In this document: one piece after another, positions 1-64,000 of the stretch
Layout: every line of letters starts with the position of its first letter
How positions within the stretch are numbered: position 1 is the first letter of the stretch
From: Myxococcales bacterium
Lineage (GTDB): Bacteria; Myxococcota; Myxococcia; Myxococcales; Myxococcaceae
NCBI GenBank assembly: GCA_020846875.1
Contig: JADLDB010000056.1
Location: 62,001-126,000, forward strand
Reading direction: 5' to 3'
Length of the DNA: 64,000 nt
Translations under genes and position numbers: made by a program
The notes under the pieces: model-generated
Database searches by the model: none
The model's input: only the letters and a program-made list of their open reading frames with translations
What the model was told of the DNA's origin: nothing

Positions 1-314
1 AGCCGGACGCGCCCGACGCGCGCGGTGTACAGCGCCCACTCCTTCTGGATCCCCGCCACGTACGGCTCGATGACGGAGGCCTCCCTGGTGATGAAGGTGT
101 TGCAGCCACAGTAATGGCAGAGGCTGCGGCAGAAGGGCACGTGGAGGTACAGCGACGCGCCTTCGCCCTTCGCCCGGCTGCGCGTGACGGCCTGCTCGAG
201 GTGGGTGATCCACTCCTCTTGCGTGGGCGCGGTCGCCCAGTACGGCACGGTGGGGTAGCTGGTGTAGCGGGGGCCGGGGACGTCGTACTTGGCCAGCAGC
301 TCGGTCGCGTTCAT
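1..314 (-). CDS. hemN: Oxygen-independent coproporphyrinogen III oxidase, N-terminal part (runs off the window)
   Basis: Radical-SAM enzyme that oxidatively decarboxylates coproporphyrinogen III to protoporphyrinogen IX without oxygen. Only the first ~104 codons are present, beginning MNATELLAKYDVPGPRYTSY. The PRYTSYPT motif typical of HemN is followed by LYLHVPFCRSLCHYCGC, where the CxxxCxxC cluster cysteines and the extra Cys of HemN are visible. The ATG lies 1 bp after the hemH stop, so it is the last visible gene of the hem operon and is probably translationally coupled. The 3' end lies beyond base 1. A HemW-type homologue is less likely given the heme context and the GCNTF sequence after the cluster. 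Confidence 0.93.
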   Translation of the reverse strand, partial: MNATELLAKYDVPGPRYTSYPTVPYWATAPTQEEWITHLEQAVTRSRAKGEGASLYLHVPFCRSLCHYCGCNTFITREASVIEPYVAGIQKEWALYTARVGRVR

Positions 315-315
315 C

Positions 316-1377
316 TCAGGCACCTTCGTGCGCCCAGTGGCGGCGGATCAGCGTCGCCAGCGCCTCGATGAAGGTTGGATCGTCGTTGACGGCGGGCACC
401 AGGGTGAGGGCGTCTCCGCCGGCGGCCTGGAAGGTGTGCGCGGCGCGCTGGCCGATCTCCTCCAGCGTCTCCAGGCAGTCCGCGACGAAGGAAGGGCAGA
501 CGATCGCCGCGCGCTTCACGCCCTGCCGCGCCAGCCCGGCCACCGTCTCGTCGGTGTGCGGCCCCAACCACCCGGTGCCCTTGAGGCGCGACTGGAAGCT
601 GGTGACGCCAGACGCCACCCCGCCCTCGCGCGCGATCGCCCGCGACGTGGCGAAGCACTGGGCCCGGTAGCAGCGCGCGTTGGACTCGCCCAGCGGGCCA
701 CAGGCCGAGGCCCCGCCCTGGTGCCCGTCACACGCCGCGGTGCAGGCCTGCTTCACCTGGCGCACCGGCAGCCCGTGGTAGCTGAACACCACCGCCTGGG
801 CCTGCGTCGCGTTGACCACCGCGCGCACCTTCGAGGCGACCGCCTTCACGAAGCCCGGCTCCTGGAAGAAGGCGGAGGTGATCGAGTGCGCCGCGTCGCC
901 CATCAGCGTCCGGAAGGCGTCCTCGGCGGTGCCGGTGGTGGCGCCAGCGTACTGCGGGTACAGCGGGACGAGCGTCACGTGGGACACGCCCTGCGTCCGC
1001 AGCTCCTCCAGCGCGGCCGGGAGCGACGGGTTGCCGTAGCGCATGCCCAGGGCCACCGGCACGCCCGGCAGCCGCTCCGCCAGCGCCTCCCGCTGGGCCT
1101 TCGAGTGGAGGAGCAGCGGGGACCCGGTCGGCGTCCAGATCTGCTCGTAGGCGCGCGCGCTCCTCCGCGGACGGAAGGGCAGGATGATCGCGTTGAGCAG
1201 CAGCCACCGGCCCGGCGCGGGGAGATCGATCACGCGCGGATCGCCGAGGAACTCGCGCAGGTAGCGGCGCACGGCCGGCGCGGTGGGCGCGTCCGGCGTG
1301 CCCACGTTCACCAGCAACACGCCTCGGCGGCCGGAGGGGCAGGTGACGTGTTGCGAGAGTGCGGGGGCGGCGGTCAT
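316..1377 (-). CDS. hemH: Ferrochelatase, myxobacterial internal [2Fe-2S] type
   Basis: Inserts Fe(II) into protoporphyrin IX, the last step of protoheme synthesis. The 353-aa product starts MTAAPALSQH; this ATG overlaps the response-regulator stop by 4 bp (ATGA), and an in-frame extension further upstream is rejected because it lies inside that gene. Ferrochelatase motifs are LLVNVGTPDAP (21-31), YPQYAGATTGTAEDAF (140-155), the catalytic His in SYHGLP (H201), FQSRL..WLGP and LETLEEIG near 302. Between H201 and the FQSRL motif sits a Cys-rich stretch with C212, C216, C226, C236 and C241. A class of ferrochelatases with a [2Fe-2S] cluster bound by cysteines in a short internal segment is known from Myxococcus xanthus. 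The match is inferred from Cys spacing, not measured. Confidence 0.95.
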   Translation of the reverse strand: MTAAPALSQHVTCPSGRRGVLLVNVGTPDAPTAPAVRRYLREFLGDPRVIDLPAPGRWLLLNAIILPFRPRRSARAYEQIWTPTGSPLLLHSKAQREALAERLPGVPVALGMRYGNPSLPAALEELRTQGVSHVTLVPLYPQYAGATTGTAEDAFRTLMGDAAHSITSAFFQEPGFVKAVASKVRAVVNATQAQAVVFSYHGLPVRQVKQACTAACDGHQGGASACGPLGESNARCYRAQCFATSRAIAREGGVASGVTSFQSRLKGTGWLGPHTDETVAGLARQGVKRAAIVCPSFVADCLETLEEIGQRAAHTFQAAGGDALTLVPAVNDDPTFIEALATLIRRHWAHEGA

Positions 1378-2063
1378 GCCTTCTTGAACAGGTAGCCACG
1401 GCCTCGAACGGTGATCAGTCGAGCGGGCTCTTCCGGGTTGGCCTCGAAGAGGCGGCGTAGGCGCAGCACGAAGTTGTCGATGGTGCGATCGGTGGGGAAG
1501 GCGTCCATACCCCACACCTCCTCGAGGATGTCCGCCCGGGACAGCACCTTGTCCTCGTTGCGGGCGAAGAGCTCCATCAGCTTGAGCTCCTTGTCGGACA
1601 GCGTTACCTCACCCTCGTGAGTCAGCGCGCGGCCGGTGTCGAAGCGGATCCAGAACTTTCCCAGCTCCAACTGCTTCGGAGGCCCGGCCACGGTGCCCGA
1701 GGCCCGCCGCAGCAGGCTGCGCACCCGCGCCAGCAGCTCGGCCACGTCGAACGGCTTGGTGAGGTAGTCGTCCGCGCCGCAGTCCAGGCCCCGCACGCGG
1801 GACTGCACGTCGCTGCGGGCGGTCAGCATGAGGATGGGGACCTTGAGGCCGTTGTCGCGAGCCTGGCGCACCAGCACGAAGCCCTCGCCGCCCGGGAGCA
1901 TCACGTCGACGATCGCCAGGTCGGCCTTCGCCTCGGCCAGGGCTGCCTCACCTTCGGCGAAGGTGCCCGCGGTCCGCACCTCGTAGCCCGCGTGGCGGAG
2001 GTTGAGCACCACCAGATCGCGCACCAGCGGCTCGTCTTCGATGAGGAGGATCCGATCAGCCAT
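1374..2063 (-). CDS. OmpR/PhoB-family response regulator embedded in the heme operon
   Basis: A 229-aa two-component response regulator. The receiver domain (about 1-120) has the acidic pair in LLIEDEP, phospho-acceptor D53 in IVDVMLP, the conserved Thr in LMLTARSD and Lys in YLTKPF. The C-terminal winged-helix domain (about 130-229) has LSDKELKLMELF and TIDNFVLRLRRLFE and ends with RLITVRGRGYLFKKA, typical of OmpR/PhoB DNA-binding domains. It overlaps the kinase gene upstream by 8 bp and hemH downstream by 4 bp, so kinase, regulator and hem genes are almost certainly co-transcribed. The target is not known. A PhoB-like direct repeat in the hemE/hemD divergent promoter (8760-8778) is the obvious candidate. 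Confidence 0.95.
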   Translation of the reverse strand: MADRILLIEDEPLVRDLVVLNLRHAGYEVRTAGTFAEGEAALAEAKADLAIVDVMLPGGEGFVLVRQARDNGLKVPILMLTARSDVQSRVRGLDCGADDYLTKPFDVAELLARVRSLLRRASGTVAGPPKQLELGKFWIRFDTGRALTHEGEVTLSDKELKLMELFARNEDKVLSRADILEEVWGMDAFPTDRTIDNFVLRLRRLFEANPEEPARLITVRGRGYLFKKA

Positions 2064-3069
2064 GCGCCACCTCTCCAGCAGGCGTCGGCGCGCGCGTGCG
2101 GGCCACCGGCAGCTCGAGGACGAACACGCTGCCCTGGCCCTTCCCAGGGCTGGACGCGGTGAGCTCGCCGTGCATGCGCCGGGCGAGCTGGCGGGAGATG
2201 TACAGGCCCAGGCCGCTGCCGTGCGCCACGCCGCTGCCCTCCTCGCGCTCGAAGGGCTCGAAGAGGCGCTCGGCGTGGGACGGCTCGAAGCCGATCCCGC
2301 GATCTCGCACCTCCAGCCGCCAGCGCTGGGCCGCCACGCTCTCGGACAGCTCGACGTGCCCGCCGCCGTACTTGCGCGCGTTGTCCAGCAGGTTCTCCAG
2401 CACCACGCGCACTCCGTCCGGATCGCAGGCGATGGGGGTGGACTGACGCTTCACCCACGCCGCCTCCTCCTTCCCAGAGATGGACTCGCGGTGGGCGAGG
2501 ATCTCACCGATCAGCCGATCGCTGGGCACGACTTCAGTGCGGGAGGCGCGCGCCACCGAGCGCTGGAAGGCGAGGATCGTCTCCACCAGGTGCTCCAGGC
2601 GATCGCACTCCGCCACGCCGCGCTGGATGAGCTGCGCCTGCAGATCCTGGGGCACCACGCCGCTGCCCAGGCTCTGCAGCAGCATGCGCACGCCGGCCAC
2701 GGGCGTCTTGAGCTGGTGGGAGGTGAGCTGCAGCATGGTCTGCATGCGCTTGTTCTCCGCGGCGCGCTTGCGGGCCACCGCGAAGAGGACCACGGTGAGG
2801 ATCAGCAGCAGCAGCCCGGCGAGGGCCGTCTCGCCGCTGATCATGAATATCTGGCGGGCGGTGTGGGCGTCGAGCTCGGCGAGGCGGCGGGCGCGCTCGG
2901 CGGCGTCGGGGAGCAGCTCGAGCTCGGCGCGGCTCAGGCGATCCATGGCGAGGATGTTCCGCCGCACCAGCACGGACCACCACGCCATCAACGGGCCGAC
3001 GGTGGACAGCGCGGCCCCGAAGAGGAAGACGTCGAGGTTCCTGCCGAAGAATCGCTTGAGCGGCGCCAT
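2056..3069 (-). CDS. Membrane sensor histidine kinase embedded in the heme operon
   Basis: A 337-aa kinase starting MAPLKRFFGR; its ATG lies 1 bp after the hemL stop. Two hydrophobic segments (about 13-35 and 80-99) flank a short ~45-residue charged extracytoplasmic loop, too small for a classical periplasmic sensor domain. The dimerisation/phosphotransfer helix carries LQLTSHQLKTPVAGVRML with H118. The catalytic domain shows the N box (LENLLDNARKYGGG), G1 (RDRGIGFEP), F box (LFEPFERE) and G2 (GSGLGLYISRQLARRMHG). The tail overlaps the response regulator by 8 bp, marking a cognate pair. What it senses is unknown; its place in the operon suggests something tied to heme, porphyrin, iron or redox, but that is inference. 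Confidence 0.94.
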   Translation of the reverse strand: MAPLKRFFGRNLDVFLFGAALSTVGPLMAWWSVLVRRNILAMDRLSRAELELLPDAAERARRLAELDAHTARQIFMISGETALAGLLLLILTVVLFAVARKRAAENKRMQTMLQLTSHQLKTPVAGVRMLLQSLGSGVVPQDLQAQLIQRGVAECDRLEHLVETILAFQRSVARASRTEVVPSDRLIGEILAHRESISGKEEAAWVKRQSTPIACDPDGVRVVLENLLDNARKYGGGHVELSESVAAQRWRLEVRDRGIGFEPSHAERLFEPFEREEGSGVAHGSGLGLYISRQLARRMHGELTASSPGKGQGSVFVLELPVARTRAPTPAGEVAHG

Positions 3070-3070
3070 G

Positions 3071-4345
3071 TCATGCTCCCGCGAGGGCCTCCACCAGTTG
3101 CTGGACGTGCGCCGGCTCGTGCGCGGAGGAGAGGAAGCCGACTTCATACGCCGAAGGAGGCAGGTACAGGCCCTGCTCCAGCCAGCCCTGGTAGCGCGAG
3201 CGGAAGCCCTTGATCGCGTCCTCGGAGATCGCCTCGGCGCGCGTGGGCACCGGCGCGGAGCGATCGAAGTACGGCCAGAAGACCGAGCCGACCCGCACCA
3301 ACTGGAAGGCCAGGTTCTGCTTCCCCACGAAGGCCGCGTCCATCGCCTCGCCCGCCTTCGCGATGCGCCGGTACGGCTCGCCCGTCTTCAGTTGCTCCAG
3401 GCACGCCACGCCGGCGGCCAGCGCCACCGGGTTCCCCGACATGGTGCCGGCCTGGTACACGCGGCCCGCCGGGGCCAGGCGATCGAGAAGCTCCGCGCGG
3501 CCCGCGACGGCGCCCACCGGGAGCCCGCCGCCGATGATCTTCCCCAGGGTGACGAGATCCGGCCGCACGTCCACCGTCAGGCCGTAGCCGTGGAAGCCCA
3601 GCCGGAAGCCGGAGATCACCTCGTCGAACACCAGCAGCGCGCCGTGCTTCTGGGTGATGGCGCGGAGCGCCTGGAGGTACCTTCTTTCCTGCACCAGCAG
3701 GCCGTTGTTGGCGGGCAGGGGCTCGATGAAGGCAGCGGCGAGGCGGGCGCCGTGCACGCGGAAGAGCTCCTCTAGCGCGCCCACGTCGCCCAGCGGCGCC
3801 ACCAGGGTGTCCTTCGCCACGGTGGGCGTCACCCCTTCGCTGTCCGCGAGGCCCAGCGTGGCCACGCCGCTGCCGGCCTTCACCAGCATCGCGTCGGCGT
3901 GCCCGTGGTAGCAGCCGGAGAACTTGAGGATCAGCGGCCGCCCGGTGTGCGCCCGCGCCAGTCGCATCGCCGTCATCACCGCCTCGGTGCCGGAGACGAC
4001 GAAGCGGATCCTCTCGAAGGGCTGGTAGGCGGAGAGGATCAGCTCGGCCAGCGTCACCTCGAGCCGGTGCGGAGCTCCGAAGGCCAGGCCGTCCTTCGCC
4101 GCCTTCGTCACCGCCTCCACCACCTGCGGGTTGGCGTGGCCGAGGATCAGCGGGCCCCAGGCGAGGCAGAAGTCGAGGTACTTCCGCCCGTCCTCGTCCC
4201 ACAGGTACGCGCCGTCGCCGCGGGCGATGTAGCGGGGCGTGCCGCCCACGTGCCCGAAGGCGCGCACCGGGCTGGAGACGCCGCCGGGCATCAGCGCGCG
4301 GGCCTGGGCGAAGAGGCGCTCAGAGGCGCCGGGCGAGCCACTCAT
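3071..4345 (-). CDS. hemL: Glutamate-1-semialdehyde 2,1-aminomutase
   Basis: PLP enzyme of the C5 pathway converting glutamate-1-semialdehyde to 5-aminolevulinate. The 424 aa are the usual family length. Class-III aminotransferase-fold motifs are seen: RLFAQARALMPGGVSSPVRAF at the N terminus, the cofactor-phosphate region VVSGTEAVMTAMRLAR (about 116-131), FDEVISGFR (240-248) and the Schiff-base lysine K269 in TLGKIIGGGLPVG. The start overlaps the hemC 3' end by 26 bp, the longest overlap in the operon. It works directly after HemA, encoded two genes upstream. The alternative of a generic class-III aminotransferase is ruled out by the GSA-type signature and the context. Confidence 0.96.
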   Translation of the reverse strand: MSGSPGASERLFAQARALMPGGVSSPVRAFGHVGGTPRYIARGDGAYLWDEDGRKYLDFCLAWGPLILGHANPQVVEAVTKAAKDGLAFGAPHRLEVTLAELILSAYQPFERIRFVVSGTEAVMTAMRLARAHTGRPLILKFSGCYHGHADAMLVKAGSGVATLGLADSEGVTPTVAKDTLVAPLGDVGALEELFRVHGARLAAAFIEPLPANNGLLVQERRYLQALRAITQKHGALLVFDEVISGFRLGFHGYGLTVDVRPDLVTLGKIIGGGLPVGAVAGRAELLDRLAPAGRVYQAGTMSGNPVALAAGVACLEQLKTGEPYRRIAKAGEAMDAAFVGKQNLAFQLVRVGSVFWPYFDRSAPVPTRAEAISEDAIKGFRSRYQGWLEQGLYLPPSAYEVGFLSSAHEPAHVQQLVEALAGA

Positions 4346-5246
4346 GATCGATCTCCCTCGATGACCTCGACAGTGAGTCCAGTTGCTGCTGCAGCCACTC
4401 GGTGGTGGGCAGCTCGGCCGGCAACGGCACCTGCGCCTGGTGCCATGCGGTGCCGGCCAGCAGGCCCAGGAAGGCGCGATCGCCGTCCACGAAGCAGCCG
4501 AAGGGCGTGGTGCAGCCCCCTTCCAGCACCCGCAGGAAGTCGCGCTCGATGGTGGTGGCGTGGCGGGTGGGCCCGTCGTCCAGCGCCGAGAGGAGCTGCC
4601 GCACCTCGACGTCGTCGGCCCGGCACTGCACCGCCACGCTGCCCTGGCCGGGAGCGCACACCCAGCGCCGGGGGTTGAGCCGCAGCACCACCAGCCCGGA
4701 GAGCTCGACGCCCAGCCGCGCCACGCCCGCCTCGGCGAGGAGGATCCCGTCGTACTGGCCGCTCTTCAGCTTCTCTACGCGCGTGGGCACGTTTCCGCGC
4801 AGCGGCTGGGGCGAGCAGTGTGGACAGTAGCTCCGCAGCAGCGCCTCGCGCCGCGACGACGAGCTCCCCACCTTCGCGCCGCGCCTGAGCGGCAAGAGGC
4901 CCGCCTGTTCGTCGTACGCCTCGGGCCGGAGGATCAGCAGGTCACCGGCCGGTGCCCGCCGCAGCGTGGCCCCGACGGTGAGGCCCACCGGGGAGCGGGT
5001 GGGGAGATCCTTGAGCGAGTGCACCGCCCAATCGATCTCGTTGGCGTGCAGCGCGGCCTCGAGCTCCCGGCTGAAGAAGCCCTTCTCCAGCGAGCCCTGG
5101 AGGCGCTCGGTCAGGTTGACGTCGCCCTCGGTGGTGATGATCCGCTCGGCGATCGAGCGCTCCTTCGCAGAGAGGAGCGAGGTGACGTGCCGAGTCTGCC
5201 AGAGCGCCAGCGCGCTGCCGCGGGTGCCGACGGTGAAGGTCCTCAC
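4320..5246 (-). CDS. hemC: Porphobilinogen deaminase (hydroxymethylbilane synthase)
   Basis: Polymerises four porphobilinogens into hydroxymethylbilane. The 308-aa product starts at a GTG that forms a GTGA overlap with the hemA stop, giving VRTFTVGTRGSALALWQ, the family N terminus. The catalytic Asp is D80 in VHSLKDLPT; substrate-binding arginines lie in GSSSSRREALLR and RGNVPTRVEKL. C245 in LEGGCTTPFGC is the residue that carries the dipyrromethane cofactor. Length is normal. A longer reading frame upstream lies inside hemA and is not coding. Confidence 0.95.
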   Translation of the reverse strand: MRTFTVGTRGSALALWQTRHVTSLLSAKERSIAERIITTEGDVNLTERLQGSLEKGFFSRELEAALHANEIDWAVHSLKDLPTRSPVGLTVGATLRRAPAGDLLILRPEAYDEQAGLLPLRRGAKVGSSSSRREALLRSYCPHCSPQPLRGNVPTRVEKLKSGQYDGILLAEAGVARLGVELSGLVVLRLNPRRWVCAPGQGSVAVQCRADDVEVRQLLSALDDGPTRHATTIERDFLRVLEGGCTTPFGCFVDGDRAFLGLLAGTAWHQAQVPLPAELPTTEWLQQQLDSLSRSSREIDHEWLARRL

Positions 5247-6319
5247 GGGGCCTTCTCCCGGGCGCGCTGGAGCAGCGTATGGGTGAAGGCGCCCACCGCC
5301 TGGCGCACCTTCTCCTTCTGCTCGCGGGGCAGGCCTTCCAGCAGCGTGGGCAGCTGCTCGTGGAGGAAGGCGGTGCGCGCGGCGTCGATGGCCGCCAGCA
5401 CCTCGTGGTTGCCCTTGCTGGCGAGGGTGGCAGCCAGGCGGTTGGCGGACTCCAGCATCAGGGACTCCAGGCGATCGCGCTCCGCGTCGGACAGCTTCAG
5501 CTCGGGGCGTGCGAGCAGATCGTCGAGACCCACGAAAGTCCAGCCCGGGCCGTCCTTCACCTGCGGCGGAGCTCCGGCGTCGATGCACAGGCCCGGCGTC
5601 CGCCGGGGCGGCAGGTTGAGCCAGGCGTGCGCCGCGCCGGTGCACACCACCAGCGCGTCGAGGCCGGTCATCTTCTCGAACAGCTCGGCGACGGTGGCGC
5701 GGCTGAAGGCGCTGACCTCGAAGGCCTGCGCGCCCTTGAGCGAGCGCTGCATGGCCTGGCCGAACTCGCCGCGTCCCAGGACGGCAACCCTCTTCGCGCC
5801 CGCTTCCTTGAGCGCCTCGCGGACCAGGGTCTGCACGCCGCGGCTGTCCGCCCCGTGCCCCTCTTCGCGCCGGTCGTGGATCAAGCGCGCGACGTGCTTC
5901 CATACCTTGCGCAGGTGGGGATCGGTGAGGCCCTGAGCGCGCGCCTCCTCGAAGGACTGCAGCAACTGGCGGCCGACCGCGGCCTCACCTTCGGCCACCG
6001 AGTCGAGCCCCGCGGCGACGCGCAGGAGGTAGTGGCTGGCCCCCGCGCCGGCCCGCACGTGCAGGTGATCCGGCTCCAGGCCCGGCACGCGTGCGTGCAG
6101 GGCGCCCTTGAGCAGGTTGGCGGCCCACTCGGGCTGGGGAGAGGAGAGGACGAACTCGGTGCGGCTGCAGGTGGACACGCACACCGCGCCGGCGACGTAC
6201 CCGCCGTGGCGGAGCGAGACGATCGGCTCGGTTTCCGGCGTCAGCATGGCCAACTGCGCGCGGATCCGCGTCGGGGCGGTCCGCCACGTCGCGCCGACGA
6301 CGGCGAGGGGGACGGTCAA
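5243..6319 (-). CDS. hemA: Glutamyl-tRNA reductase
   Basis: Reduces glutamyl-tRNA(Glu) to glutamate-1-semialdehyde with NADPH, the entry step of the C5 pathway. The catalytic Cys is C51 in VCVSTCSRTEFV, followed by LRVAAGLDSVAEGE (family: VASGLDSxxxGE). The nucleotide domain has RVAVLGRGEFGQAM and the end is a helical dimerisation region. A TTG at 6317-6319 overlapping the hemG stop (TTGA) is preferred as start: it places the expected VVGATWRTAP at residues 7-16 and follows the overlap pattern of the operon. An ATG-type start 13 codons upstream cannot be excluded. At 358 aa it is clearly shorter than the ~420 aa of many homologues, mostly through a compact C-terminal part. Confidence 0.93.
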   Translation of the reverse strand: MTVPLAVVGATWRTAPTRIRAQLAMLTPETEPIVSLRHGGYVAGAVCVSTCSRTEFVLSSPQPEWAANLLKGALHARVPGLEPDHLHVRAGAGASHYLLRVAAGLDSVAEGEAAVGRQLLQSFEEARAQGLTDPHLRKVWKHVARLIHDRREEGHGADSRGVQTLVREALKEAGAKRVAVLGRGEFGQAMQRSLKGAQAFEVSAFSRATVAELFEKMTGLDALVVCTGAAHAWLNLPPRRTPGLCIDAGAPPQVKDGPGWTFVGLDDLLARPELKLSDAERDRLESLMLESANRLAATLASKGNHEVLAAIDAARTAFLHEQLPTLLEGLPREQKEKVRQAVGAFTHTLLQRAREKAP

Positions 6320-7701
6320 GGCCGGATCTCCTGGGCGACGGCGGAAGGCGGTGGGCACCCGGGGACGCGGCGCAGCACCTCCTCGGCTGCCGCAAAGCCG
6401 CTGGCGATCGCGTCCTTCATCGCCGCGCCTCCGAGGTAGCTGCCCGCGAGGGAGATCGGCAGGCCGCGCAGTGTCTCGCGCAGCTCCCCCAGCCGCTGGG
6501 CGTGGCCCACCGGGGGCTGGAAGACGCCGCGGGCCCAGCGCACCACGCCGACGATCTCTCCGAAGGTGCCGCCGGTGAGCGACTCGAGATCCCTCGCGCA
6601 GCCACGGGCCAGCGCCGTGTCGGACAGCGCCGCGCGCTCCGGGTGGACGCCGCCGCCGACGAAGGTGCTGAAGCGCCGGGGCGTCTCGGCCAGCAGGTCG
6701 CTGACGAACAGGCTGCCCAGGGCGAAGCGCTCCTCCACCGGGGCCGAGAGGTAGCCGAAGCCCTCAGGTAACTTCGACTCGCCCGGGAAGCGCTCCGCCC
6801 ACTGCACCAGGGCCAGGGGAGCGTAGGGGAAGGACGCCAGCACGCTGGACGCCGCGGGGGCGCTGGCCTCGAGCAGCGGGGCGGCGGCGAAGGCCTCGGT
6901 GGCGAGGATCACCTGCGCCGCGGTGAGCTGCAGTTGGCCGCCGGCGCTACGCCCGGTCACGCGGACGCCGGTGGGCTGCACGGTGAGGCCGGTCACCTCA
7001 ACGCCGGTGCGCACGGGCACCTTCCGGGCTGCGGCCTCGCCCACCACCGAAAAGCCGCCCTCGAAGGTGAAGAGGCCGGGGCGGCTGTCGTCCTCGGGCT
7101 TGCGCAGGGCGACAAGCACCCCGCGCAGCACGCTGCCGTACTCCTTCTCGGCGTTGACCAGGGCGGGCATGCACGAGGCGGCGGACAGCTTCTTCAGGTC
7201 CCCCGCGAAGATGCCGGTCATCACCGCGCCGAAGAAGTGATCGACGAGCGCGCGGCCGAAGCGGCGCTCGAGGAAGGCGTCCAGCGACTCGTCGGCGCCC
7301 CCGGCTCCGCGGTGGGACGAGAGGAGGTCCCGCGCCAGGCTGACCTTGTCACCGAAGGACAGCGCCCCGGTGGTGAGCACGCTCAAGGGGTTGGGGCGAA
7401 TCGCCAGAAGCTTCCCGCCACGCACGAGGTAGCGGGCGCCGGATCGTGGGGACAGCTTGAGGGCGCGATCCTCCAGCTCGAGGTGCCGCAGGAGCTTCCA
7501 GAAGACCGGGTTGCGCCCGTTGAAGCTGGTGGGGCCGACGGGGAAGTCGCCGAAGGCCGTGGAGCGCGTGGCCGCCTTGCCGCCCAGCGCCTCTGCGCGC
7601 TCGAGGATCAGCACCTCGCGCCCGGCCGCCTTCAGCTCGCACGCCGCGGCGATGCCCGCCAGGCCGCCGCCGAGGACGAGCACCTCGGGGCGATCAGCCA
7701 T
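6316..7701 (-). CDS. hemG: Oxygen-dependent protoporphyrinogen oxidase (HemY/PgoX type)
   Basis: FAD enzyme oxidising protoporphyrinogen IX to protoporphyrin IX with oxygen. The 461-aa protein starts with the dinucleotide-binding motif VLVLGGGLAGIAAACEL and ERAEALGGKAAT, and ends with the second FAD-contact region (SLAGSYLGGAAMKDAIASG), as in HemY/PPOX proteins. Also seen are RHLELEDRALKLSPRSGARYLV and LERRFGRALVDHFFGAVMTGIFAG, typical of the family. The start overlaps hemE by 8 bp; the stop forms TTGA with hemA. The symbol hemG follows common database use for this family; hemY and pgoX are synonyms. It is unrelated to the flavodoxin-like HemG of E. coli. Pairing with the oxygen-independent HemN is notable. 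Confidence 0.94.
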   Translation of the reverse strand: MADRPEVLVLGGGLAGIAAACELKAAGREVLILERAEALGGKAATRSTAFGDFPVGPTSFNGRNPVFWKLLRHLELEDRALKLSPRSGARYLVRGGKLLAIRPNPLSVLTTGALSFGDKVSLARDLLSSHRGAGGADESLDAFLERRFGRALVDHFFGAVMTGIFAGDLKKLSAASCMPALVNAEKEYGSVLRGVLVALRKPEDDSRPGLFTFEGGFSVVGEAAARKVPVRTGVEVTGLTVQPTGVRVTGRSAGGQLQLTAAQVILATEAFAAAPLLEASAPAASSVLASFPYAPLALVQWAERFPGESKLPEGFGYLSAPVEERFALGSLFVSDLLAETPRRFSTFVGGGVHPERAALSDTALARGCARDLESLTGGTFGEIVGVVRWARGVFQPPVGHAQRLGELRETLRGLPISLAGSYLGGAAMKDAIASGFAAAEEVLRRVPGCPPPSAVAQEIRP

Positions 7702-8737
7702 GGCGGGTCACCTCGTCGCAGAAGGCGTGCACGGCGTCCGGGTCCGTGTCCTTGTGGATGCCGTGCCCCAGGTTGACGATGCAGCGCCGGTACTGGCTCG
7801 TCTCCAGCATGGTGGCCAACAGGTGCCGCACGCGATCTCGCGCCACGTCGGCGCCGGCCATGAGGAGGATCGGATCGACGTTGCCCTGCAGGATGGACCT
7901 CGGGAAGCGGGCGCGGGCCTCCCGCCAGTCCACCCGCCAGTCGAGGCTGAAGCCGTGGGCGCCGGTGTCCGCCAGCACGGGCAGCAGGTGAGCTCCTCCG
8001 CGCACGAAGAGCAGCACCGGCACGCCCCTCGCGGCGAGGGGCTGGGTGATGCGGCGGAGCGCCGGCACGCAGAAGCGCGCGTAGTCCTCGGCGTCCAGCA
8101 GCCCACCCCAGGTGTCGAAGAGCTGCACGCAGTCGGCGCCGGCGTCGGCCTGCGCGGCCAGGTACTCGGCGGCCACGTCGGCGAGGATCCCCAGGGCCTT
8201 CTGGGCCAGCCACGGCTGCTGGTGCAGCATGATCCGCGCCTTCGCGAAGTCGTCGCTCCCTCCGCCTTCGGTCGCGTACGCGAAGAGCGTGAAGGGCGCG
8301 CCCGCGAAGCCGAGGATCCCGTAGCGATCTTCCAGGGTGGTGCGCAGGTGACGCACCGCCTCGCTGACGAAGGACAGGCGCTGCGCGACGCCGTCGACCG
8401 TCCAGGCCGAGAGGTCGGCCGCGGTGGACAGGGTGTTGACCAGCCGCGGGCCCTCGCCGGGGCCGAAGGTGACGCCCAGGCCCATCGCCTCGGGCACGGT
8501 GAGGATGTCGGAGAAGACGATCGCCGCGTCCAGGCTGAGGCGCTCCAGCGGCTCGCGGGCCACCAGGGTGGACAGCTCCGGCTGGCGGCAGACCTCCCAG
8601 AAGCCGTGCTGGCGGCGCACCTCGCGGTACTGGGGCAGGTAGCGGCCCGCCTGGCGCATCAGCCACACCGGAGGGCGGTCGACGGCCTCGCCACGGAGAG
8701 CAGCGAGGAAGCGCGCGCGGGGATTCATTCCCGGCAT
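7694..8737 (-). CDS. hemE: Uroporphyrinogen decarboxylase
   Basis: Decarboxylates the four acetate side chains of uroporphyrinogen III to give coproporphyrinogen III. The 347-aa protein has the signature RPPVWLMRQAGRYLPQYRE near the N terminus, the catalytic Asp in AAIVFSDILTVPEAMGL, and the C-terminal NLGHGIHKDTDPD. It is the first gene of the minus-strand hem operon. Start choice: ATG at 8737 (MPGMNPR) or the second ATG at 8728; neither has a strong ribosome-binding site, so a very short leader is possible. The divergent promoter region shared with hemD is immediately upstream. Confidence 0.96.
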   Translation of the reverse strand: MPGMNPRARFLAALRGEAVDRPPVWLMRQAGRYLPQYREVRRQHGFWEVCRQPELSTLVAREPLERLSLDAAIVFSDILTVPEAMGLGVTFGPGEGPRLVNTLSTAADLSAWTVDGVAQRLSFVSEAVRHLRTTLEDRYGILGFAGAPFTLFAYATEGGGSDDFAKARIMLHQQPWLAQKALGILADVAAEYLAAQADAGADCVQLFDTWGGLLDAEDYARFCVPALRRITQPLAARGVPVLLFVRGGAHLLPVLADTGAHGFSLDWRVDWREARARFPRSILQGNVDPILLMAGADVARDRVRHLLATMLETSQYRRCIVNLGHGIHKDTDPDAVHAFCDEVTRHG

Positions 8738-8759
8738 TACTCATCTACCCACGCCTGAG

Positions 8760-8778
8760 CAGTGTCACCACAGTGTCA
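8760..8778. promoter_or_regulatory. Pho-box-like direct repeat in the hemE/hemD divergent promoter
   Basis: The octamer CAGTGTCA occurs twice (8760-8767 and 8771-8778), 11 bp apart start to start. This gives TGTCA-N6-TGTCA, the same core and spacing as the E. coli Pho box bound by PhoB. OmpR/PhoB-type regulators commonly bind tandem repeats at ~11-bp spacing, and such a regulator is encoded in the operon starting 23 bp away. Binding by that regulator is inference. No convincing -10 element is seen on either side. Confidence 0.5.
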
Positions 8779-8823
8779 TGTGGCCGGCCGAGGCCTCGAG
8801 GGTTGTGCAAAGGAGGCGGGTGC

Positions 8824-9582
8824 ATGGACGCGCCGGTGGACAGCACCTGGCTGTTGACGAGGGAGGCGGAGGACGCCGCCCTCGACGCCGAGGGGTTGTC
8901 GAAGGCGGGGGTGAAGTGGGCCAGCGTGCCGTGCATCGAGTTCGTCACGAAGGCGTGGCCCGAGTGGCCAGCGCGCGACGGGACGCCGGTGCTGTTCATC
9001 ACCAGCCGGAGAGCGGCGACGGCGGTTCCGCCGGGGGACGCGTGGCGCGCGAAGGACACGCCCGGGCTGATCGCGGCGACGGCGCCGGTGACGAGCGCCT
9101 GGCTCGAGGCGCACGGCCACCCGGTGGACTTCTGGGCGCACGGCGGAGCGGAGGGCCTGGCGCGGACGCTGGTGGCGGCGTGGCAGGCCCAGGGCCGGCC
9201 GGCGTGGCACGTCCGCTACCCGGCGAGTGACGCGGGCCAGCACGCGCCCGAGCAGGAGAACGCGGTGGCGCTGCTCAAGACGGTGGGCGCGGTGGATCGC
9301 GCGGTGGTGTACGAGACGCGGGCGGCCCAGGGACTGGAGGAGCGGCTGGAGCCCTTCCTCCTGGCACCGTACAGCTTGAGCTTCTCGAGCCCTTCCGCGG
9401 TGAAGGCCTTCCTTGCGGCGTGCCCCAGGGGATCGCGCGTGGCGGACCGGGTGGTGTGCTTCGGCGCGTCCACCGCGCGCGCCTGGAGCGTGGGCCGGCC
9501 CGAGAGCTGGCCCCAGGGTGAGCTGTCGGAGTCGTCGTTGGTGGAGACGATCACGTCGAGTCAGGAGCCAGCCAGGTCATGA
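8824..9582 (+). CDS. hemD: Uroporphyrinogen-III synthase
   Basis: Cyclises hydroxymethylbilane with ring-D inversion to uroporphyrinogen III. The family is poorly conserved, so the call rests on weak two-domain features and position. Visible are WLLTREAEDAA at the N terminus, LFITSRRAATAV (the F-x-S/T-x-x-AV strand), RAVVYETRAAQGLEERL (family vYeT) and LSFSSPSAVKAFL, the most typical HemD motif. Start ATG 8824 (MDAPVDSTWL) is chosen because of a strong Shine-Dalgarno AAAGGAGG at 8809-8816; an upstream GTG/ATG extension lacks one. The stop overlaps hemB by 4 bp (ATGA). About 252 aa, normal for the family. Confidence 0.88.
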   Translation: MDAPVDSTWLLTREAEDAALDAEGLSKAGVKWASVPCIEFVTKAWPEWPARDGTPVLFITSRRAATAVPPGDAWRAKDTPGLIAATAPVTSAWLEAHGHPVDFWAHGGAEGLARTLVAAWQAQGRPAWHVRYPASDAGQHAPEQENAVALLKTVGAVDRAVVYETRAAQGLEERLEPFLLAPYSLSFSSPSAVKAFLAACPRGSRVADRVVCFGASTARAWSVGRPESWPQGELSESSLVETITSSQEPARS

Positions 9583-10628
9583 GCCAGAGCCTTCCCGTCC
9601 GGCTTCGCCGGCTGCGCCGCACCCCCTCGATGCGCGCGCTCTTCACCGAGGTGTCGGTGACGCCGGGCGATCTGGTGCAGCCGTACTTCATCGTCCCCGG
9701 GAAGGGGCAGAAGGCCGAGACGCGGCCGGGCGTGGGCCTGTGGCAGTTGTCGCCGGACATGCTGCGGGAAGAGGTGCAGCAACTGGCGAAGGGCGGGGTG
9801 GGCGGGGTGATGTTGTTCGGCGTGCCGGATCACAAGCGCGACGACGGGAAGGGGCTGGACAAGCAGCTCGCACCGCTGGAGGCGGCGGTGAAGGAAGTGA
9901 AGGCCACTGCGCCCGAGCTGCCCCTGTTCGCCGACGTGTGCCTGTGCGCCTACACCTCGCACGGCCACTGCGGCCTGGTGAAGGACGGTGAGATCGTCAA
10001 CGACGAGTCGGTGAGGGTGCTGTCGGAGATGGCGGTGCTGTTGGCGAGGTGGGGCGTCGACTTCGTGTGTCCGTCGGACATGATGGACGGGCGGGTGCGG
10101 GCGATCCGCCTGGCGCTGGACGAGAGCGGGCTGGAGCAGACGGCGATCCTCTCCTACGCGATCAAGATGGCGTCGGCCTTCTACGGGCCGTTCCGCGAGG
10201 CGGCGCACTCGGCGCCCAGCTTCGGCGATCGCAAGAGCTACCAGATGCCGGCGAACAACCGGCGTGAAGCGCGGCGGGAGCTGCTCGCCGACGTGGAGGA
10301 GGGCGCCGACGCCCTGCTGGTGAAGCCGGCCATGACCAACCTCGATCTGCTGCGCGACGCCCGTGAGGCCACCGACGTCCCGCTCTTCGCGTACCAGGTG
10401 TCGGGGGAGTACGCGATGATGCGGGCCGCCGGGGACGCGGGGCTCATCGACTTCGAGCGCGCGGTGGACGAGTCGCTGGTGTCGATCAAGCGGGCGGGGG
10501 CAGACGTGATCGTCAGCTACGCGGCGCGGGCGATGTGCCGGAAGGAGCGGGGTTGGCGCGTCGGTCAGGCTGCGGGTACGTCGCCCGTCGTCGAAGAAGC
10601 GTCATCAGCGGGAATAGCTCAGCGGTAG
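9579..10628 (+). CDS. hemB: Delta-aminolevulinic acid dehydratase (porphobilinogen synthase)
   Basis: Condenses two 5-aminolevulinates to porphobilinogen. The zinc-type active site is present: DVCLCAYTSHGHCG with C121, C123 and C131. The two Schiff-base lysines are K196 (SYAIKMASAFYGPF) and K249 (LLVKPAMTNLDLL). The start forms ATGA with hemD. The frame has no stop at the usual HemB end (after about SYAARAM); it continues ~25 residues and terminates at a TAG in the D-arm of the downstream tRNA-Gly, so 21 bp of the CDS overlap the tRNA gene. An undetected frameshift near 10530 could also produce this tail. Length is 349 aa against the usual 325-340. Confidence 0.95.
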   Translation: MSQSLPVRLRRLRRTPSMRALFTEVSVTPGDLVQPYFIVPGKGQKAETRPGVGLWQLSPDMLREEVQQLAKGGVGGVMLFGVPDHKRDDGKGLDKQLAPLEAAVKEVKATAPELPLFADVCLCAYTSHGHCGLVKDGEIVNDESVRVLSEMAVLLARWGVDFVCPSDMMDGRVRAIRLALDESGLEQTAILSYAIKMASAFYGPFREAAHSAPSFGDRKSYQMPANNRREARRELLADVEEGADALLVKPAMTNLDLLRDAREATDVPLFAYQVSGEYAMMRAAGDAGLIDFERAVDESLVSIKRAGADVIVSYAARAMCRKERGWRVGQAAGTSPVVEEASSAGIAQR

Positions 10629-10679
10629 AGCATCGCCTTGCCAAGGCGGGGGTCGAGGGTTCAAATCCCTTTTCCCGCT
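10608..10679 (+). tRNA. tRNA-Gly(GCC), copy 1
   Basis: A 72-nt cloverleaf: acceptor GCGGGAA pairs with TTCCCGC at the 3' end, discriminator T at 10679, D arm AGCTCAGCGGTAGAGC, anticodon loop TTGCCAA with anticodon GCC, and T arm GAGGGTTCAAATCCCTT. No CCA is encoded. It begins inside the last codons of hemB, so it is probably read from the hemD-hemB transcript and processed out. It is identical to copy 2 at 14060-14131. Confidence 0.97.
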
Positions 10680-10695
10680 CTCAATTTTGGCTCGT

Positions 10696-10739
10696 AAGTG
10701 GCCGGTCCCCGAAGAGATTCAGGGACCGGCCGCTTCGTT
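10696..10739 (+). terminator. Rho-independent-like terminator after hemB/tRNA-Gly copy 1
   Basis: A 14-bp stem, 10696-10709 against 10722-10735 (core GGCCGGTCCC / GGGACCGGCC), with a 12-nt loop and one G-T pair, followed by a weak T-containing tail (CGTTC). The stem is strong but the U tract is poor. It would end the hemD-hemB-tRNA transcript. Confidence 0.65.
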
Positions 10740-10972
10740 CTCGGCTCCAGTTGCCCCCATAGAGCCCCTCGGTGGCAAATCGAGCGCCCGCGCATCACGA
10801 GGTGATGTGCAAAGCTGTGTCAGGTCGTGCGTGGTGAGACGCTTCGCGAGGCCGGCCGACCATGGGCACCACGTTCTTCACCCCTCGCGTCCCTGACGGG
10901 GTTCAGCGTGTAGGGATGCCGAGCGCCCTCGCGTGCTGCCGTCCGAGGTCGTTGTCGTCGTAGCTCCAGACC

Positions 10973-11260
10973 TCACCACCGCAGTGCTCGTCGGCTTGGT
11001 TCGCCTCGGGCTCGACACAGCGGAACGGTGCGAGCTGCGGCTGCGCCATGGGCATCAGCCCAAGAACGGCCTCCGTGCGAGAACGCCACATCGGCGAACG
11101 GCCGATCGTCCGGGTCTGGGAGATGGCCGGCGAAGGTCGCATCAGCAACCTCAACCCCCAATGACTGGAAGGTCGCGATGACGGTGGCGACATCGCCTGG
11201 GTCGAAGCCGAACTTGGGGCGCCTCACCAGGACATTGGTGTCGATGACCACCGTCGTCAT
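10973..11260 (-). pseudogene. Decayed PIN-domain toxin (VapC-like, COG1569 type)
   Basis: The frame starts MTTVVIDTNVLV, the first PIN acidic motif, with an ATG overlapping the antitoxin stop by 4 bp. It then jumps directly to RRPKFGFDPGDVATVIATF and LPDPDDRPFADVAF, which in intact PIN toxins lie well downstream. About 40-50 residues carrying the middle acidic residue appear deleted. After DVAF the sequence stops resembling the family and the rest seems frameshifted (no following GAD-LVTGN motif). It is probably an inactive remnant of the toxin partner. Nothing recognisable is seen in 10740-10972. Confidence 0.7.
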
Positions 11261-11574
11261 CGAGACGACCGACGACGTGTCTTACGGGCCTCAGCGATCT
11301 CGGCTTCGATCTCCTCGTCGGTCAGCTTGTCGAGCCCGGTCTTCACCGCGTGTTCTCGCATTCTGGCGATGGCCTCCGCTCCTCTGCGGGCCACCACTTC
11401 TCGTTGCTCGTCGAGCTTCTTGAGGCGGTCCAAATCCGCGATGGGCACAACCGCGACCTGGGCCTTGCCGTTGCGCGAGATGACGACGCGCTCGCCACCG
11501 TAGGCGACCCGGCTGATGACCTCGGAGATCTGGCTTCGCACCTCGCTGGCTGGAATCTCGGCGGGCTGGGACAT
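11257..11574 (-). CDS. Phd/YefM-family antitoxin
   Basis: A 105-aa protein starting MSQPAEIPAS. Its N-terminal half, IPASEVRSQISEVISRVAYG, then ERVVISRNGKAQVAVVPIADLDRL, is the typical Phd/YefM fold: helix, then the GKxxAxVVP strand. The C-terminal half is charged and helical, as in toxin-neutralising tails. The ATG at 11574 is chosen over an in-frame start 7 codons upstream because GGAGG lies 8 nt before it. The 4-bp overlap with the PIN remnant is normal for a toxin-antitoxin operon. The antitoxin appears intact while the toxin is not, so it may now act only as a DNA-binding autoregulator. Confidence 0.85.
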   Translation of the reverse strand: MSQPAEIPASEVRSQISEVISRVAYGGERVVISRNGKAQVAVVPIADLDRLKKLDEQREVVARRGAEAIARMREHAVKTGLDKLTDEEIEAEIAEARKTRRRSSR

Positions 11575-11594
11575 GGGCTCTACCTCCAGCGGCA

Positions 11595-11629
11595 ATAGTA
11601 GCGATGGACGTCATTTTGTACAACATGAC
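11595..11629 (-). promoter_or_regulatory. Antitoxin promoter with overlapping palindromic operator
   Basis: On the minus strand TTGTAC (11618-11623) and TACTAT (11595-11600) are 17 bp apart, a plausible sigma-70-type promoter. A near-perfect 20-bp palindrome, 11610-11629 (GTCAT-t-TTGTACAA-c-ATGAC, 9 of 10 pairs matched), covers the -35 region. Phd-type antitoxins repress their own promoters through such palindromes, so this is the likely operator. Confidence 0.6.
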
Positions 11630-11694
11630 CAGCACGGGCCGCTCGGCTGCTCGGCCGCTGGGCGGCCACGCGTGCAGCTTCGGATCAAGCTGGC

Positions 11695-13965
11695 TTAGTT
11701 GATGCAGCTCAGCACCACCGGCGCCGACGCGTTGTTGTCCACCCGGCACTCGCGCACCTGCGTCTGCACCTGCGCGTAGACGGTGGCCAGCCCGTTGAGC
11801 ACCTCGCCGTCGGAGATCGTCAGCGTGAGCGCCTCGGACTGCGCGGGCCCCAGGGTGCGCGTGGTGGACGCGCTGCCGAGCACCGTCCCCGTGGGCGGCG
11901 CGCCCTTCATCACGTCCACGCGGATCCCCGGAGGCAGCGGCGCCTCGCCCAGGTTGCGCACCAGCACCCTCACCCGCGATTGGCCCTCGCACGCAGACGA
12001 CACGTTGGCTACCGCGTCCGCCGCGGCGAACTCCAGGCCCGGCTGTTTCTGCTGGCGGAAGTTGTTGAGCCCCGGCTCCAGCCAGTTGGACTTCTGCACC
12101 CGCGGCACGGTGCCGTCCTCCTCGATGTTCGTCACCGAGTAGGCGTGCTGGTTCCAGATCCGCCGCGTCACCACCCAGTTGTCGCTCTGGCTGGAGAAGA
12201 CGCGCAACCCCGACGTGCCCGGAAGCCCCGGCCCGCAGGTGAAGGCGTAGGCGTTGGACACCACCACCAGGTCCGCCTGGCCGTCGTTGTCCACGTCAGC
12301 TACCAGCGGGTACTCCACCAGCGTGCCGCTCGTGTTGCACAGCGTGAGCTGATCCGCCCCCGTCGCGCTGTCGTAGACGTGTAGGGCCAGCTCGTCGGCG
12401 TAGACGACCTCGGTGCGCCCGTCGCCGTCGAAGTCGAACAGCGAGCTCCCGGTGGCCGCCGACGAGCAGTCCTGCGTCTGCCGCACCCAGAGGAAGGTGT
12501 CCGGGCCAGCGATCGCCGGGTTCATCAGCTTCTTCCCGTCGAACACCGCGTAGCCGACACCTCCCGCCAGCGCCACGTCCGGCGTCCCGTCGGCGTTGAA
12601 GTCCCCCACCGTGGGAGGCCCCCCGCCATGCATCGAGCCGGCCGAACCCGCGGGGCACAGCGTCGGGCTCAGGGTGCTGTTGATGTCCACCGGCCCGCGC
12701 ACCACCGTCGCCTTGCTCGGCGCGGCGGCGTCGTAGCGCCAGACGAACATCGCGTGCGAGGCGTAGTCGATCGACACCACCTCCGGCTGGCCGTCGAGAT
12801 CGAGATCCGCCACCGCCGCCGCGCTGCCGGGGAGCCCGGGGTCCGCGAGCGCCGTGCCGTCGGCGTTGAGCGCCACGTTGCCGCCGACCACGTCCAACTG
12901 TCCGTCGCCGTCCAGGTCCGCCACCGTCGGCCCTGCCGCAGTGCTGGCCAGCGGACGCAAGACGGCGCCCGTCGCCGCGGCGAAGATCTGCGTCTCCGTC
13001 ACCACCTCCACCGAGCCGTCGGCGCCCAGATCGACCAGGTACACGTACCGGCACCCGTTCGCCGCCACGTCCCACAGCGTCGAGCCGTCGGCGCGCAGAG
13101 CCACCAGGCGCCCCAGTCCGCAGCCCACCACCTCGTTGCCCGGCTGGCCGTCGATGTTCCCGCTCGCCAGTTGCGAGGAGGCGGCCAGCACGCCCGGACG
13201 GCTCCACTTCTCCACCAACTGTCCACCGCGCACGGTCAGCGCGTGCACGGTTCCAAGCTGGGTGTAGGCCCCGGCGGCGAAGGTGATGAAGGCGAGATCC
13301 GGCAGGTCGCTGGCCGTCACCTTGCCGTCGCAGTCGTCGTCGTCGAGCTGCGTGACGATGGGCGCCATCATGATGTCGCTGGTGTACGGCGAGCTGGTCA
13401 CGCCGCCCCACGCGTACTTCTGCACCGTCGCGAACGGCGCAGAGGAGGGGGCGAAGCGGCACTGCTCGACGCAGGTCACCCCCGCGCCGGGGTTCCCTCC
13501 GTCCACGGGCGTGCACACCGGGGGCCTCGGCAGGCACCGCCCGGTCGGCGCGGAGCCGCCGGTGCACACGCCGCCGTCCATGGCCACGCCGGCGTCCGGC
13601 GGCACTGCTCCCGAGAAGTCGCAGAAGCCCCCGTCACAGTCGTTGCTCTCGCGGCAGTCGGCGCCGGGCGACACGCAGTGGTTGAAGGAGCACAACTGGG
13701 CCGAGGCGCAGCACTCGCTTCCGCACGCCGCCGCCACCGCGCAGCACGTCCCGCCCGCGCACACGCCGCCGTCGCCGCAGGGCGTACCGTCCACGCACGC
13801 GCTGCCTCCGCCGCCGCCCATCCCTCCGTCTCCCGCGCCGCCGCCAGCGCCACCTCCGCCGCCGCCTCCTCCTCCCATACCGGCGTCACCGCCGATGATC
13901 ACGGTGCTGCTGCAGTTGCAGCCGGCGAAGGCCAGGAGGACCAGCATCAGCAGGGCAGGGCGCAT
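11695..13965 (-). CDS. Large lipoprotein with Cys-rich segment and FG-GAP/VCBS-like repeats
   Basis: 756 aa. The lipoprotein signal is MRPALLMLVLLAFAGC, with lipidated Cys at 16. A low-complexity Gly/Asp linker follows (about 25-55), then a Cys-rich region (about 57-150) with spaced CxxGxC motifs. The body carries repeats of the DxDxDGxxD kind (LDGDGQLDVV, LDLDGQPEVV, FNADGTPDVAL, FDGDGRTEVV, DNDGQADLVVV), the calcium-binding loops of FG-GAP/integrin-like beta-propellers. The C-terminal ~100 aa look like a CARDB-type adhesion domain (VRVLVRNLGEAPLPPGIRVDV). Probably surface-exposed. Its function is unknown. It lies alone between the two tRNA-Gly genes. Confidence 0.8.
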   Translation of the reverse strand: MRPALLMLVLLAFAGCNCSSTVIIGGDAGMGGGGGGGGGAGGGAGDGGMGGGGGSACVDGTPCGDGGVCAGGTCCAVAAACGSECCASAQLCSFNHCVSPGADCRESNDCDGGFCDFSGAVPPDAGVAMDGGVCTGGSAPTGRCLPRPPVCTPVDGGNPGAGVTCVEQCRFAPSSAPFATVQKYAWGGVTSSPYTSDIMMAPIVTQLDDDDCDGKVTASDLPDLAFITFAAGAYTQLGTVHALTVRGGQLVEKWSRPGVLAASSQLASGNIDGQPGNEVVGCGLGRLVALRADGSTLWDVAANGCRYVYLVDLGADGSVEVVTETQIFAAATGAVLRPLASTAAGPTVADLDGDGQLDVVGGNVALNADGTALADPGLPGSAAAVADLDLDGQPEVVSIDYASHAMFVWRYDAAAPSKATVVRGPVDINSTLSPTLCPAGSAGSMHGGGPPTVGDFNADGTPDVALAGGVGYAVFDGKKLMNPAIAGPDTFLWVRQTQDCSSAATGSSLFDFDGDGRTEVVYADELALHVYDSATGADQLTLCNTSGTLVEYPLVADVDNDGQADLVVVSNAYAFTCGPGLPGTSGLRVFSSQSDNWVVTRRIWNQHAYSVTNIEEDGTVPRVQKSNWLEPGLNNFRQQKQPGLEFAAADAVANVSSACEGQSRVRVLVRNLGEAPLPPGIRVDVMKGAPPTGTVLGSASTTRTLGPAQSEALTLTISDGEVLNGLATVYAQVQTQVRECRVDNNASAPVVLSCIN

Positions 13966-13994
13966 GGCGCGGCACTCTACAAGACACGAAGTGC

Positions 13995-14024
13995 TTGACG
14001 CGTCCCCCCGCGCGCCGCTACGAG
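13995..14024 (+). promoter_or_regulatory. Possible promoter of tRNA-Gly copy 2
   Basis: TTGACG at 13995-14000 and TACGAG at 14019-14024, spacer 18 bp, about 35 bp upstream of the tRNA. The -35 is a good match, the -10 only partial. Copy 2, unlike copy 1, has no upstream gene on the same strand and needs its own promoter. Confidence 0.4.
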
Positions 14025-14059
14025 GTGCCCCCTCTTCGGACGCTTCACCCGAAGGACAT

Positions 14060-14131
14060 GCGGGAATAGCTCAGCGGTAGAGCATCGCCTTGCCAAGGCG
14101 GGGGTCGAGGGTTCAAATCCCTTTTCCCGCT
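14060..14131 (+). tRNA. tRNA-Gly(GCC), copy 2
   Basis: Base-for-base identical to copy 1 (10608-10679), including discriminator T and the following C; identity ends there on both sides. Anticodon GCC, no encoded CCA. It is followed directly by a strong terminator. Confidence 0.97.
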
Positions 14132-14134
14132 CAG

Positions 14135-14168
14135 AAAAGCCTCCGGGAGACCGGGGGCTTTTTGTTTT
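14135..14168 (+). terminator. Rho-independent terminator of tRNA-Gly copy 2
   Basis: A perfect 12-bp stem (14135-14146 with 14151-14162, one T-G pair), GAGA tetraloop, then T-rich TTGTTTT. A textbook intrinsic terminator 4 nt after the tRNA. Confidence 0.9.
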
Positions 14169-14185
14169 CAGGAGGAGGCCGGCAC

Positions 14186-15778
14186 GTGGGGGCGTCGTGG
14201 GATCCAACCGCGGTTCAGCCACCGTGGGGAGCGCGGGCGTCCCTCTACGAGCACATCCAGCGCCACCTTCAGCCCGGCGGCCACGGCCTCGCCGCTGGCG
14301 GGGAGCGCCTGCCCGACGAAGCGCCGGAGCCTGACGACGGTGGGCTGCGCTGGGCGCCCGGCGCGATGGACGGCGTCCTTGGCCATCATGTCGGCGAGGG
14401 CGACCAGGCGAAGGCGGTGGACGACGTCGTCACGGCGCTGTCCCGCGCGGTGAGGGCTGCTGACCCGGCCAGCCTGGAGGCGCTGTACGCGGCCCTGAAG
14501 GCGAACAGCACGATCGAGATCGTCGATTCGATCCTCGCGAGGATCGAAGGCGACCGAGACCTCCAGCCGGACCGGATCCACGCCCTTGCGAGGTGGCTGG
14601 CGACCAGGGCCGCAGATCGCGAGCCGGTCAAAGCGGGCATGGCGCTGCTGGGCCTCATCGGGCAAGCCGCGGACGAGGACGTGCTGCTGACCCTGGGGCG
14701 GCACGAAGAGTTCACCCTCTTCGCGGCCGTCGCCGTCACCAACAGCTCCTCGCAGCCCGATCGGCTCCTCTGGCGGTTGGCGAAGGGCGTCGATGGGTGG
14801 GGTCGCATCCAGACCGTCGAGCGCCTCGCGCAGACGTCGGATCCGGAGATCAAGGCCTGGCTCCTTCGGGAGGGCTACCGGAACTCGGTGATGTACGAGT
14901 ACCTCGCGTACACCTGCGCGGTGGCAGGCGACTTGAAGAGCGAGCTGGCGAGGCCAGAGGTAGACGGCGCGCTCTTCGACGGCGCGAGTGAGTTGCTCGC
15001 CACGCTCATCGACGGCCAGGGCGGGCCCGCAGAGGGCATCGACGACTACGAGAGCGCACCGGCTGCCCTCGAGTCCTACCTTTGCCACGCCCAGCGGTAC
15101 GCCCAGTCCTTGAAGCACTTCCTCGCCCTGAAGAGCATCGAGCGCTTCCTCGCCGGTGACGACGGGTGGGACGAGCGCCAGGAGGCCGGCTGGAGCCCCG
15201 AGGTGCGGCAGCGCCTCCTGAAGCAAGCCGTGGTGATCGCGAGCCGTCCAGGTTGGAGCGCGAAGACGTCCGAGGCGCTCAAGTCGACGGACCGGGCGGA
15301 GCTCTGGACCGCGACGCAGTCAGCCAGGGCGCTTGGGATCGACACCTGGGACGAGTACTTCGCCAGAGTCAGCGCGGGCGAGGACTACTGGTTCCAGTTG
15401 GTCGAGACGACCGATCAGGACCGCATCGGGCGCGCCCTCGAGCTGGCCCTGAAGCTGCTCCCGCTGGAGCAGATCGCCACCGGGCCAGCCAACCAGCTCG
15501 GCCTGGGGCCAGGCTTCACCGCGCACGGCCACCTGGACTCTGTCCTGCAGGCGCTGACGCGGTTTCCCCGACAGGGCTGGCCCTTCCTCAGGGCCGGGAT
15601 GAAGAGCCCGGTGACTCGCAACAGGAACCTGGCCATTCGGGCCCTGGGGGCCTGGCCTCGCGCGGACTGGCCCGAAGAGGCGGAGGCGTACGTCCGAGGC
15701 TGCGCCGCCGCTGAGCCCGACGAGAAGGTCCGGGCGTGGTTCGAGAGGCTGCTGGCGGGCCAGCCGCTCAATCCGTGA
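14186..15778 (+). CDS. HEAT-like repeat protein of unknown function
   Basis: About 530 aa. The GTG at 14186 is chosen because GGAGGAGG lies 7 nt upstream and after the tRNA terminator; the frame is open further upstream only by running through the tRNA. The N-terminal ~70 residues contain WGARASLYEHIQRHL and LRWAPGAMDGVLGHH, then a long alpha-helical body with repeated helix pairs resembling HEAT/PBS-lyase-like repeats (RNRNLAIRALGAWPRADWP near the end). No signal peptide or catalytic motif is seen, so probably a cytoplasmic interaction protein. Its stop overlaps the convergent symporter gene by 11 bp. Function is not recognised. Confidence 0.75.
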   Translation: MGASWDPTAVQPPWGARASLYEHIQRHLQPGGHGLAAGGERLPDEAPEPDDGGLRWAPGAMDGVLGHHVGEGDQAKAVDDVVTALSRAVRAADPASLEALYAALKANSTIEIVDSILARIEGDRDLQPDRIHALARWLATRAADREPVKAGMALLGLIGQAADEDVLLTLGRHEEFTLFAAVAVTNSSSQPDRLLWRLAKGVDGWGRIQTVERLAQTSDPEIKAWLLREGYRNSVMYEYLAYTCAVAGDLKSELARPEVDGALFDGASELLATLIDGQGGPAEGIDDYESAPAALESYLCHAQRYAQSLKHFLALKSIERFLAGDDGWDERQEAGWSPEVRQRLLKQAVVIASRPGWSAKTSEALKSTDRAELWTATQSARALGIDTWDEYFARVSAGEDYWFQLVETTDQDRIGRALELALKLLPLEQIATGPANQLGLGPGFTAHGHLDSVLQALTRFPRQGWPFLRAGMKSPVTRNRNLAIRALGAWPRADWPEEAEAYVRGCAAAEPDEKVRAWFERLLAGQPLNP

Positions 15779-17042
15779 GCGGCGCCTTCTCCGGCTGCGG
15801 CTCGCCGGCGTCCAGCAGCACCGCCACCAGCAGGTCGCTCATCACGTTCATCGCCGAGCGGCAGCGCGCGAGGATCCAATCGGCGGGCACCAGGAAGCTG
15901 ACCGCGATCGCCGCCACCTCCGGAGTCAGGCCCGCCGCGCCCAGCACCAGGGGCAGCATCACCAGCCCGGCCTCGGGGATCCCCGCGATGCCCACCCCCG
16001 CGAAGATCGCCGCCGCCACCACCGACGCCTGCTGCCCCAGCGTCAAGTCCATGCCCAGCGCCTGCGCGATGAAGAGCGCGGCCATCGCCTCGTACAGCGT
16101 GATGCCGTCGTTGTTCAGGTTGGTGCCGATGCAGGCCGACAGGCGCGCGGAAGCCGCCGACACGTTGAGCCGCTCGGCGAGGCAGCGCAGCGTCACCGGC
16201 ATCGCCGCCAGGCTGCTGTTGGCGCCCATTCCGGTGAGGATCGCCTCGCCCCCGCCGCGCAGGAACGCGCCCGGGCGCTTGCGGCCGACGAGCCAGCCCA
16301 CCAGCAGGTAGTACCCGAAGGCGTGCAGCGTGAAGCCCGCCAGCACCACGAGGATGAAGGGGAGCAGCGCGCCGAACACCGCGACGCCCGCGCGTCCCAC
16401 CACCTGCGCGACGATGCAGAACACCGCCCACGGCACCGTGTAGACGACCCACGTCAGCATCTGGGTGAGGATCTGCAGCATCCCCCGGACGAAGCTGGTC
16501 ACCGTCGCCTGGCCCGGGGTGTGTTGGAACCGGCGCATCGCCGCGCCCGTCAGCAGGGCCAGCAGCACCACCGGGATGACGCTGTTCTCCGCGAAGGGCG
16601 CCACGAGGCTCTCGGGCACGTAGCTCTTCACCGCGACCAGGGGCGACAGCGTGTCCGCCGGCAACACCTTCACGGTGGGCTGCCCCCCGCCGCTCATCAC
16701 CGCTGTCAGCGCGTCCCTGCTCGCGTCGCCCGGCCTCAAGGTGTTCATCAACGTCAGGCCGATGGCGAGCGCCACCGCCGCGTTGGTCGCGCAGATCCGC
16801 AGCAGCTTGAGGCCGCTCTTCCCCGACAGGTTGGTGGTGAGCAGCCCGTCCAGCACCGCGAACAGCACCAGCGGCACGGCCAGCGCCTTGAGCAGGCGGA
16901 TCACCAGCAGCCCCAGCTCGCCCAACTGCTCGGTGCCCACCCCGAAGGCGACGGGCTGCTTGCCCAGGAGCGCGCCCAGGATCGTCCCCAGCACCACCGC
17001 GATCACCACCTGCGCCGACAGCGGCACCTTCTTTCGCTTCAT
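15768..17042 (-). CDS. Dicarboxylate/amino acid:cation symporter (DAACS family)
   Basis: A 424-aa membrane protein of the GltP/DctA/SstT fold. Eight hydrophobic segments and two re-entrant hairpins can be made out: the Ser-rich hairpin appears as MGANSSLAAMPVTLRC, the substrate/Na+ site as GTNLNNDGITLYE, the second hairpin as GVGIAGIPEAGLVMLPLVL, and the TM8 signature as DWILARCRSAMNVMSDL. Arg in this last motif fits acidic substrates (the Arg of DMxRT-type carriers), so glutamate, aspartate or C4-dicarboxylates are likely. The gene starts 4 bp inside the pgsA-like stop, so the two are co-transcribed. The 3' end overlaps the convergent HEAT-like gene. Confidence 0.93.
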   Translation of the reverse strand: MKRKKVPLSAQVVIAVVLGTILGALLGKQPVAFGVGTEQLGELGLLVIRLLKALAVPLVLFAVLDGLLTTNLSGKSGLKLLRICATNAAVALAIGLTLMNTLRPGDASRDALTAVMSGGGQPTVKVLPADTLSPLVAVKSYVPESLVAPFAENSVIPVVLLALLTGAAMRRFQHTPGQATVTSFVRGMLQILTQMLTWVVYTVPWAVFCIVAQVVGRAGVAVFGALLPFILVVLAGFTLHAFGYYLLVGWLVGRKRPGAFLRGGGEAILTGMGANSSLAAMPVTLRCLAERLNVSAASARLSACIGTNLNNDGITLYEAMAALFIAQALGMDLTLGQQASVVAAAIFAGVGIAGIPEAGLVMLPLVLGAAGLTPEVAAIAVSFLVPADWILARCRSAMNVMSDLLVAVLLDAGEPQPEKAPLTD

Positions 17043-17770
17043 GCGGCGGTGGTTCCGCGCGATCCGAGGCGGTCAAGGAAGGCCTGGAAGTACTTCCCCG
17101 CGCTCCACACCGAGAAGGCCGTCGAGGTGTAGACGAAGACCTTCCCCACGAAGTTGAAGTTCACCGGGTACCACCCCACCAGGAAGAAGATGGAGTGCGT
17201 GTAGTGGATGCAGAGGCAGACGATCCCGCACAACTGCAGGGCCGTCTTCCACTTGCCTTCCTGTCCCGCGGCGATCACCAGGCCTTCGCTGGCCGCCACC
17301 TGCCGCAGGCCGGTGACGATGAACTCGCGCGACAGCAGGACGATCACCACCCACGCGTGGATCCGCCCCAGGCGCACCATCATCACCAGCGCCGCCGCGA
17401 CGATCAGCTTGTCCGCCAGCGGATCGAGCAGCTTCCCCGTCACGGTGATCTGGTTCCACCGCCGCGCGAGGAAGCCGTCCACCACGTCGGTGATCGCCGC
17501 CAGGGTGAAGAGCGACGCCGCCATCACGCTGGACCAGGGATCCGCCTCGTAGGTCAGCCACACGAAGAGGGGGATCACCAGGATCCGCCCCATCGTCAGC
17601 ATGTTGGGGAGGTTCCAGAACTCCTTGAGCAGCACCGAAGGGCCGCGGGCTGCGCGCGCCGCCTTCTTCTCTGCCTTCCGCCGCGCCTTCTCGGCTTTCT
17701 TCCGGAGCTTCTCTTCGCGCTTGCGCTGGCGCGCTTCCTGCCGGGCCCGCCTGGCGTCGGAGTCGGCCAC
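17039..17770 (-). CDS. pgsA: CDP-diacylglycerol-glycerol-3-phosphate 3-phosphatidyltransferase with charged N-terminal extension
   Basis: Makes phosphatidylglycerol phosphate from CDP-diacylglycerol and glycerol-3-phosphate in the inner membrane. The 243 aa contain the CDP-alcohol phosphotransferase signature DxxDGxxAR-x8-GxxxDxxxD, with D95, D98, D116 and D120, preceded by WNLPNMLTMGRI, the PgsA N-terminal signature. About 45 residues before it form an unusual Arg/Lys/Glu-rich helix, absent from most PgsA proteins; it could be a cytosolic coiled coil or a mis-chosen start, but no better start is seen. It is 1 bp from the TPR-AIM24 gene upstream and overlaps the symporter by 4 bp. Confidence 0.9.
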   Translation of the reverse strand: MADSDARRARQEARQRKREEKLRKKAEKARRKAEKKAARAARGPSVLLKEFWNLPNMLTMGRILVIPLFVWLTYEADPWSSVMAASLFTLAAITDVVDGFLARRWNQITVTGKLLDPLADKLIVAAALVMMVRLGRIHAWVVIVLLSREFIVTGLRQVAASEGLVIAAGQEGKWKTALQLCGIVCLCIHYTHSIFFLVGWYPVNFNFVGKVFVYTSTAFSVWSAGKYFQAFLDRLGSRGTTAA

Positions 17771-17771
17771 G

Positions 17772-20159
17772 TCACGCCCTCTCGCCGGGCGTCTCCAACA
17801 GCGCGTAGCCGTCGCCCTTGAGCTCCACCGCGCCGTGGCCGCCGAAGCCGAGCAGCCGCGGGGTCACCCGGCCGAACCAGCCCACCAGGCGCTTGAGCGG
17901 CACCACCATCGGCGCGCCGGGAGGGATCGGCATGGCCTTCATCAGCCCCGCGAGCTGCAGCAGCGCCTTGCCGGTGCCCTTGAGGTGCACCAGCTCCAGC
18001 GCCAGGCCCTCCCCGGTGATGCGGCCGTTCTCGTACGCGACCGGCTCCTCGAAGGCGAACACGGCCTCCTCGCGCAGGTACGCGCCGTCGTCGTCCACCG
18101 ACGCGCCGTTGGTGTCGGCCAGATCCACCGCGAAGAAGCGGTGCTTGCCCGGCTCCAGGTACACCAGGCCGTTGCCCGACAGCCGCTGCAGCTGCGTGGC
18201 CCCGGCCCCGAAGGGCTCCTGGGTGGGGCGCCCGCGCCTTCGCCGCACCTCGGGCTGCACCTCCAGCCCGCCCACCACCGCCACCAGGCCCGTCATTCGC
18301 GAGAGCACCTCGCCGTCGACGGTGACGGCCAGGCCCTCGGGGCTCATGTGGAAGGGGCCCGCGGCCGGCTCCTTCACCCAGCCGCTCGCCGCGCCGATGT
18401 CCACCAGCCGCTGCGAGCGCATGGCGGTGTAGCCCGCGGGCATCTCCGCCGGCGGCTCGCTCTGGGGCGGGGCCACCTCGATCGGCAGATCCGGCCCGGA
18501 CGGGTGGGGCGGAGGGAGCTGTTGCGGAGCGTCGAAGGACTCGGCAGGCGGCTCGGCGGCGGCCGTCGCCTCGGGCATCTCGAGAGGCGCGATGGGCCCA
18601 CCCTGGTAGCCGTCGCTGGCGTCCCAGGAGGCCTCGGACGCACTCCCCGTCGCTTCGGCGGTGGCGGAGTACTCGGCAGGCTCAAGGCCAGAGCTCCAGG
18701 CCTGCGCCTCGGCGCCGCCGTCCAGGGCGGCCTGCGCGGAAGCGACGTCCTCCGTCCAGCTCTGCGCCGCCATGCCGCTGTCCTGGTACGCGTCGGCGGT
18801 GGCCCAGCCGCTCTCGTCTGCGGCCTGGGCCCCTTCACCCCACGACACCTCGGCCTCGACGGCGGCGGGCTGCTCAGGCGGCAGGGGCACGTCCGACAGG
18901 CCCTCCGTCACCCACTGGGTCTCGGCGGGCCGGGCCTCGACGGGCTGCGCGTCGGCGGGCTGCGCGTCGGTGGGCTGCGCGTCGGTGGGCTGCGCGTCGG
19001 TGGGCGCGTTGGCCGCCTCCGCGGCCTCCATGGTGAGCCACGCCGGAGCGCCGCCGGGAGAAGCGCGGGGCGCGGGAGGCCCCTCGGAGCTCACTGCGTC
19101 CTCCTGCGTCGGCAGCGCGTCCTCTTCGATCGCGTGGGACACCGTCGCGTCGAGGCTGGTCACCTCCACCTCCACCTCCACCGCCGAGGCGTCCAGCACC
19201 GGCATGGAGTCGGAGGAGACGGCCGGCCCCCCAGGCCTGGACAGCGTGGACGACGACGGGCCCTCGTCCTCGGCGAAGCGCATCTCCTCCTCTTCGGGGG
19301 GCGGGTTGACCGGCGGCGCCGGGGGAGGCTCGCGCTCGGGCGCTTCGAACTGCGCGCCCCAGTCGGAGTCGAGGCGGGGCGAGGACGGCGGCGCCCCGGG
19401 CGGCACGTCGTCGGGCACGATGTCCTCGGGCATGACGTAGGCGTCCGAGGGCACCTCCTCGTCGCTCATCACCTCCCAGCTTCCGCCGGTGTCGGTGTCG
19501 GCCACCGGGGGCGCCGGCGGCTCGGGCAACGGGGGGCGTCCCTCTTCGGCGGGCGGGGGCGGCTCTTCGGCCACGGGCACCGCGGCCGCGTTGGTGACGG
19601 CGTGCGCCGTGGCTCGCCCGGTCGTCACCACCATGCCCGGTCCATCGTCCGCGGCGGCCTCGGCGCGGGCCACCAGCGCCTTCGTCATCTTCTCCGCCAT
19701 GGCCTCACTGCCGGCCTGGTGGAAGTGCTCGCGCGCCTTCGCGTACTCGCCCGCCTGCGCCAGCGCGAGGCCCAGGTAGTTGTGCGCCTTCTGGTGCGTG
19801 GGCTCGAGATCGGTGGCGGTCTCGAATTCCTTGATGCTCCGCGCGAGGTCGTTCGTCTTCAGGTAGACGAGGCCCAGGTTGACGCGCAGCGTGGGGTCGA
19901 CCGGGTTCTCCCGCACCAGGAGCTCGTAGATCCCCGCGGCCTGCTCGTAGAGGCCCAGCTTGAAGTAGGTGAGCCCCAGCAGGTTCTGCGCCTTCTCATT
20001 CTTGGGCTGCAGCCCGTGGGCCTTCTCGAGGTGCTCGCGCGCCTCGGCGATCTTCCCCGCCGCGAGCAGCTCGCCACCCCTGTAGAGCGCGCCGAGGAAC
20101 TCCTCTTCCACGGCTGGATCCCTTCCCCTCGCGATGCTCGCCATGGCTGTCTTGGTCAC
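17772..20159 (-). CDS. TPR protein with acidic Pro/Ala-rich linker and C-terminal AIM24-like domain
   Basis: 795 aa. Residues about 25-160 hold four TPR units (EAREHLEKAHGLQPKNEKAQ, LRVNLGLVYLKTNDLARSI, QKAHNYLGLALAQAGEYAK). A ~400-residue disordered linker rich in Pro, Glu and Ala includes the pentapeptide repeat PTDAQ. The last ~200 residues (about 590-795) form an all-beta domain resembling AIM24: LVYLEPGKHRFFAVDL, VFAFEEPVAYENGRI, LVHLKGTGKALLQLAG and FGGHGAVELKGDGYALL. No signal peptide. TPR plus AIM24 suggests a scaffold, but the role is unknown. First gene of a likely operon with pgsA and the symporter. The start could be ATG 20159 or the in-frame ATG five codons later. Confidence 0.8.
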   Translation of the reverse strand: MTKTAMASIARGRDPAVEEEFLGALYRGGELLAAGKIAEAREHLEKAHGLQPKNEKAQNLLGLTYFKLGLYEQAAGIYELLVRENPVDPTLRVNLGLVYLKTNDLARSIKEFETATDLEPTHQKAHNYLGLALAQAGEYAKAREHFHQAGSEAMAEKMTKALVARAEAAADDGPGMVVTTGRATAHAVTNAAAVPVAEEPPPPAEEGRPPLPEPPAPPVADTDTGGSWEVMSDEEVPSDAYVMPEDIVPDDVPPGAPPSSPRLDSDWGAQFEAPEREPPPAPPVNPPPEEEEMRFAEDEGPSSSTLSRPGGPAVSSDSMPVLDASAVEVEVEVTSLDATVSHAIEEDALPTQEDAVSSEGPPAPRASPGGAPAWLTMEAAEAANAPTDAQPTDAQPTDAQPADAQPVEARPAETQWVTEGLSDVPLPPEQPAAVEAEVSWGEGAQAADESGWATADAYQDSGMAAQSWTEDVASAQAALDGGAEAQAWSSGLEPAEYSATAEATGSASEASWDASDGYQGGPIAPLEMPEATAAAEPPAESFDAPQQLPPPHPSGPDLPIEVAPPQSEPPAEMPAGYTAMRSQRLVDIGAASGWVKEPAAGPFHMSPEGLAVTVDGEVLSRMTGLVAVVGGLEVQPEVRRRRGRPTQEPFGAGATQLQRLSGNGLVYLEPGKHRFFAVDLADTNGASVDDDGAYLREEAVFAFEEPVAYENGRITGEGLALELVHLKGTGKALLQLAGLMKAMPIPPGAPMVVPLKRLVGWFGRVTPRLLGFGGHGAVELKGDGYALLETPGERA
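18938..19005 (-). repeat. 15-bp tandem repeat inside the TPR-AIM24 gene
   Basis: About four to five near-identical copies of a 15-bp unit (gtcggtgggctgcgc on the plus strand), the clearest at 18951-19005, coding for the pentapeptide PTDAQ/PADAQ on the minus strand. The in-frame unit allows copy-number change without frameshift. Confidence 0.85.
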
Positions 20160-20172
20160 CCGCCGGGCAATT

Positions 20173-20838
20173 TCACGGCGAAGTGCGCGCCTCGCCCTGC
20201 TGCGCGAGCTCGGCCTTCGCCTTGTACTGGAAGTAGAGCGACAGCACTTTGCGCACGTAGGCCTGCGTCTCTGCGTAGGGCGGCACCTGCCCGTTGTATT
20301 TCTTCACCGCGTCAGGGCCGGCGTTGTAGGCGGCGACCATCTTCACCATGTCACCTTCGAACGCGTTGGCCAGCACACGCAGGTACCGCACGCCGCCCTC
20401 GATGTTCTCCCTGGCGTCGAAGATATCCTTCACGAACATCTCCTGGGCCGTGTTCGGCATCAACTGCATCAGGCCCGAGGCGCCCACCACCGACACGGCG
20501 TTGGGATCGAAGGCCGACTCGGCGTGCATCACCGCACGCACCAGGCTGGCGGGGATGCGGTACTTGAGCGCCGCCTCCTCGATGTAGTCGTCGTACGTGG
20601 TGAGCGCCTTCGCCGAGCTGGTCGTCACGCGGGCGGGTGCGGCAGGGGAAGGCGCGGGGCGGAACTCGCCTTCCACCCGGCGCGCGCTGCGGCCGGCGCC
20701 CTTCGGCGGCACGTTGGTGTAGACGATGGTGCCGTCCTTCTCGACGTACTTGTAGATGCCGCCGGCCTGCGCCACCGCGGGTGCGCACAGAAGGCTCAGC
20801 AATATGGCCGGGTTGAGGCGCATCGTAGCTTGCTCCAC
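20173..20838 (-). CDS. Secreted lytic transglycosylase with N-terminal DUF4124
   Basis: A 221-aa peptidoglycan-cleaving enzyme. A signal peptide ends near AVAQA-GG, followed by a DUF4124 segment (GGIYKYVEKDGTIVYTNVP), then the SLT domain from about residue 85. That domain has catalytic Glu in VRAVMHAESAFDP, VVGASGLMQLMP, and MVAAYNAGPDAVKKY. The GTG at 20838 is preferred: GGAGG lies 6 nt upstream. An ATG five codons later (20823) is the alternative and gives a more usual signal peptide. It acts in the periplasm. 13 bp separate it from the TPR-AIM24 gene, so they may be co-transcribed. The promoter would lie in the 77 bp shared with nadB. Confidence 0.92.
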   Translation of the reverse strand: MEQATMRLNPAILLSLLCAPAVAQAGGIYKYVEKDGTIVYTNVPPKGAGRSARRVEGEFRPAPSPAAPARVTTSSAKALTTYDDYIEEAALKYRIPASLVRAVMHAESAFDPNAVSVVGASGLMQLMPNTAQEMFVKDIFDARENIEGGVRYLRVLANAFEGDMVKMVAAYNAGPDAVKKYNGQVPPYAETQAYVRKVLSLYFQYKAKAELAQQGEARTSP

Positions 20839-20915
20839 AGGTTACCTCCGAAGGGCCGGGCCTTCAAAGAACCGCACCGACTTTCCCGCTCATCCGGGGT
20901 AAACGCTCAGGCGCC

Positions 20916-22502
20916 ATGGTCCGACAGTTCGACTTCCTGGTCCTCGGTGGCGGGATCGCCGGGTTGACCTGCGCGCTCGAGGCGGCGAAGCACGGGAAGG
21001 TGGCCGTCCTCACCAAGCGGGCGCGCTCCGAAGGCAACACGGTGTACGCGCAGGGAGGCATCGCCTCGGTGCTGTCGAAGGAGGACAGCTTGGAGCGGCA
21101 CGTCGAGGACACGATGATCGCCGGGGCGGGCCTCAACCACCGCGACGTGGTGGCGCTCACCGTGACGGAGGGGCCGGGCCGGCTCAACGCCCTGGTCAGC
21201 CTGGGCGCGGAGTTCAACCGGCGGGCCTCGGGCGAGTTTGACTTGACCCGGGAAGGAGGCCACTCGAAGCGGCGGATCGTCCACGCCGGCGACGTCACCG
21301 GGCGGGAGGTGGAGCGCGCCCTGTTGGCCGCCTGCGACGAGGCGCCCATTGAGTTCTTCGAGCACACCACGGCGATCGATCTGATCCTCGATCGGGCCCA
21401 GCCGCGAGGGAAGGGCCGCGCCCTGGGCTGCTATGCGCTGCGCGAGGACGGGGCGATCGAGACCTTCCTGGGCAAGGTGACGGTGCTGGCCACCGGCGGC
21501 GCGGGGAAGGTGTACCTGTACACGTCCAACCCGGACGTGGCGACGGGGGACGGGGTGGCCATGGCGTACCGGGCGGGGGTGGCGATCGCCAACATGGAGT
21601 TCTACCAGTTCCACCCCACCTGCCTGTTCCACCCCGAGGCGAAGAACTTCCTGATCAGCGAGGCGCTGCGCGGGGAAGGGGGCCGGCTCAAGCTGCGCAG
21701 CACCGGCGAGCGCTTCATGAAGCGGTACGACGAGCGGGGCGAGTTGGCGCCGCGCGACATCGTGGCGCGAGCGATCGACGCAGAGATCAAGCGCACCGGC
21801 GACGGGTACGTGCACCTGGACATGACCCACCTGGGCAAGTCGTACCTGATGGAGCGCTTCCCCAACATCTACGCGAGGTGCCGCGACTTCGGCATCGACA
21901 TCGCCGCGCAGCCGATCCCCGTGGTGCCGGCGGCCCACTACATGTGCGGCGGCGTGGTGGTGGACGCGCACGGGAAGACGAGTGTGCCGGGCCTGTACGC
22001 GGCAGGGGAGGTGACCTGCACGGGCCTGCACGGCGCCAACCGCCTCGCGTCCAACTCGCTGCTCGAGGGGCTGGTGTTCGGCCACCGGGTGGCGGTGGAG
22101 AGCGCGAAGGAGCTCCAGGCGGGGGTGCCCTCGCCGGCGCCGCCGCCCGACTGGGATCCCGGCCACGCGGTGCCGTCGGACGAGCTGGTGGTGGTGAGCC
22201 AGAACTGGGAGGAGATCCGCCGGCTGATGTGGAACTTCGTCGGGATCGTCCGCAGCGGGAAGCGGCTGGCCAGGGCGCGGCGGCGCCTCGACATGCTGCG
22301 CGAGGAGATCCGCCAGTACTACTGGGACTACCGGGTGACGCGGGACGTGGTGGAGCTGCGCAACATCGCCGACGTGGCGCACCTGATCGTGGAGTGCGCC
22401 ACGCGGCGCAAGGAGAGCCGGGGGCTGCACTACACCCTGGACTACCCCGACGTGGACGATCACAACTGGCTGCACGACACCGTGATCCAGCGGGAGCCCT
22501 GA
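20916..22502 (+). CDS. nadB: L-aspartate oxidase
   Basis: FAD enzyme oxidising L-aspartate to iminoaspartate for NAD synthesis. The 528 aa match the family length. Motifs: N-terminal FAD-binding DFLVLGGGIAGLTCALEAA, NTVYAQGGIASVL, GGHSKRRIVHAGDVTGREVE, FYQFHPTCL, LAPRDIVARAI with the active-site Arg, PAAHYMCGGVVVDAHGKT, and GLYAAGEVTCTGLHGANRLASNSLLEGLVFG. These separate it from succinate dehydrogenase flavoproteins. nadA and nadC are not in the window. Divergent from the transglycosylase gene; the rhomboid gene follows after 4 bp. Confidence 0.95.
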   Translation: MVRQFDFLVLGGGIAGLTCALEAAKHGKVAVLTKRARSEGNTVYAQGGIASVLSKEDSLERHVEDTMIAGAGLNHRDVVALTVTEGPGRLNALVSLGAEFNRRASGEFDLTREGGHSKRRIVHAGDVTGREVERALLAACDEAPIEFFEHTTAIDLILDRAQPRGKGRALGCYALREDGAIETFLGKVTVLATGGAGKVYLYTSNPDVATGDGVAMAYRAGVAIANMEFYQFHPTCLFHPEAKNFLISEALRGEGGRLKLRSTGERFMKRYDERGELAPRDIVARAIDAEIKRTGDGYVHLDMTHLGKSYLMERFPNIYARCRDFGIDIAAQPIPVVPAAHYMCGGVVVDAHGKTSVPGLYAAGEVTCTGLHGANRLASNSLLEGLVFGHRVAVESAKELQAGVPSPAPPPDWDPGHAVPSDELVVVSQNWEEIRRLMWNFVGIVRSGKRLARARRRLDMLREEIRQYYWDYRVTRDVVELRNIADVAHLIVECATRRKESRGLHYTLDYPDVDDHNWLHDTVIQREP

Positions 22503-22506
22503 AGCC

Positions 22507-23199
22507 GTGGCGCTGGGGAAGAAGGAGCTGTGGCCACAGGGCCCGCCCCCGGGGGGGCCGGCGGGCTCGCCGCCTCCGCAGTCGAAGCGGCCCGAGCCTC
22601 AGGCGACCTTCACGCCGGTCAGCTTCGCGCTGGTGGCTATTTCGGTGGCCCTGTTCCTGTGGGGGAGCTTCAACCGGGGCATCGGTGCGGTGGGCGTCCT
22701 CTGGGGGCCGGCGGTGGCGGAGGGGCAGTGGTGGCGTGTCTTCACCAGCCTGGTGACGCACGGTGGGCCGCTGCACCTCTTCTTCAACCTCTCGGTGGTG
22801 TGGACGGTGGGCCGCGCGCTGGAGGTGGTGCTGGGGGCGGCGCGCTTCCTCCTCGTCACGCTGGTCACCGGGCTGGGCTCGGCGCTCTTCGTCCTCGCCT
22901 TCAACTTCGAGGTGAAGACGGTGGGCATGTCGGGGGCGATCCTCGGCTGGGTGGCGGTGCTGTTGCCGATCATCCAGCCGGCCGGGCGGCGCCAGCTGGT
23001 GGTCTGGCTGGTGCAGGTCGGGCTGCTCAGCTTGATCCCCGGCGTGAGCTGGGCAGGCCACCTCGGCGGCTTCCTCGCCGGGCTGCCCCTGGGCCTTTCG
23101 CTGCGCTTCGGCCGCAAGGCCTTCGCCGCGGCGCTGCCCGTCACCGCCTTCGTGGTGGGCGCGCTCACCTACCTCGCCGGCTCGGGGCGCTTCCGATGA
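22507..23199 (+). CDS. Rhomboid-family intramembrane serine protease
   Basis: A 230-aa polytopic membrane protein. A Pro-rich cytosolic N terminus (about 1-38) precedes six hydrophobic segments. Rhomboid features are HGGPLHLFFNLSVVW (structural His and Asn of TM2), the nucleophile in VGMSGAILGW (GxSG) and the partner His in SWAGHLGGFLAGLPLG. All catalytic residues are present, so it is probably active. It starts at GTG 22507, 4 bp after nadB, and overlaps the next gene by 4 bp. The substrate is unknown. Confidence 0.9.
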   Translation: MALGKKELWPQGPPPGGPAGSPPPQSKRPEPQATFTPVSFALVAISVALFLWGSFNRGIGAVGVLWGPAVAEGQWWRVFTSLVTHGGPLHLFFNLSVVWTVGRALEVVLGAARFLLVTLVTGLGSALFVLAFNFEVKTVGMSGAILGWVAVLLPIIQPAGRRQLVVWLVQVGLLSLIPGVSWAGHLGGFLAGLPLGLSLRFGRKAFAAALPVTAFVVGALTYLAGSGRFR

Positions 23200-23789
23200 T
23201 CCGCCGGGTGTGCGTCTTCTGTGGCTCCAGGCCGGGGCACTCGCCGGCCTTCGCGCAGGCGGCCGCCACGCTGGGGCGCGAGCTGGCGCGGCGCGGCCTG
23301 GGGCTCGTCTACGGGGGCGCCGGGCAGGGGCTGATGGGGGCGGTGGCCGACGCCGTGCTGGACGGGGGAGGGGAGGCCTACGGCGTCATCCCCCACGGGC
23401 TGGCGCGGCAGGAGTTCGCCCACCCTCGCCTGACGCAGGCGCACTTCGTCGGCTCGATGCACGAGCGCAAGGCGCTGATGGAGTCCCTGTCCGACGCCTT
23501 CATCGCGCTGCCCGGCGGCTTCGGCACCATGGATGAGCTGTTCGAGGCGCTCACCTGGGCGCAGCTCGGCCTGCACGAGAAGCCGGTGGGCCTGGTGGAC
23601 ACCTCTGGCTACTACGCGCCGCTGGTGGCGTGGATCCGCGGCGCCCTCGACGCGGGCTTCGTGCCCCGCGCGCTCGAGCGCGCCCTGCTCGTCGATCCGG
23701 CGCCCGACGCCCTGCTGGAGCAGCTCCTGTCCCACCGCCCGCCGGCCTCGCCGGTGAAGTGGCTCGGTGAAAAGCCCGTGCGACGGTAG
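23196..23789 (+). CDS. LOG-family protein (TIGR00730; cytokinin-riboside phosphoribohydrolase-like)
   Basis: A 197-aa Rossmann-like protein. It starts MIRRVCVFCGSRPG, contains GLVYGGAGQGLMGAVADA, and has the PGGxGTxxE active-site motif as LPGGFGTMDELFEALTWAQLG. The family hydrolyses nucleoside 5'-monophosphates such as AMP or cytokinin riboside monophosphates to a base and ribose 5-phosphate. Cytokinin production cannot be assumed from sequence. The start overlaps the rhomboid stop (ATGA). No good terminator is visible after it. Confidence 0.92.
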   Translation: MIRRVCVFCGSRPGHSPAFAQAAATLGRELARRGLGLVYGGAGQGLMGAVADAVLDGGGEAYGVIPHGLARQEFAHPRLTQAHFVGSMHERKALMESLSDAFIALPGGFGTMDELFEALTWAQLGLHEKPVGLVDTSGYYAPLVAWIRGALDAGFVPRALERALLVDPAPDALLEQLLSHRPPASPVKWLGEKPVRR

Positions 23790-24176
23790 TTGGTGCATCG
23801 CTGTCCGTGACGCGGGTGCCCTCTTCTCGGGGTTGGGCGGGCCGCGAGGGCCTCGGGTGGCCGTCGATCGTGGATCACCAAGCGCCGATCAGCGCTCCAC
23901 TCAAACCCGGTGAAGTGACGAGGACTTCCCTGGCCTGGTGGATCGCCGCGGCTGATCGCCCGCGCGCTGTCCGGCACCCTCGGCTGTCTCGATGAGCGAC
24001 GGCTGATCGATCGATCCTGTCCGATCTCAGGACGGCCAGCCCCGGCGCCGCTCGGGAACCGAACACGATCGCGATCGAAATGTCACGGAAGCCGCTTGAC
24101 AGGTCCTTTTAATATCCGATATTCATGCTCCGCCATTCAGAGGCGCGCGCTGAATGGCTGAATCCTGACAGCGGGA
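23790..24176. other. Intergenic region between the LOG gene and the MerR-like gene
   Basis: 387 bp without a credible gene. The first ~280 bp show nothing recognisable except small palindromes such as CGATCGCGATCG at 24066-24077. The last ~100 bp carry the promoter/operator listed separately and a ~50-nt leader to the next gene. Confidence 0.6.
24081..24124 (+). promoter_or_regulatory. Promoter with overlapping palindromes upstream of the MerR-like gene
   Basis: A perfect -35 TTGACA (24096-24101) and a -10 candidate GATATT (24118-24123), spacer 16 bp. The AT-rich palindrome AATATC-C-GATATT (24111-24123) covers the -10. A second inverted repeat, TGTCA-N11-TGACA (24081-24101), covers the -35. 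Such an arrangement suits autorepression, most simply by the MerR-like protein encoded next. Confidence 0.65.
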
Positions 24177-24710
24177 GTGGGGCTTTCGGTGGAGCTGCTT
24201 CGGCCCGAAGAGATCGAGCAGGTGGAGCGCGATCACGCTCAGGGTGTTCCTGCGCGGCTGATCGTCGAGCTCTTCGCGAAGAAGGGCGTGGCGCTGTCCG
24301 AGGCGACCTTCCGCAAGTACGTGCAGTCGGGGCTGTTGCCCCGGAGCCGGCGGGTGGGCCGGAAGGGCAAGCACCGCGGCAGCCAGGGCCTGTACCCGGT
24401 GGAGGCGGTCCGGCGGATCAACGCGATCAAGCGGATGATGGCCCAGGGCCTGACGATCGAGGACATCAAGGCGTCCTTCGTGGTCCTGAAGAACCACATC
24501 GAGCATGCCGGCCGGGAGCTGACGGTGGTGTTCGAGGGCTTCGAGCGGCAGCTCGAGCAGCGCGACTTCTCAGCGGCGCACCGGAAGGAGCTGGCCGGCG
24601 AGCTCAGGGAGCTCCGCGTCCAGTCCCGCCAGCTGCTGCAGCAGGTGTCGAAGTTCGGCAGTGCGGTCACCGCGCGAGACCAGGGGCACGCGGTGGCAAA
24701 GGAAGCATGA
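24177..24710 (+). CDS. MerR-like transcriptional regulator
   Basis: A 177-aa DNA-binding protein. Residues about 15-95 form a winged-helix of MerR type ([35 protein letters not shown], then [28 protein letters not shown]). The C-terminal half is helical and charged and probably dimerises. No cysteines or effector domain typical of metal or B12 sensors are seen. It starts at GTG 24177; another in-frame GTG at 24189 is possible since neither has a strong ribosome-binding site. The clear promoter with palindromes upstream suggests autoregulation. The sigma-4-like gene follows after 21 bp and may be co-expressed. Confidence 0.8.
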
Positions 24711-24731
24711 CTCGAGGGAGGGGCTGAACCG

Positions 24732-25217
<486 letters not shown>

Positions 25218-25272
25218 CCGGGCGCCTCACCGCTTCGTTGACCCCCCCGAGGCCGGTTGGTACGAGCCCCGC

Positions 25273-26817
25273 GTGCTCGCCCTCTTGAGTGTGTCTGACA
25301 AGCGCGGGCTGGTCCCCTTCGCGCAGGGGCTGGTTCGCCTGGGTTTCAAGCTCTTGTCCACCGGTGGGACGCTCGAGGCGCTCAAAGCCGCCCACGTCCC
25401 CGCCACGAAGGTGAGCGAACACACCGGCAGCCCGGAGATCCTCGGCGGGCGGGTGAAGACGCTGCACCCGAAGATCCACGGCGGACTGTTGGGGCGCCCC
25501 TCCCTGGAGTCCGATCGGCAGGAGCTGGAGGAGAACGGCATCGCCCCCATCAGCCTGGTCGCCGTCAACCTGTACCCCTTCCGGGAGACGGTGGCGAAGG
25601 GCGCGCCCCGGGACGAGGTGATCGAGCAGATCGACATCGGCGGGCCCGCCATGGTGCGCGCGTCGGCGAAGAACGCCGCCCACGTGACGATCGTGGTGGA
25701 TCCTTCCGACTACGACGCGGTGCTGGCCGAGCTGGAGAAAGAGAAGGCCGTCAGCGCGGCCACCCGCCGCCGCCTGCAGCACAAGGCCTTTTCCCACACC
25801 GCCGCCTACGACGCGGCGATCGCCGCCTGGCTGGCCGAGCAGGAAGGCGACCCCTTCCCCGAGTCGCTCTCGGTGGCCGTCACCCGGGCCCAGGGCCTGC
25901 GCTACGGAGAAAACCCCCACCAGCGGGGCGCCTTCTACCGGGAAGCCCGCGCGCCCAGAGAGCCCACCGTGGCCTTCAGCGAGGTGCTGCAGGGCAAGGA
26001 GCTCTCGTACAACAACCTGCTCGATCTCGACGCGGCCTTGGGCCTGGTCCTCGAGTTCCCCCAGGGGCCCACCGCGGTGGTGATCAAACACAACACCCCC
26101 TGCGGCGTGGCCAGCGACGCGGTGCTGGAGCGCGCCTTCCGCAAGGCCCGCGCCGTGGACGAGACGAGCGCCTTCGGGGGGATCATCGCGCTCAACCGGG
26201 AGGTGGATGACGCCACCGCGAAGGCCCTGACCGAGACCTTCCTCGAGGCGGTGATCGCCCCCTCCTACTCCGCGGGCGCGAGGGAGCTGCTCGCCGGGAA
26301 GAAGAACCTGCGGCTGCTCGCCGCCGGGCCCGGCCTGGCCCAGGGCGACGCGAAGCCCCGCGCCCAGCTCGAGCTGCGCAGCGTGTCCGGCGGCCTGCTG
26401 GTGATGGATCGCGACGCGGTCGAGCCTACGGCCGAATGGAAGGTGGTGACGAAGCGCACACCGACTCACGAAGAGTGGGAGGCGCTGCGCTTCGCCTGGC
26501 GGGTGTGCAAGCACGTCAAGTCGAACGCGATCGTCTTTGCCAGTCCGAATGAGCTGTTGGCGCAGGCAGGAGGGCAGACAAGCCGGGTGGATTCGGTGAG
26601 AATCGCCGCCACCCGAGGCGGTGAGCGCCTCAAAGGGAGCGCCGTGGCGTCGGACGCGTTTTTCCCCTTCCGAGACGGGCTGGATGCGCTGGCCGCGGCG
26701 GGGGCGAAGTCCGTCGTGCAGCCGGGGGGCTCGGTGCGCGACGCAGAGGTGATCGCCGCTGCCGACGAGCACGGCCTTGCCATGATCTTCACCGGTACCC
26801 GCCACTTCCGTCACTAA
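25273..26817 (+). CDS. purH: Bifunctional AICAR formyltransferase/IMP cyclohydrolase
   Basis: Catalyses the last two steps of IMP synthesis. The 514 aa include the N-terminal MGS-like cyclohydrolase domain ([32 protein letters not shown]) and the C-terminal transformylase ([20 protein letters not shown], the catalytic K272-H273 in [22 protein letters not shown], and the end [21 protein letters not shown]). The start is GTG 25273; no clear Shine-Dalgarno is seen. It leads a run purH - zinc-ribbon/TPR - purD - lptF - lptG with gaps of at most 16 bp. Confidence 0.97.
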
Positions 26818-26826
26818 GCCCCCTCG

Positions 26827-29616
26827 ATGCGAATCGTCTGCCAGAAGTGCTCCGCCGCGTACGCCATCGACGACAAGTTCGTCACCGACAAGGGCGTGCG
26901 GGCCCAATGCCCTCGCTGCCGGCACCTGCAGTTGGTGAAGCGAAGCGACGCCGCCCCCCCGGGTGACGGGCCCACCAGCCCGGGCACGGCCTCGCCCTTC
27001 CTCTTCGACTTGAGCAAGCCGCCGTCGCCCGGCCCGGCGGCGACCACCAACACGAGCGGCCTCGCCTTCGGCACCGTGCCGCCGCCCCCCAACGCACCTC
27101 CCCCGGCCGCCGGCTTCAGCTTCGACTTCGCCAATCCACCCCCGCCCGGCGCGGCGCCGGCGGCGGGCGCCTTCGACTTCGGCTCCCTGTCCCCGCCCCC
27201 GCCCGGGCCGCCGGCCGCGGCGCCCTTCGACTTCGGCGGTCCACCGCCTCCTTCCTCGGCCGCGGCTTCTCTGGAGTTCGTCGACGGCCCGCCGCGCCCG
27301 CCGCCGCCGCCCAGGCCCAGCGCGCCTGCTCCCGCAGCTCCTCCGCTCGGTCCCGCGGTGCCCCTCGACGCGCTGGCCACCGCCGGTCCGGTCGGCACCA
27401 AGTGCAAGTCCTGCGGCAAGGTGATGACCGATCCGTTCGATCAGGCGCTGGGCGTCTGTGACGACTGCCGGAACAAGGCCCAGCAGGTCGTCGATCAACC
27501 CACGCCCGACACGGACGCCGGGCGGGTGGAGCGCGTCGACGCCTCCGGTCTCCACAAGCGCCTCTCGGCGGCGCAGCTGGCCCAGGCGCAGGAGCAGGCG
27601 GCGCCACCTCCCCAGCCGAACTTCGACGTGCCCCCGCCAACCGCCGCCGAGCTGGGCGCGGTGCGATCTGCCCTGCGCGCGCGCGACGAGGGCGGCCAGG
27701 GCCGGGTGATCGCGCTCGTGATGGGCGTGGTGGTGGTGCTGGGCATCGGCATCGCGGTGGTGGTGAAGAAGCCCTGGGCGAAGAAGCCGCCGCCGCTGGT
27801 GGTGAAGAGCCAGGGCGGCGCCAAACCCGCCGAGGGCGTGATCCAGCAGTGGCGGCTCAACTACCCAGAGCTGCAGGGCGAGTCGTCCAAGGGCGCGAAG
27901 ACGTACGTGGACAGCGGCGAGGAGCTCCTGGCGAAGGACACCACGCTCAGCTACCTGCAGGCCGAAGAGGAGTTCCAGAAGGCCCTGGTGCTGGACAGCA
28001 CCAACGATCGCGCGGTGGCCGGCTGGGTGTTCGCCCTGGCCTTCGGCCGCGCCGCGCAGATCGACGAGCAGACCGCCGCCTCGGCGGAGTCCATGCTCAC
28101 CGCGGCCGAGCAACGCAGCGGCAGCCCCCGCGTCTTCGTCGCCCACGCCCACTTCCTGATCGCCCGCGGCGGCAACCCCAACGACATCAAGGTGCTGGCG
28201 GAGCGCGGGAAGAACAGCCCCGACGCCTCGGACAAGGCGCTGGCCGCCCTGGCCATCGGGCAGACCTTCCTCACCAAGAACCCGCAGTTGGCCGACAGCA
28301 GCTTCAAGGACGCGCTCGCGCTCGATCCGAAGATCAAGCGCAGCTACTTCTTCATGGCCCAGCTGGCGGCCTCGCAGGGCCGCTACAAGGACGCGATCTC
28401 CAACCTCGAGCGGCGGCTGGAGCTGGACAAAGATCAATGGGAGGCGGCAGAGGAGCTCGCGCGCCTGTACGTCGACGTGGGCGAGGTGACGAAGGCGAAG
28501 AAGGTGCTGGAGGCGGCGAAGGCGGCGGCGCCGCGGAGCGGGAGGCCACGGCTGGGCCTGGCGATGCTCGCCTACCAGCACCTGGGAGATCTCAACGGCG
28601 CGCAGGCGCAGCTGCAGGCCCTGGTGGACGACCGGGAGATCGCGCGCAGCGAGCGGGCCGACGCGCTGGTGCACCTGGCGATCCTCGCGCGGCTGTCGGG
28701 GGACCTGGGCCGCGCCTCGGATCTCCTCGACCAGGCGCTCGAGCTGACCGCCGACTCGGTGCCGGCACGGCTGCAGCGCTTCCTGGTGCTGCTCAACAAG
28801 GGCGTGGCGTCGAGCGCGCGCATGGAATTGGACGCGCTCAAGGGGCGGCTCCCGGACAAGTACCTCGAGGCCACCCTGGAAGGGCGGCTGCTGGTGGCCG
28901 AGGATCGCCTCGAGGACGCGGTGCGGGTGCTCTCGGGCGTCCAGGAGTCCGACGGGCGCCGGGCCGACGCGCTGTTGCTCGCCGCCGCCGCCGCCGCGAA
29001 GGGGCGCAAGGACGGCAAGGCCTGGGAGTTGTGCCTCAAGCGCGGCCTCAAGCTCGATCCCGGATCGTTCCCCGTCGCCTCGCTCACCCACCTCTACGTC
29101 CGCCCGGCCGACGTCCTCGGGCCTGCCGGCGGCGCCTTCCTCTCGCTCTCACCCAACGCCGACGAGGATCCCAACCCGCACCTCTGCGAAGGGCTGGTGT
29201 CCTGGTTCTCGGGGGAAGTGGCCGCCGCCGACAAGCACTTTGCCAGGGTGACGAGCATCGACTCGCGCAACGCCAACGCGTATGCCTTCCGGGCGCTGGC
29301 GGCGCTCAAGCGAAAGGATCTGGGCACCGCGAGCAGGATGGTCGGCCGGGGCAATGACTCGAGCAGGACCAACGCCCTGGTCCACTACGCCGGCGCGATG
29401 GCGCTGATCGCCGCCAACAAGGTCGATCAGGCCAAGCTGGAGGCCACTGCCGCCCTCAAGTTCAACCCGTCCCTGCTGGGCGCCAAGGTGGTGATGGCCG
29501 ACGCGGAGGTGCGCAACGGCGAGCCCGAGGAGGCGCGCCGGGTGCTGACCACCGTGCTGCTCAACGATCCGCTCTACCGCGATGCCAAGCGTGTGCTGTA
29601 CAAGCACGCGCTGTGA
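26827..29616 (+). CDS. Zinc-ribbon, single-TM, TPR protein between purH and purD
   Basis: 929 aa. The N-terminal MJ0042-type zinc ribbon has C5/C8 and C28/C31. A long Pro-rich segment (about 45-180) follows. A second ribbon has C193/C196 and C211/C214. One transmembrane helix (about 294-315, ALVMGVVVVLGIGIAVVV) leads to ~600 residues of TPR helices. Ribbons would be cytoplasmic and TPRs periplasmic. The layout resembles large myxobacterial regulatory or motility scaffolds, but no specific protein is recognised. It sits 9 bp after purH and overlaps purD by 4 bp (GTGA), so it is firmly in this operon although it has no evident purine role. Confidence 0.85.
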   Translation: MRIVCQKCSAAYAIDDKFVTDKGVRAQCPRCRHLQLVKRSDAAPPGDGPTSPGTASPFLFDLSKPPSPGPAATTNTSGLAFGTVPPPPNAPPPAAGFSFDFANPPPPGAAPAAGAFDFGSLSPPPPGPPAAAPFDFGGPPPPSSAAASLEFVDGPPRPPPPPRPSAPAPAAPPLGPAVPLDALATAGPVGTKCKSCGKVMTDPFDQALGVCDDCRNKAQQVVDQPTPDTDAGRVERVDASGLHKRLSAAQLAQAQEQAAPPPQPNFDVPPPTAAELGAVRSALRARDEGGQGRVIALVMGVVVVLGIGIAVVVKKPWAKKPPPLVVKSQGGAKPAEGVIQQWRLNYPELQGESSKGAKTYVDSGEELLAKDTTLSYLQAEEEFQKALVLDSTNDRAVAGWVFALAFGRAAQIDEQTAASAESMLTAAEQRSGSPRVFVAHAHFLIARGGNPNDIKVLAERGKNSPDASDKALAALAIGQTFLTKNPQLADSSFKDALALDPKIKRSYFFMAQLAASQGRYKDAISNLERRLELDKDQWEAAEELARLYVDVGEVTKAKKVLEAAKAAAPRSGRPRLGLAMLAYQHLGDLNGAQAQLQALVDDREIARSERADALVHLAILARLSGDLGRASDLLDQALELTADSVPARLQRFLVLLNKGVASSARMELDALKGRLPDKYLEATLEGRLLVAEDRLEDAVRVLSGVQESDGRRADALLLAAAAAAKGRKDGKAWELCLKRGLKLDPGSFPVASLTHLYVRPADVLGPAGGAFLSLSPNADEDPNPHLCEGLVSWFSGEVAAADKHFARVTSIDSRNANAYAFRALAALKRKDLGTASRMVGRGNDSSRTNALVHYAGAMALIAANKVDQAKLEATAALKFNPSLLGAKVVMADAEVRNGEPEEARRVLTTVLLNDPLYRDAKRVLYKHAL

Positions 29617-30869
29617 GGCTCCTCGTTCTCGGTGGCGGCGCGCGCGAGCACGCCCTGGTCTGGAAGCTGAGGCAGAGCCCGCTGTTGTCCGCGCTCTTCG
29701 CCGCTCCCGGCAACCCGGGGATCGCCACGCACGCCGAGCTGGTGGCCGTCGATCCCAACCGGCCCCGCGCGGTGACGGACTTCGCGCTCCAGAAGCGGAT
29801 CGACCTGGTGGTGGTGGGGCCGGAAGCGCCGCTGGTGGCCGGCGTGGCCGACGCGCTGCGGGCGGCGGGAGTGGAGGTCTTCGGGCCGTCGGCGGCGGCA
29901 GCGCAGGTGGAAGGCTCCAAGGCCTTCGCCAAGGACGTGATGCTCGCGGCCGGGGTGCCCACGGCGAGGAGCGAGGTGTTCGACGACGCGCAGGCCGCGG
30001 CGGCGCGAGCGCGGGCCTGGGGGCCGGTGGTGGTGAAGGCCGATGGGCTGGCGGCGGGGAAGGGCGTGGTGGTGGCCGACTCCGGAGAAGAAGCGGCGGC
30101 GGCGTGCCTGGCCCTGGGGCAGGTGCCCGCAGGGAAGCGGATCCTCCTGGAGGAGCGGCTCTCGGGGCCGGAGCTGTCGGTGATCGCGCTCTGCGATGGG
30201 ACGCGCTTCGTGCTGTTGCCGCCTTCCCAGGATCACAAGCGGATCTTCGACGGCGATCAGGGCCCGAATACCGGCGGCATGGGCGCGTACGCGCCCGCGG
30301 GGCTCCTCGCTGACGCGGAGCTGGGCGAGGTGGGCCGCGCGGTGATCGAGCCCACGTTGAAGGAGTTGGCGCGCCGGGGCGCCGAGTTCCGCGGCGCGCT
30401 GTACGCGGGGCTGATGCTGACGAAGGAAGGCCCCAGGGTGCTGGAGTTCAACGCGCGCCTGGGCGATCCCGAGACGCAGCCTCTGCTGATGATGGTGAAG
30501 GACGACCTGGTCCCCTACCTCCAGGCGTGCGCCCGGGGGCGGCTCGAGGCGAGCGCCGTCGCGCTGCACTCCGGGGCGGCGGTGGGCGTGGTGCTGGCGG
30601 CCCACGGCTACCCGGGCACGCCCCGCCAGGGCGACCAGATCCACGGGCTGGACGGCGCGCAGCCTCCCGGGGTGCAGGTGTTCCACGCCGGCACGCGCCT
30701 GTCGGACGACGGGAAGCTGGTCACCGCGGGCGGGCGGGTGTTGACGGTGTGCGCGCAGGCGGAGTCGATCGCCGCGGCGCGGGTCCTGGCCTACCAGGTG
30801 GCCGAGCAGGTGCGCTTCGAGGGACGCCACTTCCGCCGGGACATCGCCGCGAAGGCGCCGGTGCACTGA
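29613..30869 (+). CDS. purD: Phosphoribosylamine-glycine ligase (GAR synthetase)
   Basis: ATP-grasp enzyme joining phosphoribosylamine and glycine in purine synthesis. 418 aa, normal length. It starts at GTG 29613 with MRLLVLGGGAREHALVWKL, the family N terminus. Further motifs: APGNPGIA, VVVGPEAPLVAGVADALR, VVVKADGLAAGKGVVVA (ATP-grasp lysines), GPNTGGMGAYAPA, and LEFNARLGDPETQ. The GTGA overlap with the TPR gene indicates translational coupling. Only purH and purD of the pathway are here. Confidence 0.97.
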   Translation: MRLLVLGGGAREHALVWKLRQSPLLSALFAAPGNPGIATHAELVAVDPNRPRAVTDFALQKRIDLVVVGPEAPLVAGVADALRAAGVEVFGPSAAAAQVEGSKAFAKDVMLAAGVPTARSEVFDDAQAAAARARAWGPVVVKADGLAAGKGVVVADSGEEAAAACLALGQVPAGKRILLEERLSGPELSVIALCDGTRFVLLPPSQDHKRIFDGDQGPNTGGMGAYAPAGLLADAELGEVGRAVIEPTLKELARRGAEFRGALYAGLMLTKEGPRVLEFNARLGDPETQPLLMMVKDDLVPYLQACARGRLEASAVALHSGAAVGVVLAAHGYPGTPRQGDQIHGLDGAQPPGVQVFHAGTRLSDDGKLVTAGGRVLTVCAQAESIAAARVLAYQVAEQVRFEGRHFRRDIAAKAPVH

Positions 30870-30885
30870 CGGGCGACGGGGATCG

Positions 30886-31983
30886 ATGCTGCGACGCTAC
30901 GTCCTGCGCGAGCTGCTCGCCCCGCTGGCCGCGTGGACCGCGTTCCTCGGCTTCACCTTCCTGATGGTGGCCTTCCTCAAGGGCACCGACGTCCTGCTGG
31001 GCAGCGCGGTCGGCTGGAACGATCTGGCGCGAATGCTGGGCTACCTCGCGCCTCAACTGCTGGTGCAGGCGCTGCCGGTGGCGTTCCTGTTGGCCATGCT
31101 GCTGGGGCTGGGGCGGCTGGCGGAGGACGGCGAGCTCAAGGCGATGCAGGCGCTGGGGGTGCCGCCGGCGCGCCTCTTCCAGCCGGCGCTGGCGCTGGGT
31201 GTCCTGCTGGCCGGGGTCCAGGCCCTGCTGGCCTTCACCGCGCAGCCGTGGGGCATGGCGGCCGCCAGCGCCGAGGCCAACGAGATCATCCGCCGCAACC
31301 TCATGCACGACATCAAGCCGGGCGTGTTCCACGAGGAGGTGAAGGACTTCACCTTCTACGCCCAGGCAGGTGCGCCAGACGGCGGGTGGAGAGGCGTGCT
31401 GCTCTTCGACGCGAGGGATCCCGGCACGCCGCTCTTGCTCCTCGCGGAGTCGGGACAGGTGAAGCCGGCGGGGGCGACGGACGATCTGGCCTTCGAGCTG
31501 AGGCGCGGCAGCATCCACCAGTCGAAGCCGTCGACGGGGGAGTACTCCACGCTCGTCTTCGAGCGGGCGGAGATCCTCGCCGGGCTGTCCGAGGCGCGCC
31601 TCCTGCAGAACCGCTTCTCCAATGCCTTCGAGGAGGTGACGCCGCTGGAGCTGCGGGCGATGGGCGTGCGCGCGGCCTCCGAGGGAAGGGAGGCCCTGCC
31701 CTTCTTCACGGCGCTCCACTGGCGGCTGGGGCAGCTCTTGATGCCCCTGGCCTTCGCCCTGCTGGGCGCCCCGCTGGCGGTGCTGCGACGCGGGGGCCGG
31801 ACCTGGGGCTTCGTCTTCACGCTAGCCAGCTTCGCCGCGTACTACGCGCTGGCGCGCTCCGGAGCGCAGGCGGCGGTGACGGGGAAGGTGCCTCCGCTGC
31901 TGGGCGGGCAGCTCGCCAACCTGGTCTTCCTGGCGGTGGGCGTGGCGCTGATGTGGCGGATCTCGCGGAAGGGGGCGGTGTGA
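30886..31983 (+). CDS. lptF: LPS export permease LptF
   Basis: A 365-aa inner-membrane subunit of the LptB2FG transporter that extracts lipopolysaccharide. It belongs to the YjgP/YjgQ family: N-terminal MLRRYVLRELLAPLAAW, TM helices 1-3, the coupling-helix region GRLAEDGELKAMQALGVPPARLF that contacts LptB, a periplasmic beta-jellyroll (about 140-255), and three C-terminal helices ending MWRISRKGAV. The ATG at 30886 lies 16 bp after purD; the stop overlaps lptG by 4 bp. F versus G is assigned from order and the first-gene sequence and could be reversed. Confidence 0.9.
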   Translation: MLRRYVLRELLAPLAAWTAFLGFTFLMVAFLKGTDVLLGSAVGWNDLARMLGYLAPQLLVQALPVAFLLAMLLGLGRLAEDGELKAMQALGVPPARLFQPALALGVLLAGVQALLAFTAQPWGMAAASAEANEIIRRNLMHDIKPGVFHEEVKDFTFYAQAGAPDGGWRGVLLFDARDPGTPLLLLAESGQVKPAGATDDLAFELRRGSIHQSKPSTGEYSTLVFERAEILAGLSEARLLQNRFSNAFEEVTPLELRAMGVRAASEGREALPFFTALHWRLGQLLMPLAFALLGAPLAVLRRGGRTWGFVFTLASFAAYYALARSGAQAAVTGKVPPLLGGQLANLVFLAVGVALMWRISRKGAV

Positions 31984-33095
31984 GCCCGATCCTCTTCCGC
32001 TATGTCGCGAGGCTGTACCTGGTCCTCTTCCTTGGGACGATCGCGGGCGCGCTGACCATCTTCCTGGTGGGGGATCTGGGCGATCGCTGGGAGATGTTCC
32101 TCGGCAAACCGACCGCGGACGTGGCGGATCTCTACCTCAACAAGGGGCTCCTCCTCGTGCATCAACTGAGCCCGGTGGCCATGCTCCTCGCCGCCGGCGC
32201 CACGGTGTCGGTGCTGCGCAAGCGGGGCGAGTGGCTGGCCATGCAGTCGCTGGGCGTCTCGCGCTGGGCGGTGCTCTTGCCCGTCGGGCTGTGCGCGGCG
32301 GCGATCACCGGCGGCGCCGTGGCCTGGGGCGAGCTCGTCGTCACCCGCGCCGGGCCGCGCGTCGATCAGCTCATGGTCCACAAGTTCGGCCTGTGGGGCG
32401 ACTACCGGTTCTACTACTTCCCGCAGAGCTGGTTCCGGGTGGGGAACCACGTCTTCAACGTGCGCGGCGCGAGCGAGGAAGACGGCGTGATGCGCGACGT
32501 GACGGTGCTGGAGCTGGATCCGGCCTTCGGCCTCACCGCGCGCTATGACGCCCAGGCCCTCTCTCCTCTGGGGGGGGATCGCTGGAAGCTGACCGGCGTG
32601 ACGGGGCGCCGCTTCCCCGGCGATGGCCAGGCGCCCGAGGTGGCCGAGCGCGAGGTGGAGCTCAGCGTGCCTGGTACCACGCCGGACACGTTCCAACTGC
32701 GCGTGGGGAGGCCCGAGCAGATGCGGCTGGTCGATCTTCGCCACCAGCAGCGGATCCGCACGCAGCTCGGACTGCCCACCGAGCGCTTCCTGTTGGCCAT
32801 GCACGAGCGGTTCGCGCTCCCCTTCACCGGGTGGGTGGCCGCGCTGCTGGCCGCGCTCCTCGCGCTGCGGCAGGAGCGGAAGGGGCACCTGACCTTGACG
32901 CTGGTCGAGGGGCTCCTGGTGACGGTGGCGATCTTCTCGCTGGTGATCGTCGGTCGCCGACTCGCGCTCGGCGAGCATGTGCCTGTGGGCGCCGCGGCGT
33001 GGCTCCCGACGCTGGTGCCGCTGGCGGCCGTGCTGGCGCTGTGGTGGCGCGTGGACGTGCGCTGGAGGGCTGCCCGTCGGGGCGAGGTCGCGTGA
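31980..33095 (+). CDS. lptG: LPS export permease LptG
   Basis: 371 aa, second YjgP/YjgQ-family permease. It starts at GTG 31980 (GTGA overlap with lptF): MSPILFRYVARLYLVLF. The coupling segment is ATVSVLRKRGEWLAMQSLGVSRW, followed by the periplasmic jellyroll and the C-terminal helices (FALPFTGWVAALLAALLAL). It pairs with LptF; lptA, lptB and lptC are not in the window. The operon ends here, 46 bp from a convergent glycosyltransferase gene; no terminator hairpin is obvious. Confidence 0.9.
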   Translation: MSPILFRYVARLYLVLFLGTIAGALTIFLVGDLGDRWEMFLGKPTADVADLYLNKGLLLVHQLSPVAMLLAAGATVSVLRKRGEWLAMQSLGVSRWAVLLPVGLCAAAITGGAVAWGELVVTRAGPRVDQLMVHKFGLWGDYRFYYFPQSWFRVGNHVFNVRGASEEDGVMRDVTVLELDPAFGLTARYDAQALSPLGGDRWKLTGVTGRRFPGDGQAPEVAEREVELSVPGTTPDTFQLRVGRPEQMRLVDLRHQQRIRTQLGLPTERFLLAMHERFALPFTGWVAALLAALLALRQERKGHLTLTLVEGLLVTVAIFSLVIVGRRLALGEHVPVGAAAWLPTLVPLAAVLALWWRVDVRWRAARRGEVA

Positions 33096-33140
33096 GGGAG
33101 GTGCGCCAAAGGGTGCATCACTGATGACAAGCGCCGCTCG

Positions 33141-34718
33141 TCACGGACGGCCGACGATCACCATCCGCCCCACCAGCGGCTCCAGACTGCCTTCCTTGAA
33201 CGCCCGGAGCACGTCGTCCGGCGTGGTGTTCACGCGCATGCTGCGCTGTGACGCGATCACCTCGTACGGCGCGCCCGGGTGGTCGGACTCGGCCATCCAG
33301 ACGATCCCGCCCGCGGCCAGCGCCGCGTCGCGCTCCTCGGGCGTCTTGAGGTAGCGGACGTCGCGGCGGCTGGCGAACTCCACCAGGCCCGGCGCCTCGC
33401 GGAAGACGTAGGTGGGCCGCTCCGGGACCGGCCCATCCGGCCACGGGGGAAAGCCGGCCGCGGGCGTCAACCAGCCCAGCGCCAGCGCCACCGTCGCCAG
33501 CGCGCACGCCGAGGCCACCACCATCCGCCGGGTGAGGAACGCCGCGCACGCCAGTCCGGCCGCCAGCGCCACCGCCAGGGCGAGGGCCACCGGGAGGATC
33601 CGCGCGCTCACCACCCCGCCCACCGCGGCTACACCACACACCACCGCCGTCGACTTGAGGCCCCAGCGGAAGGCCCTCGACTCCTCCCGCTCGGCCCAGA
33701 GCAACGCCACCAGCAGCGCCAAAGCCGGCACCGCGGGCAGGCCGTAGTGCGGGAACTTCTGCGCGGGGATGGAGAAGGTGATCATCACCGCCGCGGCCCA
33801 GGAGAGCGCGAGGAGGTAGCGGGGATCTCTCCTCCGCGCGCGCGCCAGGGCGTCCACCACCGCCGCCACCGCCAGCGGCAGCCAGGGCACCAGCCACGCG
33901 GCGAGGCCTCCCCACAGCACGCCCAGCGACGCCACCTGCCACGGCGTCCGGAAGCGATCGACGTTCATCTGCACGAAGAAGAAGTCGAAGAAGCCTTCCC
34001 GGTACCGCGCCAGCATCAGCGCGTACCAGGGCACTGCCACGGCCAGGGCGGCGAGCGCCGCGAGGGCCAGCCAGGGGAGCCGCAGGAGCGGATCCGGCTT
34101 CGGCCTCGGCCGGAGGAACACGAAGGCCGCCGCGCCCACCCCGAAAATGGCCCCGGCCACCGGCCCCTTGGCCAGCACGCCCACCCCCAGCGCGGCCCCG
34201 GCGGCGACGAGCCACCGGCCGTCCGATCGCCGGTGCGCCTCCCACAGGCACGCGAAGGCTCCGGCCAGCCCCAACGCCAGCAGCGAGTCGGTGATCGCCA
34301 TGCGCCCATTGACGAAGAGGCCCAGCGATCCTCCGCACAGCAGGGTGGCGAACGCGCGGTTGGCGCCCAGCCGCCGCGCCAACAGGCCGGTGAGCAACGC
34401 CAGCGCGATGGCGGCGAGCGCGGCCGGGAGCCGGGAGGTGAAGACGCCCGGGCCGCTCAGGCTGTAGGTGAGCCGCTCCAGCCAGTAGAGCAGCGGCGGC
34501 TTGTAGAACCAGGGCTGCCCGTCGAGGGTGGGCGTGGCCCAGGCGCCGGCGCGGTGCATCTCTGCGCTCACCGACATGTTGAACTGCTCTTCGGGCCGCG
34601 TGGCCCCGGACAGCGTGCCCAACTGAGGCAGGTAGGCCACCAGCAGCGCCGCGGTGAGCGCCAACACCTCTCGCCAGTCGGAGGAGGTCCTCACACTCGG
34701 CTCGGCGGCGGTGCTCAT
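33141..34718 (-). CDS. GT39/ArnT-like membrane glycosyltransferase
   Basis: 525 aa with about 11-12 hydrophobic segments, of the ArnT/PMT superfamily using polyprenyl-phosphate sugars. The first periplasmic loop has RPEEQFNMSVSAEMHRAGAWATPTL and QPWFYKPPLLYWLERLTYSL, corresponding to the conserved acidic loop and the P-x-x-YW motif. A soluble ~100-residue C-terminal domain follows (RPTYVFREAPGLVEFAS..). Substrate is unknown; lipid A or cell-surface glycan are the usual choices. Convergent with lptG. Confidence 0.82.
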   Translation of the reverse strand: MSTAAEPSVRTSSDWREVLALTAALLVAYLPQLGTLSGATRPEEQFNMSVSAEMHRAGAWATPTLDGQPWFYKPPLLYWLERLTYSLSGPGVFTSRLPAALAAIALALLTGLLARRLGANRAFATLLCGGSLGLFVNGRMAITDSLLALGLAGAFACLWEAHRRSDGRWLVAAGAALGVGVLAKGPVAGAIFGVGAAAFVFLRPRPKPDPLLRLPWLALAALAALAVAVPWYALMLARYREGFFDFFFVQMNVDRFRTPWQVASLGVLWGGLAAWLVPWLPLAVAAVVDALARARRRDPRYLLALSWAAAVMITFSIPAQKFPHYGLPAVPALALLVALLWAEREESRAFRWGLKSTAVVCGVAAVGGVVSARILPVALALAVALAAGLACAAFLTRRMVVASACALATVALALGWLTPAAGFPPWPDGPVPERPTYVFREAPGLVEFASRRDVRYLKTPEERDAALAAGGIVWMAESDHPGAPYEVIASQRSMRVNTTPDDVLRAFKEGSLEPLVGRMVIVGRP

Positions 34719-34761
34719 CTCGCGCGCCGCTCATAGCGCAGAGCCGCCCTGTCGCGCGCCT

Positions 34762-37700
34762 TTAGAAGCAGATCGTGTTGTAGCCGACCGTGAGCGTCTG
34801 CCCCGGACCGGGCGTGGCGGTGGGATCGAAGACAACCGAGTTGGTCGCCGCGTCGTACGTCCAGCTCGTGGTCGGCACCGGCGTCCCGTTGATCGCCACG
34901 TCGATGGTCTGCCCCATGGACAGATCCGGCACGTTGTTGAGGAAGAACTGGGTGCGGAAGCCGAACGCGGTCCGCCCCAGGTTCTGCAGCGTGGTGGCCC
35001 AGTTCGAGCTGCAGATCTCGTCGGACACGCCCGAGGTGTACGCCACCAGGTCCAGGTAGCGCGGGGCGCCGCTGGCGTCGTCGTAGGAGCAGTTGCCCGG
35101 CGGGGTCTGCAGCGTGGGCACGATCGCGCTGAAGGTGAACATGGACAGGCGGTTGAACCCTTTCACGTTGACCAGGCGGTTCTGGTAGTACGACAGCGGC
35201 TGCACGGACTGATCGCCCGCGTCGGAGATCACCACCACCGCCAGGTTCGCGTCCGTCCGCAGGAAGCCGGCGTTCTCGTTGGCGATCCGCGGGGGGGTGA
35301 GCGCCATCACCGCCGTGGACAGGCCCGTCTCGCTGCCGGAGCCGTCGGTGCCCACGTTCACCAGGGAGGAGAAGGCCGACGACACGTTGGGCGTCGAGGG
35401 CGTGAGGATGGGGCCCACGCTGCCCTTCTTCACCAGCTTGCCTGCCCCCGGCACGCCCGGGCAGAGCGTGGGGATCGGGCAGGGGATCTCATCCTCCGTG
35501 GTGGTGATGACGCCGATTTGCCAGTCGGTGTTGGTGGCGGTGGCGTACTGGATGAAGGACGCGAAGTTCGACGCCAGGCTCATCTGCTTGTCGCTCATCG
35601 AGCAGGAGTCGTCGATCACCAGCAGGATGTCGGCCTTGGGCTGGTTGTTCTGCTGGAAGGTGTCCGTCTGCCGGCCCATCGTGTCGCCCTGGCCGCCGAG
35701 GCCCACCAGGTACGCCAGCGACTGGCCGTTCTGGATCGCGTCGATCGCCAGCGCCCCCGTGTCGGCGCCGATGTCGATGGGCGCGTACTTGAGCTGCACC
35801 TGCACCGGCGCCATCCCCGGGGGCAGCGCCAGCCCGCCCGCAGGGATCGTCGGCGTGGCCGTGGTGAAGAACTCCGGGCAGGGGCTGGTGCCGGGGCAGT
35901 CGGGCCCTCCGGCGGCCTGCCCACCCGCCGCGGGGATCGAGAAGCCGGTGATGGTCACCGTGGTGTTGCACACGTTGTAGACGTTGAGCGAGCGCGACGG
36001 GCTGTTGCAGCCGCGCTTCACCGTGCCGAAGTCCACCGGATCGGGAGTGATCGCGACGCAGGCTGGGCCCACCGCCGTGGTGAGCGGCACCGTCACCCGC
36101 GGCGTGGTGGGCGAGCTGACGTTGAAGGCCAACTGGCCCAGCAGTGAGACCAGGGTGGTGGGCACCGGCCCCTGCGGCGCCACGCGCACCACCACCGTGA
36201 AGGCGGCCTGTGGCTGCAGCTCGTGCTCGACGATGGGCCCGCCGACGATCGAGTAGGCCGGCGCGCTCCCCGCGGCGAGATCGATGCCCGACAGGTAGCA
36301 GACCTCGTTGGGCTGGGTGCCCTGGTTGGTGATGGTGATCGGCAGATCCTTGCTGTTGGGCGGAGTGACGAGCCCGAAGTTGGCGGCCGCCGGCGAGACG
36401 CGGAAGTTGCACGGCGGCAGGAGCTGCACGTTGGCGGTGAGCGTGACGCGCACCTCGGGCTGCGAGGGATCGTTGGAGAAGATCACCAGCTCGGCCTCCT
36501 TCAGCCCCACCGACTTCGGGGTGAGCGTCACCGAAAGATCGACCAGGTTCCGCCCGGCCACCGCCTCCAGGCCGTGGCTGGAGTCGTAGGGGCTCCCCAG
36601 GCCCACGGTGAACTCGTCGGCGGCCGTGTCGGCATTCAGTGGGGTGACGGTGAAGAGCGGCACCTGGCCCACGGTGCCGTCAGACGCCACGCTGCCGAGG
36701 AAGAGGTTGGCGGTGAGATCCGGCATGGGCGGAGTCGTGCCCACGTTCTGCACGGTCACCTTGCGGCCCACGGCGTAGTTCATCGCGCCCTGGAAGAAGG
36801 CCACGCGCCCGAAGGCGAGGGCAGGGCTGGGCGTCACCTTGATCTTCGGGCCACCGCCGGTGCACTTGAGCGCGATGGTGCCCCTCGGCACGCGCGTCAG
36901 CGGCGTCTTGAAGGTGAGCGTCGAGTCCCGCCGGCCGAGCTGCGCCGGGTTGCAGGCGATCGTCAGCGCGGTGGGCACGCCGCCGCCCGGCACCACCAGC
37001 CTCGCCGGATCCGCGCCCAGCGCCGGCACCACGTAGAAGTCGCCCGGCGCCTGGCTGGTCACCTCAGTGAGGCTGATGGGCACGTTGGAGACGTTGGTGA
37101 AGGTGACCTGCAGCAGCTTCTCCGTGCCCGGCGAGACGTGGCCGTAGGCAAGCTCGCTGGGCGTCCAGGTGAGCACCTCGTCGGCGCCCTCGCCGCGGAT
37201 GGTGAGGGTGACGTCGGGGCAGCCGCCCGCGCCGCGCACCACCACCTGGGCCTCGTAGTGGCGCTTCTCGGTGGGCGAGAAGGTGAAGGTGACGTCGGCG
37301 CTGCCCATCGCCGCCACGGTGAACTCCCCGCGCGGGCTGGAGGCGGCGAAGCCGAAGCTCTGCGCGTCGGCGCCGGTGAGATCGCCCACGAAGCCGCGGG
37401 CGTCGATCGAGGTGGGGTTGGTGAAGGGCAGCGTCAAGGGCAGCGAGTCGCCCACCGGCACCTTCCCGAAGTCCAGCACGGAGGGGAAGTCGCACGCGCC
37501 GCGCTGCGCCGAGCCGCGCAGGGTGATGACGGCGATCGCGTCCTCGGGGCGCCCACCCTCGGTGGTCAACTTCAGCTTCGCCTCGAAGGCGCCGTCGAGG
37601 GACTTCGGCGTGAAGGCGATCGCGTACTCCACCTGGCCGGACGGCTCGACCTCGACTGAGCGGAACTCAGCCTCGAAGGACGAGGTGGCGGTGCCCGCGC

Positions 37701-37980
37701 CGTCGATCGCCACCTCCGCGCCGTCGGTGCGCTCGAGGGAAAGCAGCGTCAGCTTGCCCACGCCCACGTTCCGCACCGTCATGGTGAGCGTCTTCCGCTC
37801 GCCCACCAGCGCCGCGCCGAAGTCGTAGAGGGCGTCGCGGCTGATCACCCGCTCGCCCTGCGCGTCGCGCCACACCACGCCCACCTCGCCCAGGTTCCGC
37901 TGCACGCCAGGTCCGCCCCCGCACCCACAGCCAGAGGCCGTCAACACGAGGAGCGACAGGGCGAGCGGGAAGCGCAGCAT
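34762..37980 (-). CDS. Large lipoprotein: ASPM/SPD-2/hydin-like beta domains plus VWA-like domain
   Basis: 1072 aa. Start ATG 37980 gives MLRFPLALSLLVLTASGC, a lipoprotein signal with Cys at 18; an in-frame start 13 codons upstream gives a poorer signal. Residues ~30-700 comprise about five repeats of an immunoglobulin-like 'choice-of-anchor D' domain (DFGKVPVGDSLPLTLPFTN, LAYGHVSPGTEKLLQVTFTN, DFGTVKRGCNSPSRSLNVYN). From ~790 a von Willebrand A-like domain begins with KADILLVIDDSCSMSDKQ, a DxSxS-type metal site. Its end is a carbohydrate-binding-like strand region with VGYNTICF as final residues. Probably an outer-membrane or surface adhesin-like protein; the role is unknown. Confidence 0.82.
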   Translation of the reverse strand: MLRFPLALSLLVLTASGCGCGGGPGVQRNLGEVGVVWRDAQGERVISRDALYDFGAALVGERKTLTMTVRNVGVGKLTLLSLERTDGAEVAIDGAGTATSSFEAEFRSVEVEPSGQVEYAIAFTPKSLDGAFEAKLKLTTEGGRPEDAIAVITLRGSAQRGACDFPSVLDFGKVPVGDSLPLTLPFTNPTSIDARGFVGDLTGADAQSFGFAASSPRGEFTVAAMGSADVTFTFSPTEKRHYEAQVVVRGAGGCPDVTLTIRGEGADEVLTWTPSELAYGHVSPGTEKLLQVTFTNVSNVPISLTEVTSQAPGDFYVVPALGADPARLVVPGGGVPTALTIACNPAQLGRRDSTLTFKTPLTRVPRGTIALKCTGGGPKIKVTPSPALAFGRVAFFQGAMNYAVGRKVTVQNVGTTPPMPDLTANLFLGSVASDGTVGQVPLFTVTPLNADTAADEFTVGLGSPYDSSHGLEAVAGRNLVDLSVTLTPKSVGLKEAELVIFSNDPSQPEVRVTLTANVQLLPPCNFRVSPAAANFGLVTPPNSKDLPITITNQGTQPNEVCYLSGIDLAAGSAPAYSIVGGPIVEHELQPQAAFTVVVRVAPQGPVPTTLVSLLGQLAFNVSSPTTPRVTVPLTTAVGPACVAITPDPVDFGTVKRGCNSPSRSLNVYNVCNTTVTITGFSIPAAGGQAAGGPDCPGTSPCPEFFTTATPTIPAGGLALPPGMAPVQVQLKYAPIDIGADTGALAIDAIQNGQSLAYLVGLGGQGDTMGRQTDTFQQNNQPKADILLVIDDSCSMSDKQMSLASNFASFIQYATATNTDWQIGVITTTEDEIPCPIPTLCPGVPGAGKLVKKGSVGPILTPSTPNVSSAFSSLVNVGTDGSGSETGLSTAVMALTPPRIANENAGFLRTDANLAVVVISDAGDQSVQPLSYYQNRLVNVKGFNRLSMFTFSAIVPTLQTPPGNCSYDDASGAPRYLDLVAYTSGVSDEICSSNWATTLQNLGRTAFGFRTQFFLNNVPDLSMGQTIDVAINGTPVPTTSWTYDAATNSVVFDPTATPGPGQTLTVGYNTICF

Positions 37981-38104
37981 GAGGGGAAGCTCCCGGGAAC
38001 GAGGAAGAACGCGGCGCATGGTGGTCGAGGAAGGGAAAGAGGGTCAAGCCCCTCACGTCACCCCACCTCGCGTCGCGTCGAGCCTGTCCAGCTTCCGAAG
38101 GATC

Positions 38105-39178
38105 TCAGAGGCGCAGGGCGCGGCGGTACACGGCGAGCGTCTGCTTCGCGCAGTCGTCCCAGGAGAAGCGGGCAGCGCGATCGCGGCCGCGTCGTGAGAG
38201 GTCCGCGCGCAGCGATGAGACTCGCCCCACCTTGAGGGCCGCTTCTCGCCAGGCGAGCGGGTTGTCGGCGGACACGAGGAGCCCGGCGTTGGCGATCACC
38301 TCGGGGTGGGCGCCGGCGTTGGCGGCGATCACCGGGGCGCCACAGGCCATGGCCTCGAGCGCGGGCAGGCCGAAGCCCTCGTAGCGCGAGGGGACGAGGA
38401 CGGCGGTGGCGCCGCCGAGGAAGCAGACCAGATCGGCGTCGGGCAGCGGGGAGAGCTCGATCACCTGCTCGCTGAAGCCCAGCGCCCGCCGCGCGCCGCG
38501 TCCGGCGAGGAGCACCAGCGGCTCGGACAAGCCCTGGGCAACCGAGAGCAGCACCTTGAGGTTCTTGTGCGGCTTGGTGCTGCCGATGGCCGCGAAGTAG
38601 CGGGGCGGCACTCCGCGGCGCGCGCGAAAGTCGTCCACCTCGGTGGAGGCGGGGACGTGGAAGGCGGCGTCGACGCCGTTGCTGATCACCTGCAGCCGCT
38701 CGGGGACGAGGCCGAGGTGCGCGGCGAGCTCCTTCCGGGAGAACTCGGACACGGTGATCAACGCGCGCGCCCGCTGCGCGCGGGGCCCCACCACCAGCTT
38801 GTAGTAGGCGGTGTGGGTGAGCGAGGTGCTGTCGGGCAGCGCGAGGTGCGTGGCGTCGTGCAGCGTGGCGACCAGCGGCCCCGGCCACAGGGACGGCAGC
38901 GAGAAGCTGGTGGCGTGGAACAACTGGGGTGAGTGCCGGAACAGGCAGGCCGCCAGGGCGGGCTGCTCGAAGACGGAGAGGAACGGGGCGCCGCAGCGGA
39001 CGAGGGGGATCCGCGGCGCCAGCTCGCCGAGATCGTCGGGCACCCCCCCGGGGCCGGTGAGGCCGAAGAACTGCCACTGGGGCTCGAGGGCAGGCAGGCG
39101 CCGGGCGAGCTCCAAGGCGTACCGCGCGATGCCGTGCAGCGCTCCGCGCACCATGCGCAGATCGATCAGGACCTTCAC
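38105..39178 (-). CDS. GT4-family glycosyltransferase
   Basis: 357 aa, GT-B fold. It starts VKVLIDLRMVRGALHGIARYALEL (GTG 39178; an adjacent GTG at 39181 is equivalent). Donor-site features are ALITVSEFSRKELAAHLG, VISNGVDAAFHVP, FAAIGSTKPHKNLKVLLS and VPSRYEGFGLPALEAMACGAPVIAAN, the EX7E-type motif of GT4 enzymes. Cytoplasmic, no TM. It is divergent from the next GT4 gene with about 51 bp between, so a shared promoter region is likely. It probably helps build an exopolysaccharide or O-antigen unit. Confidence 0.88.
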   Translation of the reverse strand: MKVLIDLRMVRGALHGIARYALELARRLPALEPQWQFFGLTGPGGVPDDLGELAPRIPLVRCGAPFLSVFEQPALAACLFRHSPQLFHATSFSLPSLWPGPLVATLHDATHLALPDSTSLTHTAYYKLVVGPRAQRARALITVSEFSRKELAAHLGLVPERLQVISNGVDAAFHVPASTEVDDFRARRGVPPRYFAAIGSTKPHKNLKVLLSVAQGLSEPLVLLAGRGARRALGFSEQVIELSPLPDADLVCFLGGATAVLVPSRYEGFGLPALEAMACGAPVIAANAGAHPEVIANAGLLVSADNPLAWREAALKVGRVSSLRADLSRRGRDRAARFSWDDCAKQTLAVYRRALRL

Positions 39179-39229
39179 CACGCGGGCAGCGTAAGCGACG
39201 GGGCGGCCTCGTGCTATGGCGCGTTGGCC

Positions 39230-40372
39230 ATGTCCGGCGTGGTGCCCGAGGTCCCGGTGTCGTTGCGCGGCGCGCGGGTGGCGCTGTCCCACGACTGGCT
39301 GATCACCTGGCGCGGCGGCGAGAAGGTGCTGGAGGCGATCGCCGAGCTGTTCCCCGGAGCGCCCATCTACACGCTCTTCCACCAGCGGGGCGCCATGCCC
39401 GAGGCGCTGGAGCAGCACCCCATTCTCACCTCGGCGCTCAATCGGATCCCCGGGGCGCGGGAGCGGCACCGGCTGCTGCTGCCGTTGATGCCGGCGGCGA
39501 TCCGGGGGCTGCGCCCGCGCGAGGTGGACCTGGTGATCTCCTCCAGCCACTGCGTGGCCAAGGCGATCCCGGTGCCCCGCGGCGCGAAGCACCTGGCCTA
39601 CGTGCATTCGCCGCTGCGCTACATGTGGGATCGCTTCGACGACTACTTCGGGCCGGGGAAGGCGTCCTGGCCGGTGCGCGTCGCCGCGCGGACGCTGCGC
39701 CCGGCGTTGCGCGCGTGGGACGTGGTGACCTCGACGGGCGTCGATCGCTTCGTGGCCAACAGCCGGCATGTGGCCCAGCAGATCGCCGATCGCTACCACC
39801 GCTACGCGCGCGTCCTTCACCCGCCGGTCGAGCTGGAGCGCTTCATCTACACGTCCCTGGAGGGGCTGGGGCAGGGCGGGTACTTCCTCTGTCTGGGGGC
39901 GCTGGCGCCGTACAAGCGGATCGACCTGGCCATCGAGGCCTTCCGTCAGCTGGGCCTGCCCCTGTGGATCGCCGGGAGCGGGCAGTCGAAGCAGTGGCTG
40001 CACGCGCTGCCGAAGAACGTGAAGGCGCTGGGCCAGGTGTCCGACGACGAGGTGGCGGAGCTGTACCGTGGCGCGCGCGCGCTGGTGTTCCCCGGCGTGG
40101 AGGACTTCGGCCTCACCCCGCTGGAGGCGCAGGCCTGTGGCCGGCCGGTGATCGCCTTTGGCGCGGGCGGGGCGCTGGAGACGGTGACGCCGCAGACGGG
40201 CGTCTTCATGACGGAGCAGACCGTGGCGGGGCTGGTGGAGGCGGTGCGGCGCTTCGAGGCCTTCGAGGCGGGCTTCCGGCCGGACCGCGCGCGCGCCCAG
40301 GCGCAGACCTTCACCCGTGAGGCATTCCAGCAGGCGCTCCTCAGCGAATTGGCCGAGCTGATGACGGGCTGA
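39230..40372 (+). CDS. GT4-family glycosyltransferase
   Basis: 380 aa. It starts MSGVVPEVPVSLRG; a TTG two codons upstream is possible. GT-B motifs: ALSHDWLITWRGGEKVLEAIAELFP (glycine loop for acceptor), SSSHCVAKAI, LAYVHSPLRYMWD, FVANSRHVAQQIADRYHR, FLCLGALAPYKRIDLAIEAF and FPGVEDFGLTPLEAQACGRPVIAFG. This resembles WbaZ/mannosyl-type enzymes but no donor can be assigned. It faces the GT4 gene on the minus strand and ends 6 bp from the convergent ligase gene. Confidence 0.9.
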   Translation: MSGVVPEVPVSLRGARVALSHDWLITWRGGEKVLEAIAELFPGAPIYTLFHQRGAMPEALEQHPILTSALNRIPGARERHRLLLPLMPAAIRGLRPREVDLVISSSHCVAKAIPVPRGAKHLAYVHSPLRYMWDRFDDYFGPGKASWPVRVAARTLRPALRAWDVVTSTGVDRFVANSRHVAQQIADRYHRYARVLHPPVELERFIYTSLEGLGQGGYFLCLGALAPYKRIDLAIEAFRQLGLPLWIAGSGQSKQWLHALPKNVKALGQVSDDEVAELYRGARALVFPGVEDFGLTPLEAQACGRPVIAFGAGGALETVTPQTGVFMTEQTVAGLVEAVRRFEAFEAGFRPDRARAQAQTFTREAFQQALLSELAELMTG

Positions 40373-40378
40373 CCCACC

Positions 40379-41713
40379 TCACCCGGCCGTCTCGCGGTAA
40401 CCCTTCTTCGTCTTCTCGGCGATCAGCTTCTCCGCCTCGGCCTGCGCCTGCGCCGCGCTGCCGAAGGACTTGAGCGTCGTCTGGCCCTTGCTGCCGATCC
40501 GCCCGTAGGTGGTGGTGAAGGCGGCGCCGTCGACGGAGATCTCCCAGAACTTGGACGAGGTCCCTGCGACGAGCTCGAAGCGACGGCCCTTTCCCGAACG
40601 AGGCACCGAGGCCGGCGGTGGCGTGGACGGCGCCGTCACGGCCTTCACCCGGCGGGCCTTCGGAGAAGGGGAGGACGGCGCCATCACCTTGTCGATCCGC
40701 TCGCCCACGAAGGACGGGAAGCGGGGGACGCCGGCGTTGGAGAGCTCCTGGTAGCGGAAGGTGATCACCGCGCCCACCTTCGGCGGGGCCTCGCGCTCGC
40801 GATCGGAGAAGCCGGTGCCGACGCTGAACTGCGTGCCGTCGGCCAGCTCGACCAGCAGCGCCCCCAGCCGGCCCTTGTGCCTGCCCGCGCCGGGGAGGTG
40901 ATCGATCACCCGCGCCTCGTCGTCATGGAAGGACTTCACCTTGAGCAGCGTGGACGAGCGGCCGGCCTCGTAGCGGGAGCCTGGCTGGCGGGCCATCAGC
41001 CCCTCGCCGCCGAGCGCCTCCACGCGGGCGAGTTCCCGGCGCAGGTGATCGACGCCTTCGCAGCGCAGGTGGGCGCACGCCTGAAGCCAGGCCACCTTCC
41101 GGCCCGCCACCGACTGCTCGAGGAAGGCCGTGCGCTCTTCGAAGACGCCGCCGTGCGCGGGCGCGTCGAAGACGACGTAGGACAGCTCCTTCCACAGCGG
41201 CGACTCGTCCTGGCGCTTGACGATCCCCACGGTGCGCTGGAACAGCTTGCGCCCGCCCCACAGCTCGCCGTCGAGCGGATGATTCGGCAGCCCTTCGGTG
41301 AACCACGTCGGCGCGAAGAACTGGTTGCCCAGCCGCGAGAGGAAGCGCCGGCCGTCCCACCAGGCCCGCACCCCGTCCAGCTTCTCGGAGATCCACCACC
41401 CGGTGAGATCGACGTCGTTCTCCCAGGGGTGCGCGAGGAGGACCGGCGGCGCCACGTCCTCGCCCGAGGACTTCTTCGCCGCGGCCCGCGTCGGCTTGCC
41501 GCTCAACGGGGCCGAGCCGAGCCTGGCCTCTTCTGCTTCATCGCCGCGGAAGGCCCGCAGGTGCTTGCAGGTGCGCCGCTCGATGGCGATGCCCTGGTGC
41601 ATCCAGGCGGGGCAGGTGCAGGAGTACACGCCGCCGGAGTTCTTCAGCGTGTAGATCGACGAGCCCGATCCCTTGACCTGGGTCGTCTCGCCGTCGCGCA
41701 GATCGCTGGCCAT
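40379..41713 (-). CDS. ATP-dependent DNA ligase (LigE-like core) fused to SWIM and WGR domains
   Basis: 444 aa, three modules. Residues ~20-55 are a SWIM zinc finger (C32-x-C34-x14-C49-x-H51). Residues ~88-330 are an ATP-dependent ligase core: motif I SEKLDGVRAWWDG with adenylated K111, motif III LDGELWGG, IIIa YVVFDAPAH, IV GEGLMARQP, V LLKVKSFHD. The OB part (FSVGTGFSDRERE, ITFRYQELSNAGVPRFP) is closest in memory to LigE-type ligases. Residues ~375-444 form a WGR domain (KFWEISVDGAAFTTTYGRIGSKGQ). LigE proteins are often exported; here there is no signal peptide, and the fused domains suggest a cytoplasmic DNA-repair role. No repair genes adjoin it. Confidence 0.88.
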   Translation of the reverse strand: MASDLRDGETTQVKGSGSSIYTLKNSGGVYSCTCPAWMHQGIAIERRTCKHLRAFRGDEAEEARLGSAPLSGKPTRAAAKKSSGEDVAPPVLLAHPWENDVDLTGWWISEKLDGVRAWWDGRRFLSRLGNQFFAPTWFTEGLPNHPLDGELWGGRKLFQRTVGIVKRQDESPLWKELSYVVFDAPAHGGVFEERTAFLEQSVAGRKVAWLQACAHLRCEGVDHLRRELARVEALGGEGLMARQPGSRYEAGRSSTLLKVKSFHDDEARVIDHLPGAGRHKGRLGALLVELADGTQFSVGTGFSDREREAPPKVGAVITFRYQELSNAGVPRFPSFVGERIDKVMAPSSPSPKARRVKAVTAPSTPPPASVPRSGKGRRFELVAGTSSKFWEISVDGAAFTTTYGRIGSKGQTTLKSFGSAAQAQAEAEKLIAEKTKKGYRETAG

Positions 41714-41758
41714 GGCGGGACACTGTAGCTCCCCGGCGCACGTGCGGGTCAGCGAGCG

Positions 41759-42343
41759 TCACGAGACGCTGCGCACGCGTCTGCGCCGCCAGACCACCAG
41801 CGCGGTGAGGGCCAGCGCGAGGACGATCGACGAGCCGACGGCGGGGGCGCGATGGAGCGGGGGGGGTCCTTCGCCGGGGCGCAGCCCGGTGGCGGCGAGC
41901 ACCATCCGCTCCACCTCCTCTTCGGCACCGGGCTCCCAGTCTCCCTGCTCGCCGACCAGGTCCACCGCCAGGCTGCCTTCTGCCACGGGCAGCATCCAGG
42001 TCAGCTTCTTCACCGGGCCCTGGTGCACGCGCACCTTGAGCGCTGCGGCCTCTCCGATCGACACCACGCGGCTCTCGGTGACCCGCGTCCCGAAGGCCTC
42101 CTCCCGCCCGCGCCGCTCGAGGCTCTTCGAGAGCTGGTCCAGATCCGTCAGGGGATCACGGAGGTGCTTCCCCGGCGCGAGCGACACGCTCAGGCTCACC
42201 GTCTTCCGGGCCTTGAAGGTGAACTCCCGGGTCATCGGACGGGCGGACGGGCGCTCGATCCACGCCTCGGAGGGAGGCAGCACCAGCCAGTCGGCCGCCG
42301 CGCTCGAAGAGACCAGCAGGAGGAAGAGGGCCAGCCGCCGCAC
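41759..42343 (-). CDS. Exported membrane-anchored protein of unknown function
   Basis: 194 aa. A signal peptide (MRRLALFLLLVSSSAAA), a ~140-residue soluble domain with WLVLPPSEAWIERPSARP and SKSLERRGREEAFGTRVTESR, and a C-terminal transmembrane helix (SSIVLALALTALVVW) followed by Arg residues. The body would be periplasmic and tethered. It lies between the ligase gene and a GT39-like gene on the same strand. No family is recognised. Confidence 0.72.
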   Translation of the reverse strand: MRRLALFLLLVSSSAAADWLVLPPSEAWIERPSARPMTREFTFKARKTVSLSVSLAPGKHLRDPLTDLDQLSKSLERRGREEAFGTRVTESRVVSIGEAAALKVRVHQGPVKKLTWMLPVAEGSLAVDLVGEQGDWEPGAEEEVERMVLAATGLRPGEGPPPLHRAPAVGSSIVLALALTALVVWRRRRVRSVS

Positions 42344-42373
42344 CCCGCGCTTCCTAGCGGCGAACGTGTCCGC

Positions 42374-43930
42374 TCACCAACCAGCGAGGTGGATCCACCC
42401 AAGCTCGCCTTCTCGCGTCGTCTCGCGCAGGAACCTCCCGCGAGGAATGCTCACCGGGTACCGGGGGAGGCGAAGCACGGACTTCGCTCCGTCGAGGTGC
42501 TGCAGCGCCGCCTCGCTGGCCACGAAGAGGCGGGGCCGCTCGCGCGAGACCTCCCCCGGGCTCGCCGGCCGCAAGGGGCGCTGAGAGTAGAAGGACAGCG
42601 CGAAGGTGGGTGCGACGTCGACGAGCACCAGCGGCTCCGAAGGAGGCAGCGCGCGCACCTCCGCCGCCACCTCGCGCCACGGCTGGTAGTCGAGCAGCCG
42701 CGGGTGAAGCCACGCCTGGTAGAGGAACAGGAAGCCCAGCGCGGAGCTCGCCGCCAGCGCGGCCGTGCGCAGCCACGCCTCACCAGCTCGCGTGACGGCC
42801 CAGGCGATCGCCGGGAGCGCCAACGCGAGGAGGATGAGCCACCCCCACCCGCCCGGAGGAAAGACGAGGGCCAGGAGGAGCAGCCCCAGCGCCGCCGCGC
42901 CCACCGCCAGAGCGGCGTACGCCCTCCGCCACGCCAGGAGCCCACCCTCGGAGAGCCGGAGGATTTCGCCAGCAGCCAACAGCGCCGCTGGGGGCGCCAC
43001 CCAGTACACGTACTGCGGCAGCTTGTAGCGGGAGAGGGAGATCACCGCGAACGTCAGCAGGAGCCACCACGCAGGGATCCGCTCGAGCCGCGCCGGCAGC
43101 GTCCGCTCGCGCCACAGGCGATGCGCCCCGCGCCCGAGGGCGGCGATCAGCAGCGGCGTCATCGGCCACAGCGCCCACAGCCCGGTGTGCAGGAAGTAGA
43201 GGGGGGTGGTGGAGTCCTGGAAGTCGCCGCCCCCGAGGATCCGCGCGAAGGCCTGCGTCCAGAGGAGGTAGCGGGCGCCGGAGGCTCCCTGTGCCGCGTA
43301 GAAGGGGATCACCAGCGCCGCGAAGAGGAGTGCGCCGAGGACGGCCCTTCCCCTCTCCCTCCATGGGGGAGAGGGAGGCTTCGTGCGCAGGAACTCGGGC
43401 AGCAGGGCCAGCACGACGATCCCCGGCCCCACCGGCCCCTTCGCCAGCACCGCCAGCGCCGCGAACAGCCACGCCAGAAGCCACCGCCGCTCCAGCGCCG
43501 CCCAGATCGCCCACGTCGTCATCGCCATCAGCGAGAGGTCGACCTTCGGATCCGCCACCGCGTGGTGCAGCGCCACCGAGCCCGACACGAAGGCCGCCGC
43601 GACCGCCCCCAGCCGCACGTCCTGGAGGCGCCTGCCCACGAAGAACGTCCCCAGCACCGTGAGGACCGCGAAGAGGATCGCCGGCAGCCGCGCCGCCACC
43701 GACGTCGGTCCCAGCACCGCCATCGCCAGCGCCTGCGCCCAGATCATCAGCGGCGGCTTGTTGATGAACGGCCCGTTCATGTCCTGGAGGTGCAGCCAGT
43801 CGCCGCGCACGAGGATCCGCGCCGCCACGTCGGCGTACTGGGCGGGATCGAACTCCATCACCTCGTCGCCCAAAGACAGCGCCGCGACGCAAAGGCAGAG
43901 CGCGACGACGAGAGCGAGGGGGCGTGGCAC
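42374..43930 (-). CDS. GT39/ArnT-like membrane glycosyltransferase
   Basis: 518 aa, ~12 hydrophobic segments. Start GTG 43930 (MPRPLALVVALCLCVAAL) is chosen; the frame further upstream lacks a TM-like start. The first loop DEVMEFDPAQYADVAARILVRGDWLHLQDM followed by FINKPPLMIW matches the acidic pair and P-P-L-x-x-W of ArnT/PMT-like enzymes, better than the 33141 paralogue. The C-terminal soluble part ends RFLRETTREGELGWIHLAG. Probably transfers a sugar from a polyprenyl carrier to a surface molecule. About 90 bp separate it from the divergent glycosylphosphotransferase gene. Confidence 0.85.
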   Translation of the reverse strand: MPRPLALVVALCLCVAALSLGDEVMEFDPAQYADVAARILVRGDWLHLQDMNGPFINKPPLMIWAQALAMAVLGPTSVAARLPAILFAVLTVLGTFFVGRRLQDVRLGAVAAAFVSGSVALHHAVADPKVDLSLMAMTTWAIWAALERRWLLAWLFAALAVLAKGPVGPGIVVLALLPEFLRTKPPSPPWRERGRAVLGALLFAALVIPFYAAQGASGARYLLWTQAFARILGGGDFQDSTTPLYFLHTGLWALWPMTPLLIAALGRGAHRLWRERTLPARLERIPAWWLLLTFAVISLSRYKLPQYVYWVAPPAALLAAGEILRLSEGGLLAWRRAYAALAVGAAALGLLLLALVFPPGGWGWLILLALALPAIAWAVTRAGEAWLRTAALAASSALGFLFLYQAWLHPRLLDYQPWREVAAEVRALPPSEPLVLVDVAPTFALSFYSQRPLRPASPGEVSRERPRLFVASEAALQHLDGAKSVLRLPRYPVSIPRGRFLRETTREGELGWIHLAGW

Positions 43931-44021
43931 CGCCCTGCGTGTACCACAGACACCGAGAATGCCCTGTCGTCCCGGGGGGTTGCCAGCCTCTGGCCGGACC
44001 GTGCTAGAGGCTTTCCCCGCC

Positions 44022-45410
44022 GTGTTCACGCGATTCCAGCGCTTCTACAACTCGATCAAGCTGCTGGCGGACGTGGCCACGCTGGCGGTGGCCTTCGCGG
44101 CGGCGTACCTGACCCGCTTCACCTTCTTCGCCTGGGAGTCGATCCCCCCTCCGGGCGACACCCTGGTGACGCTGGGCTTCGTGCTGGTGATCTTCCCGAT
44201 CATCTTCCGGGCGCAGGCGCTCTACACGACCAACCGCAACCGCTCGCACATCGGGGAGGTCTTCGAGATCTTCAAGGCGGTGGTGCTGGCCACGCTGGTG
44301 CTGGTGGCGGTCAGCTACTTCGTGCGCGAGCGCTACAGCCGGCTCACCATCCTCGTCTTCGCGGGCTACGCCTTCACCCTGGTGACGGCGGTGCGGCTCA
44401 CCACGCGCGCCCTCTTCAACTCGCTGCGGCGGAAGGGCGTCAACGTGAAGACGGTGCTGCTGGTGGGCGCGGGGGAGCTCGGCCAGCGCTTCATCGAGAC
44501 CATCGATCAACACCGCGAGCTGGGCTTCAAGGTGGTGGGGGCGCTCACCCGGCGTCCTGAGAAGGTGGGCAGCGAGGTGCACGGGGTGCCGGTGAAGGGC
44601 CTCTACACGGAGCTGGGCCGCGTGCTGGACGAGCAGCCGGTGGATCAGGTGGTGCTGGCGCTGCCGCTGGAGGAGCACGCCGCGCTCAAGGAGCTGATGG
44701 AGGAGCTGGCGCTGCGCACGGTGGACGTGAAGCTGTTGCCGGACTTGATCAGCTTCGTCACCCTGCGCGGGGGCCTCGAGGAGTTCGGCGGCCTGCCGAT
44801 CATCAGCCTGCAGGGCGCGCCGCTGGAAGGCTGGAACCTGATCGCCAAGCGCGCCTTCGACGTGATCTTCTCCGGGCTGGCGCTGCTGCTGCTGTCGCCG
44901 GTGATGGTGGTGCTGGCGGCGCTGGTGAAACTGACCAGCCGCGGGCCCGTCTTCTACGCCCAGGAGCGCATGGGCATGGATGGGCACCTCTTCAAGATGC
45001 TCAAGTTCCGCACCATGAAGGTGGACGCGGAGAAAGACGGCCCGCGCTTCGCCACCGAGGCGGACGATCGCAGGACGCCGGTGGGCGCCTTCCTGCGGCG
45101 CTCCTCGCTCGATGAATTGCCCCAGTTCTGGAACGTGCTGGTGGGGGACATGTCCCTGGTCGGCCCCCGCCCCGAGCGCCCCGTCTTCATCGAGGCCTTC
45201 AAGAAGCAGATCCCCCGCTACCACCTGCGGCACATGGTGAAGTCCGGCATCACCGGCTGGGCCCAGGTCAACGGGCTGCGCGGTGACACGTCGATCAAGG
45301 ATCGGATCGACTACGATCTCTATTACATCGAGAACTGGTCGCTCGCCTTCGACGTGAAGATCCTGGTGCGGACCGCGCTGGGCGGCTTCCTCTCGAAGAA
45401 CGCGTACTGA
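44022..45410 (+). CDS. Polyprenyl glycosylphosphotransferase (exopolysaccharide initiating enzyme)
   Basis: 462 aa, WbaP/EpsZ/ExoE type, which transfers a sugar-1-phosphate to undecaprenyl phosphate. Four N-terminal TM helices (about 10-125) and a Rossmann-like CoA-binding-like domain (VKTVLLVGAGELGQRFIETI) precede the C-terminal catalytic domain: a membrane hairpin (FDVIFSGLALLLLSPVMVV), GPVFYAQERMGMDG, FKMLKFRTM, LRRSSLDELPQFWNVLVGDMSLVGPRPE, SGITGWAQVNGLRG, and DYDLYYIENWSLAFDVKIL. Glucose-1-phosphate is the usual donor but galactose is possible. The GTG at 44022 starts at the conserved FTRFQRFY sequence; GTG 44001 is the alternative. Likely initiates the glycan built by the GT4 genes nearby. 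Confidence 0.92.
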   Translation: MFTRFQRFYNSIKLLADVATLAVAFAAAYLTRFTFFAWESIPPPGDTLVTLGFVLVIFPIIFRAQALYTTNRNRSHIGEVFEIFKAVVLATLVLVAVSYFVRERYSRLTILVFAGYAFTLVTAVRLTTRALFNSLRRKGVNVKTVLLVGAGELGQRFIETIDQHRELGFKVVGALTRRPEKVGSEVHGVPVKGLYTELGRVLDEQPVDQVVLALPLEEHAALKELMEELALRTVDVKLLPDLISFVTLRGGLEEFGGLPIISLQGAPLEGWNLIAKRAFDVIFSGLALLLLSPVMVVLAALVKLTSRGPVFYAQERMGMDGHLFKMLKFRTMKVDAEKDGPRFATEADDRRTPVGAFLRRSSLDELPQFWNVLVGDMSLVGPRPERPVFIEAFKKQIPRYHLRHMVKSGITGWAQVNGLRGDTSIKDRIDYDLYYIENWSLAFDVKILVRTALGGFLSKNAY

Positions 45411-45416
45411 CGGCCC

Positions 45417-45938
45417 ATGCTGCGCGCGCTCCTCCTCTTCCTGGCCCTCTCCCAGGCCGCTCCGCAGAAGGCGCCCCCTGGGCCCAGCCGCTCCGAGACG
45501 GCCAAGCTCTTCTTCCTCACCGGCGACCTCGCCAAGGCCCAGGAGATCGCCCGCGCCGGCGCCTCCTCGAAGGCGGACGGCAAGAAGTGCCAGGCGCTGG
45601 TCAAGCTGCTCGCCGAGTACGCCTTCCTCGCCGGCCGCATCGACGACTTCACCCCCGAGCAGGCCAGGCAGTTCCTGGAGCTCGACGCGAAGATCACCCC
45701 CGACGCGCGGGGGAAGCTGACGAAGCAGGCCCTCGAGCGCTTCGTCGACAGGCCCCTGTCCATCGCGAAGCTGCGGGCCGAAGCCGGCGATCGCGAAGGG
45801 GCCCGGGGCATCGCCCAGGACATCCTGAAGGTCGCTCCAAAGCACCCGGAAACGCTGGCGTTCCTCAAGTCCCTCGACGCGCCCGACGGCGGCGCCGCCA
45901 CGGGCCGGCCGGACGGTGGGCAATCGCCGCGGAAGTAG
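45417..45938 (+). CDS. Small exported protein, TPR-like
   Basis: 173 aa. A short signal peptide (MLRALLLFLALSQAAP), then helical sequence resembling one or two TPR-like units (TAKLFFLTGDLAKAQEIARAGA; RAEAGDREGARGIAQDILKVAPKHPETLAFLKSL). A glycine-rich tail ends it. 6 bp after the glycosylphosphotransferase and 17 bp before the next gene, so likely co-transcribed. Function unknown. Confidence 0.72.
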   Translation: MLRALLLFLALSQAAPQKAPPGPSRSETAKLFFLTGDLAKAQEIARAGASSKADGKKCQALVKLLAEYAFLAGRIDDFTPEQARQFLELDAKITPDARGKLTKQALERFVDRPLSIAKLRAEAGDREGARGIAQDILKVAPKHPETLAFLKSLDAPDGGAATGRPDGGQSPRK

Positions 45939-45955
45939 GGCGTTACAGAAGCGCC

Positions 45956-46660
45956 ATGCGCGCCCTGCTGCCCCTGACGACGCTCCTGTTGGCCTCCACC
46001 GCCTGCGCCGGGATCCACGGCAGCGGCACCATCGTGCAGGTGCGCGCCGAGGCGTTGCCGGGCTTCGACCAGGTCGACCTCGCGGGGGGCCTCGACGCGA
46101 TCATCCGCCGCGGCGCGCCGGGGGTGGTGCTGGAAGGGGACGACAACATCTTGGCGGCGTACGAGGTGAAGGTGGAAGGCGAGCTGCTCCGCATCCACCC
46201 GAAGGCCGGCGTGTCACTCACCCCGTCGCGCGAGGTGAAGGCCTTCATCTCGCTGCCTGATCTGCGCAAGGTGGTGGCCTCGGGCGGCGTGGACGTGCGG
46301 GTGGAGAACGGGGTGAGCAGCAGCCTGGCGCTGGAGCTCTCGGGCGGCGTGGAGCTGGAGGCGCGGGACGTGAAGCTGGCGGTGCTGCAGGTGCAGGCGT
46401 CGGGCGGGGTGCAGGTGGAGCTCTCTGGCGCGGCGGAGAGCGTCGATCTGCACCTCTCGGGAGGCGTCGACTTCGACGCCGAGCACCTCACGGCGCAGAC
46501 GGTGTTGGTGGACGCGTCAGGCGGCTGCGAGGTGGACGTGGTGGCCACCGAGTCGATCACCGGCAAGGCCTCGGGCGGCGTGGATCTCACCGTGCGGGGC
46601 AACCCGCCCAAGAGCCGCGTAGAGGGCGCGGGCGGCGCGTCGATCGAGTGGAAGGACTGA
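45956..46660 (+). CDS. Lipoprotein with DUF2807-type repeat domain (head GIN)
   Basis: 234 aa. The lipoprotein signal is MRALLPLTTLLLASTAC (lipobox ending at Cys17). The mature part begins IHGSGTIVQVRAEALPGFDQVDLAGGLDAII, typical of DUF2807. It continues as a regular repeat with an SGG turn about every 17-20 residues (ASGGVDV, LSGGVEL, ASGGVQV, LSGGVDF, ASGGCEV, ASGGVDL), which predicts a parallel beta-solenoid. Outer-membrane or periplasmic location is likely; the biochemical role of the family is not known. The start is ATG 45956, in a frame open further upstream but overlapping the previous gene there. Confidence 0.85.
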   Translation: MRALLPLTTLLLASTACAGIHGSGTIVQVRAEALPGFDQVDLAGGLDAIIRRGAPGVVLEGDDNILAAYEVKVEGELLRIHPKAGVSLTPSREVKAFISLPDLRKVVASGGVDVRVENGVSSSLALELSGGVELEARDVKLAVLQVQASGGVQVELSGAAESVDLHLSGGVDFDAEHLTAQTVLVDASGGCEVDVVATESITGKASGGVDLTVRGNPPKSRVEGAGGASIEWKD

Positions 46661-46734
46661 AGTCCCGCTGTCCTCTCGAGGGCGGCGCGCTTCCTCCAGT
46701 CGCTCATCACCGAGCTCCGGCCGGTGTGAGGACG

Positions 46735-46775
46735 AAAAAAGGGCGGCTCCAGCCTTCATCAAGCCGGAGCCGCCT
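46735..46775 (-). terminator. Intrinsic terminator for the ribonucleotide reductase gene
   Basis: A 9-bp perfect stem GGCGGCTCC (46742-46750) / GGAGCCGCC (46766-46774) with a 15-nt loop. On the minus strand the stem is followed by a run of six T (46735-46740). It lies ~145 bp past the nrdJ stop. The rest of 46661-46918 shows nothing else. Confidence 0.85.
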
Positions 46776-46918
46776 CCCCCTCCCGGAAATGAAGCGACAG
46801 GGATCGCTCGAAGGCCTCCCCCGTCTGGACCGGCTCTTCCCGGCCCCTTCGTGTTTCCTGGTGTCGCGTGGGCGGCGGCGAGCTCCCGCAAAGAAGCCCG
46901 CCGGCCGCGCACCCTCTT

Positions 46919-49699
<2,781 letters not shown>

Positions 49700-49922
49700 G
49701 GTGATCCCCTCCATAACGCTTCAGACGGCAGTGGGTGTGAACGGCGCGACGAGTTGGGTGAATTGGGTGGCTGGTTGAGAGTTGACTGCGAGTATGAGTG
49801 AAAGCCGACGAGTGCCTGCCGCCGCGCGGGATGAGGCCCCGGGGCGTGAAAGTCGCAAAAGGTAGGATTTGTCGTACCTGGGGACCCCTCCAGTCCCTGT
49901 CCCCCGCATCGGGAGGGGGGCG

Positions 49923-49953
49923 ATTAGTGCCAAAGGTCGTGGCCACCTGTCAA
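49923..49953 (-). promoter_or_regulatory. Probable nrdJ promoter
   Basis: On the minus strand a perfect -35 TTGACA (49948-49953) and a -10 candidate ACTAAT (49923-49928), spacer 19 bp, leave a ~215-nt leader before nrdJ. The -35 is convincing, the -10 and spacing weaker. Confidence 0.45.
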
Positions 49954-49961
49954 GCATCGAC

Positions 49962-50009
49962 CAACTAGATGTTGTGTCAATTTTTCTTCCGATACCCAAG
50001 GCTTAGGGT
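49962..50009 (-). promoter_or_regulatory. Pair of NrdR-box-like palindromes upstream of nrdJ
   Basis: Box 1 (49962-49977, minus strand ACACAACATCTAGTTG) and box 2 (49994-50009, ACCCTAAGCCTTGGGT) share the core CWA-N4-TWG of NrdR boxes. They are exactly 32 bp apart centre to centre, about three helical turns, as in known paired NrdR sites. They sit just upstream of the -35. Box 2 is degenerate. NrdR represses ribonucleotide reductase genes according to ATP/dATP level. NrdR itself is not encoded in the window. Confidence 0.6.
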
Positions 50010-50351
50010 GTTTTTGGCCTGTGGGAAACTCGCCCTTCCGCAGCCAGCCCCGGAAAATCGGCCTCTGCGCAGGGTTGTGCGCCCAGGTGGGACGATCCCC
50101 TCATGAAGCCGCCTGATGCATATGGTCACAGCAATACATGACTTTTCATGGCTCCCCATCGATCGGTGAAGTCGACTTTGCTGATTGTACGTGAGGCAAG
50201 GTGATCAGCTTTCCCTTGGAGACTTCAGGGAGAGGCCGGAAGGTCGGCCTCGCGGGCCGTTTTGCGCGAAGGCGTACCGTCAGCGAAGTCTTCCGTGGGG
50301 CTCACGAGAAAGCGCGCAAGCGCGGCGCGGTTTGAGTACACGAGATCGCCC

Positions 50352-50687
50352 ATGCCTCCTCCGTACGCGCGCCACCTCTTCGTGTGCACCAACCGTCGCC
50401 CCGACGGCAGCCCGCGCGGCTGCTGTGCTTCGAAGGGGGGCGACGAGGTGCGCCTGGAGTTCAAGCGCCAGCTCGACGCGCACGGGGTGAAGGGCGTGCG
50501 GGCCAACAACGCCGGCTGCCTCGACGCCTGCGAGCGCGGGGTGTCGGTGGTCGTCTACCCGGACGGCGTCTGGTACGGCGAGGTGACGGTGGCCGACGTG
50601 AAGGAGCTCGTCGAGGAGCACGTCATGGCGGGCCGGCCGGTGGAGCGCCTGCGGATGAAGCTGCCCATCGAGCGGAAGAAGGACTGA
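50352..50687 (+). CDS. Thioredoxin-like [2Fe-2S] ferredoxin
   Basis: 111 aa, TRX-Fd family. The cluster cysteines are C12, C24, C56 and C60 (VCTNRRP..RGCC..NAGCLDACERG), with the usual C-x11-C and C-x3-C spacing; C25 is extra. The fold continues VSVVVYPDGVWYGEVTVADVKELVEEHV, ending in a basic tail. It starts at ATG 50352; an open frame upstream is not needed. Likely a small electron carrier. It stands alone, divergent from nrdJ; a link to B12 or nucleotide reduction would be guesswork. Confidence 0.9.
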   Translation: MPPPYARHLFVCTNRRPDGSPRGCCASKGGDEVRLEFKRQLDAHGVKGVRANNAGCLDACERGVSVVVYPDGVWYGEVTVADVKELVEEHVMAGRPVERLRMKLPIERKKD

Positions 50688-50748
50688 CAGCGGGCCCTGC
50701 GGCTCGCGCTCCTGCGGATGCTGACGAAGAGGAAGCTTCTCCTGAGCA

Positions 50749-51690
50749 CTATCGCCGGGCGTCGTCCCAGGCGATGAGCTCGCTCACCCCCGACTCCAGG
50801 TACGGGCAGGCGCGGCGCAGCGCCAGGTAGGTTTCCTCGAGCAGCGCGCGGGGCGGGGGCCGCATCAAGGCACGCTGCGCCCGGCGCGGGGGCGCGTCGG
50901 GCTCGATCCCCTTCAGGACGATGGTGCGCAGCGACGGCGGCAGCACCGCCGCGGAGAGCGCCTCGAGCAGCACCTCCACCGGCGCTCGCGCGTCGAGTTG
51001 GCGCGGCTCCACCTCCACCTCGAGGAGAGCGAGGAAGCGGGCCGCCGGGACCAGGGAGAGGTGGCGGAGCACCCAGGTGGTGTGGACGGGCTCCTCGGCG
51101 GGGAGGAAGGGAAGGGTGAGGCTGGAGAGCAACCCCCACCGGTGCCAGCGCAGCTTCATCCGGCGCCCACCGAGGCGATTGCCCAGCTGCCAGCGGGCGA
51201 GCGGCCCCAACCAGGGGAGCGTGGAGGCAGGAGGTCGCTCCACCGCCGAAAGCCAGGTGCCGAGCGGGTGACCCTGCTCCAGCAGCCAGTCGGCCCAGAC
51301 GCGCCAGGGCCCGTCGGACTTCGGATCGGCGGCGATCGCCTCTTCGAGGCCCGGGTGCAGGGGGATCGTCTCCGTGGGGCCCTGCACGAAGCGGACGATG
51401 GTGGCGGCCAGGTCCAGCAGGTCCCCGGACGCCAGCACCACCGGCGTTCGCGCGTTCTTCCCGTTCACCAGCGTCCCGTTGGTGGACGAGCGATCCTCGG
51501 CGGTCCACCGTCCGTCCTCGCGGCGCGCCAGGCGGGCGTGCTGGCGGCTCACCAGGTAGCTGGGCAGGTTCCAGGCGCCGCCCTGCCGGCCGATGTCGAA
51601 GGGCGAGCGATCGAGGGGAACCCGAAGGCCGTCCTCCACGCCGGTGTGGCGCACGGCGGTGACGACCTCCAGGTGGGCGGCTTCGGCCAC
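50749..51690 (-). CDS. FHA-domain protein with TIGR02996 segment
   Basis: 313 aa. Residues ~20-105 are an FHA phosphothreonine-binding domain: SPFDIGRQ, LPSYLVSRQHARLARR (the S-x-x-H motif), DRSSTNGTLVNGK. A TIGR02996-type motif (EEAIAADPKSDGPWRVWADWLLEQGHPLG, ~115-145) follows, a short domain seen in myxobacteria and planctomycetes. The C-terminal ~160 residues are unassigned and leucine/arginine-rich. Starts at GTG 51690. Cytoplasmic; probably a reader of Ser/Thr kinase signalling. No kinase is adjacent. Divergent from a lipoprotein gene. Confidence 0.85.
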   Translation of the reverse strand: MAEAAHLEVVTAVRHTGVEDGLRVPLDRSPFDIGRQGGAWNLPSYLVSRQHARLARREDGRWTAEDRSSTNGTLVNGKNARTPVVLASGDLLDLAATIVRFVQGPTETIPLHPGLEEAIAADPKSDGPWRVWADWLLEQGHPLGTWLSAVERPPASTLPWLGPLARWQLGNRLGGRRMKLRWHRWGLLSSLTLPFLPAEEPVHTTWVLRHLSLVPAARFLALLEVEVEPRQLDARAPVEVLLEALSAAVLPPSLRTIVLKGIEPDAPPRRAQRALMRPPPRALLEETYLALRRACPYLESGVSELIAWDDARR

Positions 51691-51797
51691 GTCGTCGATT
51701 CTCGCGCGAAGCGGTGTGGGCGCGAAACCGCTGGCCAGTCATACTTCCCGCATATCGTTGCCGCGGAGGCAGCCCGAGCTGCCCGTGGAGGCCGCCG

Positions 51798-53288
51798 GTG
51801 GTGTTTCGCGTCGTGGTGTTGTGGCTTCTTGTCGCGCTGACCGGCTGCGCGCGCACGGGGCTGGTGGACTTCCCACCTGACACCGGCGGCGGCGCGGGCG
51901 GAGGCGGCCAGGGCGGGGGAACGGGAGGAGGAGGCGGCGGTCCTGCGTGTCTCTCCTTCGCCGGCCTCCAGGGGACGCAGCGGATCCTCCCCGGCACGGC
52001 CCGCGCCGCGCGCTTCACCAAGGACGCGCTCCTCATCGCCACGGAGCCGGGCGGGGAGGCGTTCCGGGTGGAGCTCCCGGGCCTCAGCGCGCGCCGCCTG
52101 GCCACCGACGTGGACGACGTGCAGCCGCTGGGGGAGTCGGGGCGCGTGCTGCTGCAGAAGGGAACTTCCTTCGGTTACCACCTGCGCGTCCTGGACGACG
52201 CCGGGGAGCGGCCGCTGGCGGACGAGGTGTGCGGCCACCTCGCCAGCCCGGCAGGAGACGTGCTCTTCACCGTCACCCGCTGCGACCTCGACTGGAACGG
52301 CACGCTGGAGCGGATCGACGTGGCCTCGGGGCTGCGCACCACCATCGCGACGCAGGCCTCGGGCTTCTCGATGGTGGTGCAGGGCGAACGCTTGGCGGTC
52401 GTGACCGGCGCGGGCGTGGACGCGCGCTGCTTCTGGGGGAGCGCGCGGTGTGAGCTGCGGACCCTGGCGGGTGGCCTGGTGGTGACCTCGGGCCTGGGCT
52501 GCCACCACCCCACCATCACCCGCGCCGGAGAGGTGCTTGCCCTGCGGCAGCCGGCGGGCTGCGCGGACGTCACGGTGCAGGATCTGCTGATCCGCCGCGC
52601 GGCCGGTGGTCCCTTCGACGTGCTGGCGCGGAGCATCAGCCCCGGACCCCACCAGCGCTGGGAGCTGGATCTCTCGCCTGATCAGCGGACGCTCCTCGCG
52701 CAGCGCAGGGGCGCCACCGGGGTGGACCAACTGGCGATCTGGATCGAAGAAGGGGCCGACCGCGTGCTCACCACCGGGGCGGTGGGCGCGGACGAGCTCC
52801 CGCCGGAGTTCCCGCTGCGGCGCTTCACCTCCTCGGGCGTGAACGTCGGCTTCTTCGCCAACACCGCGTCGGGGATCGAGCTGCGCGGCATTCCCACCGC
52901 GAGAGGCGCCGAGGTGCGGCTGGCCTCGGGGCTCACCCGGCTGCTCTCCGACTGGCCCGGCACCGAAGAGCTGGTGTTTCACCGCCCGGGCCCCACGCCG
53001 GATGTCCTGCTCGGGCACGCGGCCTCGGGCGCGGTCGCCGTCCTGTTCCCGGCGAGGGGCCAGACGCGGCTGCTGGGCGTGACTCCGGACGGGAGAGGGG
53101 CGGTGATCCTGGACGAGCTTCCCAGCTCCGGCGAGCTGCACTTCGCCCCGAGGCGTGGGCCGGCCCAGTCCCTGGGCACCTGGACGGTGTCGCACCTGAT
53201 CACCCCGGTGATGGATCCCGAAGGCTGCGCGGTGGTCTTCGACAGCGATCACGGCGGCGGCGGGACCTTCCTCGCGCGCCTGCCCTGA
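51798..53288 (+). CDS. Lipoprotein with Gly-rich linker and WD40/TolB-like body
   Basis: 496 aa. Start GTG 51798 has GGAGG 6 nt upstream. Signal VVFRVVVLWLLVALTGC ends in a lipobox with Cys17, followed by a Gly-rich linker (about 28-50). The body has repeated four-strand-like units (RRLATDVDDVQPLGESGRVLLQ; LDLSPDQRTLLAQRRG; LLGVTPDGRGAVILDELP), suggesting a TolB/WD40-type beta-propeller. Ends 7 bp from a convergent gene. Function unknown. Confidence 0.75.
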   Translation: MVFRVVVLWLLVALTGCARTGLVDFPPDTGGGAGGGGQGGGTGGGGGGPACLSFAGLQGTQRILPGTARAARFTKDALLIATEPGGEAFRVELPGLSARRLATDVDDVQPLGESGRVLLQKGTSFGYHLRVLDDAGERPLADEVCGHLASPAGDVLFTVTRCDLDWNGTLERIDVASGLRTTIATQASGFSMVVQGERLAVVTGAGVDARCFWGSARCELRTLAGGLVVTSGLGCHHPTITRAGEVLALRQPAGCADVTVQDLLIRRAAGGPFDVLARSISPGPHQRWELDLSPDQRTLLAQRRGATGVDQLAIWIEEGADRVLTTGAVGADELPPEFPLRRFTSSGVNVGFFANTASGIELRGIPTARGAEVRLASGLTRLLSDWPGTEELVFHRPGPTPDVLLGHAASGAVAVLFPARGQTRLLGVTPDGRGAVILDELPSSGELHFAPRRGPAQSLGTWTVSHLITPVMDPEGCAVVFDSDHGGGGTFLARLP

Positions 53289-53294
53289 CGGCCT

Positions 53295-54653
53295 TCAGGG
53301 AAGTCCGGGCTCCAGCGCCTTCACCTGTTTCGCGTTGGGGAACCCGCGCACCCGGAAGCGATCGGGCCCCGGGAGCGGGGCCGACTGCACCGCGCGCCCC
53401 AGCATCTTCCGGAACGCGTCCCAGGGCGCCGCGCCGATCACCTGCTGCTCCTTGGGCTTGTCGAGATCGACGAAGACCACCCAGTCCGCCTTCGGCATGA
53501 GCGAGTCCACGGTCTTCGTCAGCACCACGTAGGTGTAGCGCTCGCCCGTCTTCTTGCTCTCCACGCGGAAGAGCGTGTTGACGAAGAGGTCGGTGCCCTC
53601 GGCCTCGTGCTTCTCGTCGAGCGCGGCCTTCTGATCGTTGGCGTCCATCACCCGGGCGTCGTCGGCGTATTCCTTCAGGTCGGCGAAGGCCTCCGAGTCC
53701 GGATCGGGGAGGAAGAGCTCCCACTTCTCGCCTTTCAGGCGCCACGCCCGCCCGGTGGTGGCCCGGGGCAGCCGCAGCGCCTCGTCCACCTCGTCCAGCG
53801 CGGTGAGGAGGCCGTCGGTGTCCTGAGATCCGCTGACGATCAACACGTCGCGGTGGGGGAGGAACACCACCGGATCGCCCTTCACCCGCAGCCGCTTGAG
53901 GCGCGCGGGGGTGAGCACCCGCGAAGGATCGTAGTTGTCCTTCCACGGCGATCGGTACACGCCTTCCACCACCTCCTCGAAGCGCTTCTCTTCGCGGGCC
54001 TCGAGGTTGGCGATCGCGTCGGCCCAGGCCTTCTCGGGCGTCACGCCCCAGTCCTCGAGCTGCCCGGTGGTGACGAACTGCATGCTGGACTCGCCGTCGT
54101 AGACGAGGGCGGCGGCGAGCTCCTCGGCCACCTCCCGCCGGACGACGTTGTGGTCCGGAGTGCGGATGTCGAGGAGATCCAGGTACACGGCGTCGCGCAC
54201 GCTGGGCATCAAGAAGGCCTTCGCGTCCGCGTACTTCTCGGCCATCGGCGCGGGGAACAGGCCGCGGGCGGTGCGATCCACGAAGGCGCCGCGCTCCTGC
54301 TCGGGCGTCTGCCGGTACTCGCCATACAGGTTGGCGAGGGACATCACCGTGCCGGCGTCGGAGCGCAGAGAGCTGTCGGACGGCTGGTAGACGAAGTCGG
54401 CGTGCCCGGCGTCGGCCAGCGAGGCGAGCAGCTGCTGGGCGAAGTCGGCCTCCGTGGGGCCCTCGACCGCTTCGTCGCCACCGGCGCCGGCGTCGGCGAT
54501 GAGCGCGCGAGGCCCGCCCACCGTGCGTGGCTTCGCCTCTTCGTAGTCGAAGTACGAGAGGCCGGCGGCGACCAGCCCCAGCCCCAGGCAGCCCACCACC
54601 GCGAGGCCCAGCCCGAGGGCGATGGCCAGGCCCGTCTTCTTGTTCTGCTCCAT
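53295..54653 (-). CDS. Single-TM protein with DUF1444-like region
   Basis: 452 aa. Start ATG 54653 (MEQNKKTGLAIALGLGL) puts one hydrophobic helix (about 8-32) right after a basic N terminus, then an Asp/Glu/Ala-rich stretch. The middle (PDHNVVRREVAEELAAALVYD, QLEDWGVTPEKAWADAIANLEAR, LPHRDVLIVSGSQDTDGLL) resembles DUF1444 (YtpQ-like) proteins. The C-terminal ~140 aa are unassigned. A longer N terminus by 12 codons is possible but places charge before the helix. No clear function. Confidence 0.78.
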   Translation of the reverse strand: MEQNKKTGLAIALGLGLAVVGCLGLGLVAAGLSYFDYEEAKPRTVGGPRALIADAGAGGDEAVEGPTEADFAQQLLASLADAGHADFVYQPSDSSLRSDAGTVMSLANLYGEYRQTPEQERGAFVDRTARGLFPAPMAEKYADAKAFLMPSVRDAVYLDLLDIRTPDHNVVRREVAEELAAALVYDGESSMQFVTTGQLEDWGVTPEKAWADAIANLEAREEKRFEEVVEGVYRSPWKDNYDPSRVLTPARLKRLRVKGDPVVFLPHRDVLIVSGSQDTDGLLTALDEVDEALRLPRATTGRAWRLKGEKWELFLPDPDSEAFADLKEYADDARVMDANDQKAALDEKHEAEGTDLFVNTLFRVESKKTGERYTYVVLTKTVDSLMPKADWVVFVDLDKPKEQQVIGAAPWDAFRKMLGRAVQSAPLPGPDRFRVRGFPNAKQVKALEPGLP

Positions 54654-54673
54654 GGGCCGCTGCAAAGGACGGC

Positions 54674-54702
54674 GGCCCGCCGGGGTCAACCCCCAACGGG
54701 CC
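54674..54702 (-). terminator. Possible terminator hairpin after the Bax-inhibitor-1 gene
   Basis: GGCCCG (54674-54679) / CGGGCC (54697-54702) plus inner GGGG/CCCC pairs around a TCAAC loop, just downstream of the gene at 54730 on the minus strand. There is no U tract, so it may only be a structured spacer. Confidence 0.35.
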
Positions 54703-54729
54703 GTGCCGGGACGATTCTGGCACCTTTGG

Positions 54730-55440
54730 TCAGCGCCGCCGGCCGAACAACCGCAGGAGCGCGAGGAACAGGTTGATGAAGTCCAGGTAGAGGATCAGCG
54801 CGCCGTGGATCGCCAGGGACTGCGCCGAAGAGAAGCCGCTGGACGCGTGGTATTGGCGCAGCTTCTGGGTGTCGTAGGCGGTCAGCCCCGCGAAGATCAC
54901 CACCGCCGCGGCGGACTTCACGAAGCCCAGCATGTCCGACTGGAGGAAGATGTTGACGATCCCCGCGATGATGATCCCGATGAGGCCGATGAAGAGGAAC
55001 GGCGCCCAGGCCGACAGGTTCTTCTTCGTCACCGTGCCGTACACGCTCATCGCGGCGAAGCCGGCGGCGGTGATGAAGAAGGCCGAGGCGATGCTGCCCA
55101 GCTCGTACACGTAGAAGAGGACCGAGAAGACCAGGCCGTTGATGAAGGCGTAGATGAGGAACATCCCCGCCGCGACCGGGCCGCTCACCTTCTGGGCGAT
55201 GAAGGAGAAGAGGAGGACGATCCCGAAGCCGCCCAGCATCAGGATCATGAAGTGGGGCGCCAGGGCGGCGAACAGCGCCTGGTTGCTCGCCACCACCCAC
55301 GAGGTGATGCCGGTGAGCCCCAGGCCCATCGTCATCCACCAGTACACGCGCTGCATGAAGACGCGCGCCGACTCCTGCGCCAGCACTCCGCCCGCGGAGT
55401 AGTCGCCGTACGCGCTCTGTCCCTGAGGTTCAAACGCCAT
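54730..55440 (-). CDS. Bax inhibitor-1/YccA-family membrane protein
   Basis: 236 aa, seven hydrophobic segments. It begins MAFEPQGQSAYGDYSAGGVLAQESARVFMQRVYWWMTMGLGLTG. Family signatures include the helix VVIFAGLTAYDTQKLRQ, with the conserved acidic residues involved in proton/Ca2+ gating, and the end LILYLDFINLFLALLRLFGRR. BI-1-type proteins are stress-related membrane channels; the cargo in bacteria is uncertain. Thirty-five bp downstream of the ATP-grasp-like gene stop on the same strand, so possibly co-transcribed. Confidence 0.93.
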   Translation of the reverse strand: MAFEPQGQSAYGDYSAGGVLAQESARVFMQRVYWWMTMGLGLTGITSWVVASNQALFAALAPHFMILMLGGFGIVLLFSFIAQKVSGPVAAGMFLIYAFINGLVFSVLFYVYELGSIASAFFITAAGFAAMSVYGTVTKKNLSAWAPFLFIGLIGIIIAGIVNIFLQSDMLGFVKSAAAVVIFAGLTAYDTQKLRQYHASSGFSSAQSLAIHGALILYLDFINLFLALLRLFGRRR

Positions 55441-55475
55441 GTGTGCTCGGCTCCCTTCTTCAAGAAGACTGCGGA

Positions 55476-56948
55476 CTACTTAACCCATGCCCGGTGGGAC
55501 GCCAGCAGGCCCGCCGCCACTTCGGAACAGATCAGCGGCAGAACGCCGCCGCCCCCGACGATGTTGACGATGTGGGAGGGTGAACCCCGGCACACGCCTC
55601 CCCACGCCGGCTGTTCGGCCAGCCCCACCGACGCGTAGGTCGAGAAGTCGACGAAGAGCCCGGTGGGGAGCTGCGTCTTCCCGCTGCACAAGAGGTGAGC
55701 CTGGGGGCTGGTCTCCACGACCTCCTGGACGACGAAGCCGCCGCCCACGGGATCCTCAACGGCCTTCGCGCACACCTGATTCCAGTCGAGCGCCTGCCCG
55801 TACGCCGCCTTCACCCGCTCGGCGAAGCCCGGCTCGTGACGGGTGCGGCCCACGAAGACGGCCCGGCCGCCGTAGTCCCAGCTGCGCTTCAAGACGTAGC
55901 GATCCGGCTCCGCCGCCACCCGCGCGCGCAAGGCCTCGCCCCGGAAGTGCCGCGTCCAGGGGACGGCTTCGGCGATCGCCTGCAGCTCGTCCGCGGTGAG
56001 GCCCGCCGCCTTCGCCAGCGCCGAGTCTTCTTGTGCCTCCGACAGGAGCGCGAACACCGCCTTCACCTCTACCTGCGAGGCGGGAAGGTTCAGCACCACC
56101 GCGCGCGTGCCGTTCTTCTCCAGGAGCAGCCGCTTCACGTACTCGGCGCCGGCGAGGTCCGCCTCCTCCAGCCGCCGCACGAAGACGTGCCGGTACACCA
56201 GCTCGTACGCCTTGGCGTGGGCGCGCACCGCGTCGTCGCCGGACAGCTCGTCGGGGAACACCACGTCGGCATCGGCGCCGTACTCGCCGAAGCGCTCGCA
56301 CAGGTAGCGCTGCTCGGTCAGTTGGGCGTCGTTGCGGCGGCAGAGCAGGGCGACGGTCCGCGCGGCCTTCCCCGCTCGCACCTGCGCGTAGCCGGCCTGG
56401 AGCGCGTCGTAGAGCGCGCGCGCGTTGGAGCCGTTCTGCTTCTTCCACCCGTCGATGATCGCCGCCGAGGCACCCCACGCGCGGCCCACCACCTCGAGGA
56501 AGGTGTGCGCGGCGATGTCCGAGTAGCCCTGCATCGCGGGGATGGTGGCGTTCACCTCCAGCGCCATCACCGCGCGTCCCACGAAGAAGTCCACCCGGGT
56601 GGTGACCAGCGTGGCCAGCGCGGTGAACGTCGCCTTCGCCAGCTCGCGCTCCAGCGGCGACAGCCCGTCCAGCACCAGTCCAGCCCGCTCCCCCGAGAGC
56701 ACCAGCCGCGACAGCTTCAGGGTGGCGCTGGCGATGTGCGCGGCGAGCTTCTGACGGCGGGCGAGCTCGTGGGCCGGGAGGATCACCGGGGTGGCGGTGA
56801 TGGGAATGGGCTTCGTCGAGCCGTCCTCCTTCTTCGTCACCGCCAGGCCGCGCTGGTACGCGGTGGCGGCCAGCTCTTCTCCGAAGCGCGCCGCGTCGTT
56901 TTCGAGAGCAGCGAGCAGCTCCTTCTGATCGGCAGGCGACAGCACCAT
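55476..56948 (-). CDS. ATP-grasp-like protein of unknown function
   Basis: 490 aa, cytoplasmic. The first half is helical (ALENDAARFGEELAATAYQRGLAV) and contains ALEVNATIPAMQGYSDIAAHTF. The middle has YGADADVVFPDELSG. The second half has DRYVLKRSWDYGGRAVFVGRTRHEPG, an ATP-grasp-type glycine loop with Lys, and GGFVVQEVVETSP, which matches the strand following it in glutathionylspermidine-synthase-like, circularly permuted ATP-grasp proteins. The final SHIVNIVGGGGVLPL resembles the metal-binding end. Assignment is weak: a ligase acting on a carboxylate is likely, substrate unknown. The start is ATG 56948. Confidence 0.68.
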   Translation of the reverse strand: MVLSPADQKELLAALENDAARFGEELAATAYQRGLAVTKKEDGSTKPIPITATPVILPAHELARRQKLAAHIASATLKLSRLVLSGERAGLVLDGLSPLERELAKATFTALATLVTTRVDFFVGRAVMALEVNATIPAMQGYSDIAAHTFLEVVGRAWGASAAIIDGWKKQNGSNARALYDALQAGYAQVRAGKAARTVALLCRRNDAQLTEQRYLCERFGEYGADADVVFPDELSGDDAVRAHAKAYELVYRHVFVRRLEEADLAGAEYVKRLLLEKNGTRAVVLNLPASQVEVKAVFALLSEAQEDSALAKAAGLTADELQAIAEAVPWTRHFRGEALRARVAAEPDRYVLKRSWDYGGRAVFVGRTRHEPGFAERVKAAYGQALDWNQVCAKAVEDPVGGGFVVQEVVETSPQAHLLCSGKTQLPTGLFVDFSTYASVGLAEQPAWGGVCRGSPSHIVNIVGGGGVLPLICSEVAAGLLASHRAWVK

Positions 56949-57076
56949 GGGCCCGCTGTCTAACCCATCGCGCTGCGCTCTTGGGGCAACCGTTGCGTGA
57001 CGGCCCCCTTTGCGCTTTGTCGGCGGGCAGATCCCGCACCGTCGAGGCGCGCGCTGGCTGGAAAGGAAGGCACGTC

Positions 57077-57622
57077 ATGATCCACCGCTTCACCCGAGAG
57101 CAGGGGGCGCTTCTCGTCATCGATCTGCAGGAGCGCCTCGCCGCCGCCATGGCCCCCGAGCGCCTGGAGCGGGTGGTGAACCGCGCGAAGGCCGCCATCG
57201 AAGGCGCCAAGGCGCTGGCCCTGCCGCTGGCGATCACCGAGCAGTACCCGAAGGGCCTCGGCCCTACCCTCAAGCCGATCGCCGAGGCGATCCCCGGCTT
57301 CTCGCCGGTGGAGAAGTCCGAGTTCTCTGCCTGGCTGCCGGCGGTGAAAGAAAGGCTGGCCGGCCGCACCAGCGTGCTGGTGACGGGCATGGAGACGCAC
57401 GTGTGCGTCTTCCAGACGGTGCGCGCGCTCAAGGACGCGGGGCTGACTCCCTACGTGGCGGTGGACGCGGTGCTGTCCCGCAGCGACACCGACTACCGCG
57501 CCGGCCTCGAGCTGTGCCGCGATCTCGGCGCGCAGCTCACCACCGTGGAGGCCGCGCTCTTCGATGCCCTGGGGCGCGCGGGGACGCCGGAGTTCAAGGC
57601 GATCTCCAACGCCGTGAAATGA
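57077..57622 (+). CDS. Isochorismatase-family hydrolase
   Basis: 181 aa. Start ATG 57077 (MIHRFTREQGALLVIDLQERL) follows AAGGAAGG at a good distance; an upstream in-frame start lacks one. Catalytic triad of the cysteine-hydrolase family: Asp in VIDLQE, Lys in QYPKGLG, Cys in TGMETHVCVFQTV. Closest to the short, ISOC-like (YcaC-type) members, whose true substrate is usually unknown; not a siderophore isochorismatase from context. Divergent from the ATP-grasp-like gene. Confidence 0.9.
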   Translation: MIHRFTREQGALLVIDLQERLAAAMAPERLERVVNRAKAAIEGAKALALPLAITEQYPKGLGPTLKPIAEAIPGFSPVEKSEFSAWLPAVKERLAGRTSVLVTGMETHVCVFQTVRALKDAGLTPYVAVDAVLSRSDTDYRAGLELCRDLGAQLTTVEAALFDALGRAGTPEFKAISNAVK

Positions 57623-57712
57623 TCCCCGCGCAAGGGGGAGATGTAGGGGGAGGTGCTCGTCGCGGGTATTGGTCTGCGCCGGTCGCCAGGGACCGTGCGA
57701 CACTCTCGCGTC

Positions 57713-60280
57713 ATGCGCGCCTGTCGCTGGCTGGCAGTTGGACTGGTCGTCGCAGTCCTCGCGGTGGGCTGTTCCGGGAAGCCGTCCTCGGGGGCGATCC
57801 AGGTGAAGGTGAACCTGCTGCCCGGTCTGAAGAGCACCTGCGTGCGCGTCGAGGTCTACCCCTCGGGAGGAGTCACGCCGGAGGAGAGTGGGCCCATCCT
57901 CCTCGCAGGCAAGACACAGGTGACGGTGGGCGTGTTGCCGACGGGGCAGGCCGAGCCGGTGACGGTGCAGGCGGTGGGCTACTCCGACGCGGACTGCAAC
58001 TCGCGCACGACGCCCGCCGAGGTCAGCGACATGGTCTCGGGGCGCTTCGCCACGCCGGTCACCGTGCTGGAGATCACGCTGGGGCCGCCTTCCGGCGACG
58101 GCGGGACGGACGCGGGCATGGGCGGAGGCCTGGACGGGGGAAGCGACGCGGGCGTCGACGGAGACGGGGACGGCTTCCTCGTGCCCGAGGACTGCGACGA
58201 CACCGATCCGCTCATCAAGCCTGGCGCCCAGGAGCTGTGCAGAGATCGCCTCGACAACGACTGCGATCAGCTCATCGACTGCGCGGACTCGAGCTGCGAT
58301 CTCCAGGTGTGCGCGGTGACGATGAACGGCGGGGCGACTTGCGGCAGCGGCCTGTGCCTCGAGATCGCTTGTGGCGACCAGGAAGACAACGACGGAGATG
58401 GACTGCCTGACTGCCGCGACCTGGCGGACTGCACCGGACAGACGTGCGGAGCTTCCGGGACCTGTGACGCCGCGGACGGCGGCCGCTGCGTGGCGCTGAA
58501 CGAGATGAGCCTGTGCAACGACGGCCAGGACAACGACACCGACACCTTTGTCGACTGCGCCGACTCCGACTGTCCGGTGGGCTCGGTGTGCAGCGACTTC
58601 GATCCCTGCACCGACATGGACACCTGCAACGGCTCGGGCGCCTGCGTCCCCGCAGGCCCGGTGACGTGCATGAGCCCGCCCAACACCGCCTGCTACGAGA
58701 TGATGGGCACCTGTCTGCCCGACGCGGGCGGCAGCTGCGACTACAGGCTGAACCAGGGCATGAGTTGCAGCGACGGTCGCGTGTGCACCAAGGGCGACAG
58801 CTGCGACGCGGACGGCGGCTGCGTGGGTGCTCCGGCGTGCGACACCCCGCCCAACGCCTGCTACGGCGCGCTCGGCACCTGCAACGAGGCGGACGGCGGC
58901 GGCTGCGACTACGCCCCACTCCCGCCCGGGCCGTGCGACGACAGGAACAACTGCACCGCCAACGATAGCTGTGACGGCGACGGTGGGTGCGCGGGCAGCC
59001 CCGTCGCCTGCACGCCGGATCAATGCCAGCAGCAGGCGGGCTGCACCGACGCCGGGACGTGCCTCTTCAGCGTCAAAGTCGGAGGCGCCTGCGACGCCGG
59101 GCCTGGGCCCCTCGGCTCCTGCAATGCGGCCGGCGCCTGCGTCCCCAAGCCGGCGAACGTTTTCCCCTTCACTCCGAGCAACTTCACCGAGGCGCAGTTG
59201 CCGGCGACCGCCGGGGCGCTCACCTTCGACTGCGGTACCACCACGGTGGACACGGGAGCCCCGGGCGCGTCGTCGCTGACCTGGACGAACAACTGTACGG
59301 GCAATCCTGGCGCTCCGGCGTTCACTGAGGTGACGATCGGCTCGGCCGGGGCGGTGTTGCTCTTTGCGGATTCGCTTACCGTCGCCAGCGGTGCCACGTT
59401 GCGTGCGGTGGGCTCGCGGGCGCTGATCCTGGCGGTGCGAAACGACGCCACCGTCAACGGCACGATTGACGTGGGCTCGACGAACGTCGCCGGCGCCGGC
59501 GCCAACCAGGACTGTGTTGGCGCGGCAGGTACCAACGGGGGAGATGGCACGGGCAGCGGCAGCAACACTGCAGGCGGTGGCGGCGGGGGGGCCTTCGGCT
59601 CCAACGGTGGCGCAGGCGCAGTAGGTGAGGGCGCTACGGCCGGCGCTGCAGGTGCCGCGATCACCGGGACCGGGCGGCTGGTACCGCTTCGCGGCGGGTG
59701 CAACGGCGGCAACGGCGGGCGGGTCTCCAGCCAGAACGGCATCGGCGGCAACGGCGGCGGAGCGGTGCAATTGACCGTCGCAGGCACCCTCCTCGTCTCC
59801 TCGACCGGCCGCGTGACTGCCTACGGGCGTGGGGGACAGGGGGGCTTGAACACCGGAGGAAGCAACTCGGGGACGCGGGGCGGCGGGGGGGGCGCCGGGA
59901 GCGGCGGAGGAATCCTCCTCGAAGCAGCCACGCTCAGCCTGAATCCGATGGGGGCGATCACCGCCAACGGCGGCTCCGGAGCCCAAGCGGCGGGCGGAAG
60001 CACGGGCGCAGACGGAAGAAGCGGCAACGTCGCGTCGTCGGCGATCGTCACCGGGGCGACGAGTGGCACCTGTGGCGGAGACGGGGGTGATGGTGCGGCT
60101 GGGTCGACCAACGCGACGGGAGGAGCCCCGGGCAACTGCTACAACGGCGACAGCGGCGGAGGCGGCGGCGGCGGAGTGGGGCGCATCTTCTTGCGCGGCT
60201 CCACCTCCTGCACCCTCAGCGGGGTGATCAGTCCCCCAGCTCGTGGCAGCGGCGCCAACGGGTGTCCGCCAGTGCCCTGA
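57713..60280 (+). CDS. Large Cys- and Gly-rich lipoprotein (MopE-like metal-binding motifs)
   Basis: 855 aa. Start ATG 57713: MRACRWLAVGLVVAVLAVGC, lipobox with Cys20. Domain order: ~130-residue N-terminal domain, an Asp/Gly linker (DGGTDAGMGGGLDGGSDAG), a calcium-like motif DGDGDGFLVPEDCDDTDP followed by DRLDNDCDQLIDCADSSC (the 'putative metal-binding' repeat of MopE and myxobacterial surface proteins), a ~300-residue Cys-rich region, then ~380 residues of Gly-rich repeats (SGSNTAGGGGGGAFGSNGG). Probably an outer-membrane-anchored surface protein. Function is unknown. Tail-to-tail with the LysR gene (3 bp apart). Confidence 0.82.
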   Translation: MRACRWLAVGLVVAVLAVGCSGKPSSGAIQVKVNLLPGLKSTCVRVEVYPSGGVTPEESGPILLAGKTQVTVGVLPTGQAEPVTVQAVGYSDADCNSRTTPAEVSDMVSGRFATPVTVLEITLGPPSGDGGTDAGMGGGLDGGSDAGVDGDGDGFLVPEDCDDTDPLIKPGAQELCRDRLDNDCDQLIDCADSSCDLQVCAVTMNGGATCGSGLCLEIACGDQEDNDGDGLPDCRDLADCTGQTCGASGTCDAADGGRCVALNEMSLCNDGQDNDTDTFVDCADSDCPVGSVCSDFDPCTDMDTCNGSGACVPAGPVTCMSPPNTACYEMMGTCLPDAGGSCDYRLNQGMSCSDGRVCTKGDSCDADGGCVGAPACDTPPNACYGALGTCNEADGGGCDYAPLPPGPCDDRNNCTANDSCDGDGGCAGSPVACTPDQCQQQAGCTDAGTCLFSVKVGGACDAGPGPLGSCNAAGACVPKPANVFPFTPSNFTEAQLPATAGALTFDCGTTTVDTGAPGASSLTWTNNCTGNPGAPAFTEVTIGSAGAVLLFADSLTVASGATLRAVGSRALILAVRNDATVNGTIDVGSTNVAGAGANQDCVGAAGTNGGDGTGSGSNTAGGGGGGAFGSNGGAGAVGEGATAGAAGAAITGTGRLVPLRGGCNGGNGGRVSSQNGIGGNGGGAVQLTVAGTLLVSSTGRVTAYGRGGQGGLNTGGSNSGTRGGGGGAGSGGGILLEAATLSLNPMGAITANGGSGAQAAGGSTGADGRSGNVASSAIVTGATSGTCGGDGGDGAAGSTNATGGAPGNCYNGDSGGGGGGGVGRIFLRGSTSCTLSGVISPPARGSGANGCPPVP

Positions 60281-60283
60281 CCG

Positions 60284-61183
60284 TCACGCCCTCGCCGCGC
60301 TCACCATGCCCGGCACCGTCGCCAACCGCCGGGCCAGGTAGTCCACGAAGACGCGCGCCCTCAGGGGGATGAAGCGCGCCGACGGGTACACCACGCTCAC
60401 CTCGATCGGCGTCAGCGGGTGCGCCGGCAGTACCTCCACCAGCCGCCCCCTCCTCACGTCGTCCGCGACGAGGAACTCGATGACGAGGCCGATCCCCAGC
60501 CCGCGCAGGAGCGCCTCGCGCAGCACCACCGCGTTGTTCGACAGGAAGCCGGGCGACATGGTCACCGTGGCCCGGCCCGCCGTCACCTGATCTCCGGTGG
60601 GCAGACCGCTGAAGCGCACCGAGCGGTGATCCGCGAGGTCTGCCGGCTGCTGGGGCGCGCCGTGCGCCTTCAGGTACGCCGGGCTCGCCACCAAGAGCCG
60701 CCGCATCGTCCCCAGGCGCCGCCGCACCACCGACGGATCCTTCACCTCGCCCAGCCGCAGCGCGAGATCCGCGCCCTCCGCCACCAGGTCCACGAAGGCG
60801 TCCAGGCAGGTCACCTCGCACCGCACCTGCGGGTGATCGCGCTGGAACTCCGCCGCCACCGGCCCCAGGAACATCTCTCCCAGCACCACCGGCCCGTGCA
60901 CCTTGAGCGTCCCCTGCGGCGCCTCCCGCTCCTCCAGCTCCGTGTCCGCCTCGTCCAGCGCGTCGATCAACGAGCGGCACCGCTGGTAGTACCGCTGCCC
61001 CGCCTCCGTCACCGTCACGCTGCGGGTGCTGCGCAGCAGCAACTGGCTGCGCAGCCGCGCCTCCAGCGCCGCCAGCGCCTTCGACACCGTGGGCTGCGTC
61101 ACCCCCAGGTCCCGCGCCGCCTTCGACAGGCTGCGGCGCTCCACCACCTTGGCGAACACCCGGATCTGTTGCAGCTGGTCCAT
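60284..61183 (-). CDS. LysR-family transcriptional regulator
   Basis: 299 aa. N-terminal winged HTH (about 1-60): MDQLQQIRVFAKVVERRSLSKAARDLGVTQPTVSKALAALEA. C-terminal substrate-binding domain (about 90-295) with VRCEVTCLDAFVDLVAEGADLALRLGEV and LLRGLGIGLVIEFLVADDVRRGRL, closest to the large CrgA/DsdC-like group. Transcribed divergently from the Rossmann oxidoreductase gene, with a palindrome at 61188-61206 in the shared 94-bp region, so it probably controls both. Effector unknown. Confidence 0.95.
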   Translation of the reverse strand: MDQLQQIRVFAKVVERRSLSKAARDLGVTQPTVSKALAALEARLRSQLLLRSTRSVTVTEAGQRYYQRCRSLIDALDEADTELEEREAPQGTLKVHGPVVLGEMFLGPVAAEFQRDHPQVRCEVTCLDAFVDLVAEGADLALRLGEVKDPSVVRRRLGTMRRLLVASPAYLKAHGAPQQPADLADHRSVRFSGLPTGDQVTAGRATVTMSPGFLSNNAVVLREALLRGLGIGLVIEFLVADDVRRGRLVEVLPAHPLTPIEVSVVYPSARFIPLRARVFVDYLARRLATVPGMVSAARA

Positions 61184-61187
61184 GGAT

Positions 61188-61206
61188 TCATTCCACTCCG
61201 GAATGA
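61188..61206. promoter_or_regulatory. LysR-type binding palindrome
   Basis: TCATTCC-actcc-GGAATGA, perfect 7-bp arms with a 5-bp centre, containing T-N11-A (61191-61203), the core of LysR sites. It lies 5 bp upstream of the LysR start and ~70 bp upstream of the divergent oxidoreductase gene. Confidence 0.7.
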
Positions 61207-61277
61207 GTCATATCGCCACCCTCGGTCTTCTGGGGCCGCGCCCTCGCCTCTAGTTTCCTCGTCACCGAGGAGGTCAC

Positions 61278-61937
61278 ATGAAGATCGCGGTCTTTGGCAC
61301 GGGGGACGTGGGACAGGCCATTGCCACCAAGCTGGTCTCGCTGGGACACGAGGTGAGGCTCGGCTCCCGCACGGCCACCAACGAGAAGGCGAAGGCCTGG
61401 GTGGAAAAGACGGGGGCGAAGGCCTCCACCGGCACCTACGCGGACGCGGCGAAGTTCGGCGAGTGGGTGTTCAACTGCACCCTGGGCGCCGGCACCATCG
61501 AGGCCCTCAAGATGGCGGGGGAAGGCGCCCTGGACGGGAAGATCGTCGTCGACCTCTCCAACCCGCTGGACTTCACGAAGGGCATGCCGCCGTCGCTGTT
61601 CCTCTCCAACACCGACTCGCTGGGCGAGGCCGTGCAGCGCACCTTCCCGAAGGCGAAGGTGGTGAAGACGCTCAACACCATGTGGAACGGGATCATGGTG
61701 AACCCGCGCCTGCTGCCCGACACCCACGTCAACTACCTCTGCGGCAACGACGCGGGCGCCAGGGGACAGGTGAAGGAGCTGCTCAAGAGCTTCGGCTGGA
61801 AGGACGAGGAGCTGCTCGATCTGGGCGACATCACCAACGCGCGCGGTACCGAGTCCATCCTGCCGCTGTGGGTGCGCGTGTACGGCGCCACGAAGAGCGG
61901 CGCCTTCAACTTCAAGATCGTCGCCGCGAAGGGCTGA
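61278..61937 (+). CDS. F420/NADP oxidoreductase-like Rossmann-fold protein
   Basis: 219 aa. N-terminal MKIAVFGTGDVGQAIATKLVSLGHEVRLGSRT is a GxGxxG Rossmann motif with Arg positions suited to NADP(H). The remaining IVVDLSNPLDFTKGMPP and VVKTLNTMWNGIMVNP are the typical loops of the NADPH-dependent F420 reductase-like (COG2085) family, whose members in most bacteria have no proven substrate. Start ATG 61278 has AGGAGG upstream. Divergent from the LysR gene, probably its target. Confidence 0.9.
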   Translation: MKIAVFGTGDVGQAIATKLVSLGHEVRLGSRTATNEKAKAWVEKTGAKASTGTYADAAKFGEWVFNCTLGAGTIEALKMAGEGALDGKIVVDLSNPLDFTKGMPPSLFLSNTDSLGEAVQRTFPKAKVVKTLNTMWNGIMVNPRLLPDTHVNYLCGNDAGARGQVKELLKSFGWKDEELLDLGDITNARGTESILPLWVRVYGATKSGAFNFKIVAAKG

Positions 61938-61960
61938 CGAAGATCTCTTGGGGGAACCCG

Positions 61961-62017
61961 TCGGCCGTGGCCGCGGTGGGCGCTCTTTTTGGGGCTTCCG
62001 CCGCGGACCACGGCCGA
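61961..62017. repeat. Long inverted repeat between the oxidoreductase and FolB-cupin genes
   Basis: A 16-bp arm (61961-61976, TCGGCCGTGGCCGCGG) is complementary to 62001-62017 with a single bulged A at 62007; loop 24 nt with an internal T5. The stem is strong enough to act as a terminator for the gene before it or as a binding site, but lacks a following U tract. Confidence 0.7.
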
Positions 62018-62078
62018 TGTCTTGGGTGGTGGCGGCGCAGTGGCTTTCCGGGCGCGCGCGCCGTACATCAGGCGCCGC

Positions 62079-62825
62079 ATGACTCGAAAGCTGGATCGGC
62101 TGTCGCTCAAGGGGATGCGCTTCGACTGCATCGTCGGCCTGCGGGAGGTCGAGCGCACCACGCCCCAGCCGGTGGAGCTGGACGTGACGCTGCACTTCGA
62201 TACCCGCGACGCGGCCAGGCTGTCGCGCCTGTCGCAGACGGTGGACTACGCGCGGCTGTTGGGCGAGCTGCGCTTCATCTTGGTGGCCTCGCGGTTCCGC
62301 CTGCTGGAGAGCGCGGCCGAGGCGGTGGCAGCGTGGCTGTTGGCGTCTCCCAGCCAGGACGTGCCCCGGCCCCAGGTGGAGGCGGTGGACGTGAAGCTGT
62401 CCAAGCTGGTGGCCCTGTCCGGCGCGGCGATCCCCACCCTGGAGATCCACCGCGCCCGCGAGGACTTCAAGCTGATCACCGAGCGCAAGTCCTTCGGCTT
62501 CGTGGACGTCGTCTTCGAGACGAAGGAGTGCGGCGTGTACCGCGAGCGGATCCACCCGCGCACCGTGCTGCCCACCCACGTGCACCGGCACCTCGACGAG
62601 TCCGAGCTGGTGCTGGGCGACGGGCTTCTGCTCCAGGGCGAGCCGGTGGCCGCGGGCCTCGCGCACGTCTGGCCGCGCGGGTACGCCCACCGCTACGAGA
62701 ACCCTACCGACACGGAGCAGAGCTTCCTGTGCATCGATCGCCCCGCCTTCATCCCCACCGACGAGGTGCTGGTGGACGTGCCGGTGGCGGAGCTCAGGCG
62801 CACCGAGCCGCTGCGCTTCTTCTGA
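62079..62825 (+). CDS. Dihydroneopterin aldolase-like (FolB) domain fused to a cupin domain
   Basis: 248 aa. Residues 1-118 form a FolB domain: LSLKGMRFDCIVGLREVERTTPQ (catalytic Glu in the VER position), LSQTVDYARLLGELRF with the conserved Tyr, LLESAAEAVAAWLL, and VEAVDVKLSKLVALSGA with the putative catalytic Lys. The usual His before the Gly of the first motif is absent. Residues ~165-235 form a cupin: HVHRHLDESELVLGDG (HxHx4E) and WPRGYAHRYENP (PxGxxHxxxN), a complete metal site. Start ATG 62079; upstream extension is not supported. Followed by pterin genes, so a pterin role is likely, but the reaction of the fusion is unknown. FolB fused to a cupin is not a combination I know. Confidence 0.8.
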   Translation: MTRKLDRLSLKGMRFDCIVGLREVERTTPQPVELDVTLHFDTRDAARLSRLSQTVDYARLLGELRFILVASRFRLLESAAEAVAAWLLASPSQDVPRPQVEAVDVKLSKLVALSGAAIPTLEIHRAREDFKLITERKSFGFVDVVFETKECGVYRERIHPRTVLPTHVHRHLDESELVLGDGLLLQGEPVAAGLAHVWPRGYAHRYENPTDTEQSFLCIDRPAFIPTDEVLVDVPVAELRRTEPLRFF

Positions 62826-62899
62826 CGCGCCAGGAAGCCTGCCAGCCCCGGCGGGCCCCCGTCGACAAGCGCGCCGGACCACCGTAAAGGAGCATCGCC

Positions 62900-63250
62900 A
62901 TGGAGATGTCGCTGTCCGTCGACTTCCACTTCAGCGCCGCGCACGCCCTGCCGTTCTACGATGGCCCCTGCAAGCGCCTGCACGGGCACAACTACGTCCT
63001 GCGGGTGACCCTCACCGGGCGACCCCAGCCCAAGGACGGGATGATCCGCGACTTCGACGAGGTGAAGAAGACCGTCTGGGACAAGGTGCTGGTGAAGCTC
63101 GATCACTACCACTTGAACGAGATCATCGAGAACCCGACCGCCGAGAACCTGGTGGTGTGGATGTGGGAGCGCCTCGCGTCGCTGGTGCCGGGCCTGCAGG
63201 AGCTCAAGCTGTGGGAGACCCCGGAGTACTGCGTCACCTACCGGGCATGA
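62900..63250 (+). CDS. queD: 6-pyruvoyltetrahydropterin synthase / 6-carboxytetrahydropterin synthase homologue
   Basis: 116 aa. Zinc ligands H15 (FSAAHALP), H28 and H30 (RLHGHNY), catalytic C24 in the CxxxHGH motif, DHYHLN (D68-H69) and PTAENLV complete the PTPS/QueD signature. The Cys rules out the folate-bypassing PTPS-III type. Whether it makes 6-carboxytetrahydropterin (queuosine), or a tetrahydrobiopterin-like product, cannot be told: no queC or queE is in the window. Strong SD AAAGGAG 7-8 nt upstream. The stop overlaps folE by 4 bp. Confidence 0.9.
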   Translation: MEMSLSVDFHFSAAHALPFYDGPCKRLHGHNYVLRVTLTGRPQPKDGMIRDFDEVKKTVWDKVLVKLDHYHLNEIIENPTAENLVVWMWERLASLVPGLQELKLWETPEYCVTYRA

Positions 63251-63858
63251 GCGCGCGCGCGAAGAAGGCCCGGCCCCGCGCCGCCGCCCCTGAGCGCGCC
63301 AGGATGCAGCGGGCCGTCGCCGACTTCCTCTCCGCCGCGGGACTCGATCTCACCGACGAGAACCTGCGCGAGGCCCCGGGCCTGGTGACGAAGGCCTGGG
63401 CCGAGGAGTTCCTCTCGGGCTACGCGCAGACCGCAGCGGACGCGCTCACCGATCGCTTCACGCTGTCCAGGCCCGCCGATCGCGAGCTGGTCGTCGTCGC
63501 CGGCCTGCACTTCCGCTCGATGTGCCCGCACCACCTGATGCCGTACTCGGGCACGGCGCACCTGGCCTACCTGCCGGGCAGGTTCGTCGTGGGCTTCGGG
63601 CGCCTGGCCGCGCTGGTGGACGTGTTCGCCCACCGCCTCATCCTCCAGGAGGAGCTGGCGCGGGCCATCGCGCAGGCGTTGATGACGGAGTTGGGCAGCC
63701 AGGGGGCGGCCTGCCTCATCTCCGCCGAGCAGTCCTGCTTCCGGCTGCGGGGGCAGGAGCAGCACCAGGCGGTGACGCACTCGGAGGCGTACGAAGGCGC
63801 GCTGAAGGAGAAGGCGCTGCGCGCAGAGCTGTGGCAGCGGCTCCAGCGCTCCACGTGA
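63247..63858 (+). CDS. folE: GTP cyclohydrolase I
   Basis: 203 aa. Converts GTP to dihydroneopterin triphosphate, the entry to pterin/folate/queuosine synthesis. Zinc Cys and His in FRSMCPHHLMPYSG; AHLAYLPGRFVVGFGRLAALVDVFAHRLILQEEL is the family core; the second zinc Cys is in SAEQSCFRLRGQEQ. N-terminal helix ADFLSAAGLDLTDENLREAPGLVTKAW. The ATGA overlap with the PTPS gene indicates coupling, so substrate and next enzyme of a PTPS route are made together. Confidence 0.95.
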   Translation: MSARAKKARPRAAAPERARMQRAVADFLSAAGLDLTDENLREAPGLVTKAWAEEFLSGYAQTAADALTDRFTLSRPADRELVVVAGLHFRSMCPHHLMPYSGTAHLAYLPGRFVVGFGRLAALVDVFAHRLILQEELARAIAQALMTELGSQGAACLISAEQSCFRLRGQEQHQAVTHSEAYEGALKEKALRAELWQRLQRST

Positions 63859-63865
63859 GGGCACC

Positions 63866-64000
63866 ATGACGGGCACCGTGTCCCGGGAACAGGTGGAGGC
63901 GGTGCGCAGCGCCATCGCCGGCGTGGACTCTTCCGACGCGCCGCAGACGCTCGACGCCTTCTCGCGCGACGAGTCCCTGCTGGGCGACTTCCCGCCGCAG
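63866..64000 (+). CDS. Start of an FAD-linked oxidase (GlcD-like), truncated by the window
   Basis: Only the first 45 residues are present, MTGTVSREQVEAVRSAIAG, then DAFSRDESLLGDFPPQ. This resembles the N terminus of FAD-binding oxidases of the glycolate oxidase/D-lactate dehydrogenase family, where YxxDES precedes the flavin domain. It starts 8 bp after folE. The rest lies outside the window, so the call is tentative. Confidence 0.55.
   Translation, partial: MTGTVSREQVEAVRSAIAGVDSSDAPQTLDAFSRDESLLGDFPPQ

Follow-up and report, generated by a model that had tools for sequence, protein, structure and literature searches.

Which regulator reads the direct repeat that lies between the divergent heme biosynthesis genes hemE and hemD of a Myxococcales genome (G000), and does this repeat link heme synthesis to phosphate signalling, as its likeness to a Pho box had led the first-pass annotation to propose? 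Little is known about the control of heme synthesis in Myxococcota. The window analysed here, a 64,000-bp stretch of G000, houses the repeat in an 86-bp gap (8738-8823) between the reading frames of hemE (- strand) and hemD (+ strand).

The repeat and the surrounding heme genes

Two copies of CAGTGTCA are found in the gap, at 8760-8767 and 8771-8778, with a period of 11 bp. They contain the half-sites TGTCA (8763-8767) and TGTCA (8774-8778), which form TGTCA-N6-TGTCA on the + strand, or TGACA-N6-TGACA when read towards hemE. The 11-bp-spaced repeat initially reported between hemE and hemD is thus present at 8763-8778, and this element, to which no strand is assigned, is referred to below as the hem-box. 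Among dinucleotide shuffles of the gap, 0.1% contained any 8-mer repeated at period 11, and 0.045% contained TGTCA-N6-TGTCA on either strand. The exact word is not enriched in the 7.06-Mb genome (two matches, compared to one in a reversed control), and therefore the word alone provides no evidence; the evidence is its conservation. A scan of the gap for sigma-70 promoters and terminators found none, and an Rfam search gave no match.

The first gene of the leftward operon is hemE, encoding uroporphyrinogen decarboxylase (7694-8728, - strand; TIGR01464 over cut-off). Its start was corrected from 8737 to 8728 (MNPRARFL...), because conserved geometry and homology place it there. It is followed on the - strand by genes encoding (i) a hemG/hemY-type protoporphyrinogen oxidase (6316-7701; Pfam Amino_oxidase and synteny), (ii) glutamyl-tRNA reductase, hemA (5243-6319, start approximate; Pfam GlutR_N and synteny), (iii) hydroxymethylbilane synthase, hemC (4320-5246, start approximate; an ORF conserved in the cluster and named by sequence and position), (iv) glutamate-1-semialdehyde aminomutase, hemL (3071-4345; Pfam Aminotran_3 and synteny), (v) a sensor histidine kinase (2056-3069), (vi) an OmpR/PhoB-type response regulator (1374-2063), and (vii) ferrochelatase, hemH (316-1395; Pfam Ferrochelatase). 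The gene following hemH, hemN, lies just left of the window (G000:C56:61040 onwards). On the other side of the gap, the divergent unit on the + strand starts with hemD, encoding uroporphyrinogen-III synthase (8824-9582; Pfam HEM4), and continues with hemB, encoding delta-aminolevulinic acid dehydratase (9579-10628; Pfam ALAD).

The order hemE-G-A-C-L-kinase-regulator-H, with the divergent hemD-B, was found on single contigs of G000, G013, G016 and G019, and hemN is the last gene of the operon in G000 and G016. The clusters of G004 and G025 (loci L196 and L197) lack hemG, and a hemJ gene adjoining hemH is preceded by its own box; this hemJ is a swapped enzyme that has been brought under the same control. 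Both genomes also carry a box before hemN, while in G013 one precedes a stand-alone hemF. The hemJ, hemN and hemF enzymes all score over their NCBIfam cut-offs. In G170, of another family (f20), a box is located before hemB, whose identity rests on tblastn.

Conservation of the box and its promoter geometry

To follow the box across genomes, hemE was located in a first set of 60 relatives. TGAC-N7-TGAC was present upstream of hemE in all 11 genomes sharing this hemE type (at least 54% identity, the window genome included), and in none of the 20 loci with the other type (∼43% identical). A second draw of 96 genomes of the family yielded six further genomes with the same hemE type, each carrying the box. 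In total, the box lies just upstream of hemE in every one of the 17 family members with the same type of hemE, where 0.08 would be expected from dinucleotide shuffles, although these genomes are related and the count therefore overstates the number of independent events. Set against this caveat, the box outlasts a change of neighbour: in G018 and G005, hemE has become separated from hemD, yet the box is retained upstream of hemE. The first-pass annotation had held that a repeat absent from orthologous promoters would not be an operator; on the contrary, it is conserved there. At L199 (G001), L248 (G064), L256 (G118) and L293 (G123), hemE is preceded by additional half-sites or by another box, the copies in G001 being placed at 11-bp steps.

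In an alignment of 25 promoters anchored at the second TGAC, the position 26 nt further downstream is occupied by A in 23 and by T in two (p ∼2e-17 with a background A frequency of ∼0.15), the underlying N20 spacing having been noticed by eye first and counted afterwards. The fixed A is predicted to be the -11 A (master A) of a -10 element. For hemE this would place the -10 element (GAGTAA, - strand) at 8737-8742, with the master A at 8741, and the transcription start at ∼8730. In the hemE promoters of the family, as well as those of hemJ and hemF, the start codon lies 37-43 nt past the second TGAC, and the predicted transcription start therefore falls on the start codon or within a few bases of it. 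The transcripts from these promoters are thus predicted to be leaderless. The centre of the box is located near -41 relative to the predicted hemE start, and no proper -35 hexamer was found 17 bp upstream of the hemE -10 element.

On the hemD side, 13 of 17 genomes have an A 30 nt beyond the box, and the hemD start codon is located ∼40-44 nt past the box in most of the 17; this layout is the same as that of hemN in G004 and G025. In the window, the corresponding -10 position (AAAGGA, 8809-8814, + strand) is weak and overlaps the Shine-Dalgarno-like AAAGGAGG.

The core pattern RTGACN6GTGAC has 19 matches in G000, the genome of the window, compared to nine in the reversed control. All 19 were examined for promoter geometry and neighbouring ORFs, and the full geometry was found at the hemE site only. 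In eight genomes, a stricter pattern gave 25 matches compared to five, with hemE as the target that recurs across genera. One box in G000 (L181:1501-1516; G000:C64:37700-37715) closely resembles the hemE consensus (ATGACAGAGTTGTGAC) and lacks the promoter geometry.

The kinase/regulator pair and its known counterparts

The presence of the box tracks the kinase/OmpR-type regulator pair embedded in the hem operon. Kinase orthologs, separated by a clear gap from other kinases (E <1e-58; next kinase 1e-33), occur in the box-bearing genomes, within the hem operon wherever contigs permit. The kinase is composed, according to Pfam and inspection by eye, of two membrane segments (by eye) with a loop between them, a HisKA domain and a HATPase domain. 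H118 and T122 (Thr at His+4) are invariant in 12 orthologs, and one ortholog has its His at position 97. The loop varies in length and is flanked by invariant WW and MxxGE motifs, which fits sensing within the membrane. The regulator, which the first-pass annotation had correctly placed in the same operon, is encoded, like the kinase, between hemL and hemH (Response_reg and Trans_reg_C domains in Pfam), and its phospho-acceptor D53 is invariant. When a kinase profile was run against the whole phylum, the pair also turned up in other families. Two genomes of f25 (G183 and G184) and two of f11 (G120 and G123) carry it in a heme cluster, and their hemE is preceded by a box; the pair of G132 (f15) has neither a box nor heme genes nearby.

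Matches among solved structures were limited to OmpR-type regulators and kinases of a general kind. HrrSA, ChrSA and HssRS, the heme-responsive systems of Gram-positive bacteria, also exert two-component control over heme homeostasis and are not known to be linked to this box.

The closest named match is HemKR of Leptospira. HemR activates heme genes through a hem-box, TGACA[N6]TGACA (PMC11426443), and in L. interrogans the hemKR pair is located between hemE and hemL (PMC2266917). The L. biflexa pair is an exception, not linked to heme genes, and mutants in its kinase or regulator require heme or 5-aminolevulinic acid (PMC2266917). The periplasmic loop of HemK is dispensable, and linkage of the pair to heme genes in Bdellovibrio has been mentioned (data not shown) (PMC2266917). 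HemR represses hmuO and activates hemA, and added 5-aminolevulinic acid shuts HemKR down via the phosphatase activity of HemK (PMC11426443). The HemKR regulon also takes in exbB/exbD.

The Myxococcota pair shares with HemKR (i) an OmpR/PhoB-type regulator with phospho-acceptor D53, (ii) a HisKA kinase with two membrane segments, a short loop (of variable length here) and Thr at His+4, (iii) the TGACA[N6]TGACA box before heme genes, exact in the window, and (iv) location of the pair among heme biosynthesis genes. It differs in that one long operon carries the pair, flanked by hemL and hemH; in that the box would serve both hemE and the divergent hemD, at a rigid spacing and with mRNAs predicted to be leaderless; and in that it recurs at hemJ, hemN, hemF and hemB. 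By analogy in published box, protein types and linkage, the pair and its box would constitute a HemKR-kind system with a new promoter anatomy.

A proposed switch and the alternatives

We consider it highly probable that this repeat serves as the operator (hem-box) of the two-component pair whose genes the heme operon carries. The view that it forms the natural operator of both divergent heme units is thereby upheld as a prediction, conservation, synteny and spacing all pointing to an OmpR/PhoB-type direct-repeat operator. According to this model, the phosphorylated regulator would bind both half-sites, spaced by 11 bp, in head-to-tail orientation. With its centre near -41 on the hemE side, the box would be positioned as for a class II activator, and, given the lack of a proper -35 hexamer, activation is the most likely outcome: the regulator would switch on the leaderless hemE-hemG-hemA-hemC-hemL-kinase-regulator-hemH-hemN transcript. 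Since the predicted transcript carries the kinase and regulator genes, the system would be autoregulated. For hemD-hemB, the same box would act from a slightly greater distance upstream. A single switch, governed by a membrane sensor that monitors the status of the heme pathway, would thus control both divergent units, which between them comprise the whole pathway and would probably both be activated. We infer regulator binding, activation over repression and the leaderless starts from sequence, and the signal from the shutdown of the Leptospira system by added 5-aminolevulinic acid.

Repression would be just as compatible with a box that covers the -35 region, and a HemR that represses hmuO while activating hemA offers a precedent; nevertheless, the variant in which the same regulator binds the same operator and represses hemE by covering the -35 region seems unlikely. 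There is no -35 hexamer at the usual 17 bp, a weak -10 element with a conserved box at about -41 has the look of an activator-dependent promoter, and the L. biflexa mutants require heme or 5-aminolevulinic acid (PMC2266917). It is far less probable that the TGAC words are simply a conserved core promoter read without a regulator. GTGACA does resemble TTGACA, and its spacing to the -10 element is fixed, but the resulting spacer of 20 bp falls outside the 16-18 bp range and the promoter scan gave no sigma-70 site. Moreover, the upstream TGAC copy is conserved too, copies are added at 11-bp steps in G001, and presence of the box follows the kinase/regulator pair. As for chance, which the near-equal genome-wide counts of the exact word might suggest, its probability is negligible, this reading being refuted by the conservation in 17 of 17 genomes.

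A Pho box, through which PhoB would couple heme synthesis to phosphate starvation, is also very improbable. TGTCA-N6-TGTCA is the layout of the E. coli Pho box, and read from hemE the box is upside down compared to that of phoA. The likeness to PhoB and its box extends to the response-regulator family and to the TGTCA direct repeats with an 11-bp period, but the latter are shared with the hem-box and so are not decisive. A PhoB-like regulator with an adjoining kinase is encoded elsewhere in the genome (G000:C32:24288-26245; 235 bits, also below the PhoB equivalog cut-off), and other OmpR-type regulators such as this one could bind TGTCA repeats. The hem regulator scores 189 bits compared to the 296.2 bits of that cut-off (TIGR02154), which no regulator of 12 genomes passed and which was passed in only two of 14 control genomes. 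In a tree, its clade is separate from the PhoB-like regulators encoded in the same genomes, with full support (100/100). PhoU (PF01895) was absent from six of seven clade genomes tested and PstB over cut-off from seven of eight, G000 included in both cases; of the clade genomes tested, G019 alone has both, and the PstB pair of G016 is divergent. In contrast to PhoB, the regulator is not encoded with phoR, pst or phoU, and the recurring targets of its box are heme genes (hemE, hemJ, hemN, hemF and hemB). The suggested phosphate-heme link is therefore unsupported: the regulator is below the cut-off and belongs to another clade, and G000 has neither PhoU nor PstB over cut-off. The Leptospira HemR hem-box is a better named match than the Pho box.

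Tracking a Pho-box-like word across genomes thus made it possible to link it with the regulator that probably reads it. Together with its spacing and the regulator, the box makes up a directly testable circuit, and a system studied in Leptospira is extended to another phylum, in which non-pathogenic hosts may help to identify the signal sensed by HemK. With no more than even confidence, we further propose that HemKR is not peculiar to Leptospira but represents an ancient module for heme control in Myxococcota, possibly with a wider distribution. One box would fire two divergent leaderless transcripts carrying the whole heme pathway and its own sensor, and the module would be kept, self-regulated, in lineages from which this hemE has seemingly been lost.

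The kinase/regulator pair is retained in three genomes of genus g5 (G035, G116 and G119) that yielded no hemE of this type: no hemE at all was detected in G035 in the search of 60 relatives, and none at 1e-95 in G116 and G119 in the 96-genome draw. Beside the pair in G116 (L294; G116:C86), only a 34-aa hemL remnant was detected. In G035 (L206; G035:C89) and G119 (L295; G119:C297), a box with the leaderless spacing precedes the kinase gene itself, which suggests autoregulation.
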